Position numbers and translations under genes: made by a program | Source: Herbidospora yilanensis | Lineage (GTDB): Bacteria; Actinomycetota; Actinomycetes; Streptosporangiales; Streptosporangiaceae | DNA: 64,000 bases | Direction: 5' to 3' | Assembly (NCBI RefSeq): GCF_001570565.1 | Contig: NZ_BBXE01000013.1 | Coordinates: forward strand, 824,984-888,983 | Shown: piece after piece, positions 1-64,000 of the stretch | How positions within the stretch are numbered: position 1 is the stretch's first letter | Layout of the letters: each line of letters begins with the position of its first letter | Notes under the pieces: generated by a model | Database searches by the model: none | What the model was told of the DNA's origin: nothing | The model's input: only the letters and a program-made list of their open reading frames with translations

Positions 1-1
1 C

Positions 2-1543
<1,542 letters not shown>

Positions 1544-1554
1544 CCCGGAACCAG

Positions 1555-1583
1555 GCCGCGTGGGCGCCCGGCGCCCACGCGGC
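1555..1583. terminator. Bidirectional hairpin between serC and blaI-like gene
   Basis: A perfect 13-bp inverted repeat (1555-1567 with 1571-1583) with a 3-base loop lies between two convergent genes. It has no T-run, which is common for high-GC actinomycete terminators. Confidence 0.7.
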
Positions 1584-1589
1584 GCCGGG

Positions 1590-2000
1590 CTATTCCGGCG
1601 ACGGCGGCGGAACCCAGCCGGGCGGCTGCTCCACCGGAGCCCGGCCGGCCCGGCGTGCCAGTTCGTCGAGCAGCCGCAGGGCGTCGTCGAGGTCGACGCT
1701 CTGCGCGAACCTGGACAGCACCGGAGAGCGGTCAGGGCTCTCCGCGAGGGCCGTCAGCATCAGTTCGGTCAGATGCTCCTCACGCGACTTCGTGGCGCCG
1801 TAGCGGAACGCCTTGCGCTCGGCGGTCCGGAACAGCAGCCGTTTTCGCACCAGCCGTTCGGCGACCGTCTGGATGGTCGTGTACGCCCACGGTTTCTCGG
1901 CCCGCTGGTTCAGCAGCGCCTGTATTTCGCGGATGAGCAGCGACTCCTTGGCGTCCCACAGAACGTCCATGATCGCGCGCTCCAGGGGCCCCAGGTTCAC
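1590..2000 (-). CDS. BlaI/MecI-type transcriptional repressor, unpartnered
   Basis: A 136-residue winged-helix protein of the BlaI/MecI/CopY family. Features are an N-terminal LGPLERAIMDVLWD, a wing region TTIQTVAERLVRKRLLFR, and the C-terminal dimerisation segment ending in a proline-rich tail. BlaI proteins usually pair with an M56 sensor protease (BlaR1). No such gene is adjacent here, although a classic blaI-M56 pair sits at 35.9 kb. The targets and signal are therefore unknown. It could be controlled by the distant M56 protein or act as a simple ligand-free repressor. The start has no strong Shine-Dalgarno, and no obvious palindromic operator is seen upstream. Confidence 0.85.
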   Translation of the reverse strand: MNLGPLERAIMDVLWDAKESLLIREIQALLNQRAEKPWAYTTIQTVAERLVRKRLLFRTAERKAFRYGATKSREEHLTELMLTALAESPDRSPVLSRFAQSVDLDDALRLLDELARRAGRAPVEQPPGWVPPPSPE

Positions 2001-2060
2001 GAAATCGATTCTGTCAGGCTCTTCGCAGGTCGCGCCATGCGAACAGTGATCTGATCGTGC

Positions 2061-2693
2061 TCATTCGATGCTCGCGGTCGAGACTCGGGTGACGGGTGGC
2101 TTCCTGCGCCGCAGCACCCACGCCGCCACCACGCCGCCGATCAACCCGAACAGGTGGCCCTGCCACGAGATGCCCGTCTCGCCCGGCAGCGCGCCCCACA
2201 GGATCGACCAGTAGAGCGCGGCGACGATCACGCCGAGCACGATGTCGAGCAGCCGCCGGTCGAACAGGCCACGCGCCACGACGTAGCCGAAGTAGCCGAA
2301 CACCAGGCCGCTGGCGCCCAGCGTGACCGAGTCGGGCGGGCTGGTCACCCACACCCCGACGCCACTGACCACCACGATGATCAGGCTGGCCCCCAGGAAC
2401 TTCCCGAGGCCCCTGACGGCGGCCAGGAAACCCAGGATCAGCAGGGGCAGCGAGTTGGCCATGAGGTGCGGGAACCCGGCGTGCAGGAAGGGCGCGAAGA
2501 AGATGCCGGGCAGGCCGTCGGGTTCGTGGGCGATGATGCCGTAGCGGTCGAGATAGCCGTCGCCGATGTAGTCGACGACCTCCAGGACCCACATCACGCC
2601 CACGAGGAACACGATCAGCAGGCCGCTGCCGATCGCCCCCGCGAGCAGGCCGCGCACCTTCTGCCGGGAGGTGGGGGGAATGCCGTCGCTCAT
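2061..2693 (-). CDS. Rhomboid-family intramembrane serine protease
   Basis: A polytopic membrane protein of 210 residues with about six hydrophobic segments. It carries rhomboid signatures: HAGFPHLMANSLPLL in the early helix, the catalytic serine motif GASGLVFGYFGY, and the partner histidine in WQGHLFGLIGG. It should cleave transmembrane substrates, but those are not predictable. The frame extends upstream to 2756 and would overlap the enoyl-CoA hydratase gene. ATG 2693 (MSDGIPP) is preferred because it avoids that overlap. It is 56 bases downstream of the hydratase stop and may be co-transcribed with it. Confidence 0.85.
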   Translation of the reverse strand: MSDGIPPTSRQKVRGLLAGAIGSGLLIVFLVGVMWVLEVVDYIGDGYLDRYGIIAHEPDGLPGIFFAPFLHAGFPHLMANSLPLLILGFLAAVRGLGKFLGASLIIVVVSGVGVWVTSPPDSVTLGASGLVFGYFGYVVARGLFDRRLLDIVLGVIVAALYWSILWGALPGETGISWQGHLFGLIGGVVAAWVLRRRKPPVTRVSTASIE

Positions 2694-2748
2694 GCCATAA
2701 CGGTACGCAGTTCTCGTCATGAACGCGGAGTTCCCCCCAAGGGGTCGA

Positions 2749-3513
2749 TCATTCACCCCGCCATACCGGGGCTCTCTTCTCGGCGAAGGCGGCGGCGCCC
2801 TCCATGGCGTCCTTGGAGCCGAAGATCGGGTTCATGATCTCGGACTGGCGGGCGAACATCTCGTCGAGCGACCAGTCGACCGACTCGACGACGATCCTCT
2901 TGGTGCCCGCGAGCGACAACGGCGCGTTCTGCGCGATCTTCCCGGCCAGTTCCTTGGCCGCCGCGACCGCCTCGCCCTCGGCGACGACCCGGTTGACCAG
3001 GCCCAGCTCGTAGAGGCGCCGCGCCGGGTAGAAGTCGCCGGTCAGGGCGATCTCCATGGCGACGTGGTAGGGGATGCGGCGCGGCAGCCGCATCACGCCG
3101 CCCGCGCCGGCGATCAGGCCGCGCTTGGGCTCGGGCAGCCCGAACTTGGCCGACTCGGCGGCCACGATCAGGTCGCACGACAGGGCGAGCTCGAACCCGC
3201 CCGCCAGGGCGTAGCCCTCGACGGCGGCGATCAGCGGCTTCTTCGGCGGCGACTCGGCCAGGCCGCCGAACCCCCGGTCGGGCACGAACGGCATGTCGCC
3301 GGTCAGGAAGCCCTTCAGGTCCATGCCGGCGCAGAAGGTGCCGCCCGCGCCGGTCAGGACCAGCACCGACACGTCGGGGCGGGCGTCGAGCTCGTCGACG
3401 GCCGCCGCGATGCCCTGGGCGACCGCGCCGTTGACCGCGTTCTTCGCCTTCGGGCGGTTGATCGTCAGGACGGCGACGTTGCCGTCGACCTCGACCAGAA
3501 CCTCATCGGACAT
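2749..3513 (-). CDS. Enoyl-CoA hydratase/isomerase (crotonase family)
   Basis: A 254-residue crotonase-fold enzyme acting on acyl-CoA thioesters, probably hydrating 2-enoyl-CoA in fatty- or branched-acid oxidation. Visible elements are the CoA-binding NRPKAKNAVNG, the oxyanion-hole segment TFCAGMDLKGF, a second oxyanion segment EGYALAGGFELALSCDL, and FGLPEPKRGLIAGAGG with the catalytic Glu region. The start at ATG 3513 has a GGAG box seven bases upstream. It lies 9 bases after the SDR gene stop, so the two form an operon for successive beta-oxidation-like steps. The exact substrate cannot be assigned. Confidence 0.9.
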   Translation of the reverse strand: MSDEVLVEVDGNVAVLTINRPKAKNAVNGAVAQGIAAAVDELDARPDVSVLVLTGAGGTFCAGMDLKGFLTGDMPFVPDRGFGGLAESPPKKPLIAAVEGYALAGGFELALSCDLIVAAESAKFGLPEPKRGLIAGAGGVMRLPRRIPYHVAMEIALTGDFYPARRLYELGLVNRVVAEGEAVAAAKELAGKIAQNAPLSLAGTKRIVVESVDWSLDEMFARQSEIMNPIFGSKDAMEGAAAFAEKRAPVWRGE

Positions 3514-3522
3514 GTCTGACTC

Positions 3523-4296
3523 CTACTTGGGCTGGAAGCGGATGCCGCCGTCGAAGCGGATGACCTCGCCGTTCATGTAGTCGTTCTCGATCAGCGAGCG
3601 GACGAGGTGGGCGAACTCGGCGGCGGTGCCCATGCGCTTCGGGAACGGCACCGGCGCGGCCAGGTGGGCCTTGAACGCCTCGGACTCGGGCCCGGAGCCG
3701 TAGATCGGGGTGTCGATGATGCCGGGGCAGATCGTCAGCACCCGTACCCCGATGGCGGCCAGGTCGCGGGCGGCCGGGAGGGTCATGCCGATGATGCCGC
3801 CCTTGGACGCCGAGTAGGCCACCTGACCGGTCTGCCCCTCGATGCCCGCCACCGAGGCGGTGTTGATCACCACGCCGCGCGCGTTGTCGGCGTCGGCGGG
3901 CTCGGTCCTGGCCATCGCGGCGGCGCCGATGCGCATGAGGTTGAAGGTGCCGACGAGGTTGACGTCGATGACCTTCTGGTACGACGCCAGGTCGTGCGGC
4001 GACCCGTCACGGTTGACCGTGCGGGAGGCCCAGCCGATGCCGGCGCTGTTGATCACGGCGCGCAGCGGCTTGCCGAGGGCGACCGCCGCGTCGACGGCGG
4101 CCTGCACGGAGACCTCGTCGGCGACGTCGGTGCGGACGAAGATCCCGCCCAGCTCGTCGGCCAGGGCCTTGCCGCGCTCTTCGTTGAGGTCGGCGATGAC
4201 GACGGTCGCGCCGATTCCGGCCAGCTCGCGGGCGGTGCCCTCGCCGAGCCCGCTCGCCCCGCCGGAGATGATCGCTACACAGTTCCTCAGGTCCAT
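3523..4296 (-). CDS. Short-chain dehydrogenase, 3-hydroxyacyl-CoA dehydrogenase type
   Basis: A 257-residue classical SDR. It has the NAD-binding SGGASGLGEGTA, an acidic VVIADLN that favours NAD(H), NSAGI, and the catalytic Ser and YSASK (Tyr-x3-Lys) in the order expected. The C-terminal ICPGIIDTPIYG, FPKRMGTAAEFAHLV and NGEVIRFDGGIR strongly resemble type-2 3-hydroxyacyl-CoA dehydrogenases (the HSD17B10-like group). Its partner, immediately downstream, is an enoyl-CoA hydratase, consistent with oxidation of short or branched 3-hydroxyacyl-CoA. It is the first gene of the operon. Confidence 0.88.
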   Translation of the reverse strand: MDLRNCVAIISGGASGLGEGTARELAGIGATVVIADLNEERGKALADELGGIFVRTDVADEVSVQAAVDAAVALGKPLRAVINSAGIGWASRTVNRDGSPHDLASYQKVIDVNLVGTFNLMRIGAAAMARTEPADADNARGVVINTASVAGIEGQTGQVAYSASKGGIIGMTLPAARDLAAIGVRVLTICPGIIDTPIYGSGPESEAFKAHLAAPVPFPKRMGTAAEFAHLVRSLIENDYMNGEVIRFDGGIRFQPK

Positions 4297-4329
4297 ACGC
4301 GGACCATAACCAACGAACCGAATGAAGTT

Positions 4330-4674
4330 CTACTCGGGGTGGCCCAAAATCGCGGTGTCGACGTCGGGATAGACCTTGATCCGCCGGTCAAGCCCGGTCG
4401 TCCGCAGGATTCGCGCCACCGGCGCCTGCGGCGCGGCGAGCGTCACGCCGCCGCCCTCGCTGGTGGCCAGCCGCCACGCCTCGATGAGCACGCTGAGGCC
4501 GCTGGAGTCCATGAACGAGAGCGACGTCAGGTCGAGCACCAGCACGGCGCCGTCCTGTTTGATCGCGTCACGCACCTCGTCGCGCAGGAAGGGGGCGGTG
4601 AACAGGTCGAGTTCGCCCTCGACGGCCACCACCACGGCACCGGAGAGTGATCTCCGGGCAAGCCGCAGTTTCAT
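4330..4674 (-). CDS. STAS-domain anti-sigma factor antagonist
   Basis: A 114-residue single-domain STAS protein of the SpoIIAA/RsbV type. The phosphorylatable serine lies in LSFMDSSGLSVLIEA, the hallmark of anti-anti-sigma factors, preceded by GAVLVLDLTSL. In its dephosphorylated form such a protein binds an RsbW-like kinase and frees a sigma factor. No partner kinase or sigma gene is adjacent, so its network is unknown. The start has a strong GGAGG box. It may relate to SigB-like promoters seen at 26.4 and 26.8 kb, which is only an inference. Confidence 0.88.
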   Translation of the reverse strand: MKLRLARRSLSGAVVVAVEGELDLFTAPFLRDEVRDAIKQDGAVLVLDLTSLSFMDSSGLSVLIEAWRLATSEGGGVTLAAPQAPVARILRTTGLDRRIKVYPDVDTAILGHPE

Positions 4675-4738
4675 TGTCGAACCTCCTCCGCGAGGCCCAC
4701 TTTACTGGTGCATCACCGTGAGTGAGGTGCTTGAACCG

Positions 4739-4744
4739 TAAGAT
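4739..4744 (+). promoter_or_regulatory. Putative -10 element for a leaderless K+ channel mRNA
   Basis: TAAGAT lies six bases before GTG 4751, a spacing that predicts a transcript starting at or next to the initiation codon. No good -35 or Shine-Dalgarno is present. Confidence 0.5.
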
Positions 4745-4750
4745 CGCCTT

Positions 4751-5749
4751 GTGACAGATGCCGGAATTCGGCTCCCCCAGGAACAGGTCAGCCCGCTGAG
4801 GGCCGTCCTGCGCCGGCTCTGGTACGCCCTCGCCGCCCTCGGCGCCGTGTTTCTGCTGGTCGCGTCCGACCTCGACGGATACAGGGACAGCTACGACGGC
4901 AAGGTGTCGCTGCTCGACGCGCTCTACTACGCCACGGTCACCGTCTCCACGACCGGCTACGGCGACATCACCCCGACCTCCGATCTGGCACGGCTGATCA
5001 ACATCGTGCTGATCACGCCCCTCCGCATCGTGTTCCTGGTCATCCTCGTGGGGACCACGCTCGAAGTGCTCACCCGGCGGACCAGGGAAGATTTCCTCAC
5101 CAACCGCTGGAGGTCCAAGTTGACCGGGCACACCGTCGTGGTCGGCTACGGCACCAAGGGCCGGGCCGCCGTGCGCACCCTCCTCGACAACGACCGCACC
5201 CGCGAGTCGATCGTGGTGATCGACCCCAACGGCGGCGTGGTCCACGAGGCCAACGAGGACGGCTTCGTCGGCGTCGTCGGCGACGGCACCCGCAGCAGCG
5301 TGCTCAGAAGGGCCAAGATCGAGACCGCCAAAGAGGTGATCATCTCGACCCAGCGCGACGACACGACCGCCCTGGTCGTGCTGACCGCCCGCAGCCTCAA
5401 CCCGAAGGCCACGATCGTGGCGGCGGTCAGGGAGTCGGAGAACGACCCGCTCGTGCGCGGCAGCGGCGCCGACGTCGTGATCACCTCGTCGGAGGCGGCC
5501 GGGCGGATGCTCGGCGTGGCCACCCAGAGCCCCGCCGTCAGCACGATCATCGACGACTTCCTCATGTACGGCACCGGCCTCGACCTCTACGAACGCCCGG
5601 TCAAGCCGGGCGAGGTCGGCGGCACCTGTGAACAGGCCGAGGGCATGGTCGTGGCGGTCGTCCGCGACGGCAGGGTCATCCCCTACGCGAAGGTCCCCAC
5701 GTTGTCGTCGACCGACCGGCTGGTCGTCATCCACGTGCCGGAGGACTAG
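4751..5749 (+). CDS. Potassium channel with TrkA-N (RCK) domain
   Basis: A 332-residue protein made of a two-helix pore module and a cytoplasmic RCK regulatory domain. The pore helix and filter read YYATVTVSTTGYGDITP, with the canonical TTGYGD K+ filter. After the second helix the RCK Rossmann domain starts at HTVVVGYGTKGRAAVRTLL, with VVIDPN and VGDGTRSSVLRRA typical of NAD-binding TrkA-N. A C-terminal TrkA-C-like part follows. It should conduct potassium under nucleotide or ligand control. Its 3' end overlaps the convergent cbiO gene by 23 bases. Confidence 0.92.
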   Translation: MTDAGIRLPQEQVSPLRAVLRRLWYALAALGAVFLLVASDLDGYRDSYDGKVSLLDALYYATVTVSTTGYGDITPTSDLARLINIVLITPLRIVFLVILVGTTLEVLTRRTREDFLTNRWRSKLTGHTVVVGYGTKGRAAVRTLLDNDRTRESIVVIDPNGGVVHEANEDGFVGVVGDGTRSSVLRRAKIETAKEVIISTQRDDTTALVVLTARSLNPKATIVAAVRESENDPLVRGSGADVVITSSEAAGRMLGVATQSPAVSTIIDDFLMYGTGLDLYERPVKPGEVGGTCEQAEGMVVAVVRDGRVIPYAKVPTLSSTDRLVVIHVPED

Positions 5750-6470
5750 GCACGGCGAAGCCGTAGGGCAGTTCCAGGCGGTGCCCGGCGAGCAGGCCGG
5801 CGTCGGCCAGGATCTCGCGGGTCGGCCCGTCGGCCGCGATCACCCCGTCCGACAGGATCACCGAGCGCTCGCAGAGCTCCATGGCGTAGGGCAGGTCGTG
5901 GGTCACCATGAGGACGGTGACATCGAGCCCGCGCAGGATCTCGGCCAGCTCCCGGCGGCTGGCCGGGTCGAGGTTGGACGAGGGTTCGTCCAGGACCAGG
6001 ATCTCGGGGTCCATGGCCAGCACGGTCGCCACCGCGACCCGGCGGCGCTGGCCGAACGACAGGTGGTGGGGCGGCCGGTCGATCACGTCGGCCATGCCGA
6101 CCTTCTCCAGGGCCGTGACGACCGCGTGGTCGAGGTCGGCGCCGCGCAGGCCCATGTTGGCCGGGCCGAAGGCGACGTCCTCGCGCACGGTGGGCATGAA
6201 GAGCTGGTCGTCGGGGTCCTGGAAGACGAGGCCGACCCGCCTGCGCACCTCCTTGAGGTTCTCCTTGCGGACCGGCAGCCCGGCCACGCTGACCTCGCCG
6301 TGCCCGGCGGTCAGGATCCCGTTCAGGTGCATGACCAGCGTGGTCTTGCCGGCGCCGTTGGGCCCCAGCAGGGCCACCCGCTCGCCCTTGGCGATCGAGA
6401 GGGTGACCCCGAAGAGGGCCTGGGTGCCGTCGGGGTAGGCGTAGGCCAGGTCGCGGACGTCGAGGGTCAT
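5727..6470 (-). CDS. cbiO: Energy-coupling-factor ATPase of nickel/cobalt importer
   Basis: A 247-residue ABC ATPase with a Walker A (LLGPNGAGKTTL), Q-loop (VFQDPDDQLF), signature LSFGQRRRVAVA, Walker B ILVLDEPSSNLDP and switch His in MVTHD. The QDPDDQLF form is typical of ECF/CbiO ATPases. It powers the CbiM/CbiQ membrane module. The frame runs far upstream, but ATG 6470 overlaps the cbiQ stop by four bases (ATGA), giving translational coupling. It is the last gene of the cbiMN-cbiQ-cbiO operon. Confidence 0.93.
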   Translation of the reverse strand: MTLDVRDLAYAYPDGTQALFGVTLSIAKGERVALLGPNGAGKTTLVMHLNGILTAGHGEVSVAGLPVRKENLKEVRRRVGLVFQDPDDQLFMPTVREDVAFGPANMGLRGADLDHAVVTALEKVGMADVIDRPPHHLSFGQRRRVAVATVLAMDPEILVLDEPSSNLDPASRRELAEILRGLDVTVLMVTHDLPYAMELCERSVILSDGVIAADGPTREILADAGLLAGHRLELPYGFAVPSPPARG

Positions 6471-7204
6471 GACACGAACAGTACGGCCGAGGCCACCACG
6501 GGCAGCACGGCGGCCATGGCCCACTGCGCCTTCGGCGCCCGGCCGTCGGCCAGGGCGGGCATGACGCCCGTGTATCCCCTGCTCAGCATGGCCAGATGGA
6601 CCCGCTCGCCGCGTTCGTACGACCGGATGAACATCGCCCCCGCCGACTTGGCCAGCACGGGGGCCTGCCGGAAGTCGCGCGGGGTGAAGCCCCGGGACTC
6701 GCGGGCGACCCGCATGCGGCGCATCTCGTCGAGGATGACCTCCAGGTAGCGCAACATGAACGTGGCGATCTGGATCAGCAACTGGGGCACCCTCAGCCGC
6801 TGCGCGCCCAGCAGCAGGGCACGCGGCTCGGTGGTGGCGGCCAGCAGGATCGAGGCCGCCACCCCCAGCGTCGCCTTGGCCAGGATGTTCCAGCTCGCCC
6901 AGAGCCCGGCGACGCTGAGCGGCACGCCCAGCACGTCGACCCGCTCCCCCACCCCGATGAACGGGATGGCCACCGCGAACAGCACGAACGGAAGCTCCAC
7001 CGCCAGGCGTCTGAGCACGTGTCCCGGCGGGATCCGGGCGAGCAGGACGACGACCGCGAGGCTCAGGGCGTACAGGAGGAAGGCCAGGAACCGCTCCCGC
7101 GGCGTCGCCACCACCACCACGGCGAAGAGCACGACGGCGAGCAGTTTGCACTGCGGCGCGAGCCGGTGGACCGGCGAGTCGCCCGGCAGGTAGAGGCCTT
7201 TCAC
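6467..7204 (-). CDS. cbiQ: Energy-coupling-factor transmembrane protein of nickel/cobalt importer
   Basis: A 245-residue membrane protein with about five or six hydrophobic segments and a long cytoplasmic loop. The loop carries two ATPase-contacting motifs typical of EcfT/CbiQ: RVARESRGF and AMLSRGYTG. N-terminal HRLAPQCKLLAVVLF also fits the family. It couples the CbiO ATPase to the substrate-binding CbiM subunit. GTG 7204 overlaps the cbiM stop (GTGA), and its own stop overlaps the cbiO start, so the three genes form a tight operon. Confidence 0.92.
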   Translation of the reverse strand: MKGLYLPGDSPVHRLAPQCKLLAVVLFAVVVVATPRERFLAFLLYALSLAVVVLLARIPPGHVLRRLAVELPFVLFAVAIPFIGVGERVDVLGVPLSVAGLWASWNILAKATLGVAASILLAATTEPRALLLGAQRLRVPQLLIQIATFMLRYLEVILDEMRRMRVARESRGFTPRDFRQAPVLAKSAGAMFIRSYERGERVHLAMLSRGYTGVMPALADGRAPKAQWAMAAVLPVVASAVLFVS

Positions 7205-8199
7205 GCCGCGGTCTTCTGCCGGACGGACCAGAGGATGGCCCCGCCGACCAGCAGGGTGATCACCACGCCGACGACCCCGGCGACTCCGACGGGGATGCCG
7301 CCGACGTCGCCGTAGTCGGCCAGGAAGAACCCGCCGAACGAGTGGTCGGTGGCCGCGCCGATGAAGCCCTCGTCCTCGGCGACCCGCTCCAGGCCGTCGG
7401 GCGAGGAGGAGGCGAAGAAGCTGACGACGCCCGCGAGCAGCAGGGCCACGATCCCGCCGCCGACGAGGAAGGGCCGGACCGGCTGGGGCGCGCTCTCGGG
7501 CCGGGCCGGCTCGACGACCCGCTCGCCCTGGGCGGTCTTCAGGACCAGCGGCTTGGTGAGGAAACGGGCGCCGTACACGAGATCGGGACGCACGGCCAGC
7601 ACGCTGCTGACGGTGACCGCGGTGATCAGCCCCTCACCGATGCCCACCAGCACGTGGACGCCGCCCATGGCGGCGAACACGGCGCCGGTCTCGATCGGCG
7701 CGGTGCCACCGATCACGAACAGCACCGCGAACACCAGCGCGGCGACCGGCACCGAGATCAGCGCCGCCACGAACGACCCGGCGATCACCGAGGCCCGGTT
7801 CCGGGCGACGCGCGTGACCAGCCGGAAGATCCCCCAGCCGACGGCGGCGGGCACGATGGCGATCAGCAGGATGTTCAGCCCCAGGGCGGTCAGCCCGCCG
7901 TCGGCGAAGAAGAACCCCTGCACGGCCAGCACCACCGACACGCACAACACCGCCGTGTAGGGCCCGACGAGTATCGCCGCCAGCGCACCGCCGAGCAGGT
8001 GGCCCGAGGTGCCCGCCGCGACGGGGAAGTTGAGCATCTGCACGGCGAAGATGAACGCCGCGACCAGCCCCGCCATGGGCGCGGTCCGGTCGTCGAGTTC
8101 GGTCTTGGCCTTCCTCAGGGAGACGGCGATGGCCGCCGCCGAGACGACGCCGGCGCCCATGGCGACCGGCGCGGTGAAGAAGCCATCGGGGACGTGCAC
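7201..8199 (-). CDS. Fused CbiM-CbiN/NikMN metal-binding subunit
   Basis: A 332-residue S-component of a group-I ECF metal importer. The mature-type N-terminus M-H-V-P-D-G-F supplies the His2 amino-terminal metal site that coordinates Ni2+ or Co2+ in CbiM/NikM. About seven helices follow. The C-terminal third (after residue ~245) carries a helix, the SSSPDGLE segment typical of CbiN/NikN-like PDGLE domains, and a last helix, so the usually separate N subunit is fused. The GTG start has GGAGG seven bases upstream. Sequence alone does not decide nickel or cobalt. The upstream Nur-like operator favours nickel. Confidence 0.9.
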   Translation of the reverse strand: MHVPDGFFTAPVAMGAGVVSAAAIAVSLRKAKTELDDRTAPMAGLVAAFIFAVQMLNFPVAAGTSGHLLGGALAAILVGPYTAVLCVSVVLAVQGFFFADGGLTALGLNILLIAIVPAAVGWGIFRLVTRVARNRASVIAGSFVAALISVPVAALVFAVLFVIGGTAPIETGAVFAAMGGVHVLVGIGEGLITAVTVSSVLAVRPDLVYGARFLTKPLVLKTAQGERVVEPARPESAPQPVRPFLVGGGIVALLLAGVVSFFASSSPDGLERVAEDEGFIGAATDHSFGGFFLADYGDVGGIPVGVAGVVGVVITLLVGGAILWSVRQKTAA

Positions 8200-8245
8200 G
8201 GCGTTCCTCCACTTTTGTACGAATTTTCCACAACAGTAGAGCAGT

Positions 8246-8260
8246 TGCGAGTCGTTCGCA
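8246..8260 (-). promoter_or_regulatory. Nur-type operator overlapping the cbiMN promoter
   Basis: TGCGA-N5-TCGCA is a perfect 5-bp inverted repeat with a five-base gap, matching the TGCaa-N5-ttGCA form reported for Streptomyces Nur boxes at the core positions. On the minus strand a TACTGT -10 lies at 8233-8238. With 17-base spacing the -35 region would fall inside the operator, so binding would block RNA polymerase. A Fur-family gene in Nur-like context lies at 44,983. Confidence 0.6.
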
Positions 8261-9349
8261 TTAAGACGAGGTGTGCATCAGGCGACGCTCTTTCCGCAGG
8301 CTGAGCGTGCCCGTCCGGGTCAGGTAGGGCAGCGCGACCAGGTCGTCGGTGAACCGGGCCGGCAGCGCGATGTCCCGGTCGCCTTCGAGCCGGGCCTGCC
8401 GCACGATCCCGTCGCACTCGGCGGTGACGTAGACGTCCCAGACGTCCTGGGGGTCGCCGTCCTTCAGCATCAGCCCGATCTCGGCCTCGGGAAACCCTTC
8501 GAGGGCCGCGGTGAACTCGATGCGCAGCCGGTCGCCCTCCCAGGCGACGTTCGTGAGCGCCCGGTGCAGCGTCGCCTCGGAGATGCGCGCGAGCCTTTCG
8601 AGCCTGCGGTGATCCTGCAAGGAGGCCAGCCTCGCCTGGTCGGCGGCGTCGAGCTGGGCCCGCACCCCCGGGGTCACCCAGGCGGCGCACCGGTGCGCGA
8701 CCGCTTTGACGATCGCGTCCCTGGCCTCGTCGTCGGCCTCCAGGAAGGGCTCGGCCAGATCGGGCAGGACGTCTCGGGTGATGTGCCGGGCGATCAGATG
8801 GTCGCGCAGCAGCCCGTTGGGCAGATGGCTCTGCACCCTGCGCACCAGCCGGTCGGGGTGGTGCCGCCCCTTCTGCTGCGGCCCCCGCACGGTCGCGATC
8901 CGCCCGGCGTGGCAGTAGGCGTGCACGACGAAGTCGGCCGCGTCGGTGAAGGGGATGCGGTCGCGGAACGCGGTCCGGAACAGCTTGCCCAGCGACAGGT
9001 CGTCGTAGATGTCGCCGAGCAGCGCGTCGTCACTGACCTCGGCCGCGACCGCCACCAGGTCGGCGCCGGTCCGGTCGGCCGTCTCGATCATGAGATCGAT
9101 CGGCGGCGTGGGGTGGTCGCCGGCGAAGTAGGTGTAGCGGCCTCGGGTGGGGGCGTTCTCCGGGCGATCGACGAGGCGGACGTTCCGGTGAAGGCTCGCG
9201 TAGAGCCGGGCGAGCCGCGAGTCGGCCACGAGGATCTCTTTGGAGGCCCGCAGAGCCAGCGCGTGCGTCAGCCACCTGTCCAGGTGGACGGAATCGGCGG
9301 CCGGAACGACGACGCTGACGTCAAAAGGGTGGTGACGTTGCGCGTTCAT
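8261..9349 (-). CDS. Divergent GT2-fold-like protein, function unknown
   Basis: A 362-residue soluble protein. The N-terminus (FDVSVVVPAADSVHLDRWL, then KEILVAD) looks like the first beta-alpha-beta of family-2 glycosyltransferases. The middle (LGKLFRTAFRDRIPFTDAADFVVHAYCHAGRIATV) resembles the post-catalytic part of actinobacterial teichoic-acid-type GT2 enzymes. I cannot see a convincing DxD metal motif, so catalysis is doubtful. The C-terminal ~90 residues are a beta-rich segment. It ends exactly where the Nur-like operator begins. It may be a monocistronic gene upstream of the metal importer. The assignment is tentative. Confidence 0.45.
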   Translation of the reverse strand: MNAQRHHPFDVSVVVPAADSVHLDRWLTHALALRASKEILVADSRLARLYASLHRNVRLVDRPENAPTRGRYTYFAGDHPTPPIDLMIETADRTGADLVAVAAEVSDDALLGDIYDDLSLGKLFRTAFRDRIPFTDAADFVVHAYCHAGRIATVRGPQQKGRHHPDRLVRRVQSHLPNGLLRDHLIARHITRDVLPDLAEPFLEADDEARDAIVKAVAHRCAAWVTPGVRAQLDAADQARLASLQDHRRLERLARISEATLHRALTNVAWEGDRLRIEFTAALEGFPEAEIGLMLKDGDPQDVWDVYVTAECDGIVRQARLEGDRDIALPARFTDDLVALPYLTRTGTLSLRKERRLMHTSS

Positions 9350-9402
9350 CGGTGGACATTATGTGAGCGCCGCACGTCATCTGGGGGGAGGACATGGCGA
9401 TA

Positions 9403-9427
9403 TGGCCCGAGGTCTAGTCCCGGGCCA
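9403..9427 (-). terminator. Hairpin after the ECF41 operon
   Basis: TGGCCCG (9403-9409) pairs with CGGGCCA (9421-9427) just downstream of the AhpD-like gene stop. There is no T-run, so this is a modest prediction. Confidence 0.4.
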
Positions 9428-9441
9428 CACCACGTGGGTGA

Positions 9442-9879
9442 TCAGACCTCTGGTTCCTTGTGGGTCGTGACCGCGATCCGGTTCCAGGCGTTGATCGTCG
9501 AGATGGCCACCACCAGCGCCGCGAGCTGCTCGTCGTCGAAGTACTTGGCCGCCTCCCCCCAGACCTCGTCGCTCACGCCGGTGGAGTCGGCCAGCCGCGT
9601 CGCCTCCTCGGTCAGCGCGAGCGCCGCCCGCTCGGCCGGGGTGAACGACGGCGTCTCCCGCCACGCCGCCACACCCCAGATGCGTTCGTCGGGCTCGCCG
9701 GCCTTCTTCAGGTAGGAACTGTGCATGTGCACGCAGTAGGAGCACCCGTTGATCTGGCTGGCCCGCAGCTTGACCAGCTCGACGACCTGCGAGGGCAACC
9801 CGCTCGACCGCAGGTAGCGCTCCAGCCCCAGCATCGCCTGGTACGCCTCGGGCGCCACGGCGGCGACGTCGATCCTCAT
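9442..9879 (-). CDS. Carboxymuconolactone decarboxylase/AhpD-like alkylhydroperoxidase
   Basis: A 145-residue AhpD-fold protein. The redox motif is CSYCVHMHS (Cys-x2-Cys-x3-His), as in peroxidase-type CMD proteins rather than true decarboxylases. It probably reduces organic peroxides or a related stress compound. ATG 9879 overlaps the stop of the sigma gene (ATGA), so it is translationally coupled. Members of this family are the standard genetic partners and regulon members of ECF41 sigma factors, which fits this pair exactly. Confidence 0.9.
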   Translation of the reverse strand: MRIDVAAVAPEAYQAMLGLERYLRSSGLPSQVVELVKLRASQINGCSYCVHMHSSYLKKAGEPDERIWGVAAWRETPSFTPAERAALALTEEATRLADSTGVSDEVWGEAAKYFDDEQLAALVVAISTINAWNRIAVTTHKEPEV

Positions 9880-10691
9880 CGCAGACTCCTCAGTTTCTCT
9901 GGATTGCGGACGATGTCGACCTCGACGATTCGTCCCTGTCTGACCGCCAGCCCGTATACCGCCGGCGGATCGTCACGGACCAGCCCCGGCGAGCCGTTGA
10001 CCATGACCGGCCGGAACCCGCCTTGCTGGACCCCGACCAGGAACCGCGCGACCTTCCCGGCCCCGAGGATCGGCCGCAGCGCCGCCTTGACCAGCCCGCC
10101 CCCGTCGGTGCGCAGGACCACATCGGGATCGAGCACCGCGAGCAGCCCCTCGATGTCCCTCCCCGCGCAGGCCGCCGCGAACGCGTCCACCACCCGCCTG
10201 TGGTCCTCGGCGCTGACGTCGAACCTCGGAGCCTTCTTCCGCACGTGCCTGCGGGCCCTGGCGGCGAGCTGACGGCAGGCGGCCGGGCTGCGGCCCACGG
10301 CCTGCCCGATCTCGTCGAAGGGGACGCCGAAGACGTCGTGGAGGACGAAGGCGGTGCGCTCGGCCGGGCTGAGGCTTTCGAGCACGACGAACATCGCCAG
10401 GCTGAGCGACTCGTCGAGCGTCACCCGATCGGCGGGATCGGCGTCGACGACCGGCTCGGGGAGCCAGGGCCCGACGTACTCCTCCCGCCTCTTCCTGGCC
10501 GACTTCAGGACGTCGAGGGCCAGCCTGGAGACGGTGACGACGAGCCAGCCCTCGACGTCCTCGGGCTTCTCCTCGGCCCTGTTCAGGCGCAGCCAGGCGT
10601 CCTGGACGACGTCCTCGGACTCGGCCAGATCGCCCAGCAGGCCGTAGGCCAAGCGGACAAGTCTTGGCCGGATTGCCACATACGGTTCCAC
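9876..10691 (-). CDS. ECF41-group RNA polymerase sigma factor (SigJ-like)
   Basis: A 271-residue ECF sigma factor with regions 2 (LVRLAYGLLGDLAESEDVVQDAWLR) and 4 (LSPAERTAFVLHDVFGVPFDEIGQAVGRSPAACRQLAARAR). A C-terminal SnoaL/NTF2-like domain starts near residue 160 and replaces a separate anti-sigma factor. Two hallmark ECF41 motifs are visible: WLPEP in the linker region and a DGGG loop in the C-terminal domain. ECF41 proteins direct transcription of themselves and a neighbouring CMD-type gene. The promoter just upstream matches. Start GTG 10691 is about nine bases from the predicted -10, so the mRNA may be leaderless. Confidence 0.9.
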   Translation of the reverse strand: MEPYVAIRPRLVRLAYGLLGDLAESEDVVQDAWLRLNRAEEKPEDVEGWLVVTVSRLALDVLKSARKRREEYVGPWLPEPVVDADPADRVTLDESLSLAMFVVLESLSPAERTAFVLHDVFGVPFDEIGQAVGRSPAACRQLAARARRHVRKKAPRFDVSAEDHRRVVDAFAAACAGRDIEGLLAVLDPDVVLRTDGGGLVKAALRPILGAGKVARFLVGVQQGGFRPVMVNGSPGLVRDDPPAVYGLAVRQGRIVEVDIVRNPEKLRSLR

Positions 10692-10700
10692 GCTTAGAAG

Positions 10701-10727
10701 GACGACACAGGGCCAGAGGATGTGACA
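10701..10727 (-). promoter_or_regulatory. ECF41-type autoregulated promoter
   Basis: On the minus strand TGTCACA (10727-10721) is followed after exactly 16 bases by CGTC (10704-10701). This matches the -35/-10 pair known for ECF41 sigma factors. It lies directly in front of the ECF41 gene. The -35 box overlaps the ATG of the divergent SnoaL-like gene. Confidence 0.75.
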
Positions 10728-11077
10728 TGGACTTCATCGAACTCAGCGAACGCGCGTGGCAGGCCAACCGCGAAGGGGACGCCTCCTTCTACGACGCCTA
10801 CCTGACGGACGACCCGGTGGCCATCTCCCCGTGGGGGGTGGAGACCGACCGGGCCGCCATTCTGCGAACCTTCGCGGAGAACCAGAACCCGTACACACGA
10901 ACCGATCAGTCCGAGCACCGGGTGGTCCGGTTGAGTGACACCTCCGTGGTCCACACCGCCCGGGTGGAGATCGACTCCGAGCGGGGGACGATGGTCGTCT
11001 ACGCGACCACGACGATGGTCTTGGACTCCTCCGGCGCCTGGCGGGCCGCGGTGTTCCAGATCACGCCGGTGGCCTAG
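10727..11077 (+). CDS. SnoaL/NTF2-like domain protein
   Basis: A 116-residue single-domain protein of the cystatin-like SnoaL/DUF4440 fold. Markers are an N-terminal helix (FIELSERAWQANREGDASFYDAYLTDD), strands with PWGVETDRAAILRTF, and a final YATTTMVLDSSGAWRAAVFQITPV strand pair. Members are small-ligand binding or isomerase-like proteins of uncertain role. It is divergent from the ECF41 gene and its ATG lies inside that promoter, so transcription of the two may interfere. The longer frame from 10664 would run through the sigma promoter and is not preferred. Confidence 0.75.
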   Translation: MDFIELSERAWQANREGDASFYDAYLTDDPVAISPWGVETDRAAILRTFAENQNPYTRTDQSEHRVVRLSDTSVVHTARVEIDSERGTMVVYATTTMVLDSSGAWRAAVFQITPVA

Positions 11078-11397
11078 CGGACGGCCTGGCAGCTCAGGCC
11101 GTCACCGGCGATCCTGGTCGCGCCCGCGATGACGTCGGTCGTGAGGTGTTTGCAGGCGAGGTAGGGATCGCCGGTGCCCCGGAAGATGAGGCCGGAGCCC
11201 TGGGGGGTGTAGCACCTGAGGCCCGAGGCTTCGTAGAGGCCCAGCCAGGCTTCGGGGTGGATCTTCGCGGTGCAGTATTCGCCGATGCTGAGCGGGCCGA
11301 AGTTGAGGTTGACGATGACGGCTTGAGCTGGGGCGGTGAGGACGGTCGTCGCGGTGAGGGTGGCGGCGGCCAGGAGGGTCAGGGCGCGGCGGAGCAT
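11074..11397 (-). CDS. Small secreted protein, unknown function
   Basis: A 107-residue protein beginning MLRRALTLLAAATLTATTVLTAPAQA-type, a clear Sec signal peptide with an APAQA cleavage site. The mature part of about 80 residues has four cysteines (EYCTAK, LRCYTP, LACKHL, LSCQAV) likely to form two disulfides. I do not recognise the family. ATG 11397 is preferred over 11424 because the longer form would put charged and proline residues before the signal peptide. Its stop overlaps the stop of the convergent SnoaL-like gene by four bases. Confidence 0.65.
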   Translation of the reverse strand: MLRRALTLLAAATLTATTVLTAPAQAVIVNLNFGPLSIGEYCTAKIHPEAWLGLYEASGLRCYTPQGSGLIFRGTGDPYLACKHLTTDVIAGATRIAGDGLSCQAVR

Positions 11398-11590
11398 GGG
11401 AACCTCCGGGGATGGGGTCGTCATGCGGAGTATTTATTAGGAAACTTTCCTGTGCAAGACCGTCTTGACGTGGGACAACGAGGGATTCTTTACGGCCAAC
11501 CCTTCACAAGGGATGTGATCACCCGGAACTGGCACCGCAGTACGTCACCCAGATAAGCGAATATTGACTATCAGTTGAAAATAGGGCGAA

Positions 11591-12856
11591 ATGGGGTTGG
11601 CGCAAAGAAGGGTGTGCCGGTTGTCGAACAACCAAGAACCCACGATTCCGCCGCCCGAAAACGTATTTCCGGCAAACCTCGACGTCGCGGAATTGCTGGC
11701 CACGGGCTGGCGGCCGTCCGCTTTTCGGCAGTTCATCTTGAAGGTGCACAGCCGATGCGATCTCGCGTGTCCGAGTTGCTACGTGTATGAAATGGCCGAC
11801 CAGGGTTGGCGCAGTCAGCCGCGCCAAATGTCGCCGGCCATCGTGGCGCGCACCGCTCTCCGTATAGCCGAACACGCCCGCGCCCACCGGCTGGCCGATA
11901 TCGACGTCATCCTGCACGGAGGGGAACCGCTTCTGGCCGGGCCGGAATCGCTCGGCCACATCGTGCGAACGATTCGCGGGGCGTGCGCCGAGGTGGGCAC
12001 CCGCGTGCGGGTCAGCGTGCAGACCAACGCCGTCCGGCTCGACGAGACCTTCCTGCGTCTCTTCAACGACCTGGAGATACGCGTCGGGGTCAGCCTCGAC
12101 GGCGACGCCGTGGCCCATGACCGGACCCGCGTCTTCGCGAACGGCCGGGGCAGTCATGAACACGTCAGCCGTGCGCTGCGCCTGTTCGAAGGGCCCTTTC
12201 ATCATTTGTTCGCCGGGCTTCTGTGCACCATCGACCTGCGCAACGACCCCGTCTCGACATACCGCGCATTGCTGGAATTCGATCCGCCGGGCGTCGATTT
12301 CCTGCTCCCGCACGGCAACTGGGCGGCGCCGCCGCCCTGGCGCGATCCCGATTCGGCCGCGACGCCTTATGCCGATTGGCTCATCCGCGTTTTCGACGAG
12401 TGGCGGGAGGCGTCGAGCTTTCGTACCGAGATCAGGCTCTTCCACGAGATCAACCGGCTGCTTTTCAAAGCTCCGTCGCGCAGTGAATCGGTCGGGTTGT
12501 CGCCGTCGTCGATGGTCGTGGTCGAGACCAACGGCGCCATCGAACAGTCGGACATCCTCAAATCGGCGTTCGAGGGCGCCTCGGCCACCGGCCTCCATGT
12601 GCTGACCGCCGCCTTCGACGACGCCCTGCGACACCCCGCCATCGTGGCCAGGCAACTGGGTGACCGGGCTCTCGGCCCCGAATGCCACCGATGCGACCTG
12701 ATGCGGATCTGCGGTGGCGGCCTGTACGCCCACCGATACCGCCCGGCCACCGGGTTCCGCAGCCCTTCGGTGTACTGCCCCGACCTCTACCGGCTGATCT
12801 CGTACATCAGCGATCGGCACGCCCGTGACACCGCCCGATTGAAGGGACGCGTATGA
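11591..12856 (+). CDS. fxsB: FxsB-type radical SAM/SPASM cyclophane-forming peptide maturase
   Basis: A 421-residue enzyme. The radical SAM 4Fe-4S motif is C56-x3-C60-x2-C63 within KVHSRCDLACPSCYVYE, followed by HGGEPLL and VGVSLDGD. A SPASM-like C-terminal region carries C365, C368, C374 and C396 in a CGGGLYAHRYRPATGF context typical of the FxsB family. FxsB enzymes install three-residue cyclophane crosslinks at the C-terminus of FxSxx-type precursors. Its stop overlaps the start of the HExxH gene (ATGA). A GGG-containing box precedes ATG 11591; GTG 11612 or TTG 11621 are possible alternatives. The best precursor candidate lies at 16,794, not next door. Confidence 0.88.
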   Translation: MGLAQRRVCRLSNNQEPTIPPPENVFPANLDVAELLATGWRPSAFRQFILKVHSRCDLACPSCYVYEMADQGWRSQPRQMSPAIVARTALRIAEHARAHRLADIDVILHGGEPLLAGPESLGHIVRTIRGACAEVGTRVRVSVQTNAVRLDETFLRLFNDLEIRVGVSLDGDAVAHDRTRVFANGRGSHEHVSRALRLFEGPFHHLFAGLLCTIDLRNDPVSTYRALLEFDPPGVDFLLPHGNWAAPPPWRDPDSAATPYADWLIRVFDEWREASSFRTEIRLFHEINRLLFKAPSRSESVGLSPSSMVVVETNGAIEQSDILKSAFEGASATGLHVLTAAFDDALRHPAIVARQLGDRALGPECHRCDLMRICGGGLYAHRYRPATGFRSPSVYCPDLYRLISYISDRHARDTARLKGRV

Positions 12857-14124
12857 ACACGGTCTCCGACAAGGCCTTCCGCGCCCTGGCCGAGGAACCC
12901 GCCAACGCGGAAGCGGCCGAGGAGCTCAACGGTCTCCAGGTCCGCCGCCGGCTGGGCCTGCTCCGGGGCGTCGCCGAGGAATCCCGGGTGTCCGGCCACC
13001 CCGACGCCGATTTGGCCGGCGAGGCCTACACGGCGCTGCTCGAACTGGAGGCCGCCGCCCCCGCCTCGGTGAACCCGGTCCTCCAGCACCCCGCCGTCGG
13101 GGCCTGGGCCTGGCGGACCTTCCGTTCCCTTCGGGTACGCGGCCCCGAACGCCCCGCCCGCCTTGGTGCGATCGCCGTGGCGGCAGCCGTCGCATCGGGC
13201 ACGCCCTGCCGGGTCAAAGCGCTGCTCGACGACGACGGCGGGCTGATGTTGCCCGGCCTCGGACGCTTGAGCCCCGGCGGAACCTGCGGAGAGATCGAGG
13301 TCGAGGGACACTCCCTGCGGGCCGGAGACTGGAGTGCCGAGCTGGACCTGACGGCCGACGCCCCCGGCTGGCAGGTGCTGCACCGGATCGTGATCGGCGA
13401 CGGCTTCTCCGTCGTGCTGGACGACCTCGACCCCCATCGCTGGCCGGAGCCCGGCCGGGTGACGCCCCGGCTCGCCCCTGGCGCGCTGCCCGTCTGGCGA
13501 TCCCTGCTCCCGGAGGCCTGGCACGTCCTGCGGGCGAACCACACAGGCGTCGCCGACGAGATCGTCACGATCGTGCGGGCCCTCACTCCGATCACGGCGC
13601 CGCCGGAGGGCGTGAGCAGCGCCTCGGCGCGGGAGACGTTCGGCACGATCGCCATGTCCGCGCCGACGGGCTCCCCGTCCTGGCTCGCGGAGACGTTCGC
13701 CCACGAGATCCAGCACGCCAAACTCGACGCCCTCATGCACCTGGTCCCGCTGGTCCGATACGAGAAGACCGAGACCTACTACGCCCCGTGGCGCCCCGAC
13801 CCCCGCCCCGCCCACGGCCTGCTCCAGGGCGCCTACGCCTACCTGGGCGTGACCGAGTTCTGGCAGCGCCAGCATCCGCATGAGGGCCTGCGTGGCCGCG
13901 TGGAGCTCGCCCGCTGGCGGGAGGGGGTCCGGCGCGTCCTCGACACTCTTGAGGACGAGCACCTCCTGAACGACGCGGGGATGACCTTCGTCGACGGCAT
14001 GCGCACCCGGCTGGGAACGGTGCTGGCCGAGCCGCTCGACGGGGAGGCCCTGGCCGCCGCCCAGAAGGCGGCGGCCGACCACCGGGCCGCGTGGGAGGCG
14101 CGGAACGGGATCTCAGATCGGTAG
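12853..14124 (+). CDS. HExxH-motif peptide-modification enzyme (putative peptide beta-hydroxylase)
   Basis: A 423-residue protein with the motif H284-E-I-Q-H288 in AETFAHEIQHAK and a likely third ligand near H321 (PAHGLLQG). This is the pattern of the HEXXH peptide-modification family found next to, or fused to, FxsB. Some members are described as alpha-ketoglutarate-dependent peptide beta-hydroxylases, so the motif would hold iron rather than zinc. The N-terminal 200 residues are helical and then beta-rich, probably for peptide recognition. It is translationally coupled to fxsB. Its 3' end overlaps the convergent fxsT-like gene by 12 bases. Confidence 0.8.
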   Translation: MNTVSDKAFRALAEEPANAEAAEELNGLQVRRRLGLLRGVAEESRVSGHPDADLAGEAYTALLELEAAAPASVNPVLQHPAVGAWAWRTFRSLRVRGPERPARLGAIAVAAAVASGTPCRVKALLDDDGGLMLPGLGRLSPGGTCGEIEVEGHSLRAGDWSAELDLTADAPGWQVLHRIVIGDGFSVVLDDLDPHRWPEPGRVTPRLAPGALPVWRSLLPEAWHVLRANHTGVADEIVTIVRALTPITAPPEGVSSASARETFGTIAMSAPTGSPSWLAETFAHEIQHAKLDALMHLVPLVRYEKTETYYAPWRPDPRPAHGLLQGAYAYLGVTEFWQRQHPHEGLRGRVELARWREGVRRVLDTLEDEHLLNDAGMTFVDGMRTRLGTVLAEPLDGEALAAAQKAAADHRAAWEARNGISDR

Positions 14125-16641
14125 CGGGTCGAAGTCGCAGTCGATCCTGACGCCCGATGCGGCGGTCACCGCGTCGGGCTGGCCCTGCTCGAACCGCTCC
14201 TGGTAGAGGTCCGCCACTTCGATCCTCAGCTTGTCCGCGTCGGGAGCCTCTGTCGCGATCCGGTCCAGGACCAGGTTGGCCGCGCACGACAGGGTCAGGA
14301 AGTGGTCGCGCCCGAACCGCTCCGTGAGGTGTTCGAGTGTGCCCTCACCCAGTGCTCTGGCCTGCTCGGACTCACCCAGGGCGGCCAGGTCGCTGGCCAG
14401 GTTCACCATGCACGACAACACGTAGTGGTGTTCCGGGCCCAGCCGGGCGGTCAGCCCCTCGCGGGCGGCCTCGTTGACGTCGCGGGCCTTCCGGGGATCG
14501 CCGAGCAGGCGGTGCAGAATGCCCAGGTTGGTCTGGCAGGCGAGCGTGAACGGATGGTCGCCGCCGAAGACCGACGGGTAGGCCCGGTTCATCTCCTCCG
14601 CCAGTTCGTACGCCTCAGCGAGATCGCCGCGGACCCGCAGAGCGTTGGAGACGTTCACGGCCGCCGCGATCGTGTCGGGGTGACGGGGGCCGAACAGCCG
14701 GGCCAGCCGGGCGTGGGTGTCTCTGGCGATGGAGATGGCCTGGTCGAGGGCGCCCGCCCGGCGCTGGGCGATCGACAGGTCCTTGGCGGTGATCAGCGTG
14801 GCCCAGTGGTCGCGGCCCAGCTTCAGGACGCCGAACGCCAGCGCGTCCTCACCGGTGTCGCAGGCCTCCTCGAAGCCGCTCGTGAGCCGGACGGCCCTGG
14901 CCATGCTGTTGCGCGAGAGCAGCACGATCTCCGAGCTGGCCGGGTTGGCCGCCTCGCTCTGGGCCAGATAGACCTCCGTGTGCAGCCGCCTGGCCCGTTC
15001 GTACTGGCTGTTGAGGCCGAAGTCGAGGGCGAGGCTGTTCTTGGCCCGCAGGGTGAGGACGTGGTCGTCGCCGAGCAGCCGCTCATGCTGTCTGACCGAC
15101 TCCTCGTCGAGTTCGAGTGCCTCCCGGAAGTCACCGCGGGCCCGCATGCTGCCGCCGAGACCGTTCCTCGCGATCAGCGTCTCCTCGTGTTCCGGGCCGA
15201 ATTCGTTGATCACATTCGCCAGGGTGGTGCGGTCGAGGTCGTACACCTGGGCGTACTCGCCCATGCGGCGCAACGTGTTCCCCTGGTGGCGGCGGGCCCG
15301 GAGCACGTCGGGGTGGTTCTCCCGCGCTCTGCCCCACTCGTCGATGGAGGCGGTGACCAGCTCCAGCGCCGACCGGTAGTTGCCCGAGGAGTAGAGGTAG
15401 CGCACGACGTTCAGAGCGAACTCGCGGACGCTGGGCTCACGTGATTCGAGAAGCCGTGAAGGGCGGACATGGGGCACCAGGTCGGCGAAGTCCGGCCACT
15501 TGGAGTTGTCGTCCGGAAGTTGCGGCGCGCTGCCGGCGAGAAGGCGGTGCACCTCTTCGCGCTGCCGGTCCTGGCGGGCCTCGTCGAGGTCGTCGCGCAA
15601 CAGCGCCTGAATCAGCCGGTGCACCTGGATCGTGCGGTTGTCGGGGTCGCTCCGGATGAGAGCGTATCGGCTGAGCTCTTTCACGGACTTGTCGAACATG
15701 ATCGGGTCGGCCAGCAGTTTCTCGAGACTCGGCGCGTTGGCCTTGTTCCCGCGCCGGAAAACGTCGAGCGGAATGGGATCGGGCCCGAAGAAAGCGCAAC
15801 AGCGCAGCAGGTTGAGCGCGATCTCCAGCCGTTCTTCCAGCAGCGAGACCGAGACTCGCCAGGCGGCGGTCATCGTCAGCGGATAGTCTCTGGCTCTTTC
15901 CGCGCCCAGCAGCCGGGCCGTCTGTTTGTCGAGCAGCTCGATGTAGTCGTCGACCGTCATGGTGCCGCGCCGCTGCAACGCGCCGACCTGTTCCAGGGCC
16001 AGGGGCAGGTCACCCAATTTGTCGGCCAGCCGGAACGCCTCGTCTTTGGTGATCCGCGCGCCCAGCCTTTTCGTCAGGAACTCGATGCTCTCGTCCCTGG
16101 TGAACACGTCCACCTGGAGGGATCGGAATTGGTCGTCCCAATTCGGGTTGCGTGACGTGATGATCACATGGCCGGGGCCGCGCGGAATGAACCTCTCGAT
16201 GCGGGCGTCTTCCGCGTTGTCGAAAATCAACAGCCAGTTGTTGTACGGCGCCCCGTTCTCCAGCGCCTCCCGCACGGACTCGGCCGCCTCCTCCACACCC
16301 ACGACAGAGGCAGGAGTCAATTTGAGATGGGGCGCCAATGCGGCCAGCGCCGAGGGCACCAGATAGTACTGGTCCGCGGGAATCCACCAGACCAGGTCAT
16401 AGTGAGAGCGATAGCGGTGGGCGTACTCGATCGCCAGGTGGGTCTTGCCGACGCCGCCGTAACCCTGCAGAGCCTGCGGCAACGGGATGACGGCGGTCAC
16501 CGACCGGGTGCCCTCACGCAGCTGGTGCAGCAGGCTCTCCCGCCCGGTGAAGCTGCCGTTTCTGGGCGGAACCCGCTCGAAGATCTCCGGCTGTTTGTCT
16601 CCCAGGGAATGTGCGGCGAGCGAGGAGGATTCGGTGCCCAT
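14113..16641 (-). CDS. FxsT-type NB-ARC/TPR protein of FxSxx-like system
   Basis: An 842-residue STAND protein. It has a P-loop GYGGVGKTHL (about residues 60-69), a Walker-B-like LLIFDNAED, the sensor VIITSRNPNW and GDLPLALEQVGAL, which define an NB-ARC ATPase. A winged-helix part follows, then about eight TPR repeats (GNTLRRMGEY, NGLGGSMRARGDF and similar). It ends GVRIDCDFDPLPI, close to the tail I recall for FxSxx-system TPR proteins. ATG 16641 has GGAGG four bases upstream and is preferred over 16704. It is divergent from the precursor-like ORF at 16,794, so both may be controlled from one intergenic region. Confidence 0.82.
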   Translation of the reverse strand: MGTESSSLAAHSLGDKQPEIFERVPPRNGSFTGRESLLHQLREGTRSVTAVIPLPQALQGYGGVGKTHLAIEYAHRYRSHYDLVWWIPADQYYLVPSALAALAPHLKLTPASVVGVEEAAESVREALENGAPYNNWLLIFDNAEDARIERFIPRGPGHVIITSRNPNWDDQFRSLQVDVFTRDESIEFLTKRLGARITKDEAFRLADKLGDLPLALEQVGALQRRGTMTVDDYIELLDKQTARLLGAERARDYPLTMTAAWRVSVSLLEERLEIALNLLRCCAFFGPDPIPLDVFRRGNKANAPSLEKLLADPIMFDKSVKELSRYALIRSDPDNRTIQVHRLIQALLRDDLDEARQDRQREEVHRLLAGSAPQLPDDNSKWPDFADLVPHVRPSRLLESREPSVREFALNVVRYLYSSGNYRSALELVTASIDEWGRARENHPDVLRARRHQGNTLRRMGEYAQVYDLDRTTLANVINEFGPEHEETLIARNGLGGSMRARGDFREALELDEESVRQHERLLGDDHVLTLRAKNSLALDFGLNSQYERARRLHTEVYLAQSEAANPASSEIVLLSRNSMARAVRLTSGFEEACDTGEDALAFGVLKLGRDHWATLITAKDLSIAQRRAGALDQAISIARDTHARLARLFGPRHPDTIAAAVNVSNALRVRGDLAEAYELAEEMNRAYPSVFGGDHPFTLACQTNLGILHRLLGDPRKARDVNEAAREGLTARLGPEHHYVLSCMVNLASDLAALGESEQARALGEGTLEHLTERFGRDHFLTLSCAANLVLDRIATEAPDADKLRIEVADLYQERFEQGQPDAVTAASGVRIDCDFDPLPI

Positions 16642-16754
16642 CGGACCTCCGCTGCTTCGATGAAGAGATGACTTGCTTCTTGCCACGCCCTGTTCAAAAC
16701 TCATCTAAACAGCAACGCTCGTCAATGTCGCCCAGGCCGTGAAAGGCGGCCAAC

Positions 16755-16760
16755 CATAAT
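16755..16760 (+). promoter_or_regulatory. Putative -10 for the precursor-like ORF
   Basis: CATAAT differs from the consensus by one base and lies 33 bases before ATG 16794 in a locally A/T-rich stretch. No convincing -35 is seen, so an activator could be needed. Confidence 0.35.
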
Positions 16761-16793
16761 TCTCTTATCGGCTGACGCTGAAGGCGAGGATTC

Positions 16794-16934
16794 ATGATCG
16801 ATGCTGAACGCGGTTCCGGCGAACCGCTCCTGAACTCGATCGGCGAAGTTCCCTACTCGACCCTGCGTGGGCTGCTGGAACACTTCGTCGAACAGCCCGC
16901 GACGACGAGTTCGGGGTTCCAGAACTTCATCTGA
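16794..16934 (+). CDS. Candidate FxsA-like RiPP precursor, 46 residues, C-terminus FQNFI
   Basis: A short ORF starting ATG 16794 with GGCGAGG four bases upstream. The leader (LLNSIGEVPYSTLRGLLEHFVEQ) resembles the short amphipathic leaders of FxSxx-COOH precursors. A flexible PATTSSG linker is followed by the terminal five residues F42-Q-N-F-I46. Canonical FxsA ends F-x-S-x-x; here Ser is replaced by Asn, so the crosslink would be Phe42 to Asn44. Other three-residue cyclophane enzymes are known to accept Asn at this position. It lies 150 bases from the divergent fxsT-like gene and 3.9 kb after fxsB. It could still be a chance ORF. Confidence 0.65.
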   Translation: MIDAERGSGEPLLNSIGEVPYSTLRGLLEHFVEQPATTSSGFQNFI

Positions 16935-17081
16935 TCGAAACGGCGGGAGGGTCGTGAGCCAATGATGATCCGCGCCCTCCCGGCCACCTGCCGGAGAAAC
17001 CGAAAAAACGACACCGGCCATCTCAGCGCGACTGCCTCTACAGTCGGAACCGGATATCGGGCCGAAGAGGTGGAGCCGTGC

Positions 17082-17978
17082 ATGGGCGGAATGAGCAAAA
17101 AAGATTGGGAGCGGCTCATTTACCAATTGAGGACCGGCCACTGCACCCCTTTCGTGGGCGCCGGCGCCTCGATGAGCGTCCTCCCGTCAGGCCGCCGGCT
17201 CAGTAAGACCCTCGCGGCCAAGTGTGACTATCCCGGCCCGGAGACGAGCGAACTGCCGCGTGTCGCCCAATATGCCAGCTTCGAATACGGCGATCTGAGC
17301 CACGTCAAATACCTGGTCCGCGATGAGCTGACCAAAGACGACCGGACCCCTGATTTCAGCGACCAGAACGAGCCCCACGCGGTGCTGGCCGATTTCCCCC
17401 TGCCGGTCTACCTCACCACCAACTACGACGATTTCATCGTCCAGGCGCTGGCGACCCGCAGGAAGGCGGCCAGAGCGGCCGTCTGCCCGTGGAACGAGGC
17501 CATCGCCCCCGACCCGCTGTTCAAGGACGCGGAGGGCTGGAACCCGAGCCCGCAGACCCCGCTCGTCTACCACCTCCACGGCGCGATGCGCGACCCGGCC
17601 ACCTTCGTGCTGGCCGAGGACGACTACATGATGTTCCTGCGCAATCTCGCCATCGAACGCAAGATCGGCGGCAACCGCATGTTCCCCCCGTCGATCCTGG
17701 CGGCGCTGACCACCCGCCCGTTGCTCTTCATCGGATACAGCCTTCAGGACTGGACGACCCGGGCCATGTTCGCGGAACTCGGCCGGTCGATCCCCGCGCT
17801 CAGCAGGCGCCGCCACGTGAGCGTTCAGCTCGCCCCCGGTGACGCCTCGGGCTGGACGGTCGAAGACCTGGAGCGTCAACTGTCCTGGTACTACCGCGAA
17901 TGGCAGATCACGGTCTACTGGGGCGGCATCGAGGACTTCTGCACCGAATTGCGTGATCGGATGGGAGCCATGTCGTGA
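17082..17978 (+). CDS. SIR2-like domain protein, putative NAD-directed effector
   Basis: A 298-residue protein of the SIR2-like superfamily. Visible motifs are PFVGAGASMSVLPSGR (NAD-binding glycine loop), YLTTNYDDFI with the conserved Asn-Tyr-Asp, VYHLHGAMRDP with the catalytic-type His, and LLFIGYSLQDW. This form is common in anti-phage SIR2 proteins that cleave NAD+. No zinc-ribbon cysteines of deacetylase sirtuins are present. ATG 17082 has GGTGGAG six bases upstream; the frame is open to 16962. Its stop overlaps the next gene start (GTGA), so the two products are made together. Confidence 0.82.
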   Translation: MGGMSKKDWERLIYQLRTGHCTPFVGAGASMSVLPSGRRLSKTLAAKCDYPGPETSELPRVAQYASFEYGDLSHVKYLVRDELTKDDRTPDFSDQNEPHAVLADFPLPVYLTTNYDDFIVQALATRRKAARAAVCPWNEAIAPDPLFKDAEGWNPSPQTPLVYHLHGAMRDPATFVLAEDDYMMFLRNLAIERKIGGNRMFPPSILAALTTRPLLFIGYSLQDWTTRAMFAELGRSIPALSRRRHVSVQLAPGDASGWTVEDLERQLSWYYREWQITVYWGGIEDFCTELRDRMGAMS

Positions 17979-20005
17979 CCGGGCCAGTTCCGACTCTCGA
18001 ACCCTACGTCGGCCCGCGCGCCTTCCTCCGCCAGGACAGCGGCAAGTTCTTCGGCCGGGAACGCGAAGCCCACGAGGTCTGCGACCTGTGGCGATCGAAC
18101 CAGATCACGGTCCTGTACGGCCCCTCCGGCGCGGGCAAGACCTCCTTGATCAACGCGGGCGTCATGCCCCTGCTCGACCCGTCGCAGAACGACATCCTGC
18201 CGGTGGGGCGGGTCTCCTACACCTCGGCGGTGCCCTCCGCCGCGCTGCCCGAACACAACCCGCACACCTATGCGCTGCTGTCGTCGTGGTCGCCGGGAGA
18301 GAGCCCGTCGCTGCTGGCCGGACTCACCCTGAGGCGGTTCTTCAGCCGCCGGCCGATGAGGCAGGACCCTTATGGCGACCCGGTGCTCCGTCTGGCGGCG
18401 ATCGACCAGGCCGAGGAACTGTTCCTGGGGAACAACCGCCGCGCGCCGTACCACGAGTGGTTCGTCGACCAGCTCGTCGAAGCCCTCCGCATGGACCTGG
18501 ACCTGCGCGTGCTGATCTCGATCAGAGACGACCAAGTCGCCGCCGTGCTGCGGAGCGACCGCCTGCAGGACGTCCAGACCCGGGGCCGCTTCGCCTTGGG
18601 CGCCCTCGAACCCCCCGCCGCCACCCAGGCCGTCGTGGGCCCGTTGACCGGCACCGGCTACTCCTTCGACGACGACGCCGCGCAGCAGTTGGTCGACGAC
18701 CTGAGCGGCAGCCGGGACACCCAGCCGGAGTCGAAGGCGATCGATCCCGTCCAGCTCCAGGTCGTGTGCACGGCCCTGTGGAAGGCGCTGCCTCCGGACG
18801 TCACCCGCATCACCACGCACCACATCGTCCGGTATGCCGACGTGCGCCGGTCCCTGGAGCGATACGTCGACCAGACGATCGCCGAGGTCGCCCTCGACCA
18901 CCTCGACGGCGACACCGCCCGCCTGCGCGCCTGGCTCCGCGCCAACTTCGTCGCGGGCAACGCCAAGACCCCGGTCTACCGGGGCGAGACCCTGACCGCC
19001 GGGATGCCGAACGAGGTGGTCGCCGCCCTGGTCGACCACCACGTCCTGACCCCGCGGCCCGACGTCACCGGCGACGCGGCCCAGTGGTACGAACTGTCAC
19101 ACGAGAGCCTCGTCCGCCTCATCCGCGAAGAGGCCGACGATGTGCCCGCCGACCACCGGTCTTCTGAGCAGTTCCTCGAATCCGCCCAGCACGCCCTGCG
19201 TGAGGGCGATTTCCCACGTGCCCGCCGTCACGCCAACGCCGCGCTCGCCCTGACCGATTCCTCCCGGCTCAGGGCCGAGATCGAGTCGTTCCTCGGCAAC
19301 GTCGCCTTCGCCGACGCCCGATACGACACAGCGATCGACCACTACCGCGAGGCGGCCGCGCTCTTCGACGTCCACGGCCGCAAGGTGAGCGTAGGCCGCT
19401 TGCTGGCGGCCAGCGGCAGAGCCCTCCGCGCCCTCGGCGAAACACGGCGCGCGATCCACGACCTGAAATCCGCCATCGATCGGGTCCCCGACGATCAGGG
19501 GATCCGGGTCGAACTCGCGTGGACCTATTGGGACGCGGATCATGCCAACTTCGCGCTCGAAACGCTCGACTCCGTTCTCGACGACGACGCCAACTCCTGG
19601 CCCGCCCTGCGCGCCCGGGCGGAGATCCTCCTCCACGCGGGCAAGCCCACCGAGGCGCTGCGAGACTTCGCCCGAATCCAACCGATAAGAGAGCCATGGA
19701 TCAGGGCCGCCTACGCGTATGCCCTGGCCCAGCACGGCCAACTGCCCGAAGCGATGGAGGAGATCACCGCCCTGCGCGCGACCACGGCGGGACACGGTCC
19801 CGTTCTCCTCTATGCGGCCCTCATCGAGAAACTGGCCGGACGAGCCGCGCCGGCAGGTCGCCTCGCCGCATCGGCGAGAGCGGCCAGGGCACCGCTGATG
19901 CCCGCGGCCCTCGACCATGTCGCCGCCCGGCTGATCTCCGAAGACCATGGACACGATCATCGTGAACGGGATGATGAGGGCGCTCCGCCACCCGACGTCC
20001 CTTAG
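17975..20005 (+). CDS. nSTAND1 ATPase with C-terminal TPR repeats
   Basis: A 676-residue protein. It begins EPYVGPRAFLRQDSGKFFGRE, the typical entry of the nSTAND1 family, then P-loop YGPSGAGKTSLINAG (about residues 48-62) and a Walker-B-like AAIDQAEELF. A winged-helix region with ELSHESLVRLI follows near residue 370. From about residue 385 the protein is helical repeats of TPR type (SAQHALREGDF, GRALRALGETRRAI). This is the sensor/oligomerisation architecture of STAND conflict proteins. It is coupled to the SIR2-like gene, which would act as its effector. Its stop overlaps the convergent MFS gene. Confidence 0.82.
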   Translation: MTGPVPTLEPYVGPRAFLRQDSGKFFGREREAHEVCDLWRSNQITVLYGPSGAGKTSLINAGVMPLLDPSQNDILPVGRVSYTSAVPSAALPEHNPHTYALLSSWSPGESPSLLAGLTLRRFFSRRPMRQDPYGDPVLRLAAIDQAEELFLGNNRRAPYHEWFVDQLVEALRMDLDLRVLISIRDDQVAAVLRSDRLQDVQTRGRFALGALEPPAATQAVVGPLTGTGYSFDDDAAQQLVDDLSGSRDTQPESKAIDPVQLQVVCTALWKALPPDVTRITTHHIVRYADVRRSLERYVDQTIAEVALDHLDGDTARLRAWLRANFVAGNAKTPVYRGETLTAGMPNEVVAALVDHHVLTPRPDVTGDAAQWYELSHESLVRLIREEADDVPADHRSSEQFLESAQHALREGDFPRARRHANAALALTDSSRLRAEIESFLGNVAFADARYDTAIDHYREAAALFDVHGRKVSVGRLLAASGRALRALGETRRAIHDLKSAIDRVPDDQGIRVELAWTYWDADHANFALETLDSVLDDDANSWPALRARAEILLHAGKPTEALRDFARIQPIREPWIRAAYAYALAQHGQLPEAMEEITALRATTAGHGPVLLYAALIEKLAGRAAPAGRLAASARAARAPLMPAALDHVAARLISEDHGHDHRERDDEGAPPPDVP

Positions 20006-21651
20006 CCGGCCACGCTTCCGGCCTGCTTGACACTCGGTGCGGCGCCTCGCCAATCACCTTGAAGCGCGTGGACATCCGCACCTATCTCAGCAGGCCACAG
20101 GAAGCGTCGAGGGGCGTCGAGCGGTTCCGTGCGAAACGTGCGTTCCTGGCCGATGTCGCCCAGTCGTGGGCCCTTGGCCCGATAGGCCGCCGCCGCGAAG
20201 CGGAACACGAAGTCATGCCGGTCACCTCCGTCTCGGCAGTACATGGGCCAGCGGTCCTGGGTGAGGTGCGGATCGAGGAACCGGGCAGTCATCCCGGAAC
20301 GGTCGTTCTGACCGAACACGCGGAGCAGACGGCCGCGTCCGCCCAGCCCCCGCGCATGGCGGAGACCGTGGATCCCGTGATCGCCGGTCATCTCGCTGTT
20401 CAACCAGACGATCCACATGACGATGAGCCCGCCGATGACGGCGAACCCGTAGGCGAGCAGGTGCGCGGCGCCCTCGACACCGTAAACGGTCACCAGCACA
20501 CCGCCCAGCGGCGCCGCCGCCGTGACCGCCGTGTGGCCCAGCAGCCGGGACACACTGGCCACCCGGGCCCGTTTCTGACGGACGACGAAGGCGCCCTCAT
20601 AACGCCGCATGGCGATATTGGTGGCCGTACCCCACCCGGTCAACAACAGGCCCAGGGCGAAGGAGACCGGATGGGGATAGCAGGTGATGGCGAACATCGC
20701 GACCGCCACCATCACGACCTGCGTGTGCAGCACCCAGGTCTCCGGCCGGATGCGACGGGCGACGATCGTGCCGAGCGTCCCCCCGAGACCACCGAACGCC
20801 AGGTACACCCCGACCTCGGTGACCCCCAGAATCGGCACGTACCCGGCGATGAAGACAACGATCAGAACGTTGACCATGAAGTTCGTCGTCGTCGTCAGAA
20901 TGACCGCGACCAGCAGGAACGGGTGCCGGTTGAGTTCACGCAATCCCTCGGCGATGGAGACCCACATCGACTCCTGCTCCGCTGACCTGCGGGGCCGGAC
21001 CACCCGGGGCCGTGGCACGGTCAAGGCCGATACGAGCGCGAAAGCCGGCGCGATGAGGAAAGGGGCGGCACTGTGCCACGCGTAGAGGCACCCTGCGAGA
21101 GGACGGGCGATCAATGAGCCGATCTGCGTGCTCCGCTCACTCGACGCCAGAAAGAGAGTGAGCTTGGCAGGCCCCCGGACCAGGGAGGGGATGAGCGCGG
21201 ATTCGGCGAGGGAGTAGGCGATCCACATGGTGCCTTCGAGGAAGGCCGCAGCCAGGATGATCGGAAGGGTCAATTGACCTGCTATGAGCAGGAACCCCAC
21301 AAAAAGCAATGTAAGTAGTCGAACAACCTCAACCCTTCTCATAAGCTGAGAAGGGTCCTGCCGGTCGATCATCGCACCAAAAGGAAGATAAAACAGGAAA
21401 CCGGGCAGGCTCAGCATAAAGCTCGCCCACCCGACCGCCATGCCCGAACCCGAGTGGTCGAACGCGAGCACCGGATACGTCAGGCTCATCGTCCGCGCAA
21501 CGGCCGTGGTACCAGTGAGACCCACCCAAAAGCGCCGCATCGACCACCGTGGATCCACCGCGCTAACCACCCTTCGGTTCAGCCCGCGGATGGCCACCAG
21601 AATGCGCGAGGCGATCCCTTCGAATCGCAGGCAGAGCAGGACCCGGGACAC
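20002..21651 (-). CDS. MFS transporter with unusual C-terminal tail
   Basis: A 549-residue protein. Residues ~35-420 form about 12 transmembrane helices of the EntS-like MFS group (GLTGTTAVARTMSL, LPFGAMIDRQDPSQLMRR with the loop-2/3 motif, LLLTGWGTATNIAMRR). After the last helix an extra ~125-residue hydrophilic tail (from TGDHGIHGL to KQAGSVAG) has no family match that I can recall and low-complexity composition. GTG 21651 has AGGCAGGGAG upstream. It could export the modified peptide of the neighbouring system, but this is only an inference from position. Codon use and A/T content around 21,250-21,420 differ from core genes. Confidence 0.72.
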   Translation of the reverse strand: MSRVLLCLRFEGIASRILVAIRGLNRRVVSAVDPRWSMRRFWVGLTGTTAVARTMSLTYPVLAFDHSGSGMAVGWASFMLSLPGFLFYLPFGAMIDRQDPSQLMRRVEVVRLLTLLFVGFLLIAGQLTLPIILAAAFLEGTMWIAYSLAESALIPSLVRGPAKLTLFLASSERSTQIGSLIARPLAGCLYAWHSAAPFLIAPAFALVSALTVPRPRVVRPRRSAEQESMWVSIAEGLRELNRHPFLLVAVILTTTTNFMVNVLIVVFIAGYVPILGVTEVGVYLAFGGLGGTLGTIVARRIRPETWVLHTQVVMVAVAMFAITCYPHPVSFALGLLLTGWGTATNIAMRRYEGAFVVRQKRARVASVSRLLGHTAVTAAAPLGGVLVTVYGVEGAAHLLAYGFAVIGGLIVMWIVWLNSEMTGDHGIHGLRHARGLGGRGRLLRVFGQNDRSGMTARFLDPHLTQDRWPMYCRDGGDRHDFVFRFAAAAYRAKGPRLGDIGQERTFRTEPLDAPRRFLWPAEIGADVHALQGDWRGAAPSVKQAGSVAG

Positions 21652-21696
21652 CGCGGGGCTCCCTGCCTAAATGTTCCTAAGCCTGACGGAGTGGGC

Positions 21697-21726
21697 ATAA
21701 TAGGACCAGATTAGGCGCTTCGACAA
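21697..21726 (-). promoter_or_regulatory. Promoter of the MFS gene
   Basis: On the minus strand TTGTCG (21726-21721) and TATTAT (21702-21697) are separated by 18 bases. The -10 is 46 bases upstream of GTG 21651. Confidence 0.6.
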
Positions 21727-21873
21727 GTACCCCCAAGCGAGCTACGGATGAACATCCGGGCTGGCTCTGCTAAGACAAATCTCCATTATCGAATCCCCCT
21801 AAATGCACACTCGGATGCGCTTATCGCAAAAAATGCGACATTTTTCTCAAGGAGGAGGAGTCAGCATAAAACA
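21727..21873. other. A/T-rich non-coding stretch
   Basis: No gene is supported here. A Shine-Dalgarno-like AAGGAGGAGGAG (21849-21860) on the plus strand has no start codon at useful distance. A 14-codon ATG frame on the minus strand is too short and unsupported. A TCGCA-N5-TGCGA inverted repeat beside a T-run is present near 21,824-21,838. Confidence 0.4.
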
Positions 21874-21899
21874 GGCCTCCGCGAGTGAACGCGGAGGCC
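21874..21899 (-). terminator. Intrinsic terminator after tRNA-Thr
   Basis: A 10-bp stem (GGCCTCCGCG with CGCGGAGGCC, loop AGTGAA) followed on the minus strand by TGTTTTA. It is directly downstream of the tRNA gene. Confidence 0.85.
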
Positions 21900-21909
21900 G
21901 GTGCTTTCG

Positions 21910-21982
21910 AGCCGCCTTGGGGAATCGAACCCCAGACCTTCTGTTTACAAGACAGATGCTCTGCCGATTGAGCTAAGGCGGC
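21910..21982 (-). tRNA. tRNA-Thr (anticodon TGT)
   Basis: A complete cloverleaf on the minus strand. The acceptor stem GCCGCCT pairs with AGGCGGC, the D arm is AGCTC...GAGC, and the anticodon arm TCTGT-CTTGTAA-ACAGA gives anticodon TGT (Thr, ACA codons). The variable loop and TTCGATT T-loop are intact. CCA is not encoded. It follows rlmB by about 30 bases and may share its transcript. Its 3' end faces the accessory island. Confidence 0.95.
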
Positions 21983-22014
21983 TAGGACCAAGCCTCGCCT
22001 AGTCTAGTACACAC

Positions 22015-22959
22015 CTACCCTCTGCGCAGGCGACTCACCTCGTAGAGAGCGATGCCGGCCGCGACCCCCGCGTTCAGCGACTCCGCCGCAGCCCCCATCG
22101 GAATGCGAACCACCTGGTCACAGGCCTCCCGCACCAACCGGGACAGCCCCTTCCCCTCAGACCCCACCACAACGACCAGTGGCTCGGCGGCAAGGGTCAT
22201 GTCGCCGATGTCCGTGCGGGACTCCCCGTCAAGCCCGACGACGAAGAGCCCTTCCTCGCGGTATCCCTGCAACGCCTGCGTGAGGTTGGCCCCCCGAGCC
22301 ACCGGAAGCGTGGCGAGCGTGCCGGCGGACGTCTTCCAGGCCCCAGCGGTGACCCCGGCAGACCGCCGCCCAGGCACCAGCAACCCGTGAGCCCCGAAGG
22401 CGGCCGCCGACCGTGCGATGGCCCCCAGGTTCCGAGGATCGGTGACCCCGTCGAGAGCCACGATCAACGGCGTCTCAGCGGCATCCTGAGCGAACCGGAC
22501 CAGGTCGATCGGATGCGCATACTCGTAGGCCGGAATCTGGAGCGCGACCCCTTGGTGCACCCCGCCCTCGGTCAACCGGTCAAGCTTTCCCCGGTCGACC
22601 TCCAGCAGCGCGATCCCCTTGTCAGCCGCGATCTTGATCGACTCCCGGACCCGGTCGTCGTTCTCGATCCGCGCCGCGACGTAGAGAGCAGAGGCGGGCA
22701 CCCCGGCCCGCAGAGCCTCGACGACGGGATTCCGCCCGCCGATGTACTCAGGGGCGTCCTCGGACTTCCGGGCCCGCACAGGAGCCTTCCGAGGCGAGGC
22801 CCCTCCACGCTCCTCGCGGGCGATGCGCTCGGCCCGGGCCTTGTCCTTGAACCAGTGCCGAGCCTCAGCGGGCGGCGTTGGCCCCTTGCCCTCAAGAGAT
22901 CGCCGAACCTTGCCCCCGGTTCCCCGAGTGGCGCCCTGCCTTTTACGTCCCGCTGCCAT
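22015..22959 (-). CDS. rlmB: 23S rRNA (guanosine-2'-O-)-methyltransferase RlmB
   Basis: A 314-residue SpoU/TrmH-family enzyme that would 2'-O-methylate G2251-equivalent in 23S rRNA. A basic N-terminal extension (RKRQGATRGTGGK) is followed by the substrate-binding domain (EYIGGRNPVVEALRAG) and the knotted SPOUT domain with LDGVTDPRNLGAIARSA, VVVVGSEGKGLSRLV and IPMGAAAESLNAGVAAGIALYE. These are the three family motifs. ATG 22959 starts the basic extension. It follows cysS by 37 bases, matching the actinobacterial ispF-cysS-rlmB order. Confidence 0.95.
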   Translation of the reverse strand: MAAGRKRQGATRGTGGKVRRSLEGKGPTPPAEARHWFKDKARAERIAREERGGASPRKAPVRARKSEDAPEYIGGRNPVVEALRAGVPASALYVAARIENDDRVRESIKIAADKGIALLEVDRGKLDRLTEGGVHQGVALQIPAYEYAHPIDLVRFAQDAAETPLIVALDGVTDPRNLGAIARSAAAFGAHGLLVPGRRSAGVTAGAWKTSAGTLATLPVARGANLTQALQGYREEGLFVVGLDGESRTDIGDMTLAAEPLVVVVGSEGKGLSRLVREACDQVVRIPMGAAAESLNAGVAAGIALYEVSRLRRG

Positions 22960-22996
22960 AACTGAAAAGCCTATCCGTGAATTCGAGCAGCCCAGA

Positions 22997-24391
<1,395 letters not shown>

Positions 24392-24448
24392 AAAGGCAAG
24401 GCTAACGCCTTCCCGGCCAGCACAGGCCGAGTTAAGAAACCGTGAGCG

Positions 24449-24856
24449 TCAGCCTCGGAGATACACCTTCTCCGGGGCGATCCGCACGATCACGCGCTCG
24501 TTGTCGGGGCTGCCCTCCACGAACGGTTTGCCGGTGTATTTGTGCGAAAGCTCTTGGATCAGGTCGCCGTGGGGGTCGTCGAACAGGGTCACCAGGCCCC
24601 GGACCTCTGCGTACACGTAGGGATCGGCCGGGTCGACGACCAGAATGGAGACGCGCGGGTCGCGTTCCATGTTGCGGTGCTTTCGCCGTCCTTTGACCGT
24701 CGAGAAGACAATCTCGTTCCCGTCGGTGCGCACCCACACCACCGAGGCCTGGGGGCTTCCGTCGGGGTTGACGCTTGAGACGGTGGCGAAATTCGCCCCG
24801 TCGAACAAGGAACGTGCGCCGTCAGGCAAGGTCTGCTCTCCCATAGGAGCGATCAT
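24449..24856 (-). CDS. PPOX-class F420-dependent oxidoreductase-like protein
   Basis: A 135-residue split-barrel flavin/deazaflavin-binding protein. The pattern FATVSSVNPDGSPQASVVWVRTDGNEIVFSTVKGRRKHRNMERDPRVSILVVDP is typical of actinobacterial PPOX proteins that bind F420. A conserved YTGKPFVEG and VRIAPEKVYLRG end the barrel. It probably reduces an unknown small substrate with F420H2. It stands alone between cysS and the divergent DUF2637 gene. Confidence 0.85.
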   Translation of the reverse strand: MIAPMGEQTLPDGARSLFDGANFATVSSVNPDGSPQASVVWVRTDGNEIVFSTVKGRRKHRNMERDPRVSILVVDPADPYVYAEVRGLVTLFDDPHGDLIQELSHKYTGKPFVEGSPDNERVIVRIAPEKVYLRG

Positions 24857-24916
24857 GCCATTTCGTACGTGTCATAAAACGGCCGGGGGCACCCGAGTCG
24901 CTAGGCTCGACACGCC

Positions 24917-25870
24917 ATGGACGCGATTCCCCCCGCGACGGCAGGCCCGGCCTCCCGTCCGTCTTCCTCCGGATCCCGCCTGCTGAGCCGCGTGGCCGTG
25001 ATCGTCGCGAGCCTCGCGGTGGCGGTGCTCGCCGGAGCCGCCTGCGTGCTCTCCTTCGACGACCTGCGGGCCCTCGCGCTCCAGGGCCAGGCCGACCCCG
25101 AGTTCGCCTACCTCTACCCGGCCGGCTTCGACGCCCTGCTGGTGGTGGCCCTGCTGGCCGTGCCGGTGGTGCGCCCCGGACGGCTGGTCATCCGCCTGCA
25201 GGCCGCCCTGATCCTCATCCTGCTGCTGATCGCGGCGGCGGCGGCCGACGTCGCGATGGCGTCCGGCGTGGTCCTCGCGGTCCGTCCCGCCGCCGTGGTG
25301 GTGGCCCTGGTGCCCTGGATCATGCTGGTCGTGGGCCTGTGGTTGTTACTTCTGATCGTCCGGTACGCCCAGACGAAGAACGCCGACCTCGACGACGACC
25401 CCGAGGGCGACGTCGTCCCCTTCACCCGCACCGCCCACGTGACCGCGCCCTCCGACTACACGCCGCCGACCCCCGTGAGCCCCGTGACCGAAACGGTCGC
25501 GCCCCCGGAGCTGGCGCCCCCGCTCACCCCCACCCCGCCCCCGCGCCCCGCCCGCTGGGGCGACCTGATCCGCCCCAACGCCGGCGACGTCCTCGTCCAC
25601 CCCCTCCCCGAGCCCGACGACGAGACCGACAGGAAGTACGGCGAGGCCGCCGCCCAGGCCGCCGAGAAACTGAGCCGCCGCGACGAGTCCGACGTGGACA
25701 CCCAGCCGATGCGCAACCTCCCGGCCGACCCCGACCCGGAACACGGCCCGGAGGCCGCCGACCCGGAGGAGATGGAGGCCGCCGCCTGGCGCGAACCCTA
25801 CGAGGACGAGGTTTCCGCCCCTCCCTCAGGCCACCTCCGCAGCACCCCCACCCCACCGAGCGACTCCTGA
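24917..25870 (+). CDS. DUF2637-type membrane protein with acidic/proline-rich tail
   Basis: A 317-residue protein. The first ~155 residues have four hydrophobic segments with YLYPAGFDALLVVALLA and VRPGRLVIRLQAALILILL, the shape of the DUF2637 family often found on actinobacterial chromosomes and mobile elements. The remaining ~160 residues are a disordered cytoplasmic tail rich in Pro, Asp and Glu. The function is unknown. TAGGCT at 24902-24907 sits nine bases before ATG, suggesting an almost leaderless mRNA. A strong terminator follows. Confidence 0.75.
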   Translation: MDAIPPATAGPASRPSSSGSRLLSRVAVIVASLAVAVLAGAACVLSFDDLRALALQGQADPEFAYLYPAGFDALLVVALLAVPVVRPGRLVIRLQAALILILLLIAAAAADVAMASGVVLAVRPAAVVVALVPWIMLVVGLWLLLLIVRYAQTKNADLDDDPEGDVVPFTRTAHVTAPSDYTPPTPVSPVTETVAPPELAPPLTPTPPPRPARWGDLIRPNAGDVLVHPLPEPDDETDRKYGEAAAQAAEKLSRRDESDVDTQPMRNLPADPDPEHGPEAADPEEMEAAAWREPYEDEVSAPPSGHLRSTPTPPSDS

Positions 25871-25918
25871 CCGCCCGTCGCCCCATGCGTCGAAGCCCGG
25901 CACGACCGAACGCAGAAA

Positions 25919-25953
25919 GCCCGCCGCGGCTCCGGGATGGAGCCGCGGCGGGC
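25919..25953 (+). terminator. Strong hairpin terminator
   Basis: A perfect 15-bp stem (25919-25933 with 25939-25953, loop GGGAT) lies 49 bases after the DUF2637 gene. It would also separate it from the convergent GlsB-type gene. Confidence 0.8.
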
Positions 25954-26049
25954 ACTTCAGGCGGGTCTCGGTGTCGAGTTCGGCGACGTCCTGCGAAAAG
26001 GCCGGTGCCCGGCGGCCGGTGGCCGTCGGGCATCAACCTTCGCGGCTGG

Positions 26050-26319
26050 TCACACCCTGGTTCGGCCTCGCAGCGCGGCGACGGCGCCGACTCCGATGAC
26101 GGCCAGGACAACCTGCATGACCAGTTCGATCCAGTCGATCCCGTCAGTCGTCGCGACACCCAGGGACTGGGCGATCGCCGTGCCGATGAGGGCGGCGACG
26201 ATACCGACGACGATGGTCAGGATCCAACCGATCGGCTGACGGCCAGGCAGAACCAGTCGGCCCAGCGCACCGATGATGGCGCCGATCACGATGGCGCCGA
26301 GAATGGTCTCGATGGTCAT
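26050..26319 (-). CDS. GlsB/YeaQ/YmgE-family stress membrane protein (copy 1)
   Basis: An 89-residue protein with three short hydrophobic helices. It has the family pattern MTIETILGAIVIGAIIGALGRLVLPG, GWILTIVVGIVAALIGT and a last helix LVMQVVLAVIGVGAVAAL. Such transglycosylase-associated proteins are induced by envelope or general stress and have no known enzymatic activity. ATG 26319 has GGGGAGG eight bases upstream and is preferred to 26358. It is the paralogue of the adjacent gene at 26,407, and each copy has its own SigB-like promoter. Confidence 0.85.
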   Translation of the reverse strand: MTIETILGAIVIGAIIGALGRLVLPGRQPIGWILTIVVGIVAALIGTAIAQSLGVATTDGIDWIELVMQVVLAVIGVGAVAALRGRTRV

Positions 26320-26366
26320 TATTCGACCTCCCCTTGAGGGTGACACCTTCACGCTCAAGCGGTCGA

Positions 26367-26390
26367 ATACCCTCCATCGACAAAATATGC
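26367..26390 (-). promoter_or_regulatory. SigB-type stress promoter for GlsB copy 1
   Basis: On the minus strand GCAT-N14-GGGTAT fits the GNNTN14-16GGGTAY pattern reported for Streptomyces SigB. It predicts a start about 40 bases before ATG 26319. Confidence 0.6.
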
Positions 26391-26406
26391 CTTGCGCCGG
26401 AATCTT

Positions 26407-26721
26407 TTAGATGCCGCTGTGCCCCGGCCGGCCGGTTGCCCCGCCGTGCCCACGCCCGCGACCTGTGGTGATGCCCCGCCCTGCCACGAAGCCGACGCCG
26501 ATCACGGCCAGCACGAGCTGGAGGATGTGCTCCCACCAGTCGAACCCGCGCGTGTTGGCGAACCCGAACAGCGCCGCGATGAGCGACCCGATGAGCGCGG
26601 CGACGATTCCGACCAGGATGGTCATCCCGATGCTGATGTTCTGCCGCCCGGGCAGGATCAGACGCGCCAGCGCGCCGATGACGACACCGATGATGATGGC
26701 GCCAAGGATCGAAGCGATCAT
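26407..26721 (-). CDS. GlsB/YeaQ/YmgE-family stress membrane protein (copy 2)
   Basis: A 104-residue paralogue of the neighbouring gene. It has the same three helices (ILGAIIIGVVIGALARLILPGRQ, MTILVGIVAALIGSLI, ILQLVLAVIGVGFVAG) plus a 20-residue Gly/Arg-rich tail. A GGGGGGAAAG box lies just before ATG 26721. The tandem pair arose by duplication. The matching promoter geometry shows that both copies keep the same stress control. Confidence 0.85.
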   Translation of the reverse strand: MIASILGAIIIGVVIGALARLILPGRQNISIGMTILVGIVAALIGSLIAALFGFANTRGFDWWEHILQLVLAVIGVGFVAGRGITTGRGRGHGGATGRPGHSGI

Positions 26722-26766
26722 GACTTTCCCCCCGACGAGGTGACATCTGCACCTCTAGGGGATGAA

Positions 26767-26790
26767 GTACCCAAAAAGGGACGGCGATCC
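26767..26790 (-). promoter_or_regulatory. SigB-type stress promoter for GlsB copy 2
   Basis: On the minus strand GGAT-N14-GGGTAC fits the same GNNTN14-16GGGTAY pattern, with the same 14-base spacer and the same distance to the start codon as copy 1. Confidence 0.6.
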
Positions 26791-26966
26791 ACGCACCGCG
26801 CCTGGTTACGGGATCGCCGCCCCAACCGCATATGAGACGCCGCATCCCGGACACCGGTTGCCATGCACTTTGGACCGCACCAAAGCGTTATCCACCCCTG
26901 TGACCAGGCAAGCTTTACGAGCCGAATGTGGCGGATGAGACCCGCCACGACGCCGGCGCGTGGACC

Positions 26967-27425
26967 CTAACAGCCGACGATCAACGTGTTCGCGATCGCC
27001 GCGATCCCCTCGCCGCGGCCCGTCAGCCCCAGGCCGTCGGTCGTGGTCGCGCTGACGCTCACGTCAGCCCCCACCGCCGCGCCCAGCGCCTTCTCCGCCT
27101 CGCCACGCCGAGGCGACAACTTGGGCCGGTTCCCGATGATCTGCACGGCGATGTTGCCGATCTCGAACCCGGCCGCACGGACCAGCCGGGCCGTCTCCGT
27201 CAGCAACGTCACACCGGACGCCCCCGACCAGCGGGGATCGGACGTGCCGAAGACCTTTCCCAGGTCTCCCAGCCCGGCGGCCGACAACAACGCGTCGCAG
27301 CACGCGTGAGCCGCCGCGTCGCCGTCGGAGTGACCGGCCAATCCGGTCTCTCCGGGCCAGAACAGCCCCGCCAGGTGAAGTTCACGCCCAGAAGCGAAAG
27401 GGTGGACGTCGACACCGACGCCCAC
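26967..27425 (-). CDS. ispF: 2-C-methyl-D-erythritol 2,4-cyclodiphosphate synthase
   Basis: A 152-residue MEP-pathway enzyme that cyclises CDP-ME 2-phosphate with loss of CMP. Zinc ligands and signature are visible: GVDVHPF (Asp-x-His), [43 protein letters not shown], and [18 protein letters not shown]. The GTG start is 17 bases after the carD stop. In related actinomycetes ispD sits between carD and ispF; here it is absent, so ispD must be elsewhere. Confidence 0.95.
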
Positions 27426-27442
27426 CCTGGGAAGTTTCGCGC

Positions 27443-27925
27443 TCAGGAGTTCAGCACCTCGTCGAGCAGGGCTTCCGCTTTGTCCTCGTTGGTCTTCTCA
27501 GCCAGGGCGAGTTCGCTGACCAGAATCTGCCGAGCCTTCGCAAGCATCCGCTTCTCACCTGCGGAGAGTCCACGCTCGCGGTCGCGGCGCCAGAGGTCCC
27601 GAACCACTTCGGCCACCTTGTTGACGTCACCGGACGCGAGCTTCTCAAGGTTCGCCTTGTAACGACGCGACCAGTTGGTGGGCTCTTCCGTGTGAGGCAT
27701 GCGCAGGACGTCGAAGACCCTTTCAAGGCCCTCCTGCCCGACCACATCGCGCACGCCGACGAGCTCCGCGTTCTCCGCAGGCACCTGGACGGTGAGGTCG
27801 CCCTTGTCGACCTTCAGTACCAGGTAGGTCTTTTCCTCACCCTTAATCGTCCGAGTGGTGATGGCTTCGATCCGAGCAGCCCCGTGATGGGGGTAGACGA
27901 CCGTGTCGCCGACCTGGAAAGTCAT
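27443..27925 (-). CDS. carD: CarD-family transcription factor
   Basis: A 160-residue RNA polymerase-binding regulator. The N-terminal RNAP-interacting Tudor-like domain starts [19 protein letters not shown] and includes [21 protein letters not shown]. The C-terminal helical DNA-binding domain contains [32 protein letters not shown], with the Trp that contacts the -10 bubble edge. In mycobacteria CarD stabilises open promoter complexes and is essential. ATG 27925 is preferred over the 16-codon-longer frame. It leads the operon with ispF. Confidence 0.95.
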
Positions 27926-28179
27926 GTGACAAGTACCCCTTCCGCTGTACTCCAGGGTACCACGCGCCAACACTCTCCCGGAACAGTGAAATCACCATAA
28001 CTGCAGGTCAAAGCCTCATTTTGGGACTTGACAAGAGCTCTACTGTGTGAATCGGGCCGTCCGACAGGCGGGATGACCTGCGTCTGAAGTGTTCCCGGGG
28101 CGGTTATCGGACGGGCCTGCCACGCCGATATGGTGATCCCCGCATACGATCGCGCGCGTTAGCAAGGAGATTCTCGACC

Positions 28180-28776
28180 GTGACCACGACCAGCCGCAGG
28201 GTGATCGCCATCGCCGCGTTTCTGGCCGCCGCCCCCGCGCTGGCCGCGTGTGGCGCCGGGACCGACGCGAACACCAACAAGCCCTACGCGCCGACCGAGT
28301 CCCAGGTTCTCATCCGCGACGGGCAGTACGGCGTCAACGGCATGAAGGTCAGCCAGGCATACATGCTCGGCCCCGACCCGGGCGGTCAGATCCCCGCCGG
28401 CGGCACCGTCCCGCTCTACCTGTCGCTCACCAACGACGGCACGGCGCCCGACGTCCTGACCGCCGTCACCCCCGACCCCAACGCCGCCACGGCGGCCCAG
28501 GGCGGCGGCGTGCAGCTCCCCGTGGGCACCCTCGTCCACACGGGCACCGGCGCGACCCCGCAGATCCAGATCCAGGGTGTGAAGGCGGCCCTGCGCGGCG
28601 GCGAGAGCATCCCGCTGACGCTCAAGTTCCAGAACGCGGGCGAGATCACCATGGTCGTCCCGGTCATCACCCGCAACCGCGAATACGCGACCCTCCCCCC
28701 GGTCCCCGGCGCCGTCCCGGCCCCGCCCAAGCCGTCCCCCACGGCCACCGCGACCGGCGAGTCGTCGGGCCACTGA
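28180..28776 (+). CDS. Putative lipoprotein of the phoRP/carD region
   Basis: A 198-residue exported lipoprotein. The signal peptide ends in lipobox LAAC (ALAACGAG). The mature part is a cupredoxin-like/PCuAC-like beta-sandwich (ESQVLIRDGQYGVNGMKVSQAYML, GGTVPLYLSLTNDG, GGESIPLTLKFQNAGEITMVVPV) followed by a proline-rich tail. I do not see the Met/His copper set of PCuAC proteins, so metal binding is unsure. A homologue is common at this position between phoP and carD in Streptomyces. GTG 28180 has AGGAGA nine bases upstream. A 12-bp hairpin follows. Confidence 0.7.
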   Translation: MTTTSRRVIAIAAFLAAAPALAACGAGTDANTNKPYAPTESQVLIRDGQYGVNGMKVSQAYMLGPDPGGQIPAGGTVPLYLSLTNDGTAPDVLTAVTPDPNAATAAQGGGVQLPVGTLVHTGTGATPQIQIQGVKAALRGGESIPLTLKFQNAGEITMVVPVITRNREYATLPPVPGAVPAPPKPSPTATATGESSGH

Positions 28777-28784
28777 GCCTCCCG

Positions 28785-28814
28785 CCGACCGGCCGTCTCC
28801 GCACGGCCGGTCGG
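28785..28814 (+). terminator. Hairpin after the lipoprotein gene
   Basis: A 12-bp stem, 28785-28796 with 28803-28814 (loop CTCCGC), nine bases after the stop. The remaining bases to phoP (to 29021) hold no supported gene. Confidence 0.7.
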
Positions 28815-29021
28815 CATCGCGCGGACCCATCACGACCCACTCCGACAGGCACCCGCGCGTTGCGGCGCCGGGCACGGCGGCCGAGGAGCGCCGGGTGATC
28901 GGCCGTCGCCGGTGCGGCGGGCGGGGTCCGGGTGGGCGGAGCCGTAACGGAGGGAAGATCTTCATACGGACGCATGGCCGACCCGCGCGTCTTCGCACGG
29001 GCCGGCGGAGCCGAGGGGGTC

Positions 29022-29710
<689 letters not shown>

Positions 29711-29714
<4 letters not shown>

Positions 29715-30886
29715 GTGGCCGCCTCCAGGGGAGTTGACGTTGTGCGGGGTGTGGCGACCGCGACCCCGCCGAACGCGGGGAGGCGGAGAGTGAAGGTCGA
29801 GCCGGAGCCTTCCTTGCTCCAGACCGACACCTCGCCGCCGTGGGCGACGGCGACGTGTTTGACGATGGCCAGGCCGAGGCCGGTCCCGCCGGTCGAGCGC
29901 GAGCGGGCCGCGTCGACCCGGAAGAAGCGCTCGAAGATGCGTTCCTGGGCGCTCTCGGGGATGCCGATGCCCTGGTCGCTGATGCTGATCTCGACCGAGT
30001 CGCCGGCCGGGCGGGCGCTGACCACGACCCGGGTGTGCTCGGGGCTGTAGGCGACCGCGTTGTCGATCAGGTTGCGCAGGGCGGTGACGAGCAGTTCGTC
30101 GTCGCCCCAGATGTTGAGGCCGCCGGTGCCGCCGGCGACCAGCGTGATGTCCTTCGACGCCGCCTTGGTGCTGCAACGGTCGATGGCCTCATGGACCGCC
30201 TCGTCGACCGGGACCGGCTCCGGGGTCGGGATCTCCTCGGCGCCCTGGATGCGGGACAGGGTGATCAGGTCCTGGATGAGGTAGGTGAGGCGGGCCGCCT
30301 CGTGCTGCATGCGGCCGGCGAAGCGGGTGACCGCCTCGGGGTCGTCGGCGGCGTCCTGGATCGTCTCGGCGAGCAGGCTGAGCGCGCCCACCGGGGTCTT
30401 GAGCTCGTGGCTGACGTTGGCGACGAAGTCGCGGCGGACCGCCTCGACGCGGAGCCGGTCGGTCTGGTCTTCGGCCAGCACCAGCACCTGGCCGGTCGAG
30501 CCCAGCGGGGCGACGCGGACCGCGAAGGAGGTCGACTCCTGGCCGAACTTGCGGCCGGAGGTCTCGATCTCGCCCTCGCGGATCTCCCCGTCGCGGCGGA
30601 CCTTGCGGGCCAGCGCGAGCAGTTCGGCCGAGATGAGGGTGTCGCCGCGGACCAGGCCGTAGGCGCGGGCGGCCGAACTGGCCCGCAGGACGCGGTCTTC
30701 CCTGTCGAGCACGACCGCCGAGGACGGGAGCACCGCCAGGAGCGAGGCCACTCCCGGCGACAGGGTCTCCTCGGGCGGGGAATCGGGCACCGAAGCGGGT
30801 TCGGACTGCCGCCGGATCGCCAGCATGACGAGGGTGCCCACCAGGAACCCACCCATCGCGGCAAGACTCGCCAGCAACTCATTCAC
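29711..30886 (-). CDS. phoR: Sensor histidine kinase PhoR
   Basis: A 391-residue kinase. One N-terminal membrane helix is followed by a PAS-like domain (SSAVVLDREDRVLRASSAA). The HisKA box VANVSHELKTPVGALSLLAE carries the phosphorylated His. The ATPase region has the N box (LRNLIDNAVAYS), G1 (ISDQGIGIP), and G2 (STGGTGLGLAIVKHVAVAHGG). It transfers phosphate to PhoP, its coupled downstream gene. GTG 30886 is the first start after the divergent PHO-box region. Confidence 0.93.
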
Positions 30887-30958
30887 GCTTCGATGCTAGG
30901 TGGGAATGCCCCTGTTCCTTACGGCCGTATGCCGACTGACCATGGCCTTTCCGAAAGA

Positions 30959-30991
30959 GTTCACTTTCTGGTCGGAGATCGTTCACGAAGC
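30959..30991 (+). promoter_or_regulatory. PHO box (PhoP-binding direct repeats) in phoR-phoU intergenic region
   Basis: Three 11-base units run GTTCACTTTCT, GGTCGGAGATC, GTTCACGAAGC. The first and third match the GTTCACC-like consensus of actinomycete PHO boxes and are exactly 22 bases apart; the middle is degenerate. It lies between the divergent phoRP and phoU genes, as in Streptomyces. Confidence 0.75.
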
Positions 30992-31010
30992 GACGATTAC
31001 CGTGACGGGC

Positions 31011-31661
31011 ATGCGCGACGCCTATCATGACGAGCTGGACAATCTCACCATCAAGCTGGTCGAGATGACCCGCCTGGTTCGCTCGGCCATGTCCCGGGCC
31101 ACCACGGCCCTGCTTGACGCCGATCTTCACCTCTCCGAGAGTGTGATCTCTCAGGACGAGGAGGTCAACCGGCTGTACGCCGAGGTCGAGACCTCCATCT
31201 ACGAGCTGATGGCCACCCAGCAGCCCGTCGCGGTCGACCTCCGCACGGTCATCACCGCGCTGCGCATGGCCGCCGACCTTGAGCGCATGGGCGACCTGGC
31301 CGAGCACATCGCCAAGATCGCCCGGATGCGCCACCCCGAGTCGGCCATCCCGGCCGAGCTCCGCGACACCATCGTCGAGATGGACCAGATCGCCGAGCGC
31401 CTGATCACCAAGACCGGCACCTGCATCGCCACCCGCGACGTCGAACTCTCCAAGGAGCTCGAAGCCGACGACGACGCGATGGACATCCTGCACCGCCGCC
31501 TGTTCCGCGTCCTGCTGTCGCCGAACTGGAGCCACGGCATCGAGGCCGCGATCGACATCACCCTGGCGGGCCGCTACTACGAGCGTTACGCCGACCACGC
31601 CGTCCGCGTCGCCCGTGACGTGGTCTACCTGGTCACCGGCTCCCGCGACGGCGAGGAGTAA
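31011..31661 (+). CDS. phoU: Phosphate-signalling regulator PhoU
   Basis: A 216-residue all-helical protein with two PhoU repeats. Metal-binding-type motifs are visible in each repeat: ALRMAADLERMGDLAEHIAKIA and ITLAGRYYERYADHAVRVARDVVYLVTG. PhoU damps PhoR signalling when phosphate is abundant, usually by linking it to the Pst transporter. Start ATG 31011 (MRDAYHDELD) matches the family; the longer frame runs through the PHO box and is rejected. A bidirectional terminator follows. Confidence 0.93.
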   Translation: MRDAYHDELDNLTIKLVEMTRLVRSAMSRATTALLDADLHLSESVISQDEEVNRLYAEVETSIYELMATQQPVAVDLRTVITALRMAADLERMGDLAEHIAKIARMRHPESAIPAELRDTIVEMDQIAERLITKTGTCIATRDVELSKELEADDDAMDILHRRLFRVLLSPNWSHGIEAAIDITLAGRYYERYADHAVRVARDVVYLVTGSRDGEE

Positions 31662-31667
31662 CAAAAC

Positions 31668-31702
31668 AAAGATCCCCGGCCCTCGGGGGGCCGGGGATCT
31701 TT
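31668..31702. terminator. Bidirectional terminator between phoU and gpmA
   Basis: A 14-bp stem (AAAGATCCCCGGCC with GGCCGGGGATCTTT) with A- and T-rich flanks lies between two convergent genes. Confidence 0.9.
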
Positions 31703-31728
31703 CATGACCAGACCTGGACTCGGCCGGG

Positions 31729-32466
31729 CTACTTGCCCTGGTTCGCTACTGCTTCGATGGCTGCCGCCGCCGCCTCGGGGTCGAGGTAGCCCGAGCTGAC
31801 CGGCTTGTAGTCGGCGTCGAGTTCGTAGCGCAGGGGGATGCCGGTGGGGATGTTCAGGCCGGCGATGTCGGCGTCGCTGATGCCGTCGAGGTGCTTGACC
31901 AGGGCGCGCAGGGAGTTGCCGTGGGCGACCACCAGGACGGTCTTGCCCGCGGCGAGCTGCGGGACGATCGAGTCGTACCAGTAGGGCAGCATGCGGTCGA
32001 CGACGTCTTTGAGGCACTCGGTCTTGGGGCGGAGTTCCTTCGGCAGGCCCGCGTAGCGGACGTCGGCGAACTGGGAGAACTCGTCGTCGTCGGCGATGGG
32101 GGGCGGCGGGGTGTCGTAGGAGCGGCGCCAGAGCATGAACTGCTCGTCGCCGAACTCGGCGCGGGTCTGCGCCTTGTCCTTGCCCTGGAGGGCGCCGTAG
32201 TGGCGCTCGTTGAGCCGCCACGACCGCTCGACCGGGAGCCAGAGCAGGTCGGCCGCCTCCAGCGCCAGGTTGGCGGTCCGGATCGCGCGGGTCAGCAGGG
32301 ACGTGTGGACCACGTCGGGGCGTACGCCCGCCTCAAGCAGCAGCCGGCCGCCGCGCGCGGCCTCCTCCTCACCGGCAGCCGAGAGGTTGACGTCGACCCA
32401 GCCCGTGAACAGGCCCTTGACGTTCCATTCGCTCTCGCCGTGCCGGAGCAATACCAAAGTCGCCAT
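31729..32466 (-). CDS. gpmA: 2,3-bisphosphoglycerate-dependent phosphoglycerate mutase
   Basis: A 245-residue glycolytic enzyme interconverting 3- and 2-phosphoglycerate. The phospho-His motif is [12 protein letters not shown]. The other family elements are [43 protein letters not shown], and the second catalytic His in [24 protein letters not shown] 32466 (MATLV) fits the family start. It lies 24 bases after the YbjN gene start region on the same strand and convergent with phoU. Confidence 0.95.
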
Positions 32467-32490
32467 GACCGGCATCTTAGTGGTGGACGG

Positions 32491-32976
32491 TTAACGCTCC
32501 GGGTCGGCGAAACGGGCGAAGGCCTGCAGATTGGCAGTCGACTCCCCGCGTTCGAGCCGCCACTCCCACTCGCGCCTGATCGAGGTCGCGAAGCCGATCT
32601 CCAGGGCCGGGTCGAACAACTCGTCGGCGTAGGTGAGCACGCAGCCGAGCAGCCGGTCGACCTCGGCCTCGGTGACGCCCTCGTGGGGGATCCGGCCGAC
32701 GAGGTGGACGTCGCCCCGGTGGTCGAGGGCGAAGTGGACGCCGTACATCGACCCGTTCTTGGACAGGAGCCAGCGGTAGAACTCCTGGTGGTTCTCGTCG
32801 GGGCCGCGGCAGAAGAACGCCTCGATGTTGAGCGCCTGCTCGTCGACGACCAGCCAGGCCATCGTCTGGAGTTTGTGGGTGCCGGGGAGCTTCACCAGGT
32901 AGGAGCCGGTGCGGGGGCTCTCGTAGGTCAGTTCCATCGACCTGAGGGCCGCTTCGATCACGGCGGGGACGTTCAT
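32491..32976 (-). CDS. YbjN-domain protein
   Basis: A 161-residue protein of the YbjN family, a type-III secretion chaperone-like fold. Markers are [48 protein letters not shown] and [22 protein letters not shown]. YbjN proteins are linked to stress and motility, but the molecular role is not known. ATG 32976 overlaps the mshA stop (ATGA), so it is translationally coupled to mycothiol synthesis. The same arrangement occurs in other actinomycetes. Confidence 0.85.
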
Positions 32977-34238
32977 CGGGCGGCCGCCACGGGCAGGAGC
33001 TGGCTCATCGCTCCGGTATACACCTCCACGAGCCGCGCCGCCGTGGCCTGCCAGCCGAACGCCGCGGCGTGGCGGATCGCGCCCTCGGCGAGGAAGCCCC
33101 GCCAGACGGGGCGGTCGAGCAGCCCGGCCAGGGCGGTGGCCCATTCGGCGGGGTCGTGACCGTCGACCAGCAGGCCGGAGACGCCGTCCTCGACGGCGGT
33201 GCGCAGCCCGCCGACCGACGCGGCCACGACGGGGGTGCCGCACGCCTGCGACTCCAGGGCGACGAGGCCGAACGACTCGTTGTGGGAGGGCACGACCGTG
33301 ACGTCGGCGGCCCGGTACCAGTCGGCCAGCTCGGGCTGCGGGCACGGCGGCGCGAGGTGGACCAGATCGGTGATCCCCAGTTCGGCGGCCACGTCGGTGA
33401 GGAGGGACGGCCGGGCCAGTCCGTTGCCGCTCGGGCCGCCGACGCAGGCCACCACCAGGCGGTCCCTTAACGCGGGGTTGTCGGCGACCATCTGGGCGGC
33501 GGCCCGCAGCAGCACGTCGGGGGCCTTCAGCGGCTGGATGCGGCCGACGAACAGCAACACGTGGGCGTCCTGCGCCAGGCCCAGCCGGTGGCGGGCGGCG
33601 CCCTTGGACGCGGGCTGGAACACCTGGAGGTTGACCCCGGGGTTCACCACGCTGACGCGGGCGGGCGGGGCGGCGTACAGGGAGATGAGCTCTTCGGCCT
33701 CGGCGGCGGTGTTGGCGACCAGGCGGTCGGCCACGTCGACGACCTGTTCCTCGCCGAAGACGCGGGCCGGCGGTTCGGGGCGGTCGCCCTCGGCCAGGAG
33801 CAGGTTCTTGACCTTGGCCATGGTGTGCATGGTGTGCACGAGCGGCACGCCCCAGCGCTCCTTGGCCAGCCAGCCGACCTGGCCCGACAACCAGTAGTGG
33901 GAGTGGATGACGTCGTAGCGGCCGGGCTCGTAGATCGCCTCGGTGCGCAGCACGCCCGACAGGAACGCGCACATCTGGCCGGGCAGGTCGGAGCGGTCGA
34001 GCTCCTCGTAGGGGCCGGCGGTGACGTGGCGTACGGAGACGCCCGGCGCGAGTTGCGCGATCGGGGGCAGGTCGCGCGACGTCTGCCTGGTGAAGATCTC
34101 GACCTCGACGCCGAGGTCGGCCAGCCGTTTGGCGGTCTCCACGATGTAGACGTTCATGCCGCCCGCGTCGCCGGTTCCCGGCTGATCGAGCGGTGACGTG
34201 TGCATGCTGATCGTCGCGACCCGGTTCACCCGACGCAC
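32973..34238 (-). CDS. mshA: D-inositol-3-phosphate glycosyltransferase (mycothiol synthesis)
   Basis: A 421-residue GT4 enzyme transferring GlcNAc from UDP-GlcNAc to 1-L-inositol-1-phosphate, the first step of mycothiol synthesis. Diagnostic segments are [66 protein letters not shown], and the nucleotide-sugar motif [26 protein letters not shown] 34238 has GGAGGTGG five bases upstream. The open frame continues far upstream but is antisense to the SDR gene and is ignored. Confidence 0.95.
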
Positions 34239-34310
34239 CCGAACCACCTCCAAACAACGACTAACCATGACACTCAGCCCAGGATTCCCGCTCTCACTAG
34301 GATTGCGACC

Positions 34311-35048
34311 ATGACGAAAACAGCCGTGGTCACGGGGGCCAGCAGCGGAATCGGTGCCGCGACGGCCCGCAGGCTGGCGAAGGAGGGCTTCCGCGTTGTG
34401 GCGGCCGCCCGCCGCCGCGACCGGCTCGACGAACTGGCCGCCGAGCACCCGGGAATCGTCCCGATGACCCTCGACGTCACCTCGCAGGAGTCCGTCGACG
34501 CCTTCAACGCGGCCGTCCCGACGGTCGACGTGCTGGTCAACAACGCGGGCGGCGCGGTCGGCCTCGAACCGGTCGCCTACGGCCTGCTCGACGACTGGCG
34601 CCAGATGTACGAGGTCAACGTCCTGGGCGCCCTCCGGATGACGCAGGCGCTGCTGCCGAAGCTGGTCTCCAGCGGCGACGGCGTGCTGGTCATGCTGACC
34701 TCGGTGGCCGGTCTCGTCTCCTACGAGGGCGGCGGCGGCTACTGCGCGGCCAAGCACGGCCAGACCTCCATGACCGAGACGCTGCGCCTCGAACTCGTGG
34801 GCGAGCCCGTGCGCATCATCGAGATCGCGCCCGGCATGGTGGAGACCGAGGAGTTCTCGCTCAACCGCTTCCGCGGCGACGCCGAGAGGGCCGCGAAGGT
34901 GTACGAAGGCGTGCCCGACCCCCTGACCGCCGACGACGTGGCCGACGTGATCTCGTTCGCGATCACCCGTCCGGCCCACGTCAACATCGACCGCCTGGTG
35001 ATCCGGCCGCGCGCCCAGGCCGCCCAGCACAAGGTGCACCGCGTGTGA
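34311..35048 (+). CDS. Short-chain dehydrogenase/reductase
   Basis: A 245-residue classical SDR of the YdfG/serine-3-dehydrogenase-like group. It has [20 protein letters not shown] that favours NADP(H), VNNAGGAVG, a catalytic serine in MLTSVAG, and YCAAKHG (Tyr-x3-Lys). The late [15 protein letters not shown] and [15 protein letters not shown] are typical of this subgroup. TAGGAT seven bases before ATG 34311 suggests a leaderless mRNA. Its stop overlaps the methyltransferase start, and it diverges from mshA. The substrate is unknown. Confidence 0.85.
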
Positions 35049-35827
35049 GACCCGTCGGGGCCATCACTCGCGGCACCACCGGCGGCAACCGGCTCCGGCG
35101 GGCCGACCGGTGGCTGGCCGCCGTCCACGAGGGCCTGCTGCGGTCGGCCGCCGACCCGCTGGTGGTCGACCTCGGGTACGGCGCCTCCCCCGTCACCACG
35201 CTGGAGTTGTTCGCCCGGCTCCGGCGGGTGCGGCGCGACCTGGAGGTGGTGGGGGTCGAGATCGACCCGGCGCGGGTGGCGGCGGCGTCGGCGTACCGGC
35301 GGCCCGGCCTGGACTTCCGCCGGGGCGGCTTCGAGATCCCCGGCCGGCCGCCGCTGGTGATCCGGGCCTTCAACGTGCTGCGGCAGTATCCCGAGGCCGA
35401 GGCCTGGCGGCACTGGGAGCTGATGGCCTCCCGGCTGCAGCCCGGCGGGGTGATCGTCGAGGGCACCTGCTCGGAGATCGGCCACCGGGCCGTCTGGGTG
35501 GGCCTCGACCGGACCGGTCCCCGCACGCTCACCTTCGCGGCCCGGTTCGGCGGCGTCGACCGGCCCTCCGACCTGGCCGAACGGCTGCCGAAGACGCTGA
35601 TCCACCGGAACGTGCCCGGGGAGCGGGTGCACGCCTTCCTCACCGACTGGGACCGCGCCTGGGCCATCTCCGCCCCTTTCGGGGCCTACGGGGCGCGGCA
35701 GCGCTGGATCCGGGCGGCGCTCCTGCTGAGGGACTCATGGCCTCTTTACACCTCCGCGCCCTTCGGGGGGACGGCCCGATGGCGGCTCGGTGAGCTGTCC
35801 CTGCCCTGGTCCGCGCTTGTAAGCTGA
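35045..35827 (+). CDS. Class I SAM-dependent methyltransferase-like protein
   Basis: A 260-residue protein. [20 protein letters not shown] resembles motif I of Rossmann methyltransferases, and [16 protein letters not shown] resembles motif II with its acidic residue. [16 protein letters not shown] fits motif III. The catalytic target is unknown. It begins at GTG 35045 inside the SDR stop (GTGA) and is probably co-expressed. It is next to mshA in this strain and in relatives I recall, but no mycothiol role is established. Confidence 0.75.
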
Positions 35828-35845
35828 GGTGTACCCCACCCTCCT

Positions 35846-35876
35846 CTACGAGACGTAGTACTACGCCGGGTAGGCT
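35846..35876 (+). promoter_or_regulatory. BlaI-type operator and -10 of the blaI-M56 operon
   Basis: Two overlapping palindromes, CTACG-AGA-CGTAG (35846-35858) and CGTAGTACTACG (35854-35865), contain the TACTAC/GTAGTA elements of BlaI/MecI operators. TAGGCT (35871-35876) is a -10 seven bases before GTG 35884. Autorepression is the natural reading. Confidence 0.65.
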
Positions 35877-35883
35877 GAATGTC

Positions 35884-36240
35884 GTGAAGGGTCTTGGCGA
35901 GCTTGAGCGCAGCATCATGGACGTTCTGTGGGCGGAGGGTGGTCCGTTGACCGCCCGTGAGGTGGGGCGGCTGATCGCCGATCGCGATCTGGCGCCGACG
36001 ACCGTCATGACCGTGCTCGACCGGCTCACCCGGAAGGGCTTCCTGACGCGGGTCCGCGACGGCCGTGCGTGGCGCTACGAACCGGCCGCGAGCCGTGACG
36101 CCTACATCGCCGAGCTGATGCTGGAGGCCCTCGACATGACCGGAGACCGTTCCGCCGCGCTGACCAGGTTCGCGCAGGCCGTGTCCGGTACCGAGGCCGA
36201 CGTGCTCCGAAAAGCTCTCACGGAGCTGGAGGAGGAGTGA
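35884..36240 (+). CDS. BlaI/MecI/CopY-type transcriptional repressor
   Basis: A 118-residue winged-helix repressor (LGELERSIMDVLWAEGGPLTAREVGRLI, TTVMTVLDRLTRKGFLTRVRDG, then a dimerisation tail). It is coupled to an M56 metalloprotease gene by a GTGA overlap, the classical sensor-protease/repressor pair. A signal sensed by the protease would inactivate BlaI and derepress the operon and distant targets. The operator palindromes lie directly upstream. GTG 35884 is probably a leaderless start. Confidence 0.92.
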   Translation: MKGLGELERSIMDVLWAEGGPLTAREVGRLIADRDLAPTTVMTVLDRLTRKGFLTRVRDGRAWRYEPAASRDAYIAELMLEALDMTGDRSAALTRFAQAVSGTEADVLRKALTELEEE

Positions 36241-37136
36241 TCGCGGCCGTCGCGCTCGCCGCGCTCGCCGCCGTCTGCGCGCTCTCCGCGTGGCGGATGA
36301 CGTCCGTCCGCTGGACCTGGCGTGCCCCCCGGGCCGCCATCGCCCTGTGGCAGGCCCTCGGCCTGACGTGGGGCCTGGCCTCCGTCGGCGCCCTGCTGGC
36401 CTACGCCCTCGAACCGTGGGGGCGCGGCGTGATCCACGGGCTGGTCTATCTGGTCACCCACTGGCGTGAGCCCTCCGGGCTCCAGCGGGTGGGCGCGCTG
36501 GCCGCCGGGCTGGCGCTGCTGACCGTGCTGATGGCCGTGGTCGTGGTGGCCATGGCGCAGACCCTCCAGGCCCGCCGCCGCCACCGCCTGCTGCTGTCGC
36601 TGGTGGCCCGCGACGAGCCGGCGGTGCCCGGCGTTCGGGTGGTCGACCACCCCGGGGCCGCAGCCTACTGCGTGCCGGGGCTGAAGTCGCAGGTGGTGAT
36701 CAGCGAGGGCACGCTGAGCCTGCTCTCGCGCGACGAGCTCGCCGCAGTGCTGGCCCACGAAGACGCCCACGCGCGCGAGCGCCACGACCTGGTGCTGCTG
36801 CCGTTCGCCGCGCTGCGCTGGGTGCTGCCCTGGTCGAAGGTGGTGCGCGACGCCCACGCGTCGGTCGCGCTGCTGGTCGAGATGGCCGCCGACGACCACG
36901 CCCGGCTGCGGGTGCCGCCGAAGCGGCTGGCCACGGCGCTGCTGCGGTTCGGCACGGCCGGGGCGTTCGCCACCCCCCACGGCGCGCTGGGCATGGGCGC
37001 CGAGAACGTGATGGCCCGGGTGAACCGGCTGGTCAAGCCCGGTCCGGCCATGCGCAGGCGCTACCGCTACGGCATCGTCGCCGGAGCCGCCCTGCTGACC
37101 ACGTCGGCGCCCCTTTTGTGGTTCTTGCCCCAGTGA
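36237..37136 (+). CDS. M56-family (BlaR1-like) membrane metalloprotease
   Basis: A 299-residue protein with N-terminal hydrophobic helices, a cytoplasmic protease domain and a final C-terminal helix. The zinc motif reads AAVLAHEDAHARERHD (HEDAH), preceded by AYCVPGLKSQVVISEGTLSLLSRDEL, as in M56 peptidases. It lacks the extracellular penicillin-binding sensor domain of true BlaR1, so the inducer is not a simple beta-lactam sensor. It is coupled to blaI. It likely cleaves or inactivates the BlaI partner on signal. Confidence 0.88.
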   Translation: MIAAVALAALAAVCALSAWRMTSVRWTWRAPRAAIALWQALGLTWGLASVGALLAYALEPWGRGVIHGLVYLVTHWREPSGLQRVGALAAGLALLTVLMAVVVVAMAQTLQARRRHRLLLSLVARDEPAVPGVRVVDHPGAAAYCVPGLKSQVVISEGTLSLLSRDELAAVLAHEDAHARERHDLVLLPFAALRWVLPWSKVVRDAHASVALLVEMAADDHARLRVPPKRLATALLRFGTAGAFATPHGALGMGAENVMARVNRLVKPGPAMRRRYRYGIVAGAALLTTSAPLLWFLPQ

Positions 37137-37196
37137 GTTAGCTATCGTTAACCAGTGCGTTTGCAAATGCATACACGCTCTGGCAGGCTGGGAGAC

Positions 37197-37637
37197 ATGG
37201 AACTCCCGAAGGTCGGCTCGATCGGTGAATACATCCGCGAGCAGCGCACGCAGGCGAAGATCTCGCTGCGCCAGCTCGCGGCCCAGGCCGGGGTGTCCTT
37301 TCCTTACCTCAGCCAGGTCGAGCGGGGAGTGCGCAAGCCGAGCGCCGAGATCCTCAATCAGATCGCCAAGGGTCTGCGGATCTCGTCCCAGGCGCTCTAT
37401 GTGCAGGCCGGTCTGATCGACGAGCGCGAGCCCGAGAGCGACGTCCTGGCCGCCATCAGGGCCGACGTCACGATCACCGGACGGCAGCGCCAGGTTCTGG
37501 TCGACATATACGAGTCGTTCCGCAAGGAGAACAAGGCCGCGGAGAACGAAGGGGCCCAGCCGACGCAACCGGCCGAGCCCCTGGATGCGGCCTCACTTAA
37601 CGGTCACGCCACGTCAGAAGGGTACAACCTGCCATGA
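37197..37637 (+). CDS. XRE-family transcriptional regulator
   Basis: A 146-residue protein. The N-terminal helix-turn-helix is IGEYIREQRTQAKISLRQLAAQAGVSFPYLSQVERGVRKPSAEILNQIAKGL. The remainder is helical and hydrophilic. ATG 37197 (MELPKVGS) has GGGAG two bases away, so it is chosen over the 14-codon-longer frame. It overlaps the HbhA-like start (ATGA) and forms a conserved XRE-hbhA-DUF2516 set, the order I recall from mycobacteria. The inverted-repeat-like TTTGCAAATGCA near 37,160 could be an autoregulatory site. Confidence 0.88.
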   Translation: MELPKVGSIGEYIREQRTQAKISLRQLAAQAGVSFPYLSQVERGVRKPSAEILNQIAKGLRISSQALYVQAGLIDEREPESDVLAAIRADVTITGRQRQVLVDIYESFRKENKAAENEGAQPTQPAEPLDAASLNGHATSEGYNLP

Positions 37638-38020
37638 CCCTCGCCACCGAGGTCAAGAAGATCACTGAGTCCAAGCCGTTCTACGCCCTGACCGGCGCCG
37701 GCGACTACGCGGTGGAGAAGCTGCGTGAGCTCCCCGACCGCGTCATCAACCTCCAGGCCCGCCGCGAAGAGGCCTTCGCCTACGCCGGCCGGGTGCAGGG
37801 CAAGGCCGAAGACTACGCCAACAGCGTCGCCGACCGGCTGAACTCCCTCTACGAGGAGATGGCCAAGCGCGGCCGCAAGGTCGTCAGCCAGGCCAGCGGC
37901 GAGGCCGCGCTGGAGCTCACCGAGGTCTCCGAGGCCGCCGAGCCCGCCGTCGCCGCCAAGGCGACCACCCCGGCGAAGCGCCCGGCCGCCCGCCGGACCA
38001 ACACCTCGAAGGTGTCGTAG
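37634..38020 (+). CDS. Heparin-binding hemagglutinin-like (HbhA) protein
   Basis: A 128-residue helical protein. The N-terminal amphipathic coiled-coil (PFYALTGAGDYAVEKLRELPDRVINLQARREE) matches HbhA-family proteins. The C-terminus is Lys/Ala/Pro-rich (KATTPAKRPAARRTNTSK), the part that binds sulfated glycans in mycobacterial HbhA. It lacks an obvious signal peptide, as does mycobacterial HbhA. A role in cell-surface interactions or lipid storage is possible, but no host adhesion is implied. It is coupled to the XRE gene and followed by a strong terminator. Confidence 0.82.
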   Translation: MTLATEVKKITESKPFYALTGAGDYAVEKLRELPDRVINLQARREEAFAYAGRVQGKAEDYANSVADRLNSLYEEMAKRGRKVVSQASGEAALELTEVSEAAEPAVAAKATTPAKRPAARRTNTSKVS

Positions 38021-38029
38021 CCGAACGGT

Positions 38030-38067
38030 CCGCGGCCCCGGTGGGAGATTCCCCACCGGGGCCGCGG
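38030..38067 (+). terminator. Strong hairpin terminator
   Basis: A 16-bp stem (38030-38045 with 38052-38067, loop AGATTC) followed by CTTT just after the HbhA-like gene. Confidence 0.9.
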
Positions 38068-38145
38068 CTTTCTCGACCTGCACACCACGGAAACCAGACA
38101 CTAGGCTGGTGGACATTCCGACCTTGACTCCGCGGGAGTGACGAG

Positions 38146-38481
38146 ATGCTCTACGGCGTACTGGACCTCATCTTCCTGGGCCTCGCCATCGCGGCGTTCG
38201 GGATGTCGGTGTGGGCTCTGATCCACGCGATCCGCACCCCCGCCCGCGCCTTCCAGGCCGCCGGCAAGCTCAACAAGAACCTCTGGATGCTCTTCACCGG
38301 CCTGGCCACGGTCTTCACGCTCGCCTCGGCCGCCGGATACATGGGCGGCGGGCTGAACATGCTCAACATCTTCACCATCGCCTCGGTGATCGCCTCCGGC
38401 ATCTACCTGGCCGACGTGAAGCCGGCCGTCAGCGAATACAAGGGCGGCGGCGGCAACCAGGGCCCCTACGGCCCCTGGTGA
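38146..38481 (+). CDS. DUF2516 membrane protein
   Basis: A 111-residue protein with three hydrophobic segments (LYGVLDLIFLGLAIAAFGMSVW, LFTGLATVFTLASAAGYM, LNIFTIASVIASGIYLADV). It carries the DUF2516 pattern AIRTPARAFQAAGKLNKNLWM and ends Gly-rich. The function is unknown. It belongs to the XRE-hbhA-DUF2516 block. A TAGGCT -10 (38102-38107) gives it its own transcript with a 38-base leader. Confidence 0.85.
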   Translation: MLYGVLDLIFLGLAIAAFGMSVWALIHAIRTPARAFQAAGKLNKNLWMLFTGLATVFTLASAAGYMGGGLNMLNIFTIASVIASGIYLADVKPAVSEYKGGGGNQGPYGPW

Positions 38482-38482
38482 A

Positions 38483-38515
38483 TCACCTGGTGATCACCTG
38501 GTGATCACCTGGTGA
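38483..38515. repeat. Three perfect 11-bp palindromic tandem repeats
   Basis: TCACCTGGTGA is repeated three times head to tail between the DUF2516 stop and the convergent corA stop. Each unit is an inverted repeat around a central base. It may act as a bidirectional terminator or a protein-binding array. Confidence 0.8.
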
Positions 38516-39511
38516 TCAGAGCCAGTCGCGTTTCTTGAACTGCGTGTAGAGGACGACGGCGGCGACCACCCACAACCCCGTCGAGGTCCAGAACCCCCAC
38601 GGCTGCCCAGAACCCGGATAGGGCACGTTCTGGCCGTAGAAGCCGGTGATCATGGTGGGCACGGCGATGATCGCGGCCCAGCTCGTCACCCGCTTCATGA
38701 TCAGATTCATCTTGTTGTTGGCCATGGTCATGTGCGCCTCGCGGATGTTGCCCACCAGGTCGCGCAGGGAGTCGGTCCATTCCGCGGCGCGCACGGCGTG
38801 GTCGTAGACGTCCTGGAAGTAGGGCGCCAGAGAGCTGTCGCGGATGACGTCGTTGCGGCGGAACAGGGTGTTGACCACCTCGCGCATCGGGGCGACCACC
38901 CGCCGCAGGGTGACCAGGCTCTTGCGCAACTCGAAGGTCCGGCGCTGGTCGTCAGGGCCCGGCAGGGTCTCGTTGAAGAGGCCGTCCTCCAGCTTCTCGA
39001 TCTGGTCGTCCATGGCCTCGACGACCTCGAAGTGGGTGTCGACGACGTAGTCGAGCAGGCCGTGGAGCAGGAAGGCCACCCCGTGTTCGGCCAGCGCGCC
39101 GCCGGAGTCCCACCGGCGCCGCACCTGGTCGATCGAGAACGACTCGCTGGTCCGCACGGTGACGAGCGCCCGTTCGGTGACGAACGCCGACGCCTCGACC
39201 GACTCCACGCGGCCGGTGCCGGGGTCGAAGTGGGTGGCGTAGACGTTCAGGAACATGTGGCTGTCGTAGACGTCGAGCTTGGGGCGCTGGCTCGGGTGGA
39301 GGGCGTCTTCGACGGCCAGCGGGTGGAGGCCCAGTTCCTCGCTGATCGCGTCGAGGTCGGCGCGCGTCGGGGTGCACAGGTCGAACCAGACCACCACGTC
39401 GGGCTCGCCCAGGTGGTCGGACACGTCGGCGATGGGGAAACCCTCGGATTCGAGTCTTCCCTTGCGGTAGAGCCTGGTGCGCGCCACCGGCTCAGCGTAC
39501 TCCGATGGCAC
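38516..39511 (-). CDS. corA: CorA-family divalent cation transporter with variant signature
   Basis: A 331-residue transporter. A large cytoplasmic alpha/beta domain is followed by two C-terminal helices. The segment before the loop reads MTMANNKMNLIMKRVTSWAAIIAVPTMITGFYGQN, typical CorA, with pore Asn and Thr residues. The periplasmic signature is YGQN instead of YGMN. GMN helps select hydrated Mg2+, and changed versions occur in zinc or other-substrate CorA relatives, so selectivity is uncertain. It converges on DUF2516 across a repeat. Confidence 0.85.
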   Translation of the reverse strand: MPSEYAEPVARTRLYRKGRLESEGFPIADVSDHLGEPDVVVWFDLCTPTRADLDAISEELGLHPLAVEDALHPSQRPKLDVYDSHMFLNVYATHFDPGTGRVESVEASAFVTERALVTVRTSESFSIDQVRRRWDSGGALAEHGVAFLLHGLLDYVVDTHFEVVEAMDDQIEKLEDGLFNETLPGPDDQRRTFELRKSLVTLRRVVAPMREVVNTLFRRNDVIRDSSLAPYFQDVYDHAVRAAEWTDSLRDLVGNIREAHMTMANNKMNLIMKRVTSWAAIIAVPTMITGFYGQNVPYPGSGQPWGFWTSTGLWVVAAVVLYTQFKKRDWL

Positions 39512-39525
39512 TATCGTGACGGGTC

Positions 39526-41100
39526 ATGACATCTCTGGCACGCCCGTTAGGGCTGGCCCTCTTATTGATCGTCCTGTTCGCCGCTCCGGCCCGCGCCGCC
39601 GGGACGAGCGAGGTGACCATGCAGCTGCGGCCCGACGGGGTGCTGCACGTGGTCGAGCGGGCCGACGGGCCGCTGAGCCGTACCGTGACCACCCGTACCC
39701 GCTACGACGACGGCTCCGACCGGGTCTACCGCATCACCAACGTCAAGGGAGCGACCCTCGACGGCGAGACGCTGACCGTCCCGGCCGCCGGGACCGTCGA
39801 GTACGACGTCACCGGCGCGGTCACGCCGATGCCCGACGGCACCGAGGAACTGCGCTGGTTCGCGGCCGGCGGGCCGCTCGACGCCGTGACGGTGTCGGTG
39901 CGCGGGCCCGGCCAGATCCAGAGCCTCACCTGCTTCGCCGGACCGGCCGCGTCGGCGCTCGGCTGCACCGCCGCGAGCATGGACGAGTCGGCCGAGAACG
40001 CCGCCTTCGAGCAGACCGGCCTCGCCGAGGGCGAGCAGCTCACGGTCGTGGTCGCCTACCCCGCCGGGTCGACCGGCGCGCGGCCGATCCTGGAACGCCG
40101 CTTCGACCTGGCCACCGCCTTCACCGTCGACGTGTGGACCGGCGGCTCGCTGGCCGTCCTGCTGGTCCTGCTGCTCGGCGGCCTCTACGGCCTCTACCGC
40201 TCACGCGGCCGGGACGCCCGGGTGGTCGAGTCGGAGTCGGGCCTGTACGCCCCCGTCGAAGACGGCCGCTTCGCCCCGCCCGACGGGGTGCGGCCCGGCC
40301 AGATCGGCACCCTGATCGACGAACAGGCCGACGTGATCGACGTGACGGCCACCATCGTGGATCTGGCGGTACGCGGCTACCTGCGCATCGACGAGCAGCC
40401 GCGCGGCGCCTACGACGCCCCCGACTGGCTGCTGGTGAAGCTGCCCAAGGCCCCCGTGCAGGCCCTGCTCCCCTACGAACGCGCCCTGTACGACGCGATG
40501 TTCGACCTCCGCGACGACATCCTGCTCTCCCAGCTCCACGGCGGCTTCTCGGCCGGCCTGGCCCGGGTCCGCGACGCCCTCTACCGCGACGTCGTCAAGC
40601 AGGGCTGGTTCGCCCGGCGGCCCGACTCGGTGCGGTCGCGCTGGACCGTCCTCGGCGTCCTGCTGACCCTGCTGGGCCTGGCCGGGACGGTCGTATTGGC
40701 CTGGCAGACCACCTACGGCCTGGTCGGCCTGGCGGTGATCATCGCGGGGGCGGCCATGACGGTCGGCGGGCAGTACATGCCGGCCAAGACCGCCAAGGGC
40801 GCCGCCGCGCTCGCCCACACGCTGGGCTTCCGCCAGTTCCTCATCTCCGGCGACGTGAACGGGCTGCCCGAGAGCCAGCGGGTCGAGTTGTTCTCCCGCT
40901 ACCTGCCGTACGCGGTGATCTTCGACAGCGTCGACCGGTGGGCCCGCGTGGTCTCGACGATCACGACGGAGGGCGACAACCTGTACTGGTACCACGGGCC
41001 GGCCGAATGGGACCTGTCGAAGTTCGCCGACTCGATGCGCACGTTCGTGATGACCACGTCGGGCGCGATCTCGGCGGCCCGGCAGTTCAGATCGTTCTGA
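39526..41100 (+). CDS. DUF2207 membrane protein with signal peptide
   Basis: A 524-residue protein. A Sec signal ([19 protein letters not shown]) leads an extracytoplasmic beta-rich domain ([20 protein letters not shown]). A helix near residue 205 follows, then a cytoplasmic domain ([34 protein letters not shown]) and two more helices near 370-415. This is the DUF2207 layout, known but uncharacterised. The C-terminal [17 protein letters not shown] segment is conserved in the family. It overlaps the convergent asparaginase gene by 14 bases. Confidence 0.85.
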
Positions 41101-41995
41101 TCCGCAGCTCCCCCACGGGCCGGCCGCCACCCTTGATCGGGGGGACCAGGTCGCCGGGGACGTCTTCACCCAGGGCCTTCAGGGCGTGGGCGGTGACCGC
41201 GACCCTGGCCCGCTGGCCGCCGTCGACGATCTTCACGGCGGCGGCCCGGCCGTCGCCCAGCGCGAACGCGTCGAACGCCTCGGCGCCCGCCTTGAGCATC
41301 AGCCCAGGGACGCTCCTCATGAGCAGCGCCTCGGGCCGCGTGGCGCCGCTCGTGTATTCGGGATGGGCCCGCATCGCGTCGGCGATCCGGCGCTCCGGGG
41401 AGCCCTCGGGGGCGGTGACGATGCGCCGGAAGGCGCGCACGACCCCGACCATCGACACGTAGAACAACGGCGCGCCGCACCCGTCGACGCCCGTGGCGGC
41501 GATCCGCTCGGAGGTGAGCTCCTCGACGGTGGCGCGGATCGACTTCTGCAGCGGATGGGTGGGGTCGAGGTAGCCCTCGGCCGGCCAGTCGTTGACCGCG
41601 CAGGTCGCCAGCATCGCCGAGTGCTTGCCGGAGCAGTTCATGTAGACGCGGCCGAAGTCGAGCGAGGCCCGGTCGTCGGGGTAGTCCTCGGGACACCTCA
41701 GGGCGCTCTCGTCGACCCCCGCCCGCTGGAGGATGCGGCGGGCGCCCTCGACGTGGATCGGCTCCCCGGCGTGGCTCCCGCAGGCCAGCGCCAGCAGTTC
41801 GCCGTCGAGGTCGAGACCGGCGTGCAGCATGCCGGCCGCCTGCAGCGGCTTCATCGACGAACGGGGCGAGGCGGGGGCCTGTACGTCGCCATGGACCAGG
41901 ACGGGGGAACCTTCGGCGTCGACGGCGACGACCCGGGCGCGGTGGACCGACTCCACGAACCCGGAGCGAACCACCTCGACCAGCAATTCGGACAT
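41087..41995 (-). CDS. L-asparaginase, AnsA/asparaginase II type
   Basis: A 302-residue enzyme of the PF06089-type asparaginase family, distinct from classical AnsB and plant types. Conserved segments are [54 protein letters not shown], and [24 protein letters not shown]. It would hydrolyse L-asparagine to aspartate and ammonia. ATG 41995 starts the recognised family; the longer frame upstream crosses the dtd gene. It is divergent from dtd with a 33-base gap. Confidence 0.85.
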
Positions 41996-42028
41996 GCCGT
42001 CGACTGTAGGGCATGGCAGAATCCCGCC

Positions 42029-42454
42029 ATGCGCGCGGTGGTCCAGAGGGTGAGCCAGGCATCGGTGACGGTCGACGGGACGGTGGTCGGCGCGATCGAC
42101 GAGCCCGGCCTGATGGTCCTGGTGGGGGTGACCCACACCGACGGCCCGGCCGAGGCGGCGAAACTGGCCGCGAAACTGTGGGGCCTGCGCATCCTCGACG
42201 GCGAGAAGTCCTGCTCCGACATCGGGGCGCCGCTCCTGGTGATCAGCCAGTTCACGCTCTACGCCGACACCAAGAAGGGCCGTCGCCCCACGTGGCAGGC
42301 CGCGGCCCCGGGCCCGGTGGCCGAGCCGCTGGTGATCGCGGTGCAGGAGGAACTCCGCAGGCTCGGCGCCCGAGTCGAGACGGGCCGCTTCGGGGCCGAC
42401 ATGAAGGTCGCCCTGATCAACGACGGCCCGATCACCCTGGTCATCGACGTCTGA
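42029..42454 (+). CDS. dtd: D-aminoacyl-tRNA deacylase
   Basis: A 141-residue proof-reading enzyme that frees D-amino acids (and glycine) mischarged on tRNA. It has [17 protein letters not shown], the [17 protein letters not shown] active-site segment and [22 protein letters not shown] with the Gly-cisPro motif GPIT-type. Length is normal. The start ATG 42029 is a few bases from a CAGAAT-like -10, so it may be leaderless. It is divergent from asparaginase. Confidence 0.95.
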
Positions 42455-42458
42455 CGCG

Positions 42459-43917
42459 TCAGGCCCGCCAGATCCCGATCCCCAGCTCGGCCAGCGCGGC
42501 GGTGGCCCCACGCGGGTCGGTGATCGCGCGTTCGGCCACCTTCGTCAGGTCGAGGGGGCTGCCGTCGGAGGCGACCAGTTCGGCCGGGTCGCTCCACGAA
42601 TGCCGGAAGGTGGCCTGGCCCGCGCGGACGGCGGCCAGGTTCATCAGCACCTCCAACGGGGTCGGGAACAGCTCCGGCAGCTCCTCGGGCGCGGCGTCCG
42701 GGAACAGCGGCCGCGCGACCTCGTCGAGGCGGCCGTCTTCGAGCATGCGCAGCACCTGGGGCAGCCCCGGCCCGGTGAGCCCGATGGTGTGGAGCAGGCC
42801 GTCGGTCTCGCGCTGGAGCTGTGCGGTGGTGGCCGCATGGGTGAACTCGGGCCAGGCGAGCACCATGTCGTCTTCGATCTCGCGTCCGTCGGCCCGCAAC
42901 GCCGCCCGGGTGCCCTCCAGTTCGGTGGCCCGCAACGCCGCCTGAGCGGCGGCCAGGTCGAGGATCAGCGACGTGGCGGGCCGTCCGTCCGACACGGCGA
43001 AGGAGTCGGGAAACCCGCGCGGCCCGGGTGGCCGACGAGGGATACGTTTCCCACCGTGACGTGTTCGCGGGGAGCGGCTTGGCCCGCAGGGTGTCGAGCT
43101 CGTCCTTGCGCGCGGCCACGAATTCGGCGAACCCGCCGAAGACGTCATCGGGCAGATGACCCGCCTCCAAGCCCGGCCACAGGTGGAAGTCGCAGAAGAA
43201 GTCCCATGCTTCGCTGACCGCCCAGATCTCGTGCATCGCGCCGACCGCGTCGGCCGACCCGGCCATCCGCACGCCGACGGCGTCGGCGCGGAACTCCCAG
43301 CGACGACAGCAGAAGCCGTCGATCACCCCCCACACCCTTCTGTACACGCGGAACGCCCACCCGGCAGGGTTGGTGGGGCGGAGGGCTTCGGCGGTGGTGA
43401 CGACGGCCGTGCTGCACCGGTTGGCGAACCCGACCCACCGGGTGTGCCCGGCGGCGAAGTGCGCCATGAAGTGAGCGACGCCGAACCGGGTCTGGCCGAC
43501 CGTCATCGTCTGGAGCAGCGGCAGGCCGATCAACAGAGTGCGGCGGCCCCGCAGGAAGGTGTGGGTGTACCGGAAATTGACCTCCGACATGATCCGGACC
43601 TCGTGTGGCGGGCGGGTGCCGGCCTCCGCGGCCAGCTCCCGCACCAGCTCCCACAACCCCGGAGCCTGATCGGCGTCCAGGGCCGGACCGGTCGGCCGAT
43701 CGTCCCGCTGCCGCAGCGCCCGCCACAACCCGCGGCCCAGCGCGTAGACCAGGCAGCCGGCCCAGCCGAACATGACCAGGACGAGCACCACGAAACCGAC
43801 GGGCGAGACCCCTCCCGGGGGCAGCGACCGTAACAGCACGACGAACCCGGTGAGCTGCGCGGCCGCCACGCCCACCAGGCCGCACAACATCACCATCGAC
43901 ACCAGCGCGCGTCCCAC
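42459..43917 (-). pseudogene. Frameshifted M48-like membrane protease homologue
   Basis: The N-terminal part (from GTG 43917) has two membrane helices and TFLRGRRTLLIGLPLLQTMTVGQTRFGVAHFMAHFAAGHTRW, an M48-like arrangement in which the catalytic Glu of HExxH is lost (HFMAH). This frame runs to about 43,010. The C-terminal half continues in another frame from PDSFAVSDGRPATSL to the stop at 42,459. A +1 shift near GGGTTTCCC (forward about 43,008-43,020) joins them. It could be a sequencing error, true decay or, less likely, programmed shifting. The missing Glu shows it was already a non-catalytic relative. Confidence 0.72.
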
Positions 43918-43933
43918 GCGAGCAGGCTAGTGC

Positions 43934-44962
43934 CTACATCAGATTCGGACGCTTCCGGTCGCGGGCCATCATCGCGGCCTGCTTGCGCAGTTCCGGGTCG
44001 ACCTGGACGTTGCGGCCGGCGTCCTGGGGGACGATCACTTCCTGCTTGGCCGCCACGTGGCCGGCCACCAGGTCGATGTCGACCGGGACGGTGCGCTTGA
44101 CCACCGCGAGGGCGATCGGCCCCAGCTCGTGGTGGCGGGCCGACGACCCCACGAAGCCGATCTGGCCCGGGGTCGCCGAACCCTCGACGGCCGCCTCGGG
44201 GTCGGCCTCAAGAGGGGTGCTCACGCCGAGCGTCACCGGGGTGCCGTGGGGCGGGAGCTCGTCGACGCTGCCGTCGAGGTGCAGGAAGACCAGCCGGCGC
44301 GGCGGGTGGCCCAGGTTGTGGACGCGGGCGACCGTCTCCTGGCCCCGGTAGCAGCCCTTCTTCAGGTGGACGGCCGGCTCGATCAGCCCCAGCTCGTGGG
44401 GGATCGACTTGTGGTCGGTGTCGAAGCCGTAGCGGGGGATGTGGGCCTCGATGCGCAGCGCCTCGTAGGCCCACAACCCGGCCAGCGGCCCCTGCGCGGC
44501 GAGCTCCGGGCGCGGGATCAGCCGGTCGTCGCCCGGGACGCCCGAGACCACCGCCCAGTCGGCCGACACGTCGGCGATCTCGACGCGGAGCATGAACCGC
44601 ATCTTCTCAAGCCAGGCCACCAGGCCTTCGGAGGTGCCCGGCTCGACGTGGATCCAGGTCGTCTCGCCGTCGTCGCGCAGGTGGAGATGGTGTTCGAGCC
44701 GCCCCTGCGGGTCGAGGAACAGGGTCTGCGTCCACACCCCGGGCGGCAGGTCGTCGAGCTTCTGGGAGCTCAGGCTGTTGAGCCAGCTCAACCGGTCGGG
44801 CCCGGACACGGTGATCACGGGACGGTTGCTCCGGTCGACCACGGCCCGGCCGGCCGCCAGGGCACGCTGTTCGCCGTAGGGGTCGCCGTAGTGGGCCGCG
44901 ACGGTGTCGTCGGGCGACGCGGCGGGGACGGCTCCGGGGACGTCGAGCAAAGGGCTGCGCAT
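43934..44962 (-). CDS. ygfZ: YgfZ/GcvT-type folate-binding protein
   Basis: A 342-residue GcvT-fold protein that binds tetrahydrofolate and supports Fe-S cluster assembly. The signature KKGCYRGQETVARVHNLG contains the YgfZ Cys-Tyr-x-Gly-Gln-Glu motif. Earlier VVDRSNRPVITVSGPDRLSWLNSLSSQKLDDL fits the N-terminal domain. ATG 44962 (MRSPLLDV) is chosen over a 50-codon extension that would run toward the Fur gene. It is downstream of the Nur-like gene on the same strand, an order shared with Streptomyces as I recall. Confidence 0.9.
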   Translation of the reverse strand: MRSPLLDVPGAVPAASPDDTVAAHYGDPYGEQRALAAGRAVVDRSNRPVITVSGPDRLSWLNSLSSQKLDDLPPGVWTQTLFLDPQGRLEHHLHLRDDGETTWIHVEPGTSEGLVAWLEKMRFMLRVEIADVSADWAVVSGVPGDDRLIPRPELAAQGPLAGLWAYEALRIEAHIPRYGFDTDHKSIPHELGLIEPAVHLKKGCYRGQETVARVHNLGHPPRRLVFLHLDGSVDELPPHGTPVTLGVSTPLEADPEAAVEGSATPGQIGFVGSSARHHELGPIALAVVKRTVPVDIDLVAGHVAAKQEVIVPQDAGRNVQVDPELRKQAAMMARDRKRPNLM

Positions 44963-44982
44963 ACCTCTCAGGCTATGCCCGC

Positions 44983-45393
44983 TCAACGGCAGTCGCGGCA
45001 CCGCCCGAAGATCGTCAGATGGTGGACGTCGGTCTGGAAACCCATGTCGCGGTCGAGCCGGGCCACCATGTCGCCGACCAGTTCGGGAGGCGCCTCGATG
45101 ATCTGCCCACAAGTCCGGCAGACCAGGTGGACGTGGTCGGCGTCGGCGGCCAGATGATAGGTCGGCGCGCCGTGCCCGAGATGGGTGTGGGTGACGAGGC
45201 CGAGCTCTTCGAGCAGTTCGAGGGTGCGGTAGACGGTCGAGATGTTCACCCCGCGCGCGGTCTCCTGGACCTTGGCGCAGATCTCCTCGGGAGTGGCGTG
45301 GGTGAGCGCGCTGACCGCCTCAAGGACGAGCTGGCGCTGCGGAGTGACCCGGTAGCCGCGGGCCCGGAGCTCGTCGTGCCAGGTGTCGGTCAT
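44983..45393 (-). CDS. Fur-family regulator, probably Nur (nickel)
   Basis: A 136-residue Fur protein. The DNA-binding helix region is YRVTPQRQLVLEAVSALTHATPEEI and STVYRTLELLEELGLV. Metal ligands include HTHLGHG, DHVHLVCRTCG and the C-terminal HHLTIFGRCRDC with a zinc cysteine pair. Fur, Zur and Nur cannot be told apart by eye with certainty. Position next to ygfZ and the presence of a Nur-like operator before the cbiMN operon at 8.2 kb favour Nur. It is 20 bases upstream of ygfZ. Confidence 0.75.
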   Translation of the reverse strand: MTDTWHDELRARGYRVTPQRQLVLEAVSALTHATPEEICAKVQETARGVNISTVYRTLELLEELGLVTHTHLGHGAPTYHLAADADHVHLVCRTCGQIIEAPPELVGDMVARLDRDMGFQTDVHHLTIFGRCRDCR

Positions 45394-45420
45394 GACGAAA
45401 TCCTACGGCCCGATATTGAC

Positions 45421-45450
45421 TTGCCCACCCCGCGGAAGAGCGCCTAGCGT
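45421..45450 (+). promoter_or_regulatory. Putative promoter of the tiny ORF/structured RNA
   Basis: TTGCCC (45421-45426) and TAGCGT (45445-45450) are separated by 18 bases. A transcript would begin near 45,457. Confidence 0.4.
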
Positions 45451-45456
45451 ACGAAG

Positions 45457-45677
45457 CACGCAGAAAGGAGGTGGTCCGAATAATGATTAGTCATGATTGG
45501 GCTAGCGAGGTGGCTGTCCGCTAGGACAACCCGATCCGGACCGGCTCCGGGTCGGCGCGTCAGAGCGCAGATCCAGGCAGACACCGGAACCCCGGGCAGC
45601 CGGCGGGTGCAGGGTGCAGACCCTCTCCCATTGGTCCAGCCGGCCCGCTCAACCGAGCGGAACGCGCCCGGGGTTTC
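45457..45677 (+). ncRNA. Candidate structured RNA containing a 13-codon ORF
   Basis: An intergenic transcript is inferred. Downstream of the tiny ORF, AACCCCGGGC (45588-45597) pairs with GCCCGGGGTT (45666-45675), enclosing hairpins AGGGT-GCAG-ACCCT and CCGCTC-AACC-GAGCGG. The closing stem ends with TCTTA and lies right against the convergent DUF2470 stop. I do not recognise the RNA family. On the minus strand the same DNA would be the nur leader, so orientation is not certain. Confidence 0.4.
45483..45524 (+). CDS. Tiny 13-residue ORF with near-perfect anti-16S leader
   Basis: The peptide is MISHDWASEVAVR. The 16 bases at 45462-45477 (AGAAAGGAGGTGGTCC) match the complement of the actinobacterial 16S 3' end at 15 of 16 positions, an unusually long Shine-Dalgarno, with 11 bases to ATG. 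Its role could be a translated leader, a ribosome-trapping site or a regulatory peptide. No homologue is known to me. Confidence 0.45.
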   Translation: MISHDWASEVAVR

Positions 45678-45968
45678 TTAATGCCCTCGTGCTTCCACGC
45701 CCAAAATTTCGCACGCCCGCCGATAGAGCACGACGACCTCTTTGCGCACCTGCGCGCGCTCCACGATGGGCGCGGGCCACTTCACCGTGATCGGCTCGCC
45801 GTCGGCCTCGAAGTGGATCGCCTCGGTGTCGACGTCGGTCGTGCGGGCCGACGTGGCGTCGGGCTTGCCGCCGAGGGCCCGCACGATCAGCAGCGCGTCG
45901 GCCGCGTGGTCGTCGTTCATGTGCCTCTTGATCGCTTCGACCGCGTCAGGGGTCAGCGGGGTGCTCAT
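45678..45968 (-). CDS. DUF2470 domain protein
   Basis: A 96-residue stand-alone DUF2470 domain (VEAIKRHMNDDHAADALLIVRALGG, then DTEAIHFEADG and VKWPAPIVERAQVRKEVVVLYRRA). It resembles the C-terminal domain of heme-utilisation and pyridoxamine-oxidase-like proteins. The HMNDDHAADALL segment may contact heme. It is 11 bases after the nitrobindin-like gene, which suggests a shared heme or NO theme. Confidence 0.85.
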   Translation of the reverse strand: MSTPLTPDAVEAIKRHMNDDHAADALLIVRALGGKPDATSARTTDVDTEAIHFEADGEPITVKWPAPIVERAQVRKEVVVLYRRACEILGVEARGH

Positions 45969-45979
45969 GGCGCCCGATC

Positions 45980-46462
45980 CTAGTCGGCGACCTTCTTGAG
46001 CTCCGCCGAGGCGTGGTCCTGCAGCGGTAGGCCCACGGCGGCCATCTCGTAGGCGTACATGAGATTGCCGTTGACCAGGCCGTAGAGGCGCTTGCCCGCC
46101 GAGTAGTCCTTCGAGGTGACCGTGCGCGCGACGACGTCGGTGATCAGTTCGATCTTGTGGAAGACCACCTCGCCGACGTAGATCTCGATGATGCCGGTCG
46201 GATGGGCCAGCATGACCTCGACCTGGCGCTCCGGCTGGACCCGCCAGAACCCCGACTCGCTCGCCAGAGGACGGACCTTCTCGCCCTGCTGGTCGAGCAG
46301 CCAGGTGCGGCTGCGGTAGCTGAGGAAGGGTTTGCCGTTGTGCTCGAAGATGATCTCCTGGCCGAAGTTGGCGCTCTCCATCGTCGGGTAGCCGATGACC
46401 CCGGCGCCCTCCCAGTGGCCCAGCAGGAACGCGATCGGCTCAAGATCGGGATGTACGTCCAT
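45980..46462 (-). CDS. Nitrobindin-like FABP-family heme-binding protein
   Basis: A 160-residue beta-barrel protein. It starts DLEPIAFLLGHWEGAGVIGYPTMES and continues FGQEIIFEHNGKPFLSYRSRTW, the pattern of bacterial FABP-like/nitrobindin (THAP4-type) proteins. The late KRLYGLVNGNLMYAYEMAAVG and the His in LQDHASAEL fit heme-binding members, which handle peroxynitrite or NO. It is likely cotranscribed with the DUF2470 gene. Confidence 0.87.
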   Translation of the reverse strand: MDVHPDLEPIAFLLGHWEGAGVIGYPTMESANFGQEIIFEHNGKPFLSYRSRTWLLDQQGEKVRPLASESGFWRVQPERQVEVMLAHPTGIIEIYVGEVVFHKIELITDVVARTVTSKDYSAGKRLYGLVNGNLMYAYEMAAVGLPLQDHASAELKKVAD

Positions 46463-46496
46463 GCCGACAAGGCTAGTGCGGGTTTAGGCTGCGGGC

Positions 46497-46859
46497 ATGG
46501 CACGCCAACTGGTGATCAAAGTGACCGCGGGCAGCGACGCCCCCGAGCGGTGTAACCAGGCCTTCAACGTCGCCGGGGCGGCGATCGTCAGCGGGGTCGG
46601 GGTGTCGCTGTGGCTGACCGGCGAGTCGTCGTGGTTCGCCCTGCCCGGCCGGGCCGAGGAGTTCAAGCTGGCCGAGGCGGCCCCTCTCGAAGACCTGCTG
46701 GCGGCGGTGCTGGCCGGCGGCCGGGTGACACTGTGCACCCAGTGCGCGGCCCGGCGCGGCATCACGCTCGACGACGTGATCGACGGAATCCGCATCGCGG
46801 GGGCGCCGACATTCGTCGAGGAGATCACCCAGGAAGGTGTTCAGGCGCTGGTCTACTGA
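46497..46859 (+). CDS. DsrE-family protein
   Basis: A 120-residue DsrE/F-fold protein (LVIKVTAGSDAPERCNQAFNVAGAAIVSGVGVSLWLTGES, then LAGGRVTLCTQCAARRGI). A conserved Cys pair in CTQCAARRG could act in sulfur relay, but no Tus partners are near. It is divergent from the nitrobindin-like gene. TAGGCT ending six bases before ATG suggests a leaderless mRNA. Confidence 0.85.
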   Translation: MARQLVIKVTAGSDAPERCNQAFNVAGAAIVSGVGVSLWLTGESSWFALPGRAEEFKLAEAAPLEDLLAAVLAGGRVTLCTQCAARRGITLDDVIDGIRIAGAPTFVEEITQEGVQALVY

Positions 46860-46896
46860 CGCTTCGGGTTCCCTTGTTTCGGGACGGGACGAATAA

Positions 46897-48333
46897 ATGG
46901 CATCCGACGACCCACTGGCCGAATTACGGTTACGTCTTCAGGAGCGATATCGCATAGCGGGTAAACCGAGCTACCGCGAACTCGCCAAACAGACCGGAAT
47001 GAGCCACACGTCGGCCCGTACGGTCATCCTCTGCGAACGCCTCCCCCGCTGGGGCGCCCTCGAACTGATCGTGGAGTCCCTGGGCGGCGACACCGGGGAG
47101 TTCCACCGCCTGTGGCTCGCCGCCGACGCCGCCACGACGGCTTCCGCCGCCGCTGGGACCGGCTCCGATCCCGTGGCGCCAGATCACGAAATCTCCGGCA
47201 CCGACGCTCCGTCTCCTGCGACGTCTCCTGCGACGTCTCCTGCAACGGCCCGGCCCGGCGGCCTTCCGCGGTCGCGGCGGGCCCTGCTCGTCTCCTTGTC
47301 GTCGGTCGCCGTCGTGGCCGCGGGCGCCGTGCTGGCCCCTCGGCTGCTGGGCGGCGGACCCGAGCCCCGGAAGGGCGTCATGTTCGGCGGGCCGCTCTCC
47401 GGCGGCAACGGCGCCGTCTGGTCGGTCGCCCACGGAGTGCTCGGCGGGCGGCCGGTCATCCTCTCCGGTTGCCAGAACGGCACGGTGCACCTCCGGGACT
47501 TCGTCACCGGGGAACGGATCGGCGGGGTGCTCACCGGGCACGACCGGGCCGTGTTCGCGGCGAAGATCGCTAACGTGGGCGGCCGGGCCACGGGGGTGAC
47601 CGGGGCCGCCGACGGAACGGTCCGCATGTGGGATCTGGCCTCGGGCCAGGGCCGGGTGCTGAACGCCGGGAAGGAGTCGGGCGGTATCAACGCCCTGGCC
47701 GTCACGACGATCGGCGGGCGGCCCCTGGCGTTCACGGCGGGCGACGACCTGACGATCCGCCGCTGGGATCTGGCCGCGTCGAATCCCGCCGGCGAGGTGG
47801 TCGGGCAGCCGCTGGCCATGTCGCCCAAGGCCATCGCGGTGGGCGAGGTGGCCGGGAAGCCGACCGCGTTGTCGGGGGGCGACGACCGGCTGGTCCGCAG
47901 GTGGGACCTCACCGCCGCGACGCCGTCGGGCGTGCCCATCGGCGGTCACGACGGCACGATCTGGAATCTCGCCATGGGCCGCTCGGACCGGCGGCCCATC
48001 GCCCTGTCGGCCGCCGAAGACGGCACCACCCGGCTCTGGGACCTCTCGGAGGCGCAGCCCATCGGCCACCTGCTGGGCGAGCGGCTGCCGAACCCGGTCA
48101 AGTGTGTCGCGCTGGCCGTCGTCGGCGGGACCACGATCGGGTTCTCCGGCGCCGACGACGGCAGCCTGCGCGAATGGGACCTGAGCACCACGAAGCAGGC
48201 CGGCCCGCCGGCCGAGGGTCCGACCTCGGGCCCGGAGGGCTTCGAGGTCGCGGCCCACCGGGGCCGGACCTACCTGTTCGCCGGGACCTGGGACGGCTAC
48301 GTCTGGAAGTTCGACCTCGGCCCCACCGCCTGA
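46897..48333 (+). CDS. HTH-transmembrane-WD40 protein
   Basis: A 478-residue protein with three parts. An N-terminal XRE-like helix-turn-helix (KPSYRELAKQTGMSHTSARTVILCERLPRW) is followed by a linker with SPAT repeats. A membrane helix near residues 128-148 precedes an extracytoplasmic beta-propeller of about seven WD40-like blades (repeats ending TVRMWDL, TIRRWDL, LVRRWDL, TTRLWDL, SLREWDL). This would be a membrane-bound sensor or scaffold. Similar HTH-WD proteins occur in conflict and signalling loci of actinomycetes. No partner gene is adjacent. The function is unknown. Confidence 0.8.
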   Translation: MASDDPLAELRLRLQERYRIAGKPSYRELAKQTGMSHTSARTVILCERLPRWGALELIVESLGGDTGEFHRLWLAADAATTASAAAGTGSDPVAPDHEISGTDAPSPATSPATSPATARPGGLPRSRRALLVSLSSVAVVAAGAVLAPRLLGGGPEPRKGVMFGGPLSGGNGAVWSVAHGVLGGRPVILSGCQNGTVHLRDFVTGERIGGVLTGHDRAVFAAKIANVGGRATGVTGAADGTVRMWDLASGQGRVLNAGKESGGINALAVTTIGGRPLAFTAGDDLTIRRWDLAASNPAGEVVGQPLAMSPKAIAVGEVAGKPTALSGGDDRLVRRWDLTAATPSGVPIGGHDGTIWNLAMGRSDRRPIALSAAEDGTTRLWDLSEAQPIGHLLGERLPNPVKCVALAVVGGTTIGFSGADDGSLREWDLSTTKQAGPPAEGPTSGPEGFEVAAHRGRTYLFAGTWDGYVWKFDLGPTA

Positions 48334-48337
48334 GGCC

Positions 48338-49045
48338 CTACGGCTTCAGCACCGCGCCCAGGCGTTCGTTCCTGAGGCGTTCGTACCAGGTGTCGTCGAT
48401 CGCGGGCAGGGGGCCGACGGCCCAGCGGAGCAGCAGGTCGGCCAGGGCCGGGTTGCGGGCCAGGGCCGGGCCGTGGAGGTACGTACCGATGATCTTGCCG
48501 GCGAAGCAGCCCTCGGTGCCGTCGCCGTTGCCGGTGCCGACGAGGGTGCGCGACAGCGGGGTGACCCCCGGGCCCAGCCGGGTCACGCCCATGTGGTTCT
48601 CGAAGCCGGTCAGGGTCGGCAGGCCCAGCGAGGGGTGGACCTCGGCGGCCAGCTCGCCGACCGAGCGGCGCTCGCCGCGGCCCGAGCTGATGTCGAGCAG
48701 GCCGATGCCGGGCACCGGCTGGCCCTCCTCGCCACCGAAGACCGAGCCCATGATCTGGTAGCCGGCGCACACCGCCAGCAGCGACGCGCCCCGCTGGATG
48801 GCCCGGTGGAGGCCGCCGTCGCGGCGCAGGCGCTCGGCGCCGAGGATCTGGGGCCGGTCTTCGCCGCCGCCGATCAGGTAGACGTCACCCTGCTCGGGGA
48901 CCGGGTCGGAGGAGCGGACGTGGACGACCTCGACGGGGATGCCCCGGCGCCGGGCGCGCTGTTCGAGCACGAGCACGTTGCCCTGGTCGCCGTAGGTCGA
49001 CAGCAGGTCGGGGTAGATCCAGACGATGCGGAGGCTAGACTGCAC
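48338..49045 (-). CDS. gatD: Lipid II isoglutaminyl synthase, glutaminase subunit
   Basis: A 235-residue class I glutamine amidotransferase-like protein of the CobB/CobQ type. The catalytic Cys lies in LLAVCAGYQIMG and the His in GTYLHGPALARN. With MurT it amidates the D-Glu of the lipid II stem peptide to D-iso-Gln. The GTG start overlaps murT by 11 bases, so the two subunits are coupled. Order and overlap match Gram-positive murT-gatD operons. Confidence 0.93.
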   Translation of the reverse strand: MQSSLRIVWIYPDLLSTYGDQGNVLVLEQRARRRGIPVEVVHVRSSDPVPEQGDVYLIGGGEDRPQILGAERLRRDGGLHRAIQRGASLLAVCAGYQIMGSVFGGEEGQPVPGIGLLDISSGRGERRSVGELAAEVHPSLGLPTLTGFENHMGVTRLGPGVTPLSRTLVGTGNGDGTEGCFAGKIIGTYLHGPALARNPALADLLLRWAVGPLPAIDDTWYERLRNERLGAVLKP

Positions 49046-50276
49046 GGCCGAACTCCGTCCGGATCGACTGGAACGCGGTGTAGTTGGCGATGACGTCGAT
49101 GTCTCCCGGCGGGAGCGCGCCCACCGCCTGGCCGAAGTTGTCGACCAGGGTGAAGCCGACCCCGGCGACGTCGAGCCGGAGGGCCAGGTCGAGGCGGCGC
49201 TCGCCGGTCACGTAGACGCGGCGGCCCGCGAGGATGCGGTAGTCGACGTCCCACAACCACGAGGTGTCGCGGCCGTCGGGGCCCTGCGCGTTGACCGACA
49301 ACACGATCGGGCGGTCGGGGCGGGTGACGTCGAAGGCCTCCAGCCAGCCGGCCGGGTTCTTGGCCAGCAGCAGCTTCATCACGCGGCCGTCGCGCTCGAC
49401 GGTGGTGTAGCGGCCGGCCACCGACTTGACCTCGCGCAGCCTCGGCAGCGCACGCTGCGGGTCGAGGCCGAACGCGGCGGCGGTGGCCAGGGCGATGACG
49501 GCGTTGGAGCGGTTGGCCGTGCCGGGGAGCTGGAGGTCGAGCCGCCAGCGGTGGCCGTAGGGGTCGATCGCGTCTTCGCCGTCGAGGATCCAGTTGGGCT
49601 CGGGACGGCTGAAGGTGCACTCGCGGCAGGCCCAGTCGGCGTTGACGATGCCCTCGGCGCGGTCGAGCGGGCCGCCGCACTCGGGGCAGCACCACGAGTC
49701 CTCGTGCCAGCGCTGGCCGCCGGCGACCCAGGTCACCCGGGCGGCCGTGGAGGCGCCCCAGGTGACCAGCGGGTCGTCGCAGTTGGCGATCACGTGGGCC
49801 GGCCGGCCGGCCAGGGCGCGGCGCCACTTCTGGGCCAGCAGCCAGATCTCGGCCGCGCGGTCCATCTGGTCGCGGCTGAGGTTCATCAGCACGACGACCC
49901 CGGCCTCGGTCGTGTCGAGCACCTCGGGGAGGTACTTCTCGTCGACCTCCAGCACGCCGTAGGGGGCGGCCTTGTTGGACGACAACGCCGAGACGTGGCC
50001 GGCGGGCATGTTGGCGCCGAACGCGTTGGTGGCGACCTCGCCGAGCTCCTGGAGCGCCGAGGCGATCAGGCGGGTCGTCGTGGTCTTGCCGTTGGTGGCG
50101 CTGACCAGCGCGAGCCTCTTCTCGTGGGCGAGTTTGCGCAGGAGGTCGGGCTCCAGGAGCAGGCCCACCCGCCCGCCGATCACGGACCCGTCGCCGCGCC
50201 CGGTCGCCCGGGAGAGCGTCGCGGCGGTTCGTCCGAGCGCGCTGGCGAGCTGAGCGCGCAACGGCAACTGACTCAT
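49035..50276 (-). CDS. murT: Lipid II isoglutaminyl synthase, Mur-ligase-like subunit
   Basis: A 413-residue Mur-ligase-type ATPase. The P-loop is LVSATNGKTTTTRL. The Mur-like ATP/acid segments include VLEVDEKYLPEV and NANRSNAVIA-type. A four-cysteine zinc ribbon (CPECGG, CRECTF) marks MurT. The C-terminal DUF1727-like part carries the GatD-contact region with VDYRILAGRRVYVTGER. It activates the D-Glu carboxylate of lipid II. The start at ATG 50276 follows a short intergenic gap from the HerA-like gene. Confidence 0.93.
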   Translation of the reverse strand: MSQLPLRAQLASALGRTAATLSRATGRGDGSVIGGRVGLLLEPDLLRKLAHEKRLALVSATNGKTTTTRLIASALQELGEVATNAFGANMPAGHVSALSSNKAAPYGVLEVDEKYLPEVLDTTEAGVVVLMNLSRDQMDRAAEIWLLAQKWRRALAGRPAHVIANCDDPLVTWGASTAARVTWVAGGQRWHEDSWCCPECGGPLDRAEGIVNADWACRECTFSRPEPNWILDGEDAIDPYGHRWRLDLQLPGTANRSNAVIALATAAAFGLDPQRALPRLREVKSVAGRYTTVERDGRVMKLLLAKNPAGWLEAFDVTRPDRPIVLSVNAQGPDGRDTSWLWDVDYRILAGRRVYVTGERRLDLALRLDVAGVGFTLVDNFGQAVGALPPGDIDVIANYTAFQSIRTEFGRAV

Positions 50277-50285
50277 GCAGTGATC

Positions 50286-53200
50286 CTAAGGGTCGGTGAA
50301 GGACAGCTCGGCAGGGGCGTCGCCGTCGAACGGCAGAACGAACCGGCGCGGCCAGGAGAGTACCGTCTCCAGCCACGCCGCCCCCATCGTGTGGGCGACA
50401 TGCCGGATGCGTTCCCGGGGTTCGACGCCGACCGCGACGGTGGCGATGTCGCGCTGGATGCCCTCGTGCTCGTCGTCGCCGAGGATCACCCGCCAGGCCA
50501 GCGGGCGGTTGCGGTCGACCTCCATCGACAGCGGATGGTGGCGCAGCGCCTTGGCCCGGTGGCCGAGCAGCTCGGTTCTGGTCTCCACGGCCACCCCGCC
50601 GCCGTTGACCCCCGCGTGCAGGTAGGGGCGGCCGGACGGGTCAGTGCCGAAGAGGGCGTACTCCATCGCCGGAGCCGGGCTGCGCAGGTTGGGCGCCGGG
50701 TGGCCGTAGGGGAACAGCCGGTCGACCTCGTGCAACCAGCGGATCTGCGGGATCACCCACGCCGGGCCGGGCTTGTCCCCGGCGGGCGAGCCGGCCAGCA
50801 GCCCGGCCGCGATCTCCGCGGCCTTCTCGGTCAGCAGAGTCGGGTCGAACCAGGTGCGCAGCGACCAGGCACGGCGGGCGACGCTGCGCTCCACGAGCGT
50901 GGCGAGCAGGCATTCACGGCGGCGCGGCGGCAGTTCCGACCAGATGTCGGCCAGAATGCGCGGCACACCCGGCAGCGACCGGTTGGCGACGAACGACAGG
51001 ATGACGGTGTCGGTCCAGATCCGCAACCACGCCCACTCGGGCGCGACGGCGAGCAGGTCCGCCTCGCGGACCTCGAAGAGCGTGCAGGCCTTTCCGGTAC
51101 GGCACTCGCGCCCGCAGGCGGCCGACCGGCGTCCCTTGATCGGCGGGGCCGGGCTCTGGAGCACGTGCTCCCGGTCCTCCCCCAGCGGCACCTGGATGCG
51201 CAGCGGCCGGTCCATGCCGTCGGCGAAGACCGCCGCGAACCCGGGCTGGAGCGAGACCACCTGGCGCGACTGCTCCTCCGACAGGTTCATCGCCGCCCCG
51301 ACGAGGAACCGGTCGTCTTCGGCCGGCAGCCGGTGCACCACCTTGAGCGCGGTGTTCTTGACGACGTCGGAGACCAGCTTGGTGGGGATCTGCTCGGCCA
51401 CCACGATGCCCTCGCCGTAGGCGCGGATCTCGGCCAGCATGCCCGCGAGCAGCTCGACCGCGTGGGTCGAGGCCCGCTGGGCGCCCCGGTCGCGCAGCAG
51501 CCGGTGGGCCTCCTCGATCACGATGACGTGCTGGAGGCCGGTCGACTTCTGCTGGCGGGCGCGCATCCGCAGGTGCTCGACGATGCGGATGATGAGGGTG
51601 CCCATGAGGAACGCCTTGTCCTCGTCGTTGGCGACGTCCTCGATCGCGAGCACCACGTTGCGCTGGAGCAGGCCGCCGATGTCGGCGGGGTGGCCGCCCT
51701 CGAAGAACCGCCCGGCCGAGCCGACCCGCAGCGACCGCAGGCGCAACGAGATGAAGCCCTCGACGTCGGCCTGCACCTCGTTGCCGTAGCCGATCTCCTC
51801 GATGACCTCCAGGGCGTGCTGCTGGAGTTGTTCGAGGGTCGGCACCTGCGGCTGGACCGCCGCGCCCGGGATGCCGCCGCCGGTGACGACGTCCCAGCCG
51901 TTGGCCTCGTAGACCCGCTGGAGGGCCAGGGACATGATCTGCGGGAACGGTTCCTCGGCGTCGAAGGCGGCCATGAACAGGGCCCGGACCATGTCGATAT
52001 GGGCCTGCACCGGATAACCGGGCTCGGGGGCCAGCGGGTTGACGCTGAACGGCACCGCGTCGGGGGCCGACGGGTTGATCACGGTCAGCGGGGCCTGGCC
52101 TTCGAGGCGGCCGGCCATGGCGGCGTACTCGGACTTGGCCGGTTCGATGGCCAGCCACGGGATGCCCGCCTTGGTGAGCTGTTCGAGCAGGTGGCGGACG
52201 GTCTGCGACTTGCCCGAGCCGGTCGCGCCGGTGACGAAGGCGTGCCGGTTCAGGGTCGCCAGCGGGACCCGGAAGGTGCCGACCGCCCGGTCCTGGCCGT
52301 CGACGATGGCGCCCAGGTCGAGCATGTCGCCGCCGGTCGAGTCGGCCTCGCTGGTGACGTCGAAGAAGCCGGTGTCGAGCACGCGCACGCCCGGCACCTC
52401 GCGCCGGGGCAGCCCGGCCAGGGCCGCGAGCGCGCCCGCGGTGGCGGCGAAGGGGGCGGCGGCGCTGTCGGTCGGGTCCTGGAAGTTGACGTTGAGCGCC
52501 TCGGTGAAGCTGTAGACGGGCTCCTGTGCGGTCGGCCGGGCCGGGCCGGCCATCGCGCTGCGCAGCCGGTAGGGGTGGTGGCTCATCTCCACCGAGCCCA
52601 CCAGGACGGGCGCGATCTGGCGCAGTTCCTCCGGGCCCGCCGCGCCCGCCAGGACGCGCACGTTCCACAGGCCCGCCTCGCGGAAGGCGTCGAGTTCCTG
52701 CATGCGGCGCTCGGCGCGTTCGGCGTCGTAGCGGGAGCGCTCGGAGGCGTCGCCGTACTGGCGGAGCACGTTGAGCTGGGTGCGGAGGTGGCTGACCTCC
52801 TGGTCGAGCAGGTCGGTGGGCTCGGCGACCACGACCCAGCCGAACGGGCGCGACATGAGCGTCGTCAGGGTCGACTCGAACAGGGTCGGCTGCTTGGGCT
52901 CGTCGGGCTCCGGCTCACGCCGGCCGTTCAGCGGCGGGGCCTGGCGGCCCGGACACGGCGTCCAGACCAGATCGGCGAGGTCGGCGAGCCAGTCGTCGCC
53001 GATCTCGACGCCCCGCGCGCCGCCGGGGAACAGCAGCGGCTGCGGCCCGGTCGGCACCACCTCGATCGCCGCGACGGCCGCCCGGCGCGGGGCACGCGGC
53101 GGGGTCAGCGGGCCGGCGTTGGTGATGAGTTCGAGCGGCGCCCCGGAGCCCCGGGACAACCAGCCGATGACGAAGGGCCGGTCGCGCTGCGCGGCGGACA

Positions 53201-53309
53201 ACACGGCGGGCAGCACGTTCACGAAGTCCCACTCGGCCGACGACGTGCGGGACGGAGCGGTGATCGCCTGGATCCGATACCACGGCCCGCTCAGGGGGAA
53301 CGGTTGCAT
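50286..53309 (-). CDS. HerA-like/DUF87 hexameric ATPase
   Basis: A 1007-residue ATPase. The N-terminal ~290 residues are of unknown fold. The motor has Walker A GATGSGKSQTVRH (about residues 361-373), LAIEPAKSEYAAM, Walker B VIVIEEAHRLLRD (about 594-606) and an arginine-finger region ending VVSLQPGFAAVF. These features place it with HerA/VirB4-type proteins. A cysteine cluster (CGRECRTGKAC) follows, then a 250-residue C-terminal region. It may drive DNA or protein movement at the membrane. It is 10 bases from murT and followed upstream by a TraG-like gene. No HerA-partner nuclease (NurA) is visible. Confidence 0.75.
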   Translation of the reverse strand: MQPFPLSGPWYRIQAITAPSRTSSAEWDFVNVLPAVLSAAQRDRPFVIGWLSRGSGAPLELITNAGPLTPPRAPRRAAVAAIEVVPTGPQPLLFPGGARGVEIGDDWLADLADLVWTPCPGRQAPPLNGRREPEPDEPKQPTLFESTLTTLMSRPFGWVVVAEPTDLLDQEVSHLRTQLNVLRQYGDASERSRYDAERAERRMQELDAFREAGLWNVRVLAGAAGPEELRQIAPVLVGSVEMSHHPYRLRSAMAGPARPTAQEPVYSFTEALNVNFQDPTDSAAAPFAATAGALAALAGLPRREVPGVRVLDTGFFDVTSEADSTGGDMLDLGAIVDGQDRAVGTFRVPLATLNRHAFVTGATGSGKSQTVRHLLEQLTKAGIPWLAIEPAKSEYAAMAGRLEGQAPLTVINPSAPDAVPFSVNPLAPEPGYPVQAHIDMVRALFMAAFDAEEPFPQIMSLALQRVYEANGWDVVTGGGIPGAAVQPQVPTLEQLQQHALEVIEEIGYGNEVQADVEGFISLRLRSLRVGSAGRFFEGGHPADIGGLLQRNVVLAIEDVANDEDKAFLMGTLIIRIVEHLRMRARQQKSTGLQHVIVIEEAHRLLRDRGAQRASTHAVELLAGMLAEIRAYGEGIVVAEQIPTKLVSDVVKNTALKVVHRLPAEDDRFLVGAAMNLSEEQSRQVVSLQPGFAAVFADGMDRPLRIQVPLGEDREHVLQSPAPPIKGRRSAACGRECRTGKACTLFEVREADLLAVAPEWAWLRIWTDTVILSFVANRSLPGVPRILADIWSELPPRRRECLLATLVERSVARRAWSLRTWFDPTLLTEKAAEIAAGLLAGSPAGDKPGPAWVIPQIRWLHEVDRLFPYGHPAPNLRSPAPAMEYALFGTDPSGRPYLHAGVNGGGVAVETRTELLGHRAKALRHHPLSMEVDRNRPLAWRVILGDDEHEGIQRDIATVAVGVEPRERIRHVAHTMGAAWLETVLSWPRRFVLPFDGDAPAELSFTDP

Positions 53310-53394
53310 GAGACCCCTCTCTGCCAGGCTTTCACGGTCCTTTGCCGATCATGCTCACACACCCCCGTTGACGAACCTCTTACCTCGTTCGCAA

Positions 53395-55308
53395 TCAGGG
53401 TTTGCGCCAGTCGAGGCGCGGCGGCGGCGGGCCGAGGTTCGGCGGGGGCGCCTTCTCGTCGGTTTCCGACGGCACCACGGGCGGGGTCACGGCAAGCGAC
53501 TTGACCTCCTCCAGCGTGGTCTTCGGGAAGGTCAGGATGGCCGGGTTGGCATCGGCGAGGCGCACCTCGCGGCCGTCGGCGGTGGCGTGGGTGACGATCA
53601 CCGAGGTGGTCGGGAGCTGCTGCAACTGGTGCGGCTCGACCAGGAACTCCCGTGACCGCTGCATGACGCCCTCGGCGACCCTCCCGGCGCTGCGGCCCCA
53701 CTCGGTCGACTCGGTGATGCCCTCTTTCAGGTCGCCCTCGGCGAGGGCCTCCATCTCGCCACGGCCCTCGCCCACCGTCGACGTGTAACTCCCCCCGGCC
53801 CCGTTCACCACGGAACTGACCGACTCGGTGAGCTGGGCCAGTTCGAGCCGGTGCTCGGTGCCGACGTGCTCGCTGGCGACCCGGGCGTCTTCGGCGTTGC
53901 CCAGGCGCATGAACGCGACGGCGGCGTGGCCCCGGCCGAGCCGCTCCCTGACGGTCGGGGTGAGGGAACGGTAGGTGAGGACCAGCCCGGTCCGCGACGT
54001 CTCGCAGGCGTCCATGAGCCGGTCGAGGACGTCGCCGCGTAACTTGTCGGCCCCGGCCACGATGATCGTGTGATACCAGGGGCGTTCGCTGGCCGGCGAC
54101 TGCCGCAGGATGTGGGTCAGCGCGGTCGCCACGTAGGTGCCGAGCACCCGGTTGCCGAACACCCCGGCCTGGCGGTCCATGCTGACCACGCGTAACCGCG
54201 CCGGGGGCAGCCGCACGGCGTCGGAGCCGAGGGTCTCCAGCTTGCGGAGCTGCGACTCCAGCGCCCAGGCCCGTTCGATGACGACGCGGTCGGCCACGCC
54301 CCGGCCGAAGAGGGTGCCGATGCGTTCGAGCTGGATCGCGGTGAGCCGCCCCGACTTGAGGTCCTCGCGCGGGTCGCCGACCTGGGCCAGGGCCCGCAGC
54401 GCCGCGGTGACCTGGCTGATCGTGGCGGTCTCGCCGAGCACTTCCAGGACCCGTTCGAGGATCGCGTTGTCGAACCCGATGTCGCGGCTGGTCTCCTCGC
54501 TGACGCTGACCACGTGGGCCAGCACGTCGGCGAACGCCTCGGGCTTGAGCGTCGCCCCGAGGTCGAGTTTGGGCAGGTCGGAGGGGAGCACCCAGACGAG
54601 CGGGTCGTCGCCGCCGCGTTTGGCGAGCTGGATCAGGTCTTTGGCGATCACGCCCTCGGACAGGTCGAGCACGGTGAGGTGGCCGCCGCTGTAGAGGCGG
54701 GTGGCGCCGATCAGGGTGATCAGGGCCGACCAGCCGGGGAGGGTGCCGCCGGCCACGTCGACGCGGTCGATGTCGTCGGGGACGGCGACGGCGTACCAGC
54801 TGATCTGCTTGTCGTAGATCGCCTTGCGTTCGGCCCAGTCGCGGTAGCGGGCGGCGTGCTCCTCCTGGGCGCGGATGTGCTCGCGCTCGCGCTTGGCCCG
54901 GTCGCGTTCGGTCTGGGCGAGGCGTTCCTGGACGCGGAAGCGGACCGCCTTGTTGCCCTGGTGGATCGCGTACGAGCAGACCCCGGTGACCCCGGCGGCG
55001 GCCAGCACGCCCATGCCCACGAACGGCCAGCCGATCACCCCGGCGAACCCGAGGCCGGCGACCACCACAGCGAGCCCGGCCACCACGTTGCGGAACAACT
55101 TGACCGGACGGTTCAGGAGGTCTTCCTGTAGGCGTTCGTTGCGTAACAGTTCGGGGCCCGGATCGGGCGGCAGCTCGGCGTCGTCGCGCGGTGGGCGTTT
55201 CGGAGGCGGGCCGGGGTCGGGGTGCAGCAGAAGGTACTGCCACCCCAGGTAGATGCGGTCGGCGCGCAGCTCCGCGTGCTCGGGGTGCGCGTCGGTCAAC
55301 CTCGCCAT
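53395..55308 (-). CDS. TraG/TraD-like membrane protein lacking a P-loop
   Basis: A 637-residue protein. Two or three hydrophobic segments near residues 73-115 are followed by a charged coiled coil (ERLAQTERDRAKREREHIRAQ). The C-terminal half resembles the coupling-protein core: YHTIIVAGADKLRGDVLDRLMDACETSRTGLVLTYRSL, then FMRLGNAEDARVASEHVGTEHR, like the motor end of TraD/TraG. No Walker A was found, so ATP use is doubtful. It probably teams with the HerA-like ATPase just downstream. The ATG is chosen because no longer frame has family features. The role is not established. Confidence 0.6.
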   Translation of the reverse strand: MARLTDAHPEHAELRADRIYLGWQYLLLHPDPGPPPKRPPRDDAELPPDPGPELLRNERLQEDLLNRPVKLFRNVVAGLAVVVAGLGFAGVIGWPFVGMGVLAAAGVTGVCSYAIHQGNKAVRFRVQERLAQTERDRAKREREHIRAQEEHAARYRDWAERKAIYDKQISWYAVAVPDDIDRVDVAGGTLPGWSALITLIGATRLYSGGHLTVLDLSEGVIAKDLIQLAKRGGDDPLVWVLPSDLPKLDLGATLKPEAFADVLAHVVSVSEETSRDIGFDNAILERVLEVLGETATISQVTAALRALAQVGDPREDLKSGRLTAIQLERIGTLFGRGVADRVVIERAWALESQLRKLETLGSDAVRLPPARLRVVSMDRQAGVFGNRVLGTYVATALTHILRQSPASERPWYHTIIVAGADKLRGDVLDRLMDACETSRTGLVLTYRSLTPTVRERLGRGHAAVAFMRLGNAEDARVASEHVGTEHRLELAQLTESVSSVVNGAGGSYTSTVGEGRGEMEALAEGDLKEGITESTEWGRSAGRVAEGVMQRSREFLVEPHQLQQLPTTSVIVTHATADGREVRLADANPAILTFPKTTLEEVKSLAVTPPVVPSETDEKAPPPNLGPPPPRLDWRKP

Positions 55309-55465
55309 GGTCGCGCCTGGCCCCTCCGTATTCGTCGTAAGGTCAAAGCGTAGGAGCTAGGTACCCCGTCAGGGCAGGGTTCTCGGCATTCGGACGGGTT
55401 TCCCACCAAAGATAGGGACGATTGCGGCGGATGGGTCACGTGTGGGCGTACTACCATCCATTGCC

Positions 55466-56104
55466 ATGAGTCGGCGACCGGTGCTCGTGCCCGTGGTGGC
55501 GCTGCTGTCCGTGTCCGGGCTCGGGGTGACCGCCGGAACGGGCGGGCTCGACACCGAACCCGACTCGCCGCCCAAGCAGTACCAGCCCGGCGCGACGATC
55601 GATCAGAAGCTTTTCAAGACCCAGTTCGTCAAGGCCGTCGACGTTGCCGAGGGCGACCGCCACGCGGTGGAATTAGTTCTCAAGGTCACCAACGAGGGCG
55701 ACAGGACCGAGAGCGTCGGCGCGATGGCGACCGGCCCCATGGTCAGCCGGCACGGACGCCTCGGCTCGACGATCCTCAAGACCACCCCGCCGCTCGGCAG
55801 GCCCGACTCCTATCCCGAGATCGGCGTGTGGAGCCACGGCGTCCGCAGCCTCCAGCTCCATCCGGGCATCACCCACACCGTCGTCATCCGCTACGACCTG
55901 CCCCAGGGCGCCGCTCCCCCTGAGAAGGTGACGATCGACGTCGGCGGCTTCGTGGAGGAGCCCGTCAGCCGCCGCGACCCCCGTGAGTTCTGGCAGGTCG
56001 AACCGGACAAGGACCTGCCGACCGGCGCCGGCGACGAGATGGCCCCGATCAAACCCAAGGTCATCGCCCAGGTCACCCTGCCGATCCGGCCCGAGGAGGC
56101 CTGA
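55466..56104 (+). CDS. Exported protein, unknown function
   Basis: A 212-residue protein. The N-terminus (MSRRPVLVPVVALLSVSGLGVTAGT) is a weak signal or anchor. The rest is beta-rich, with LVLKVTNEGDRTESVGAMATGP and HTVVIRYDLPQGAAPPEKVTIDVGGF, an immunoglobulin-like or DUF4352-type pattern. I do not recognise the family. TACCAT at 55452-55457 is a -10 close to ATG 55466, so the mRNA is probably leaderless. It overlaps the next gene (TGATGG), forming an operon with two further exported proteins. Confidence 0.6.
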   Translation: MSRRPVLVPVVALLSVSGLGVTAGTGGLDTEPDSPPKQYQPGATIDQKLFKTQFVKAVDVAEGDRHAVELVLKVTNEGDRTESVGAMATGPMVSRHGRLGSTILKTTPPLGRPDSYPEIGVWSHGVRSLQLHPGITHTVVIRYDLPQGAAPPEKVTIDVGGFVEEPVSRRDPREFWQVEPDKDLPTGAGDEMAPIKPKVIAQVTLPIRPEEA

Positions 56105-56682
56105 TGGCCGGCTTCCTCCGCCGATTGGGCGCGCTGACGCTCGGACTGAGCCTCGCCGCCGCGGCCGTCTACGCGCAGACCTTCGCGCTGGAGCCCGACC
56201 AGAAGAACACCTACCTCACCACCTCGGGGGCCTCGGGTGAGGAGGTCGACACCGGCCGGTTCTCGGTGAAGGTGACCAAGACGGCCGTCGCGACCTCGGT
56301 CGACGTGGCCGACAAGACGATCGAGACGGGCAACCTGTTCCTCGTCGCCCACGTCTCCGCGACCTCACCGGCCGAACCCGTCCGGTTCCGCCGCTTCGAG
56401 GCCTGGCTGCTGACCGAGGGCGACAAGAAGTACGAGGTCACCGACAAGGTGGCCGACGACGCCATGCTCCTGGGCAAGTGGGTGCAGGCCGGCTGGTGGA
56501 TCGACGCCCCGCTCGTGTTCGAGGTGCCCAAGGAGGCGCTCCCGGGGGCCGAGCTCGTGCTGATCGCGCCGAACAACCCGCTCGTGGTCGACAACCTCGC
56601 CCCGGACGTCCAGATCGATCTCGGGCTGACCGGCGGCGAGTCGCCGGTCGAGCACTACTCGCTGGCCCCGGAGGGCACGTGA
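56104..56682 (+). CDS. Exported beta-sandwich-like protein, unknown function
   Basis: A 192-residue protein. A signal peptide-like start (RLGALTLGLSLAAAAVYA) precedes a beta-rich domain (TGRFSVKVTKTAVATSVDVADKTIETGNLFLVAHVSA, then PLVFEVPKEALPGAELVLIAPNN). The pattern resembles DUF4352-like extracytoplasmic domains. It overlaps the gene before it and gives way to the next by a GTGA overlap, so three genes are co-translated. Its partners suggest a cell-surface complex. Confidence 0.6.
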   Translation: MAGFLRRLGALTLGLSLAAAAVYAQTFALEPDQKNTYLTTSGASGEEVDTGRFSVKVTKTAVATSVDVADKTIETGNLFLVAHVSATSPAEPVRFRRFEAWLLTEGDKKYEVTDKVADDAMLLGKWVQAGWWIDAPLVFEVPKEALPGAELVLIAPNNPLVVDNLAPDVQIDLGLTGGESPVEHYSLAPEGT

Positions 56683-57572
56683 ACCAGCAAGAGCCACCCC
56701 GCGACTGGTTTTCCCCGCCGCCGTCGCAGCCGACCGAGATCGACGACACGACCTATTCGGGACCGCTCCCGCCGATGATCCCGGCCTACATCCCGCCGCT
56801 GGCGCCGCCCAGCGACGTGCTGGTGTGGCCGCCACCGCCGCCTCCCCCGGCTCCGGAGGAGGACGACGAGGGCTTCTCGACCCAGCCCTTCCCGGCCATC
56901 GCGGCGGGCCGGCCGCTACCGCGCCCCAAACCGGCCTTCCAGGACCCGGAGCCCTATCCGCCGTTCCCCGACCCGCCGCCCGTCTCGGAGCAACCGCCCC
57001 CGCCTCCCTCGGAGCCGGAGCCGAAGAAGAAAGGCTGGGGCCGGTTCTTCGCCGGGGCCGCCGGTTCGGTAGTGCTCGCCGTCGGCGCGCCCGCCGCCGC
57101 CAACTGGTCGACCTATGTGTACGCCACCGGCGAGCCCGACGTCGTCCATGTCATCCCGGCGGGCGAGACCTACGAGTTCGAGCACGTCGCCTGGCGGTCG
57201 ACGATCGAGTCGATCCCCAACCCGGCGGGCGCGGCCGAGAAGCCCGGCCGCCAGTGGGTCAAGATCGTGCTGACCCGCACCGCCCTCGACCGCGACGGCA
57301 CGTTCCTGACCGGCGTGCCCGACGTCGAGATCCGCGACGCCGGCGGGCGGAAGTGGCGTACCGAGGTGCTGGAGAACGCCACCCCGCTCGACCCGTCGGA
57401 CGACCAGATCGGCAAGGCCTTCCCGATCGAGATCTACGCCGTCGTGCCGGCCGACGTGGCCGGCACGGCCGAGTTGTTCGTCCGGCCCTCCGGTTACCGC
57501 TCCGACACCCCGACCGAGGACCTCACCGACGACCTAAGCGCCGACCTCGACGTCCTCCGGTTCCTCCGTTAG
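56679..57572 (+). CDS. Proline-rich, single-pass exported protein
   Basis: A 297-residue protein. The first ~125 residues are cytoplasmic and very Pro-rich (PPSQPTEIDDTTYSG, WPPPPPPPAPEEDDEGFS). A basic stretch KKKGWGRFF and a hydrophobic helix (AGAAGSVVLAVGAPAAANW) follow. The remainder is an extracytoplasmic beta domain (VIPAGETYEFEHVAW, WVKIVLTRTALDRDGTFLTG) like those in the two preceding genes. GTG 56679 has GGAGG four bases upstream. It probably links a cytoplasmic scaffold to surface partners. Confidence 0.6.
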   Translation: MNQQEPPRDWFSPPPSQPTEIDDTTYSGPLPPMIPAYIPPLAPPSDVLVWPPPPPPPAPEEDDEGFSTQPFPAIAAGRPLPRPKPAFQDPEPYPPFPDPPPVSEQPPPPPSEPEPKKKGWGRFFAGAAGSVVLAVGAPAAANWSTYVYATGEPDVVHVIPAGETYEFEHVAWRSTIESIPNPAGAAEKPGRQWVKIVLTRTALDRDGTFLTGVPDVEIRDAGGRKWRTEVLENATPLDPSDDQIGKAFPIEIYAVVPADVAGTAELFVRPSGYRSDTPTEDLTDDLSADLDVLRFLR

Positions 57573-58778
57573 CCGCTTGCGGGTCGCGGCCTGGTCGTAG
57601 GTGGCCGCGACCAGGCACATCGAGAAGACCGTCACCAGCAGGTCGACGACGAACGTGGTCGGCACGGTGGTGACGATCCACAGATAGGGGCCGCCGGCGG
57701 TGGCGTAGTCGAGGAGCCTGCCCAGGTAGTCGCCGCCGACGTGGAGGGCGACGTAGAGCAGGGCGTACAGGCCGAAGAGGGCCGGGCCGCCCTTGGCGGT
57801 CAGGCGCAGGGAGTTGAGCAGCGGGATCCAGCGGGAGGTGAACCCGCCGGTCAGTTTGGCCAGGGTGACCTGGGTCCAGTTGTGGCTGCGCTCGACGCGG
57901 GCGCCGACGCCTTCCAGGCGGGTGCCCCTGATCGTGGTCTGGGTGTCTTCGGCGTAGGCGCCGTACACCAGGATGCCGACGGTCAGCCAGGCCAGCGGGA
58001 GCACCAGCGCGTCCATCAGCAGCGGCCACACGTCGCCGAGCCACTCGAAGAACGGCGACTCGCGCACGTCCTCGGTCGCGTCGCTCACGCCCATGACGAG
58101 CGCCCGGTGCTCGATCCAGTCTTCGCGGAGCTTGAGTGCGGCGACGGTGGCGGTCAGGCCGTAGAAGACGAAGGCCAGTTCGCCGAAGGTGGTCAGGATG
58201 CCGGTGAACCTCCCCGGCTTGTTCTCGTGGCGGCGGCCGGCGAACCACTTGATCGCGAACGCGACGACCATGGCGGCGACCGAGATCCGCACGTCGAGGC
58301 CGGTCAGGCCGTCGCCGATGGTGCTCTGCACCCCCTGGAACTGGTCGACGATCTGCTGGTCGGGGTTGAGGGTGCGGTCGATGTTCTCGAAGTCGCGCAT
58401 GTCCTGGTCGACCAGGCCCCAGGTCATGTAGAGACCGGCGAAGGCCAGGGCGGTGCGGTTGAGCGCCCCGAAGATCGTCTCCTGCGCCTCGTCGCCCGCG
58501 CGGCGGGCCCGCGTCTCGGCCAGCGCCTCCCGGACGGTGTGGAGCATGCCGACCACGGTCGCCAGCGACACCATGACGACCAGGGTGAAGATGAACAGCA
58601 CCGCCACGAGCCGGAGCTGGTACCACGACCCGTGGGACAGGTGCGCGGCGGCGTAGAGCAGCGCCCAGCGCACGAACCGGCCGAGCGAGAACCACATGAT
58701 CAGCGGCAGCGCGCACGACCCGGCGATCCGTAACGCGTCGAGGGGCAGGCGCGCGACCTTGGTGGACGTACCGGACAT
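57534..58778 (-). CDS. Multi-pass membrane protein, unknown function
   Basis: A 414-residue protein with about seven or eight hydrophobic helices (LRIAGSCALPLIMWFSLGRFV, LVAVLFIFTLVVMVSLATVVGML, GELAFVFYGLTATVAALKL, LALFGLYALLYVALHVGGDYLG-type, VVDLLVTVFSMCLVAATYD). No transporter or enzyme motif is recognised. A TAGCAT -10 seven bases before ATG 58778 suggests a leaderless start; ATG 58787 is the alternative. Its 3' end overlaps the convergent proline-rich gene by 39 bases. It is probably part of the same surface neighbourhood. Confidence 0.65.
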   Translation of the reverse strand: MSGTSTKVARLPLDALRIAGSCALPLIMWFSLGRFVRWALLYAAAHLSHGSWYQLRLVAVLFIFTLVVMVSLATVVGMLHTVREALAETRARRAGDEAQETIFGALNRTALAFAGLYMTWGLVDQDMRDFENIDRTLNPDQQIVDQFQGVQSTIGDGLTGLDVRISVAAMVVAFAIKWFAGRRHENKPGRFTGILTTFGELAFVFYGLTATVAALKLREDWIEHRALVMGVSDATEDVRESPFFEWLGDVWPLLMDALVLPLAWLTVGILVYGAYAEDTQTTIRGTRLEGVGARVERSHNWTQVTLAKLTGGFTSRWIPLLNSLRLTAKGGPALFGLYALLYVALHVGGDYLGRLLDYATAGGPYLWIVTTVPTTFVVDLLVTVFSMCLVAATYDQAATRKRLTEEPEDVEVGA

Positions 58779-58902
58779 CTTGCGCATGCTAGCGGTCAAG
58801 GAGCCGGAAAGGTCAAAGATCGGCCGTCCGGGCTGGTCAACGGCGGATATGCGGGAGGCGAGGTGGGACACTCCCTGAAGTCGTAGATCGGGGAATCAGA
58901 CA

Positions 58903-59343
58903 GTGAGCGCGGAACGGGACGCCGGTCCAGGCCGGAGCCCGGGTTTCCTGCTGTGGCGGGCGACCCTTCGATGGCAGCGGGAGATCACCACGGCGCTGAA
59001 GACGATGGGGCTGACCCACGTGCAGTTCGCCCTCCTCGTCGACCTGTGGTGGTTCGACAGTGAGGGCGTCCGCCCGAGCCAGCGCGAACTGGCCGAGCAC
59101 GCCACCGTCGACGTCATGATGACCAGCCAGGTCGTCAGGGTGCTGGAGGTCAAGGGCCTGCTCGGCCGCGAGGACGACCCCGCCGACATGCGCAAGAAGG
59201 TGCTCGTGATCACCGACGAGGGCCGCCGGCTGGCCGAGCGCGCCGCCGGGGTGGTGGAGAACGTCGACCGCGAGTTCTTCAAGGTCGCCGGGGAGCACAA
59301 CGCGCTCATCGACGTGCTGGAGCAACTCGCGGGCGTGAACTGA
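58903..59343 (+). CDS. MarR-family transcriptional regulator
   Basis: A 146-residue winged-helix repressor. The DNA-reading part is SQRELAEHATVDVMMTSQVVRVLEVKGLLGREDDPADMRKKVLVITDEGRRLAERA, a clear MarR pattern including the wing Asp-Arg pair (DPADMR). It responds to small ligands of unknown kind. GTG 58903 follows a GGGGA box. A strong terminator follows. No adjacent efflux gene is present. Confidence 0.9.
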   Translation: MSAERDAGPGRSPGFLLWRATLRWQREITTALKTMGLTHVQFALLVDLWWFDSEGVRPSQRELAEHATVDVMMTSQVVRVLEVKGLLGREDDPADMRKKVLVITDEGRRLAERAAGVVENVDREFFKVAGEHNALIDVLEQLAGVN

Positions 59344-59346
59344 GAA

Positions 59347-59375
59347 AAGCCCGGCCCCCGTTCGGGGCCGGGCTT
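59347..59375. terminator. Hairpin between marR and the DUF1416 gene
   Basis: A 12-bp stem (AAGCCCGGCCCC with GGGGCCGGGCTT, loop CGTTC) between convergent genes. Confidence 0.85.
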
Positions 59376-59387
59376 CTCCGATGCGGT

Positions 59388-59690
59388 TTAGACGGCCACC
59401 GCGAGCTGGGCGACCTCGCCCAGCTTGGCCTCGACCGCGACGTCCTTGGTCCGGCCGCCGCCCGCGATGATGCGGACGGTCCACGAGCCGGGCGCGGCGA
59501 AGAAGCGGAAGATGCCCTCGTCGGAGACGACGACCTCGCCGGTGAACTCACCGGAGTGGTCGAGGAGGCGGGCGTAGGCGGTGCCGGCGCCGGTCACGAC
59601 ACCCTGGATCACGGCCTGCTTGGACAGATCGATTCCGGTCGGCAGCGCCACGGTCTGCTCGGGCGCGGCGCACCCCTGAGTGGTGGTCAT
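59388..59690 (-). CDS. DUF1416 protein (SseC-like)
   Basis: A 100-residue beta-sandwich protein (DLSKQAVIQGVVTGAGTAYARLLDHSGEFTGEVVVSDEGIFRFFAAPGSWTVRII), the DUF1416 family. It is found beside thiosulfate sulfurtransferases in actinobacteria, as with CysA2/SseC in mycobacteria. A role in sulfur transfer is assumed but unproved. It overlaps the sulfurtransferase stop by four bases. Confidence 0.9.
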   Translation of the reverse strand: MTTTQGCAAPEQTVALPTGIDLSKQAVIQGVVTGAGTAYARLLDHSGEFTGEVVVSDEGIFRFFAAPGSWTVRIIAGGGRTKDVAVEAKLGEVAQLAVAV

Positions 59691-60526
59691 CGGGCCTCTC
59701 CCAGTTCCACCGGCACGCCCACGAGCGAGCCGTATTCGGTCCACGAACCGTCGTAGTTCTTGACGTTGGCCTGGCCGAGCAGCTCGTGCAGCACGAACCA
59801 GGTGTGCGCCGAACGCTCCCCGATGCGGCAGTAGGCGATGGTGTCCTTGCCGAAGTCGACCCCCGCGTCGGCGTAGAGGGTCTTGAGCTCGTCGTCGGAA
59901 CGGAAGGTGCCGTCGTCGTTGGCGGCCTTCGACCACGGGATGTTACGGGCGGTCGGGATGTGCCCGGCACGCTGCGCCTGCTCCTGCGGAAGGTGGGCCG
60001 GGGCGAGCAGCTTGCCGGTGAACTCGTCGGGCGAACGGACGTCGACCAGGTTGAGCTTGCCGATCGCGGCCACGGCCTCGTCGCGGAACGCGCGGATCGA
60101 CAGGTCCTGCTCCTGGGCCGTGTAGGTGGTGGCCTCGCGGTTCGGCACGTCCTTCACCAGCTCGCGGGAGTCGAGCTCCCACTTCTTGCGGCCGCCGTCG
60201 AGCAGCTTGACGTTCTCGTGGCCGTAGAGCTTGAAGTACCAGTAGGCGTAGGCGGCGAACCAGTTGTTGTTGCCACCGTAGAGGACCACGGTGTCGTCGT
60301 TGCCGATGCCGCGCGACGAGAGCAGCGCCTCGAAACCGGCCTTGTCGACGAAGTCACGGCGGACCGGGTCCTGCAGGTCGTCACGCCAGTCGACCTTGAC
60401 GGCGCCGCGGATGTGACCCTTGTCGTAGGCGCTGGCGTCCTCGTCGACCTCGACCAGGACGACGCCGGGCGTGTCGAGGTTGGCCTCGACCCAGTCGGCG
60501 TCGACCAGTGCGGCGGAGCGACTCAT
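59687..60526 (-). CDS. Thiosulfate sulfurtransferase (CysA2/SseA type)
   Basis: A 279-residue tandem rhodanese. The catalytic Cys is in AYCRIGERSAHTWFVLHELLG. The inactive N-terminal rhodanese repeat (VLVEVDEDASAYDKGHIRGAVKVDW) precedes the active one (LNLVDVRSPDEFTGKLLAPAHLPQEQAQRAGHIPTARNIPW). It transfers sulfane sulfur from thiosulfate to cyanide or thiols. ATG 60526 has GGGAG upstream. An upstream leader peptide with cysteine codons suggests control by cysteine supply. Confidence 0.93.
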   Translation of the reverse strand: MSRSAALVDADWVEANLDTPGVVLVEVDEDASAYDKGHIRGAVKVDWRDDLQDPVRRDFVDKAGFEALLSSRGIGNDDTVVLYGGNNNWFAAYAYWYFKLYGHENVKLLDGGRKKWELDSRELVKDVPNREATTYTAQEQDLSIRAFRDEAVAAIGKLNLVDVRSPDEFTGKLLAPAHLPQEQAQRAGHIPTARNIPWSKAANDDGTFRSDDELKTLYADAGVDFGKDTIAYCRIGERSAHTWFVLHELLGQANVKNYDGSWTEYGSLVGVPVELGEAR

Positions 60527-60761
60527 GAATTTCTCCCAGGTTGTAGACGGCTGATGAGCGGTTGTGATGCACGGGAAAGGCGGCCAGCAGTGCCGCTGCT
60601 GTCGCACCCAGGGCCGGAGGGACGATTCCAGAGGCGGGAACGATGCGAATGATGCCCAGGCCCCGGGGCGTACCGGGGCGGAACCAGAGTGGTGTCGGCC
60701 GCGCCGGAGCGGGGGCCACGGGGATCGACCTGCATCGCCTGATGCTCCTGATGGGTTTCGC

Positions 60762-60793
60762 GTGATGCGGCTTCAGACGCCGCCGGAAATCAC
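60762..60793 (-). promoter_or_regulatory. Stem-loop after the cysteine leader peptide
   Basis: GTGAT/ATCAC outer and GCGGC/GCCGC inner pairs form one stem-loop just after the leader stop. It is a candidate attenuator or ribosome-site sequestering element. Confidence 0.5.
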
Positions 60794-60795
60794 CC

Positions 60796-60879
60796 TCAGG
60801 CCATGCGACAGAGAGCCGTCGCGACGCGGCAGAAGTCAACCGCCCGCCGCTTCGTGAGCATCTCTGTCGTGGGAGTCAT
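60796..60879 (-). CDS. Cysteine-responsive leader peptide
   Basis: A 27-codon ORF with MLTKRRAVDFCRVATALCRMA at its C-terminal part, matching the conserved actinobacterial cysteine leader-peptide type (Cys-rich Arg/Cys end). It precedes the thiosulfate sulfurtransferase. Slow decoding at Cys17 and Cys24 when cysteine is scarce would free the downstream gene. TACTGT at 60887-60892 gives a leaderless start at 60879; 60861 is the alternative ATG. Confidence 0.8.
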   Translation of the reverse strand: MTPTTEMLTKRRAVDFCRVATALCRMA

Positions 60880-60886
60880 GGGCACG

Positions 60887-60916
60887 ACAGTACCCTTTCG
60901 TCTCGCCATCTGTCAC
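60887..60916 (-). promoter_or_regulatory. Promoter of the leader-sulfurtransferase operon
   Basis: On the minus strand GTGACA (60916-60911) and TACTGT (60892-60887) are 18 bases apart. The -10 ends seven bases before ATG 60879. The -35 overlaps the stop codon of the thioredoxin-like gene. Confidence 0.6.
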
Positions 60917-61260
60917 ATGCCGTCCGATTGCTGAGACCCGCTTTGAGACGCACTGTCCACGGCCAGAGCGAGGGCGGCGATGACGTCGGCTTTCCTGGGC
61001 TGCCCTGATGCCTTTTTCACGACATTTCCAGAACTGTCGAGAACTAACACCGTTGGGGTTTTCGTAACTTCATGGGCATGTACGAGATCCAACCGCGACT
61101 CGGCGTCGACCTCGACGTGGCGGACCCCGGGAACGATCGCGGCGACCTCGGCGAGCACCCGCCGGGTGGCCCGGCAGGGCTGGCAGAAGGCCGTCGAGAA
61201 GTGGACGAGCGTCGCCCGCTCACCCAATGGCGCACCCAGGTCCATACGATCGGCAACCAC
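60913..61260 (-). CDS. Thioredoxin-family protein (CxxC)
   Basis: A 115-residue thioredoxin-fold protein. The redox pair is in STAFCQPCRATRRVLAEV (Cys-Gln-Pro-Cys). The cis-Pro loop is VTKTPTVLVLDSSG. It resembles the ThiX-like protein between lmeA and cysA2 in mycobacteria. GTG 61260 or ATG 61245 could start it. It is just upstream of the leader-peptide promoter. Confidence 0.88.
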   Translation of the reverse strand: MVADRMDLGAPLGERATLVHFSTAFCQPCRATRRVLAEVAAIVPGVRHVEVDAESRLDLVHAHEVTKTPTVLVLDSSGNVVKKASGQPRKADVIAALALAVDSASQSGSQQSDGM

Positions 61261-61283
61261 CGGCGGCGACCGGGAAATTCCCG

Positions 61284-62207
61284 TCAGCCCACGGGGATCG
61301 TGATGAGCGCGGCGCCGTTGGCGGCCCGCAGCTCGAACCGGGCGATCTCGGCGATCGGCAGGCTCGTCGAGCCGCGGAAGGTGGCGCCGCCCTCGTCGCC
61401 GGCCTTGACCTCCCAGCTCGCCACCGACGTGCGGGGGCCCTGCCTGGGCACCGCGAACAGTTCGGTCTTGGTGTCGACCGGCACGCCGGTCATGGTGGCG
61501 GCCACCTCGGTGCCGCCCTCACGCCCGGTCAGGTCGAGGCGCAGCGTGACCTCGCCCCGCGACCGCTCCAGCGTCATGGTCTCGGGGGCTACCTTGGCGG
61601 TCGCCGGTTCGTCGGCCTGGGCCGGTTCGGGGACCGGGGTCTGCTCGGGTTGCGGGGCCCTGGCGGCCTTCGACGACGCCGGCGCCGGCTCCTCGGCGGG
61701 AGCGACGCCGGTATCGGCCGGGCCGGTGCCCGCCGCGGCGTTCTGCGAAGGCTCCTCCGTCAGCAGCGGCTGGGCCTCGGCGGCGCTGTAGCCGTTCTGG
61801 TCTTGGGCGGTGGTGTCGGGGGCCAGGGCGGCCGATTCGGGGGCGCCGCCGGCGGTCGTGGCGGCCGTCATCTCGGGGGTGTCGTCGAGGATGACCGCGC
61901 CGCCCCACCCGAGGATCGCCACGCTCGCCGCCAGGCCCAGCATGGTGCGGGTGATCCGGCCGCGCCGGCGGCGTTTGGCCGAGTCGGCGAGCAGCCGGTC
62001 GAGGACCGCCCGGGGCGGGGCCGCGGCGTGTTCGACGTCGGCGGCCGACACGCGGGCCAGCATCGGCGGCAGGCCGGACAACTCGGCGAGTTCGGCGGTG
62101 CACTCGTCGCAGGTGTCGAGGTGGGCCTCGACCATGGCGGTCTCCCGGGCGTCGAGGGCGCCCAGGGCGTACACCCCAAGAGAGATCTTGACGTCGTCGT
62201 GGTTCAC
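61284..62207 (-). CDS. Membrane anti-sigma factor with ZAS zinc-finger
   Basis: A 307-residue anti-sigma factor. The zinc-binding H-x3-C-x2-C pattern is visible in VEAHLDTCDECTAELAEL. A membrane helix near residues 95-115 (LGLAASVAILGWGGAVIL) is followed by an extracytoplasmic region with a Pro/Ala linker and a folded C-terminal domain (RSRGEVTLRLDLTGREGGTEVA). It should bind the sigma encoded upstream. GTG 62207 overlaps the sigma stop (GTGA). Confidence 0.88.
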   Translation of the reverse strand: MNHDDVKISLGVYALGALDARETAMVEAHLDTCDECTAELAELSGLPPMLARVSAADVEHAAAPPRAVLDRLLADSAKRRRRGRITRTMLGLAASVAILGWGGAVILDDTPEMTAATTAGGAPESAALAPDTTAQDQNGYSAAEAQPLLTEEPSQNAAAGTGPADTGVAPAEEPAPASSKAARAPQPEQTPVPEPAQADEPATAKVAPETMTLERSRGEVTLRLDLTGREGGTEVAATMTGVPVDTKTELFAVPRQGPRTSVASWEVKAGDEGGATFRGSTSLPIAEIARFELRAANGAALITIPVG

Positions 62208-62761
62208 GGCGCGAGCCCCCGCTCCTCCAGCGCCAGCTTGAGCGCGCGCAGCGCGTAGTAGGTGCGCGACTTGACGGTGCCCGGCGGGATGCCGAGCGAC
62301 TCGGAGGCCTCCTTGACCGACTGGCCGCCGTAGTAGACGGCCAGCAGGACCTCGCGGTGGTCGGGCCGGAGCGAGGCCAGCGCGTCGGCGATGGCCCACG
62401 ACTCGACGGCCTTGTCGAGCTCGTCGTCGGCCGGGAGGATCGCCAGCGCCTCGTCGCCGGTCTCCTGCGGGCGGGACTTGCGCGCCCTGGCCTGGTCGAC
62501 GACCAGGTTGCGGGCCACGGTGAACAACCACGCCCGGACCGGGCGGTCGGCGATCGGGTTCTTCCAGGCCCGGAGGATGGTCTCCTGCACGATGTCCTCC
62601 GCCCTCCCCGGGTCACCCGTCAATCGCAGCACGTAACCGTAGAGCGGCCCGGCATGGTCGTCGAAAAGGGCTCTCACCAGCTCCTCGTCGGCCGTCCCGG
62701 CTGCGCTCACATCCTCAGAACGCAACCGGCGGCGCTTCGGTTCACCGCGAAAGAGGGACAT
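62204..62761 (-). CDS. ECF RNA polymerase sigma factor
   Basis: A 185-residue ECF sigma. Region 2 is LFDDHAGPLYGYVLRLTGDPGRAEDIVQETILRAW, and region 4 is LRPDHREVLLAVYYGGQSVKEASESLGIPPGTVKSRTYYALRALKLAL. These resemble SigL/SigK-type actinobacterial ECF factors. It is paired with the ZAS anti-sigma downstream. ATG 62761 overlaps the LmeA-like stop by 20 bases, so the three genes may be co-expressed. The target regulon is unknown. Confidence 0.9.
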   Translation of the reverse strand: MSLFRGEPKRRRLRSEDVSAAGTADEELVRALFDDHAGPLYGYVLRLTGDPGRAEDIVQETILRAWKNPIADRPVRAWLFTVARNLVVDQARARKSRPQETGDEALAILPADDELDKAVESWAIADALASLRPDHREVLLAVYYGGQSVKEASESLGIPPGTVKSRTYYALRALKLALEERGLAP

Positions 62762-63431
62762 CGGTCGCCGTCGCGTCGATGGCCAGGCCACCCCCGGGGG
62801 CGGACCGGACCTCGTCGATCTTCAGATCGAGCGGGAGGCCCTGCACGGGCACGGTGAAGGTGATCAGGCGCTCGGCGTTGGGCACGGTGAACCCGCCCGC
62901 GATCGTCACCTTGGCCGGGGTGAGCCGCAGCACCCCGTCTTTGACCTCGATCTTCATGTCGGCGGTCACCGGCACCTGGTTGCCCAGCGCGGTCACCTCG
63001 CCGGAGACGCGGACGGTGCCGTTGCCGCCGCCGCCCTCGATCTTGATGCCGCGCGGGGCCCGGGAGTTCAGGGTCTCCTCGGAGATGGTCACCGTGCCGG
63101 TGACCCGCTCTGCGACGATCTTGGTGCCGGCGGCGTTCTGGATCAGGTCCGTCAGCGGGGCCTCGACCCCATAGAGGGTCGCCTGCACGTCGCTGAGCCG
63201 GATGCCCTCACGCTGGATGTCGCCGATGTCGATGGCGATCTCCTCGTAGCGCCCGCCGATCGCCTGGGTCAGGAACGGCACGCCCTTGACCTGCACGGTC
63301 GGCGGCGAGTCGAGATCGGCACTGGCCTGGACCTGCTTGGCGATCTCCCGCTGCACGCCGGCGACGGCCACGCGGTCGAGCACCACGGCCAGCACGACGA
63401 GCACGAGCAGCGCCACCACCAGCTTGCGCAC
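62742..63431 (-). CDS. DUF2993/LmeA-like exported protein
   Basis: A 229-residue protein with an N-terminal signal/anchor (RKLVVALLVLVVLAVVLDRVAV). The rest is the DUF2993 lipid-binding-like fold (PTVQVKGVPFLTQAIGGRYEEIAIDIGDIQREGIRLSDVQATLYGVEAPLTDL). The mycobacterial LmeA homologue helps lipomannan elongation in the cell envelope. Here it lies upstream of an ECF sigma pair, with the thioredoxin-cysA2-sseC block further on, resembling mycobacterial order with the sigma pair inserted. Confidence 0.82.
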   Translation of the reverse strand: MRKLVVALLVLVVLAVVLDRVAVAGVQREIAKQVQASADLDSPPTVQVKGVPFLTQAIGGRYEEIAIDIGDIQREGIRLSDVQATLYGVEAPLTDLIQNAAGTKIVAERVTGTVTISEETLNSRAPRGIKIEGGGGNGTVRVSGEVTALGNQVPVTADMKIEVKDGVLRLTPAKVTIAGGFTVPNAERLITFTVPVQGLPLDLKIDEVRSAPGGGLAIDATATDVPLSR

Positions 63432-63466
63432 CGCATCCTCCGTTGGCCGGGGGGTTTCGGATCAGC

Positions 63467-63715
63467 CTATCCGCCGGCAAACGGCGGCAGAACCTCAACC
63501 GTGGCGCCTTCCGGCAGTTCCACGGTGTGGGGGTCGCGGGTGCCGGCCGGGTTCCCGTCGACCAGGAACGAACAGCGCGGAAGCACCCTGGCCAGGGCGT
63601 CGTTCCTTGTGATTTTGGTAACAAGCTCTCCAAGGGTTTCCGCGTCGAAAGTCTCCTCGGCGACTCCGGCCGCTTCCTTCGCCGCGGCCCAAAACCGCAC
63701 CGTTCCCGTAGCCAT
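63467..63715 (-). CDS. MoaD/ThiS-family sulfur-carrier-like protein
   Basis: An 82-residue ubiquitin-fold protein ending PPFAGG, the C-terminal Gly-Gly that becomes a thiocarboxylate. It has VRFWAAAKEAAGV and TLGELVTKI typical of MoaD. It donates sulfur to molybdopterin or another acceptor. It is 35 bases upstream of the LmeA-like gene. No MoaE is visible nearby. Confidence 0.85.
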   Translation of the reverse strand: MATGTVRFWAAAKEAAGVAEETFDAETLGELVTKITRNDALARVLPRCSFLVDGNPAGTRDPHTVELPEGATVEVLPPFAGG

Positions 63716-63925
63716 ACGTCTCTCCAGCCCCAGATCCGCACACTCACAGTGAGCGTTCGGATACGGTGATTCTCCACGTGAAGTGCTGTTCACACGGTGG
63801 ACGCACATTGGACGCAAAGTTGCTGTGGGCTAATCTACGAGCAACGGGACCTGGGCGACGTAGCCCCCGGGTCCTTACGTGTTTCTACGGCCCTGCCGTT
63901 GACGCGGATCGAAGGAGGCGAGCCT

Positions 63926-63988
63926 GTGATCGTGCACAGCGCGGTGCTCTCCCGGCACGCCCGCCCGTTTGGCGAGGAGGCCTCATGA
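63926..63988 (+). CDS. Upstream 20-residue ORF coupled to the next gene
   Basis: The ORF (MIVHSAVLSRHARPFGEEAS) starts GTG 63926 with AAGGAGG seven bases upstream. Its stop TGA overlaps the next ATG (ATGA), so the next gene may be translated by re-initiation. The 63716-63925 stretch before it holds no clear gene, only a GGGACC/GGGTCC-type hairpin near 63,848-63,876. Confidence 0.45.
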   Translation: MIVHSAVLSRHARPFGEEAS

Positions 63989-64000
63989 GCAATTTGCTTC
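63985..64000 (+). CDS. Start of a gene, probably GlnR-like response regulator (partial)
   Basis: Only ATG AGC AAT TTG CTT (MSNLL) is inside the window. The start overlaps the 20-codon ORF stop. Opposite an lmeA-type block, mycobacteria carry a GlnR-like regulator gene with a similar MSxLL start, so this identity is guessed from synteny. Nothing else can be seen. Confidence 0.4.

What the first reader, a model, noticed from the sequence alone, without database searches (positions are those of the whole stretch)
16794..16934. Overlooked FxSxx-like RiPP precursor with a FQNFI terminus, distant from its maturase
A 46-codon ORF, too short for a usual gene call, has a good ribosome site, an FxsA-like leader and a C-terminal Phe-Gln-Asn-Phe-Ile. 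Canonical FxsA peptides end Phe-x-Ser-x-x. The maturase (FxsB), hydroxylase and FxsT proteins lie within 5 kb, and no other precursor was found beside fxsB. It would be an FxNxx variant with a Phe-Asn cyclophane, possibly beta-hydroxylated.
Basis: partly seen in the sequence, partly recalled or inferred. Interest (0 to 1): 0.92.

Follow-up and report, generated by a model that had tools for sequence, protein, structure and literature searches.

The report
FxNxx-type FxsA cyclophane-peptide precursor gene
A tiny, conserved gene in a soil actinomycete encodes a peptide whose last five residues (Phe-Gln-Asn-Phe-Ile) look like a variant substrate for a neighbouring ring-forming enzyme, inside a cassette shared by many relatives that usually also carries two immune-type ATPases and often a SIR2 enzyme.

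Summary
The 46-codon ORF at 16794-16934(+) is real and ends FQNFI. It occurs in 6 of 7 genomes of its genus (own included; Herbidospora), always ending FQNF[I/M], and in one further family genome as FTNFI. It is under purifying selection. It sits in the usual precursor slot of a recurrent cassette: fxsB, HExxH hydroxylase, fxsT reversed, [fxsA], optional SIR2, nSTAND1-TPR, often MFS reversed. So "distant from its maturase" is the normal layout: 51 of 55 such cassettes have a homologous ORF there, 33 with a strict F-x-[SNQA]-x-x-COOH end; controls with any strict frame: 2 of 55 opposite strand, 25 of 1100 random. Asn at core position 3 is not unique: in 77 assigned precursors it is S 39, N 22, A 8, Q 7, D 1, with N/not-N changing at least 7 times on the FxsB tree. 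NCBI's FxSxx model misses FQNFI. Best reading: an FxsA-type RiPP precursor (FxNxx variant) matured to a C-terminal Phe-Asn cyclophane, possibly beta-hydroxylated, its product probably acting on the cassette's TPR-STAND ATPases. Chemistry and function are inferred. New variant of a known kind.

The parts
16794..16934 (+). fxsA-like precursor ORF, 46 codons, ends SSGFQNFI
   Evidence: alignments
16917..16931 (+). core codons F42-Q43-N44-F45-I46; predicted C-C cross-link from F42 to C-beta of N44
   Evidence: conserved as F-[QT]-N-F-[IM] in this clade; cross-link inferred from PMC11002830
16783..16789 (+). ribosome-binding-site-like GGCGAGG, 4 nt before the ATG
   Evidence: unchanged in 4 of 5 aligned loci
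16944..16982 (+). hairpin behind fxsA (8-bp perfect arms CGGGAGGG/CCCTCCCG), possible terminator or attenuator
   Evidence: z -1.71, 12 of 200 shuffles fold as well; right arm absent in 1 of 5 aligned loci
11591..12856 (+). fxsB: radical SAM/SPASM cyclophane-forming maturase, CxxxCxxC and SPASM cysteines present
   Evidence: TIGR04269 459.7 bits; ChlB 9gm3 E 3.2e-66; sequence
12853..14124 (+). stand-alone aKG-HExxH-type peptide beta-hydroxylase, HEIQH present
   Evidence: TIGR04267 150.7 bits; ChlH 8s5f E 8e-9 and 22nu E 3.6e-40
14113..16704 (-). fxsT: NB-ARC ATPase, DUF7779, TPR repeats; divergent from fxsA
   Evidence: NF040586 951 bits; Pfam
17082..17978 (+). SIR2-like protein (GAGAS, TTNYD, HLHG present); the longest ORF starts at 16962 but the likely start is the ATG at 17082 behind GAGGTGGAG
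   Evidence: PF13289; ThsA-like; start
17975..20005 (+). nSTAND1 NTPase with TPR repeats
   Evidence: PF20703 130 bits; homologue in 55 of 55 cassettes, which were picked by having SIR2 or nSTAND
20002..21651 (-). MFS transporter at the far end of the cassette
   Evidence: PF07690; homologue in 28 of 43 cassettes with at least 5.5 kb of flank

Best explanation
The ORF is fxsA of a six- or seven-gene cassette and encodes an FxsA-type RiPP precursor of FxNxx kind. The leader (EVPYxxLRGLL region) presents the C-terminal FQNFI to FxsB, which abstracts a C-beta hydrogen of Asn44 and joins that carbon to the ring of Phe42, giving a C-terminal three-residue cyclophane (-2 Da). The neighbouring aKG-HExxH enzyme then probably adds a beta-hydroxyl in or near the ring (+16 Da). 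The free-carboxylate cyclophane peptide most likely acts inside the producer as a ligand of the TPR-bearing STAND ATPases of the cassette (FxsT and nSTAND1-TPR), which in this genome may also control a SIR2 NADase-like effector; the MFS protein may export it. Shown here: the gene, its conservation, homology to FxsA, position, intact enzyme motifs. Inferred from family knowledge: cross-link and hydroxylation. Inferred from gene linkage alone: the target.
For: Conserved ORF and C-terminus. A homologue in the same slot in 51 of 55 cassettes, 33 with a strict motif (the profile was seeded from some of these same gaps, and 13 of the 55 are from the window's genus); controls for any strict frame 2 of 55 and 25 of 1100. 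A bridging precursor (G033) carries both the canonical FxsA leader block and PYSSLRG...FQNSI and finds this ORF at E 2e-7. The third position is S, N, A, Q or D in 77 of 77 assigned precursors, never G, P, T, V or I, whereas 90 of 276 short ORFs with F at -5 have one of those: what a cross-link at an unbranched C-beta predicts. Characterised relatives: MscB (IPR026335) joins Phe C4 to Ser C-beta; XncB and OscB join Phe C4 to Asn C-beta (PMC11002830, passages). An FxsB-related system's HExxH enzyme hydroxylates C-beta of Asp and His of a cyclophane peptide (PMC12636437, passages). In the 19 kb fetched from G006, one fxsB/hydroxylase pair lies beside two fxsT-fxsA-SIR2-nSTAND units (FQNFM and FQNFI), so the precursor travels with the ATPases. 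nSTAND or SIR2 lies beside 51 of the 57 fxsT-fxsA pairs found.
Against: No product was seen. The leader is diverged: TIGR04268 gives no match, a profile without Herbidospora FQNF and without the bridge reaches only E 0.029, and one of all 13 Ser-type seeds ranks the ORF fourth at E 2.7. 6 of 57 fxsT-fxsA pairs have neither nSTAND nor SIR2 beside them, and SIR2 is found in only 30 of 55 cassettes, so neither is essential everywhere. 4 of 55 cassettes have no homologue in the slot; in G005 a unit keeps its ATPases without a precursor. The hydroxylase is absent beside 8 of 22 Asn rows, so hydroxylation is not a fixed partner of FxN.
Confidence: 0.7

Rival explanations
1. The ORF is a relic FxsA: homologous to FxSxx precursors but no longer cross-linked because Ser became Asn; the unmodified peptide acts by itself or is useless.
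For: TIGR04268 does not recognise it. One unit in G005 lacks the gene.
Against: Core FQNF[I/M] in seven copies of six genomes, the window's included, with purifying selection; FxsB and HExxH motifs intact; Asn changed at least 7 times on the FxsB tree; no FxsB core column separates Asn from Ser clades, so the enzyme seems tolerant; Phe-Asn links are made by sister enzymes (PMC11002830).
Confidence: 0.1
2. A leader peptide or uORF that controls the SIR2-nSTAND operon by attenuation; the peptide sequence matters only in cis.
For: A hairpin follows the stop codon and SIR2 starts about 150 nt later.
Against: Selection is on amino acids, with the last eight residues nearly invariant; homologous peptides keep the F-x-[SNQA] core while spacing and hairpin vary; the hairpin arm is missing in one close relative and its fold z-score is only -1.71.
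Confidence: 0.05
3. A genuine modified peptide that is exported as an antibiotic or hormone, with FxsT, SIR2 and nSTAND serving regulation or self-protection.
For: MFS gene in 28 of 43 cassettes with enough flank; 6 of 57 fxsT-fxsA pairs do without nSTAND and SIR2.
Against: MFS was not found in 15 of those 43; FxsT and, in 51 of 57 pairs, nSTAND or SIR2 are the steadier neighbours, and they look cytosolic.
Confidence: 0.27

Closest known systems
FxSxx-COOH precursor family (NCBIfam TIGR04268) with FxsB maturase (TIGR04269; MscB of IPR026335)
   Same: Short leader, C-terminal F-x-X-x-hydrophobic-COOH, encoded near FxsB, HExxH enzyme and FxsT.
   Different: Asn instead of Ser at the third core position, leader block of LIDVSxLSL type missing, no TIGR04268 match.
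Triceptides of XncB and OscB (Phe C4 to Asn C-beta cyclophanes; PMC11002830, passages)
   Same: Predicted identical Phe-x-Asn ring.
   Different: Different radical SAM enzymes and precursors; here the ring lies two residues from a free C-terminus.
ChlB/ChlH and fused radical SAM-HExxH systems (PMC12636437, passages; Morishita 2024, cited there, not read)
   Same: FxsB relative plus HExxH hydroxylase.
   Different: Hydroxylase is a separate gene here; the residue it would modify is unknown.
FxSxx peptide-processing systems coupled to AP-ATPases (Kaur et al. 2020, PMC7159879, section 24 read)
   Same: Radical SAM, HExxH protein, small precursor, AP-ATPase-TPR; peptide proposed as toxin or signal.
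   Different: The main text has no 'SIR2' (source data not seen) and takes the HExxH protein for a peptidase; here nSTAND1-TPR and often SIR2 and MFS are linked.

Membership tests
FxSxx-COOH (TIGR04268) | Score over the curated cut-off (28 bits) | tested here: not met
   0 families for the ORF at E<=10; no match over cut-off in its genome, though only 150 of 548 candidates were scored
FxSxx-COOH (TIGR04268) | C-terminal F-x-S-x-x | tested here: not met
   FQNFI. A Nonomuraea FSNSI precursor is nevertheless just over the cut-off (28.3 bits)
FxsA-type precursor (broad sense) | Homologous leader and same genomic slot as FxSxx precursors | tested here: met
   E 0.029 without bridge, 0.00018 with it, but E 2.7 (rank 4) with all 13 Ser-type seeds only; slot
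FxsB (TIGR04269) | Score over cut-off and radical SAM/SPASM cysteines | tested here: met
   459.7 vs 370 bits; motifs by eye
aKG-HExxH peptide beta-hydroxylase (TIGR04267) | Score over cut-off and HExxH | tested here: met
   150.7 vs 40 bits; HEIQH
Triceptide (three-residue cyclophane) | C-C bond between the ring of residue i and C-beta of i+2 in the product | not testable with these tools
   needs expression and LC-MS/NMR
Thoeris ThsA | SIR2 plus C-terminal SLOG domain, partner ThsB | tested here: not met
   only a SIR2 match, residues 51-276 of 338; the SLOG/ThsB part of the definition is recalled, and ThsB was not searched for

The most novel reading that the evidence does not exclude
The mature C-terminal cyclophane peptide is an intracellular alarm or antidote ligand read by the TPR domains of two STAND ATPases and so gates a SIR2 NADase: a RiPP-controlled immune or suicide switch in which the third core residue (Ser, Asn, Gln, Ala, Asp) diversifies as a self-specificity code between paralogous cassettes of one cell (here FQNFI, FQSSY and FQASI).
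Probability: 0.2. Interest if true: 0.88.

Novelty: new variant of a known kind. Interest (0 to 1): 0.52.

Why it matters
It extends predicted FxsB substrates beyond FxS and gives a natural series (Ser, Asn, Gln, Ala, Asp; His for Phe) matched to related enzymes, useful for learning what FxsB tolerates. It supplies the substrate of a recurrent cassette and ties a predicted cyclophane RiPP to STAND ATPases and often a SIR2 enzyme, which makes the open question of what FxSxx peptides do directly testable.

Tried and rejected
TIGR04268 search of the own genome gave nothing over cut-off, but only 150 of 548 candidates were scored, so absence was not concluded from it.

A link between absence of the hydroxylase and Asn: 8 of 22 Asn rows lack it vs 2 of 39 Ser rows, but on the tree only 5 independent pairs are usable on starred branches and the sign test gives 0.25-1: not claimed.

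FxsB residues that track Asn vs Ser: none in the aligned core (the columns listed there are terminal gap columns or differ in the window's clade only).

Promoter scan: no sigma-70-like site in 16600-17150; one terminator-like site on the minus strand, about what shuffles give. The extraction and the alignment mixed strands and were discarded; replace them. The hydroxylase flag in the tally misses genes that overlap fxsT; searches are used for it. Among the 33 strict frames one (L113) is an unrelated frame and one homologue (L097, second cassette) was cut off by the gap's end; the recount on homologues also gives 33 of 55.

PADLOC: no model for FxsT, the hydroxylase or MFS; FxsB matches viperin weakly (1.4e-6, the radical SAM domain), nSTAND weakly mad3/LmuB/mad8, SIR2 resembles ThsA. 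Papers: two searches for SIR2/STAND/RiPP links listed nothing that I recognised as this cassette (listings only; PMC8195603 was searched for passages).

Full report
Observation. Translation of 16794-16934(+) gives 46 residues ending SSGFQNFI, with GGCGAGG four bases before the ATG. The neighbours are as described: FxsB (TIGR04269, 459.7 bits against a cut-off of 370), a HExxH hydroxylase (TIGR04267, 150.7 against 40) and FxsT (NF040586, 951 against 300). The motifs are present by eye: CxxxCxxC and SPASM cysteines in FxsB, HEIQH in the hydroxylase, GAGAS, TTNYD and HLHG in SIR2.

Conservation. The window lies in a 7.85-Mb genome. Counting the window's own, the ORF occurs as seven copies in 6 of 7 genus genomes (two in G006, none found in G004), all ending FQNFI or FQNFM. 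A profile of these seven over 297 family genomes finds 8 with a match: those six, and two of a second genus, whose ORFs end FTNFI (G110) and FQNSIEVAP (G033); both lie beside fxsT, SIR2, nSTAND and MFS homologues. Substitutions are mostly conservative of the protein: dN/dS is 0.14-0.47 in the 18 of 21 pairs where it could be computed over the last 36 codons; the other three had saturated synonymous sites.

Cassette. From 80 loci with FxsB relatives (131 were found, the best 80 kept), stretches of five genus genomes and the own genome's C30 loci, the recurrent order is fxsB, hydroxylase, fxsT reversed, a short ORF, SIR2, nSTAND1-TPR, MFS reversed. I counted 55 cassettes in which SIR2 or nSTAND follows fxsT within 1.5 kb; three duplicate stretches were dropped first, the window itself was not counted, and 13 of the 55 are from its genus. 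51 of 55 hold a homologue of the short ORF in the slot, 33 of them ending F-x-[SNQA]-x-x-COOH; this profile was seeded from 29 precursors, most of them taken from these gaps. The unseeded control is the raw count of strict frames: 33 of 55 gaps, against 2 of 55 on the opposite strand and 25 of 1100 random stretches of the same lengths. Four cassettes have no homologue in the slot: L084, the second unit of L037, and L129 and L135, which have one upstream of fxsB instead. nSTAND is found in 55 of 55, which is partly by construction, SIR2 in 30 of 55, MFS in 28 of 43 with enough flank. Outside these, 6 of 34 other fxsT genes have an fxsA homologue in the divergent slot without SIR2 or nSTAND beside it. 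The loci are related, so counts are not independent events.

Homology to FxsA. A profile from 24 precursors without any Herbidospora FQNF sequence ranks this ORF first of 1083 open frames of the window but only at E 0.029; a Ser-only profile without Herbidospora ranks it first at E 0.072; a Ser-only profile with all 13 Ser seeds ranks it fourth at E 2.7. The G033 precursor bridges the gap: it has the canonical-looking IDLSDLPL block, then ELPYSSLRG, then AGFQNSI. It finds the ORF at E 2e-7 and lifts the profile to E 0.00018. The Herbidospora leader lacks the IDLSDLPL block.

Third core position. I assigned precursors to 77 of 88 FxsB rows from the listing. The position is S 39, N 22, A 8, Q 7, D 1; without the 6 weakest assignments it is S 37, N 22, Q 7, A 4, D 1 of 71. 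It changed at least 18 times on the FxsB tree, and N versus not-N at least 7 times (quick tree, SH-aLRT support only, 30 of 85 inner branches under 80). Glycine, proline, threonine, valine and isoleucine are absent (0 of 77; 90 of 276 short ORFs with Phe at -5 have one of them), as expected if the carbon joined is an unbranched C-beta; the assignments are by eye, so this is a lead rather than a test. No FxsB core column separates Asn from Ser clades. MscB, in the family entry IPR026335, is reported to link Phe C4 to Ser C-beta, and XncB and OscB to link Phe C4 to Asn C-beta (PMC11002830, passages); that IPR026335 is the FxsB family is recalled. A Phe-Asn cyclophane from an FxsB enzyme is therefore chemically ordinary; I met no report of one in the searches, which cover open-licence papers only.

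The other copies in this genome. C30 carries a complete paralogous cassette with a precursor ending FQSSY (FxsB 65% identical) and an FxsBH-type locus with a precursor-like ORF ending FQASI, a weak match (E 0.21).

What the peptide may do. In the 19 kb fetched from G006 a single fxsB/hydroxylase pair, with FxsB 69% identical to the window's, lies beside two fxsT-fxsA-SIR2-nSTAND units, one with FQNFM and one with FQNFI; in G005 two units are present but only one has fxsA. The precursor thus moves with the ATPases rather than with the enzyme. With nSTAND or SIR2 beside 51 of 57 fxsT-fxsA pairs and TPR repeats in FxsT and nSTAND, I consider a peptide ligand read by TPR domains the likeliest role. 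Kaur et al. 2020 proposed a toxin or signal for FxSxx peptides beside AP-ATPases (PMC7159879, section 24 read). SIR2 resembles ThsA and KomC NADases but was not found in 25 of 55 cassettes, so it can only be one of several outputs. This part rests on linkage alone.

Verdict. Observation confirmed; interpretation supported with corrections on position and uniqueness. It should not be filed as a TIGR04268 member (model and F-x-S-x-x feature both not met), but as an FxsA-type precursor of FxNxx kind. My probabilities: real precursor of the linked FxsB 0.9; Phe-Asn cyclophane 0.75; beta-hydroxylated 0.5; ligand of the cassette's STAND ATPases 0.35.

Noticed in passing
L102:15463-15669 and L104:15462-15668 (Streptosporangium): FxsA-like precursors ending AGHQSSV: His replaces the ring Phe, suggesting a His-Ser cyclophane by an FxsB enzyme.
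   Followed up: no
L107, L116-L118 (FSQSIDG or FNQSIDG...), L103, L106, L109 (FDNSTPP...), L108, L114 (FTSYT...), L153 (FQNSIEVAP): FxsA homologues with residues beyond the pentapeptide, so the motif is not always at the C-terminus.
   Followed up: no
L037:11688-17266: Second fxsT-SIR2-nSTAND unit in G005 without an fxsA; the gap is only 166 nt.
   Followed up: partly
L069:9158-9328(-) and L068:14146-14289(+): The own genome has two further precursor-like ORFs near other fxsB genes, ending FQASI and FQSSY; NCBIfam matches the first only below cut-off and the second not at all.
   Followed up: partly
L092:18451-19852: An extra hydroxylase homologue followed by a second FxsA-like ORF ending FQSAY downstream of a cassette.
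   Followed up: no
window 16962-17082: The SIR2 gene probably starts at 17082, 40 codons inside the longest ORF.
   Followed up: partly
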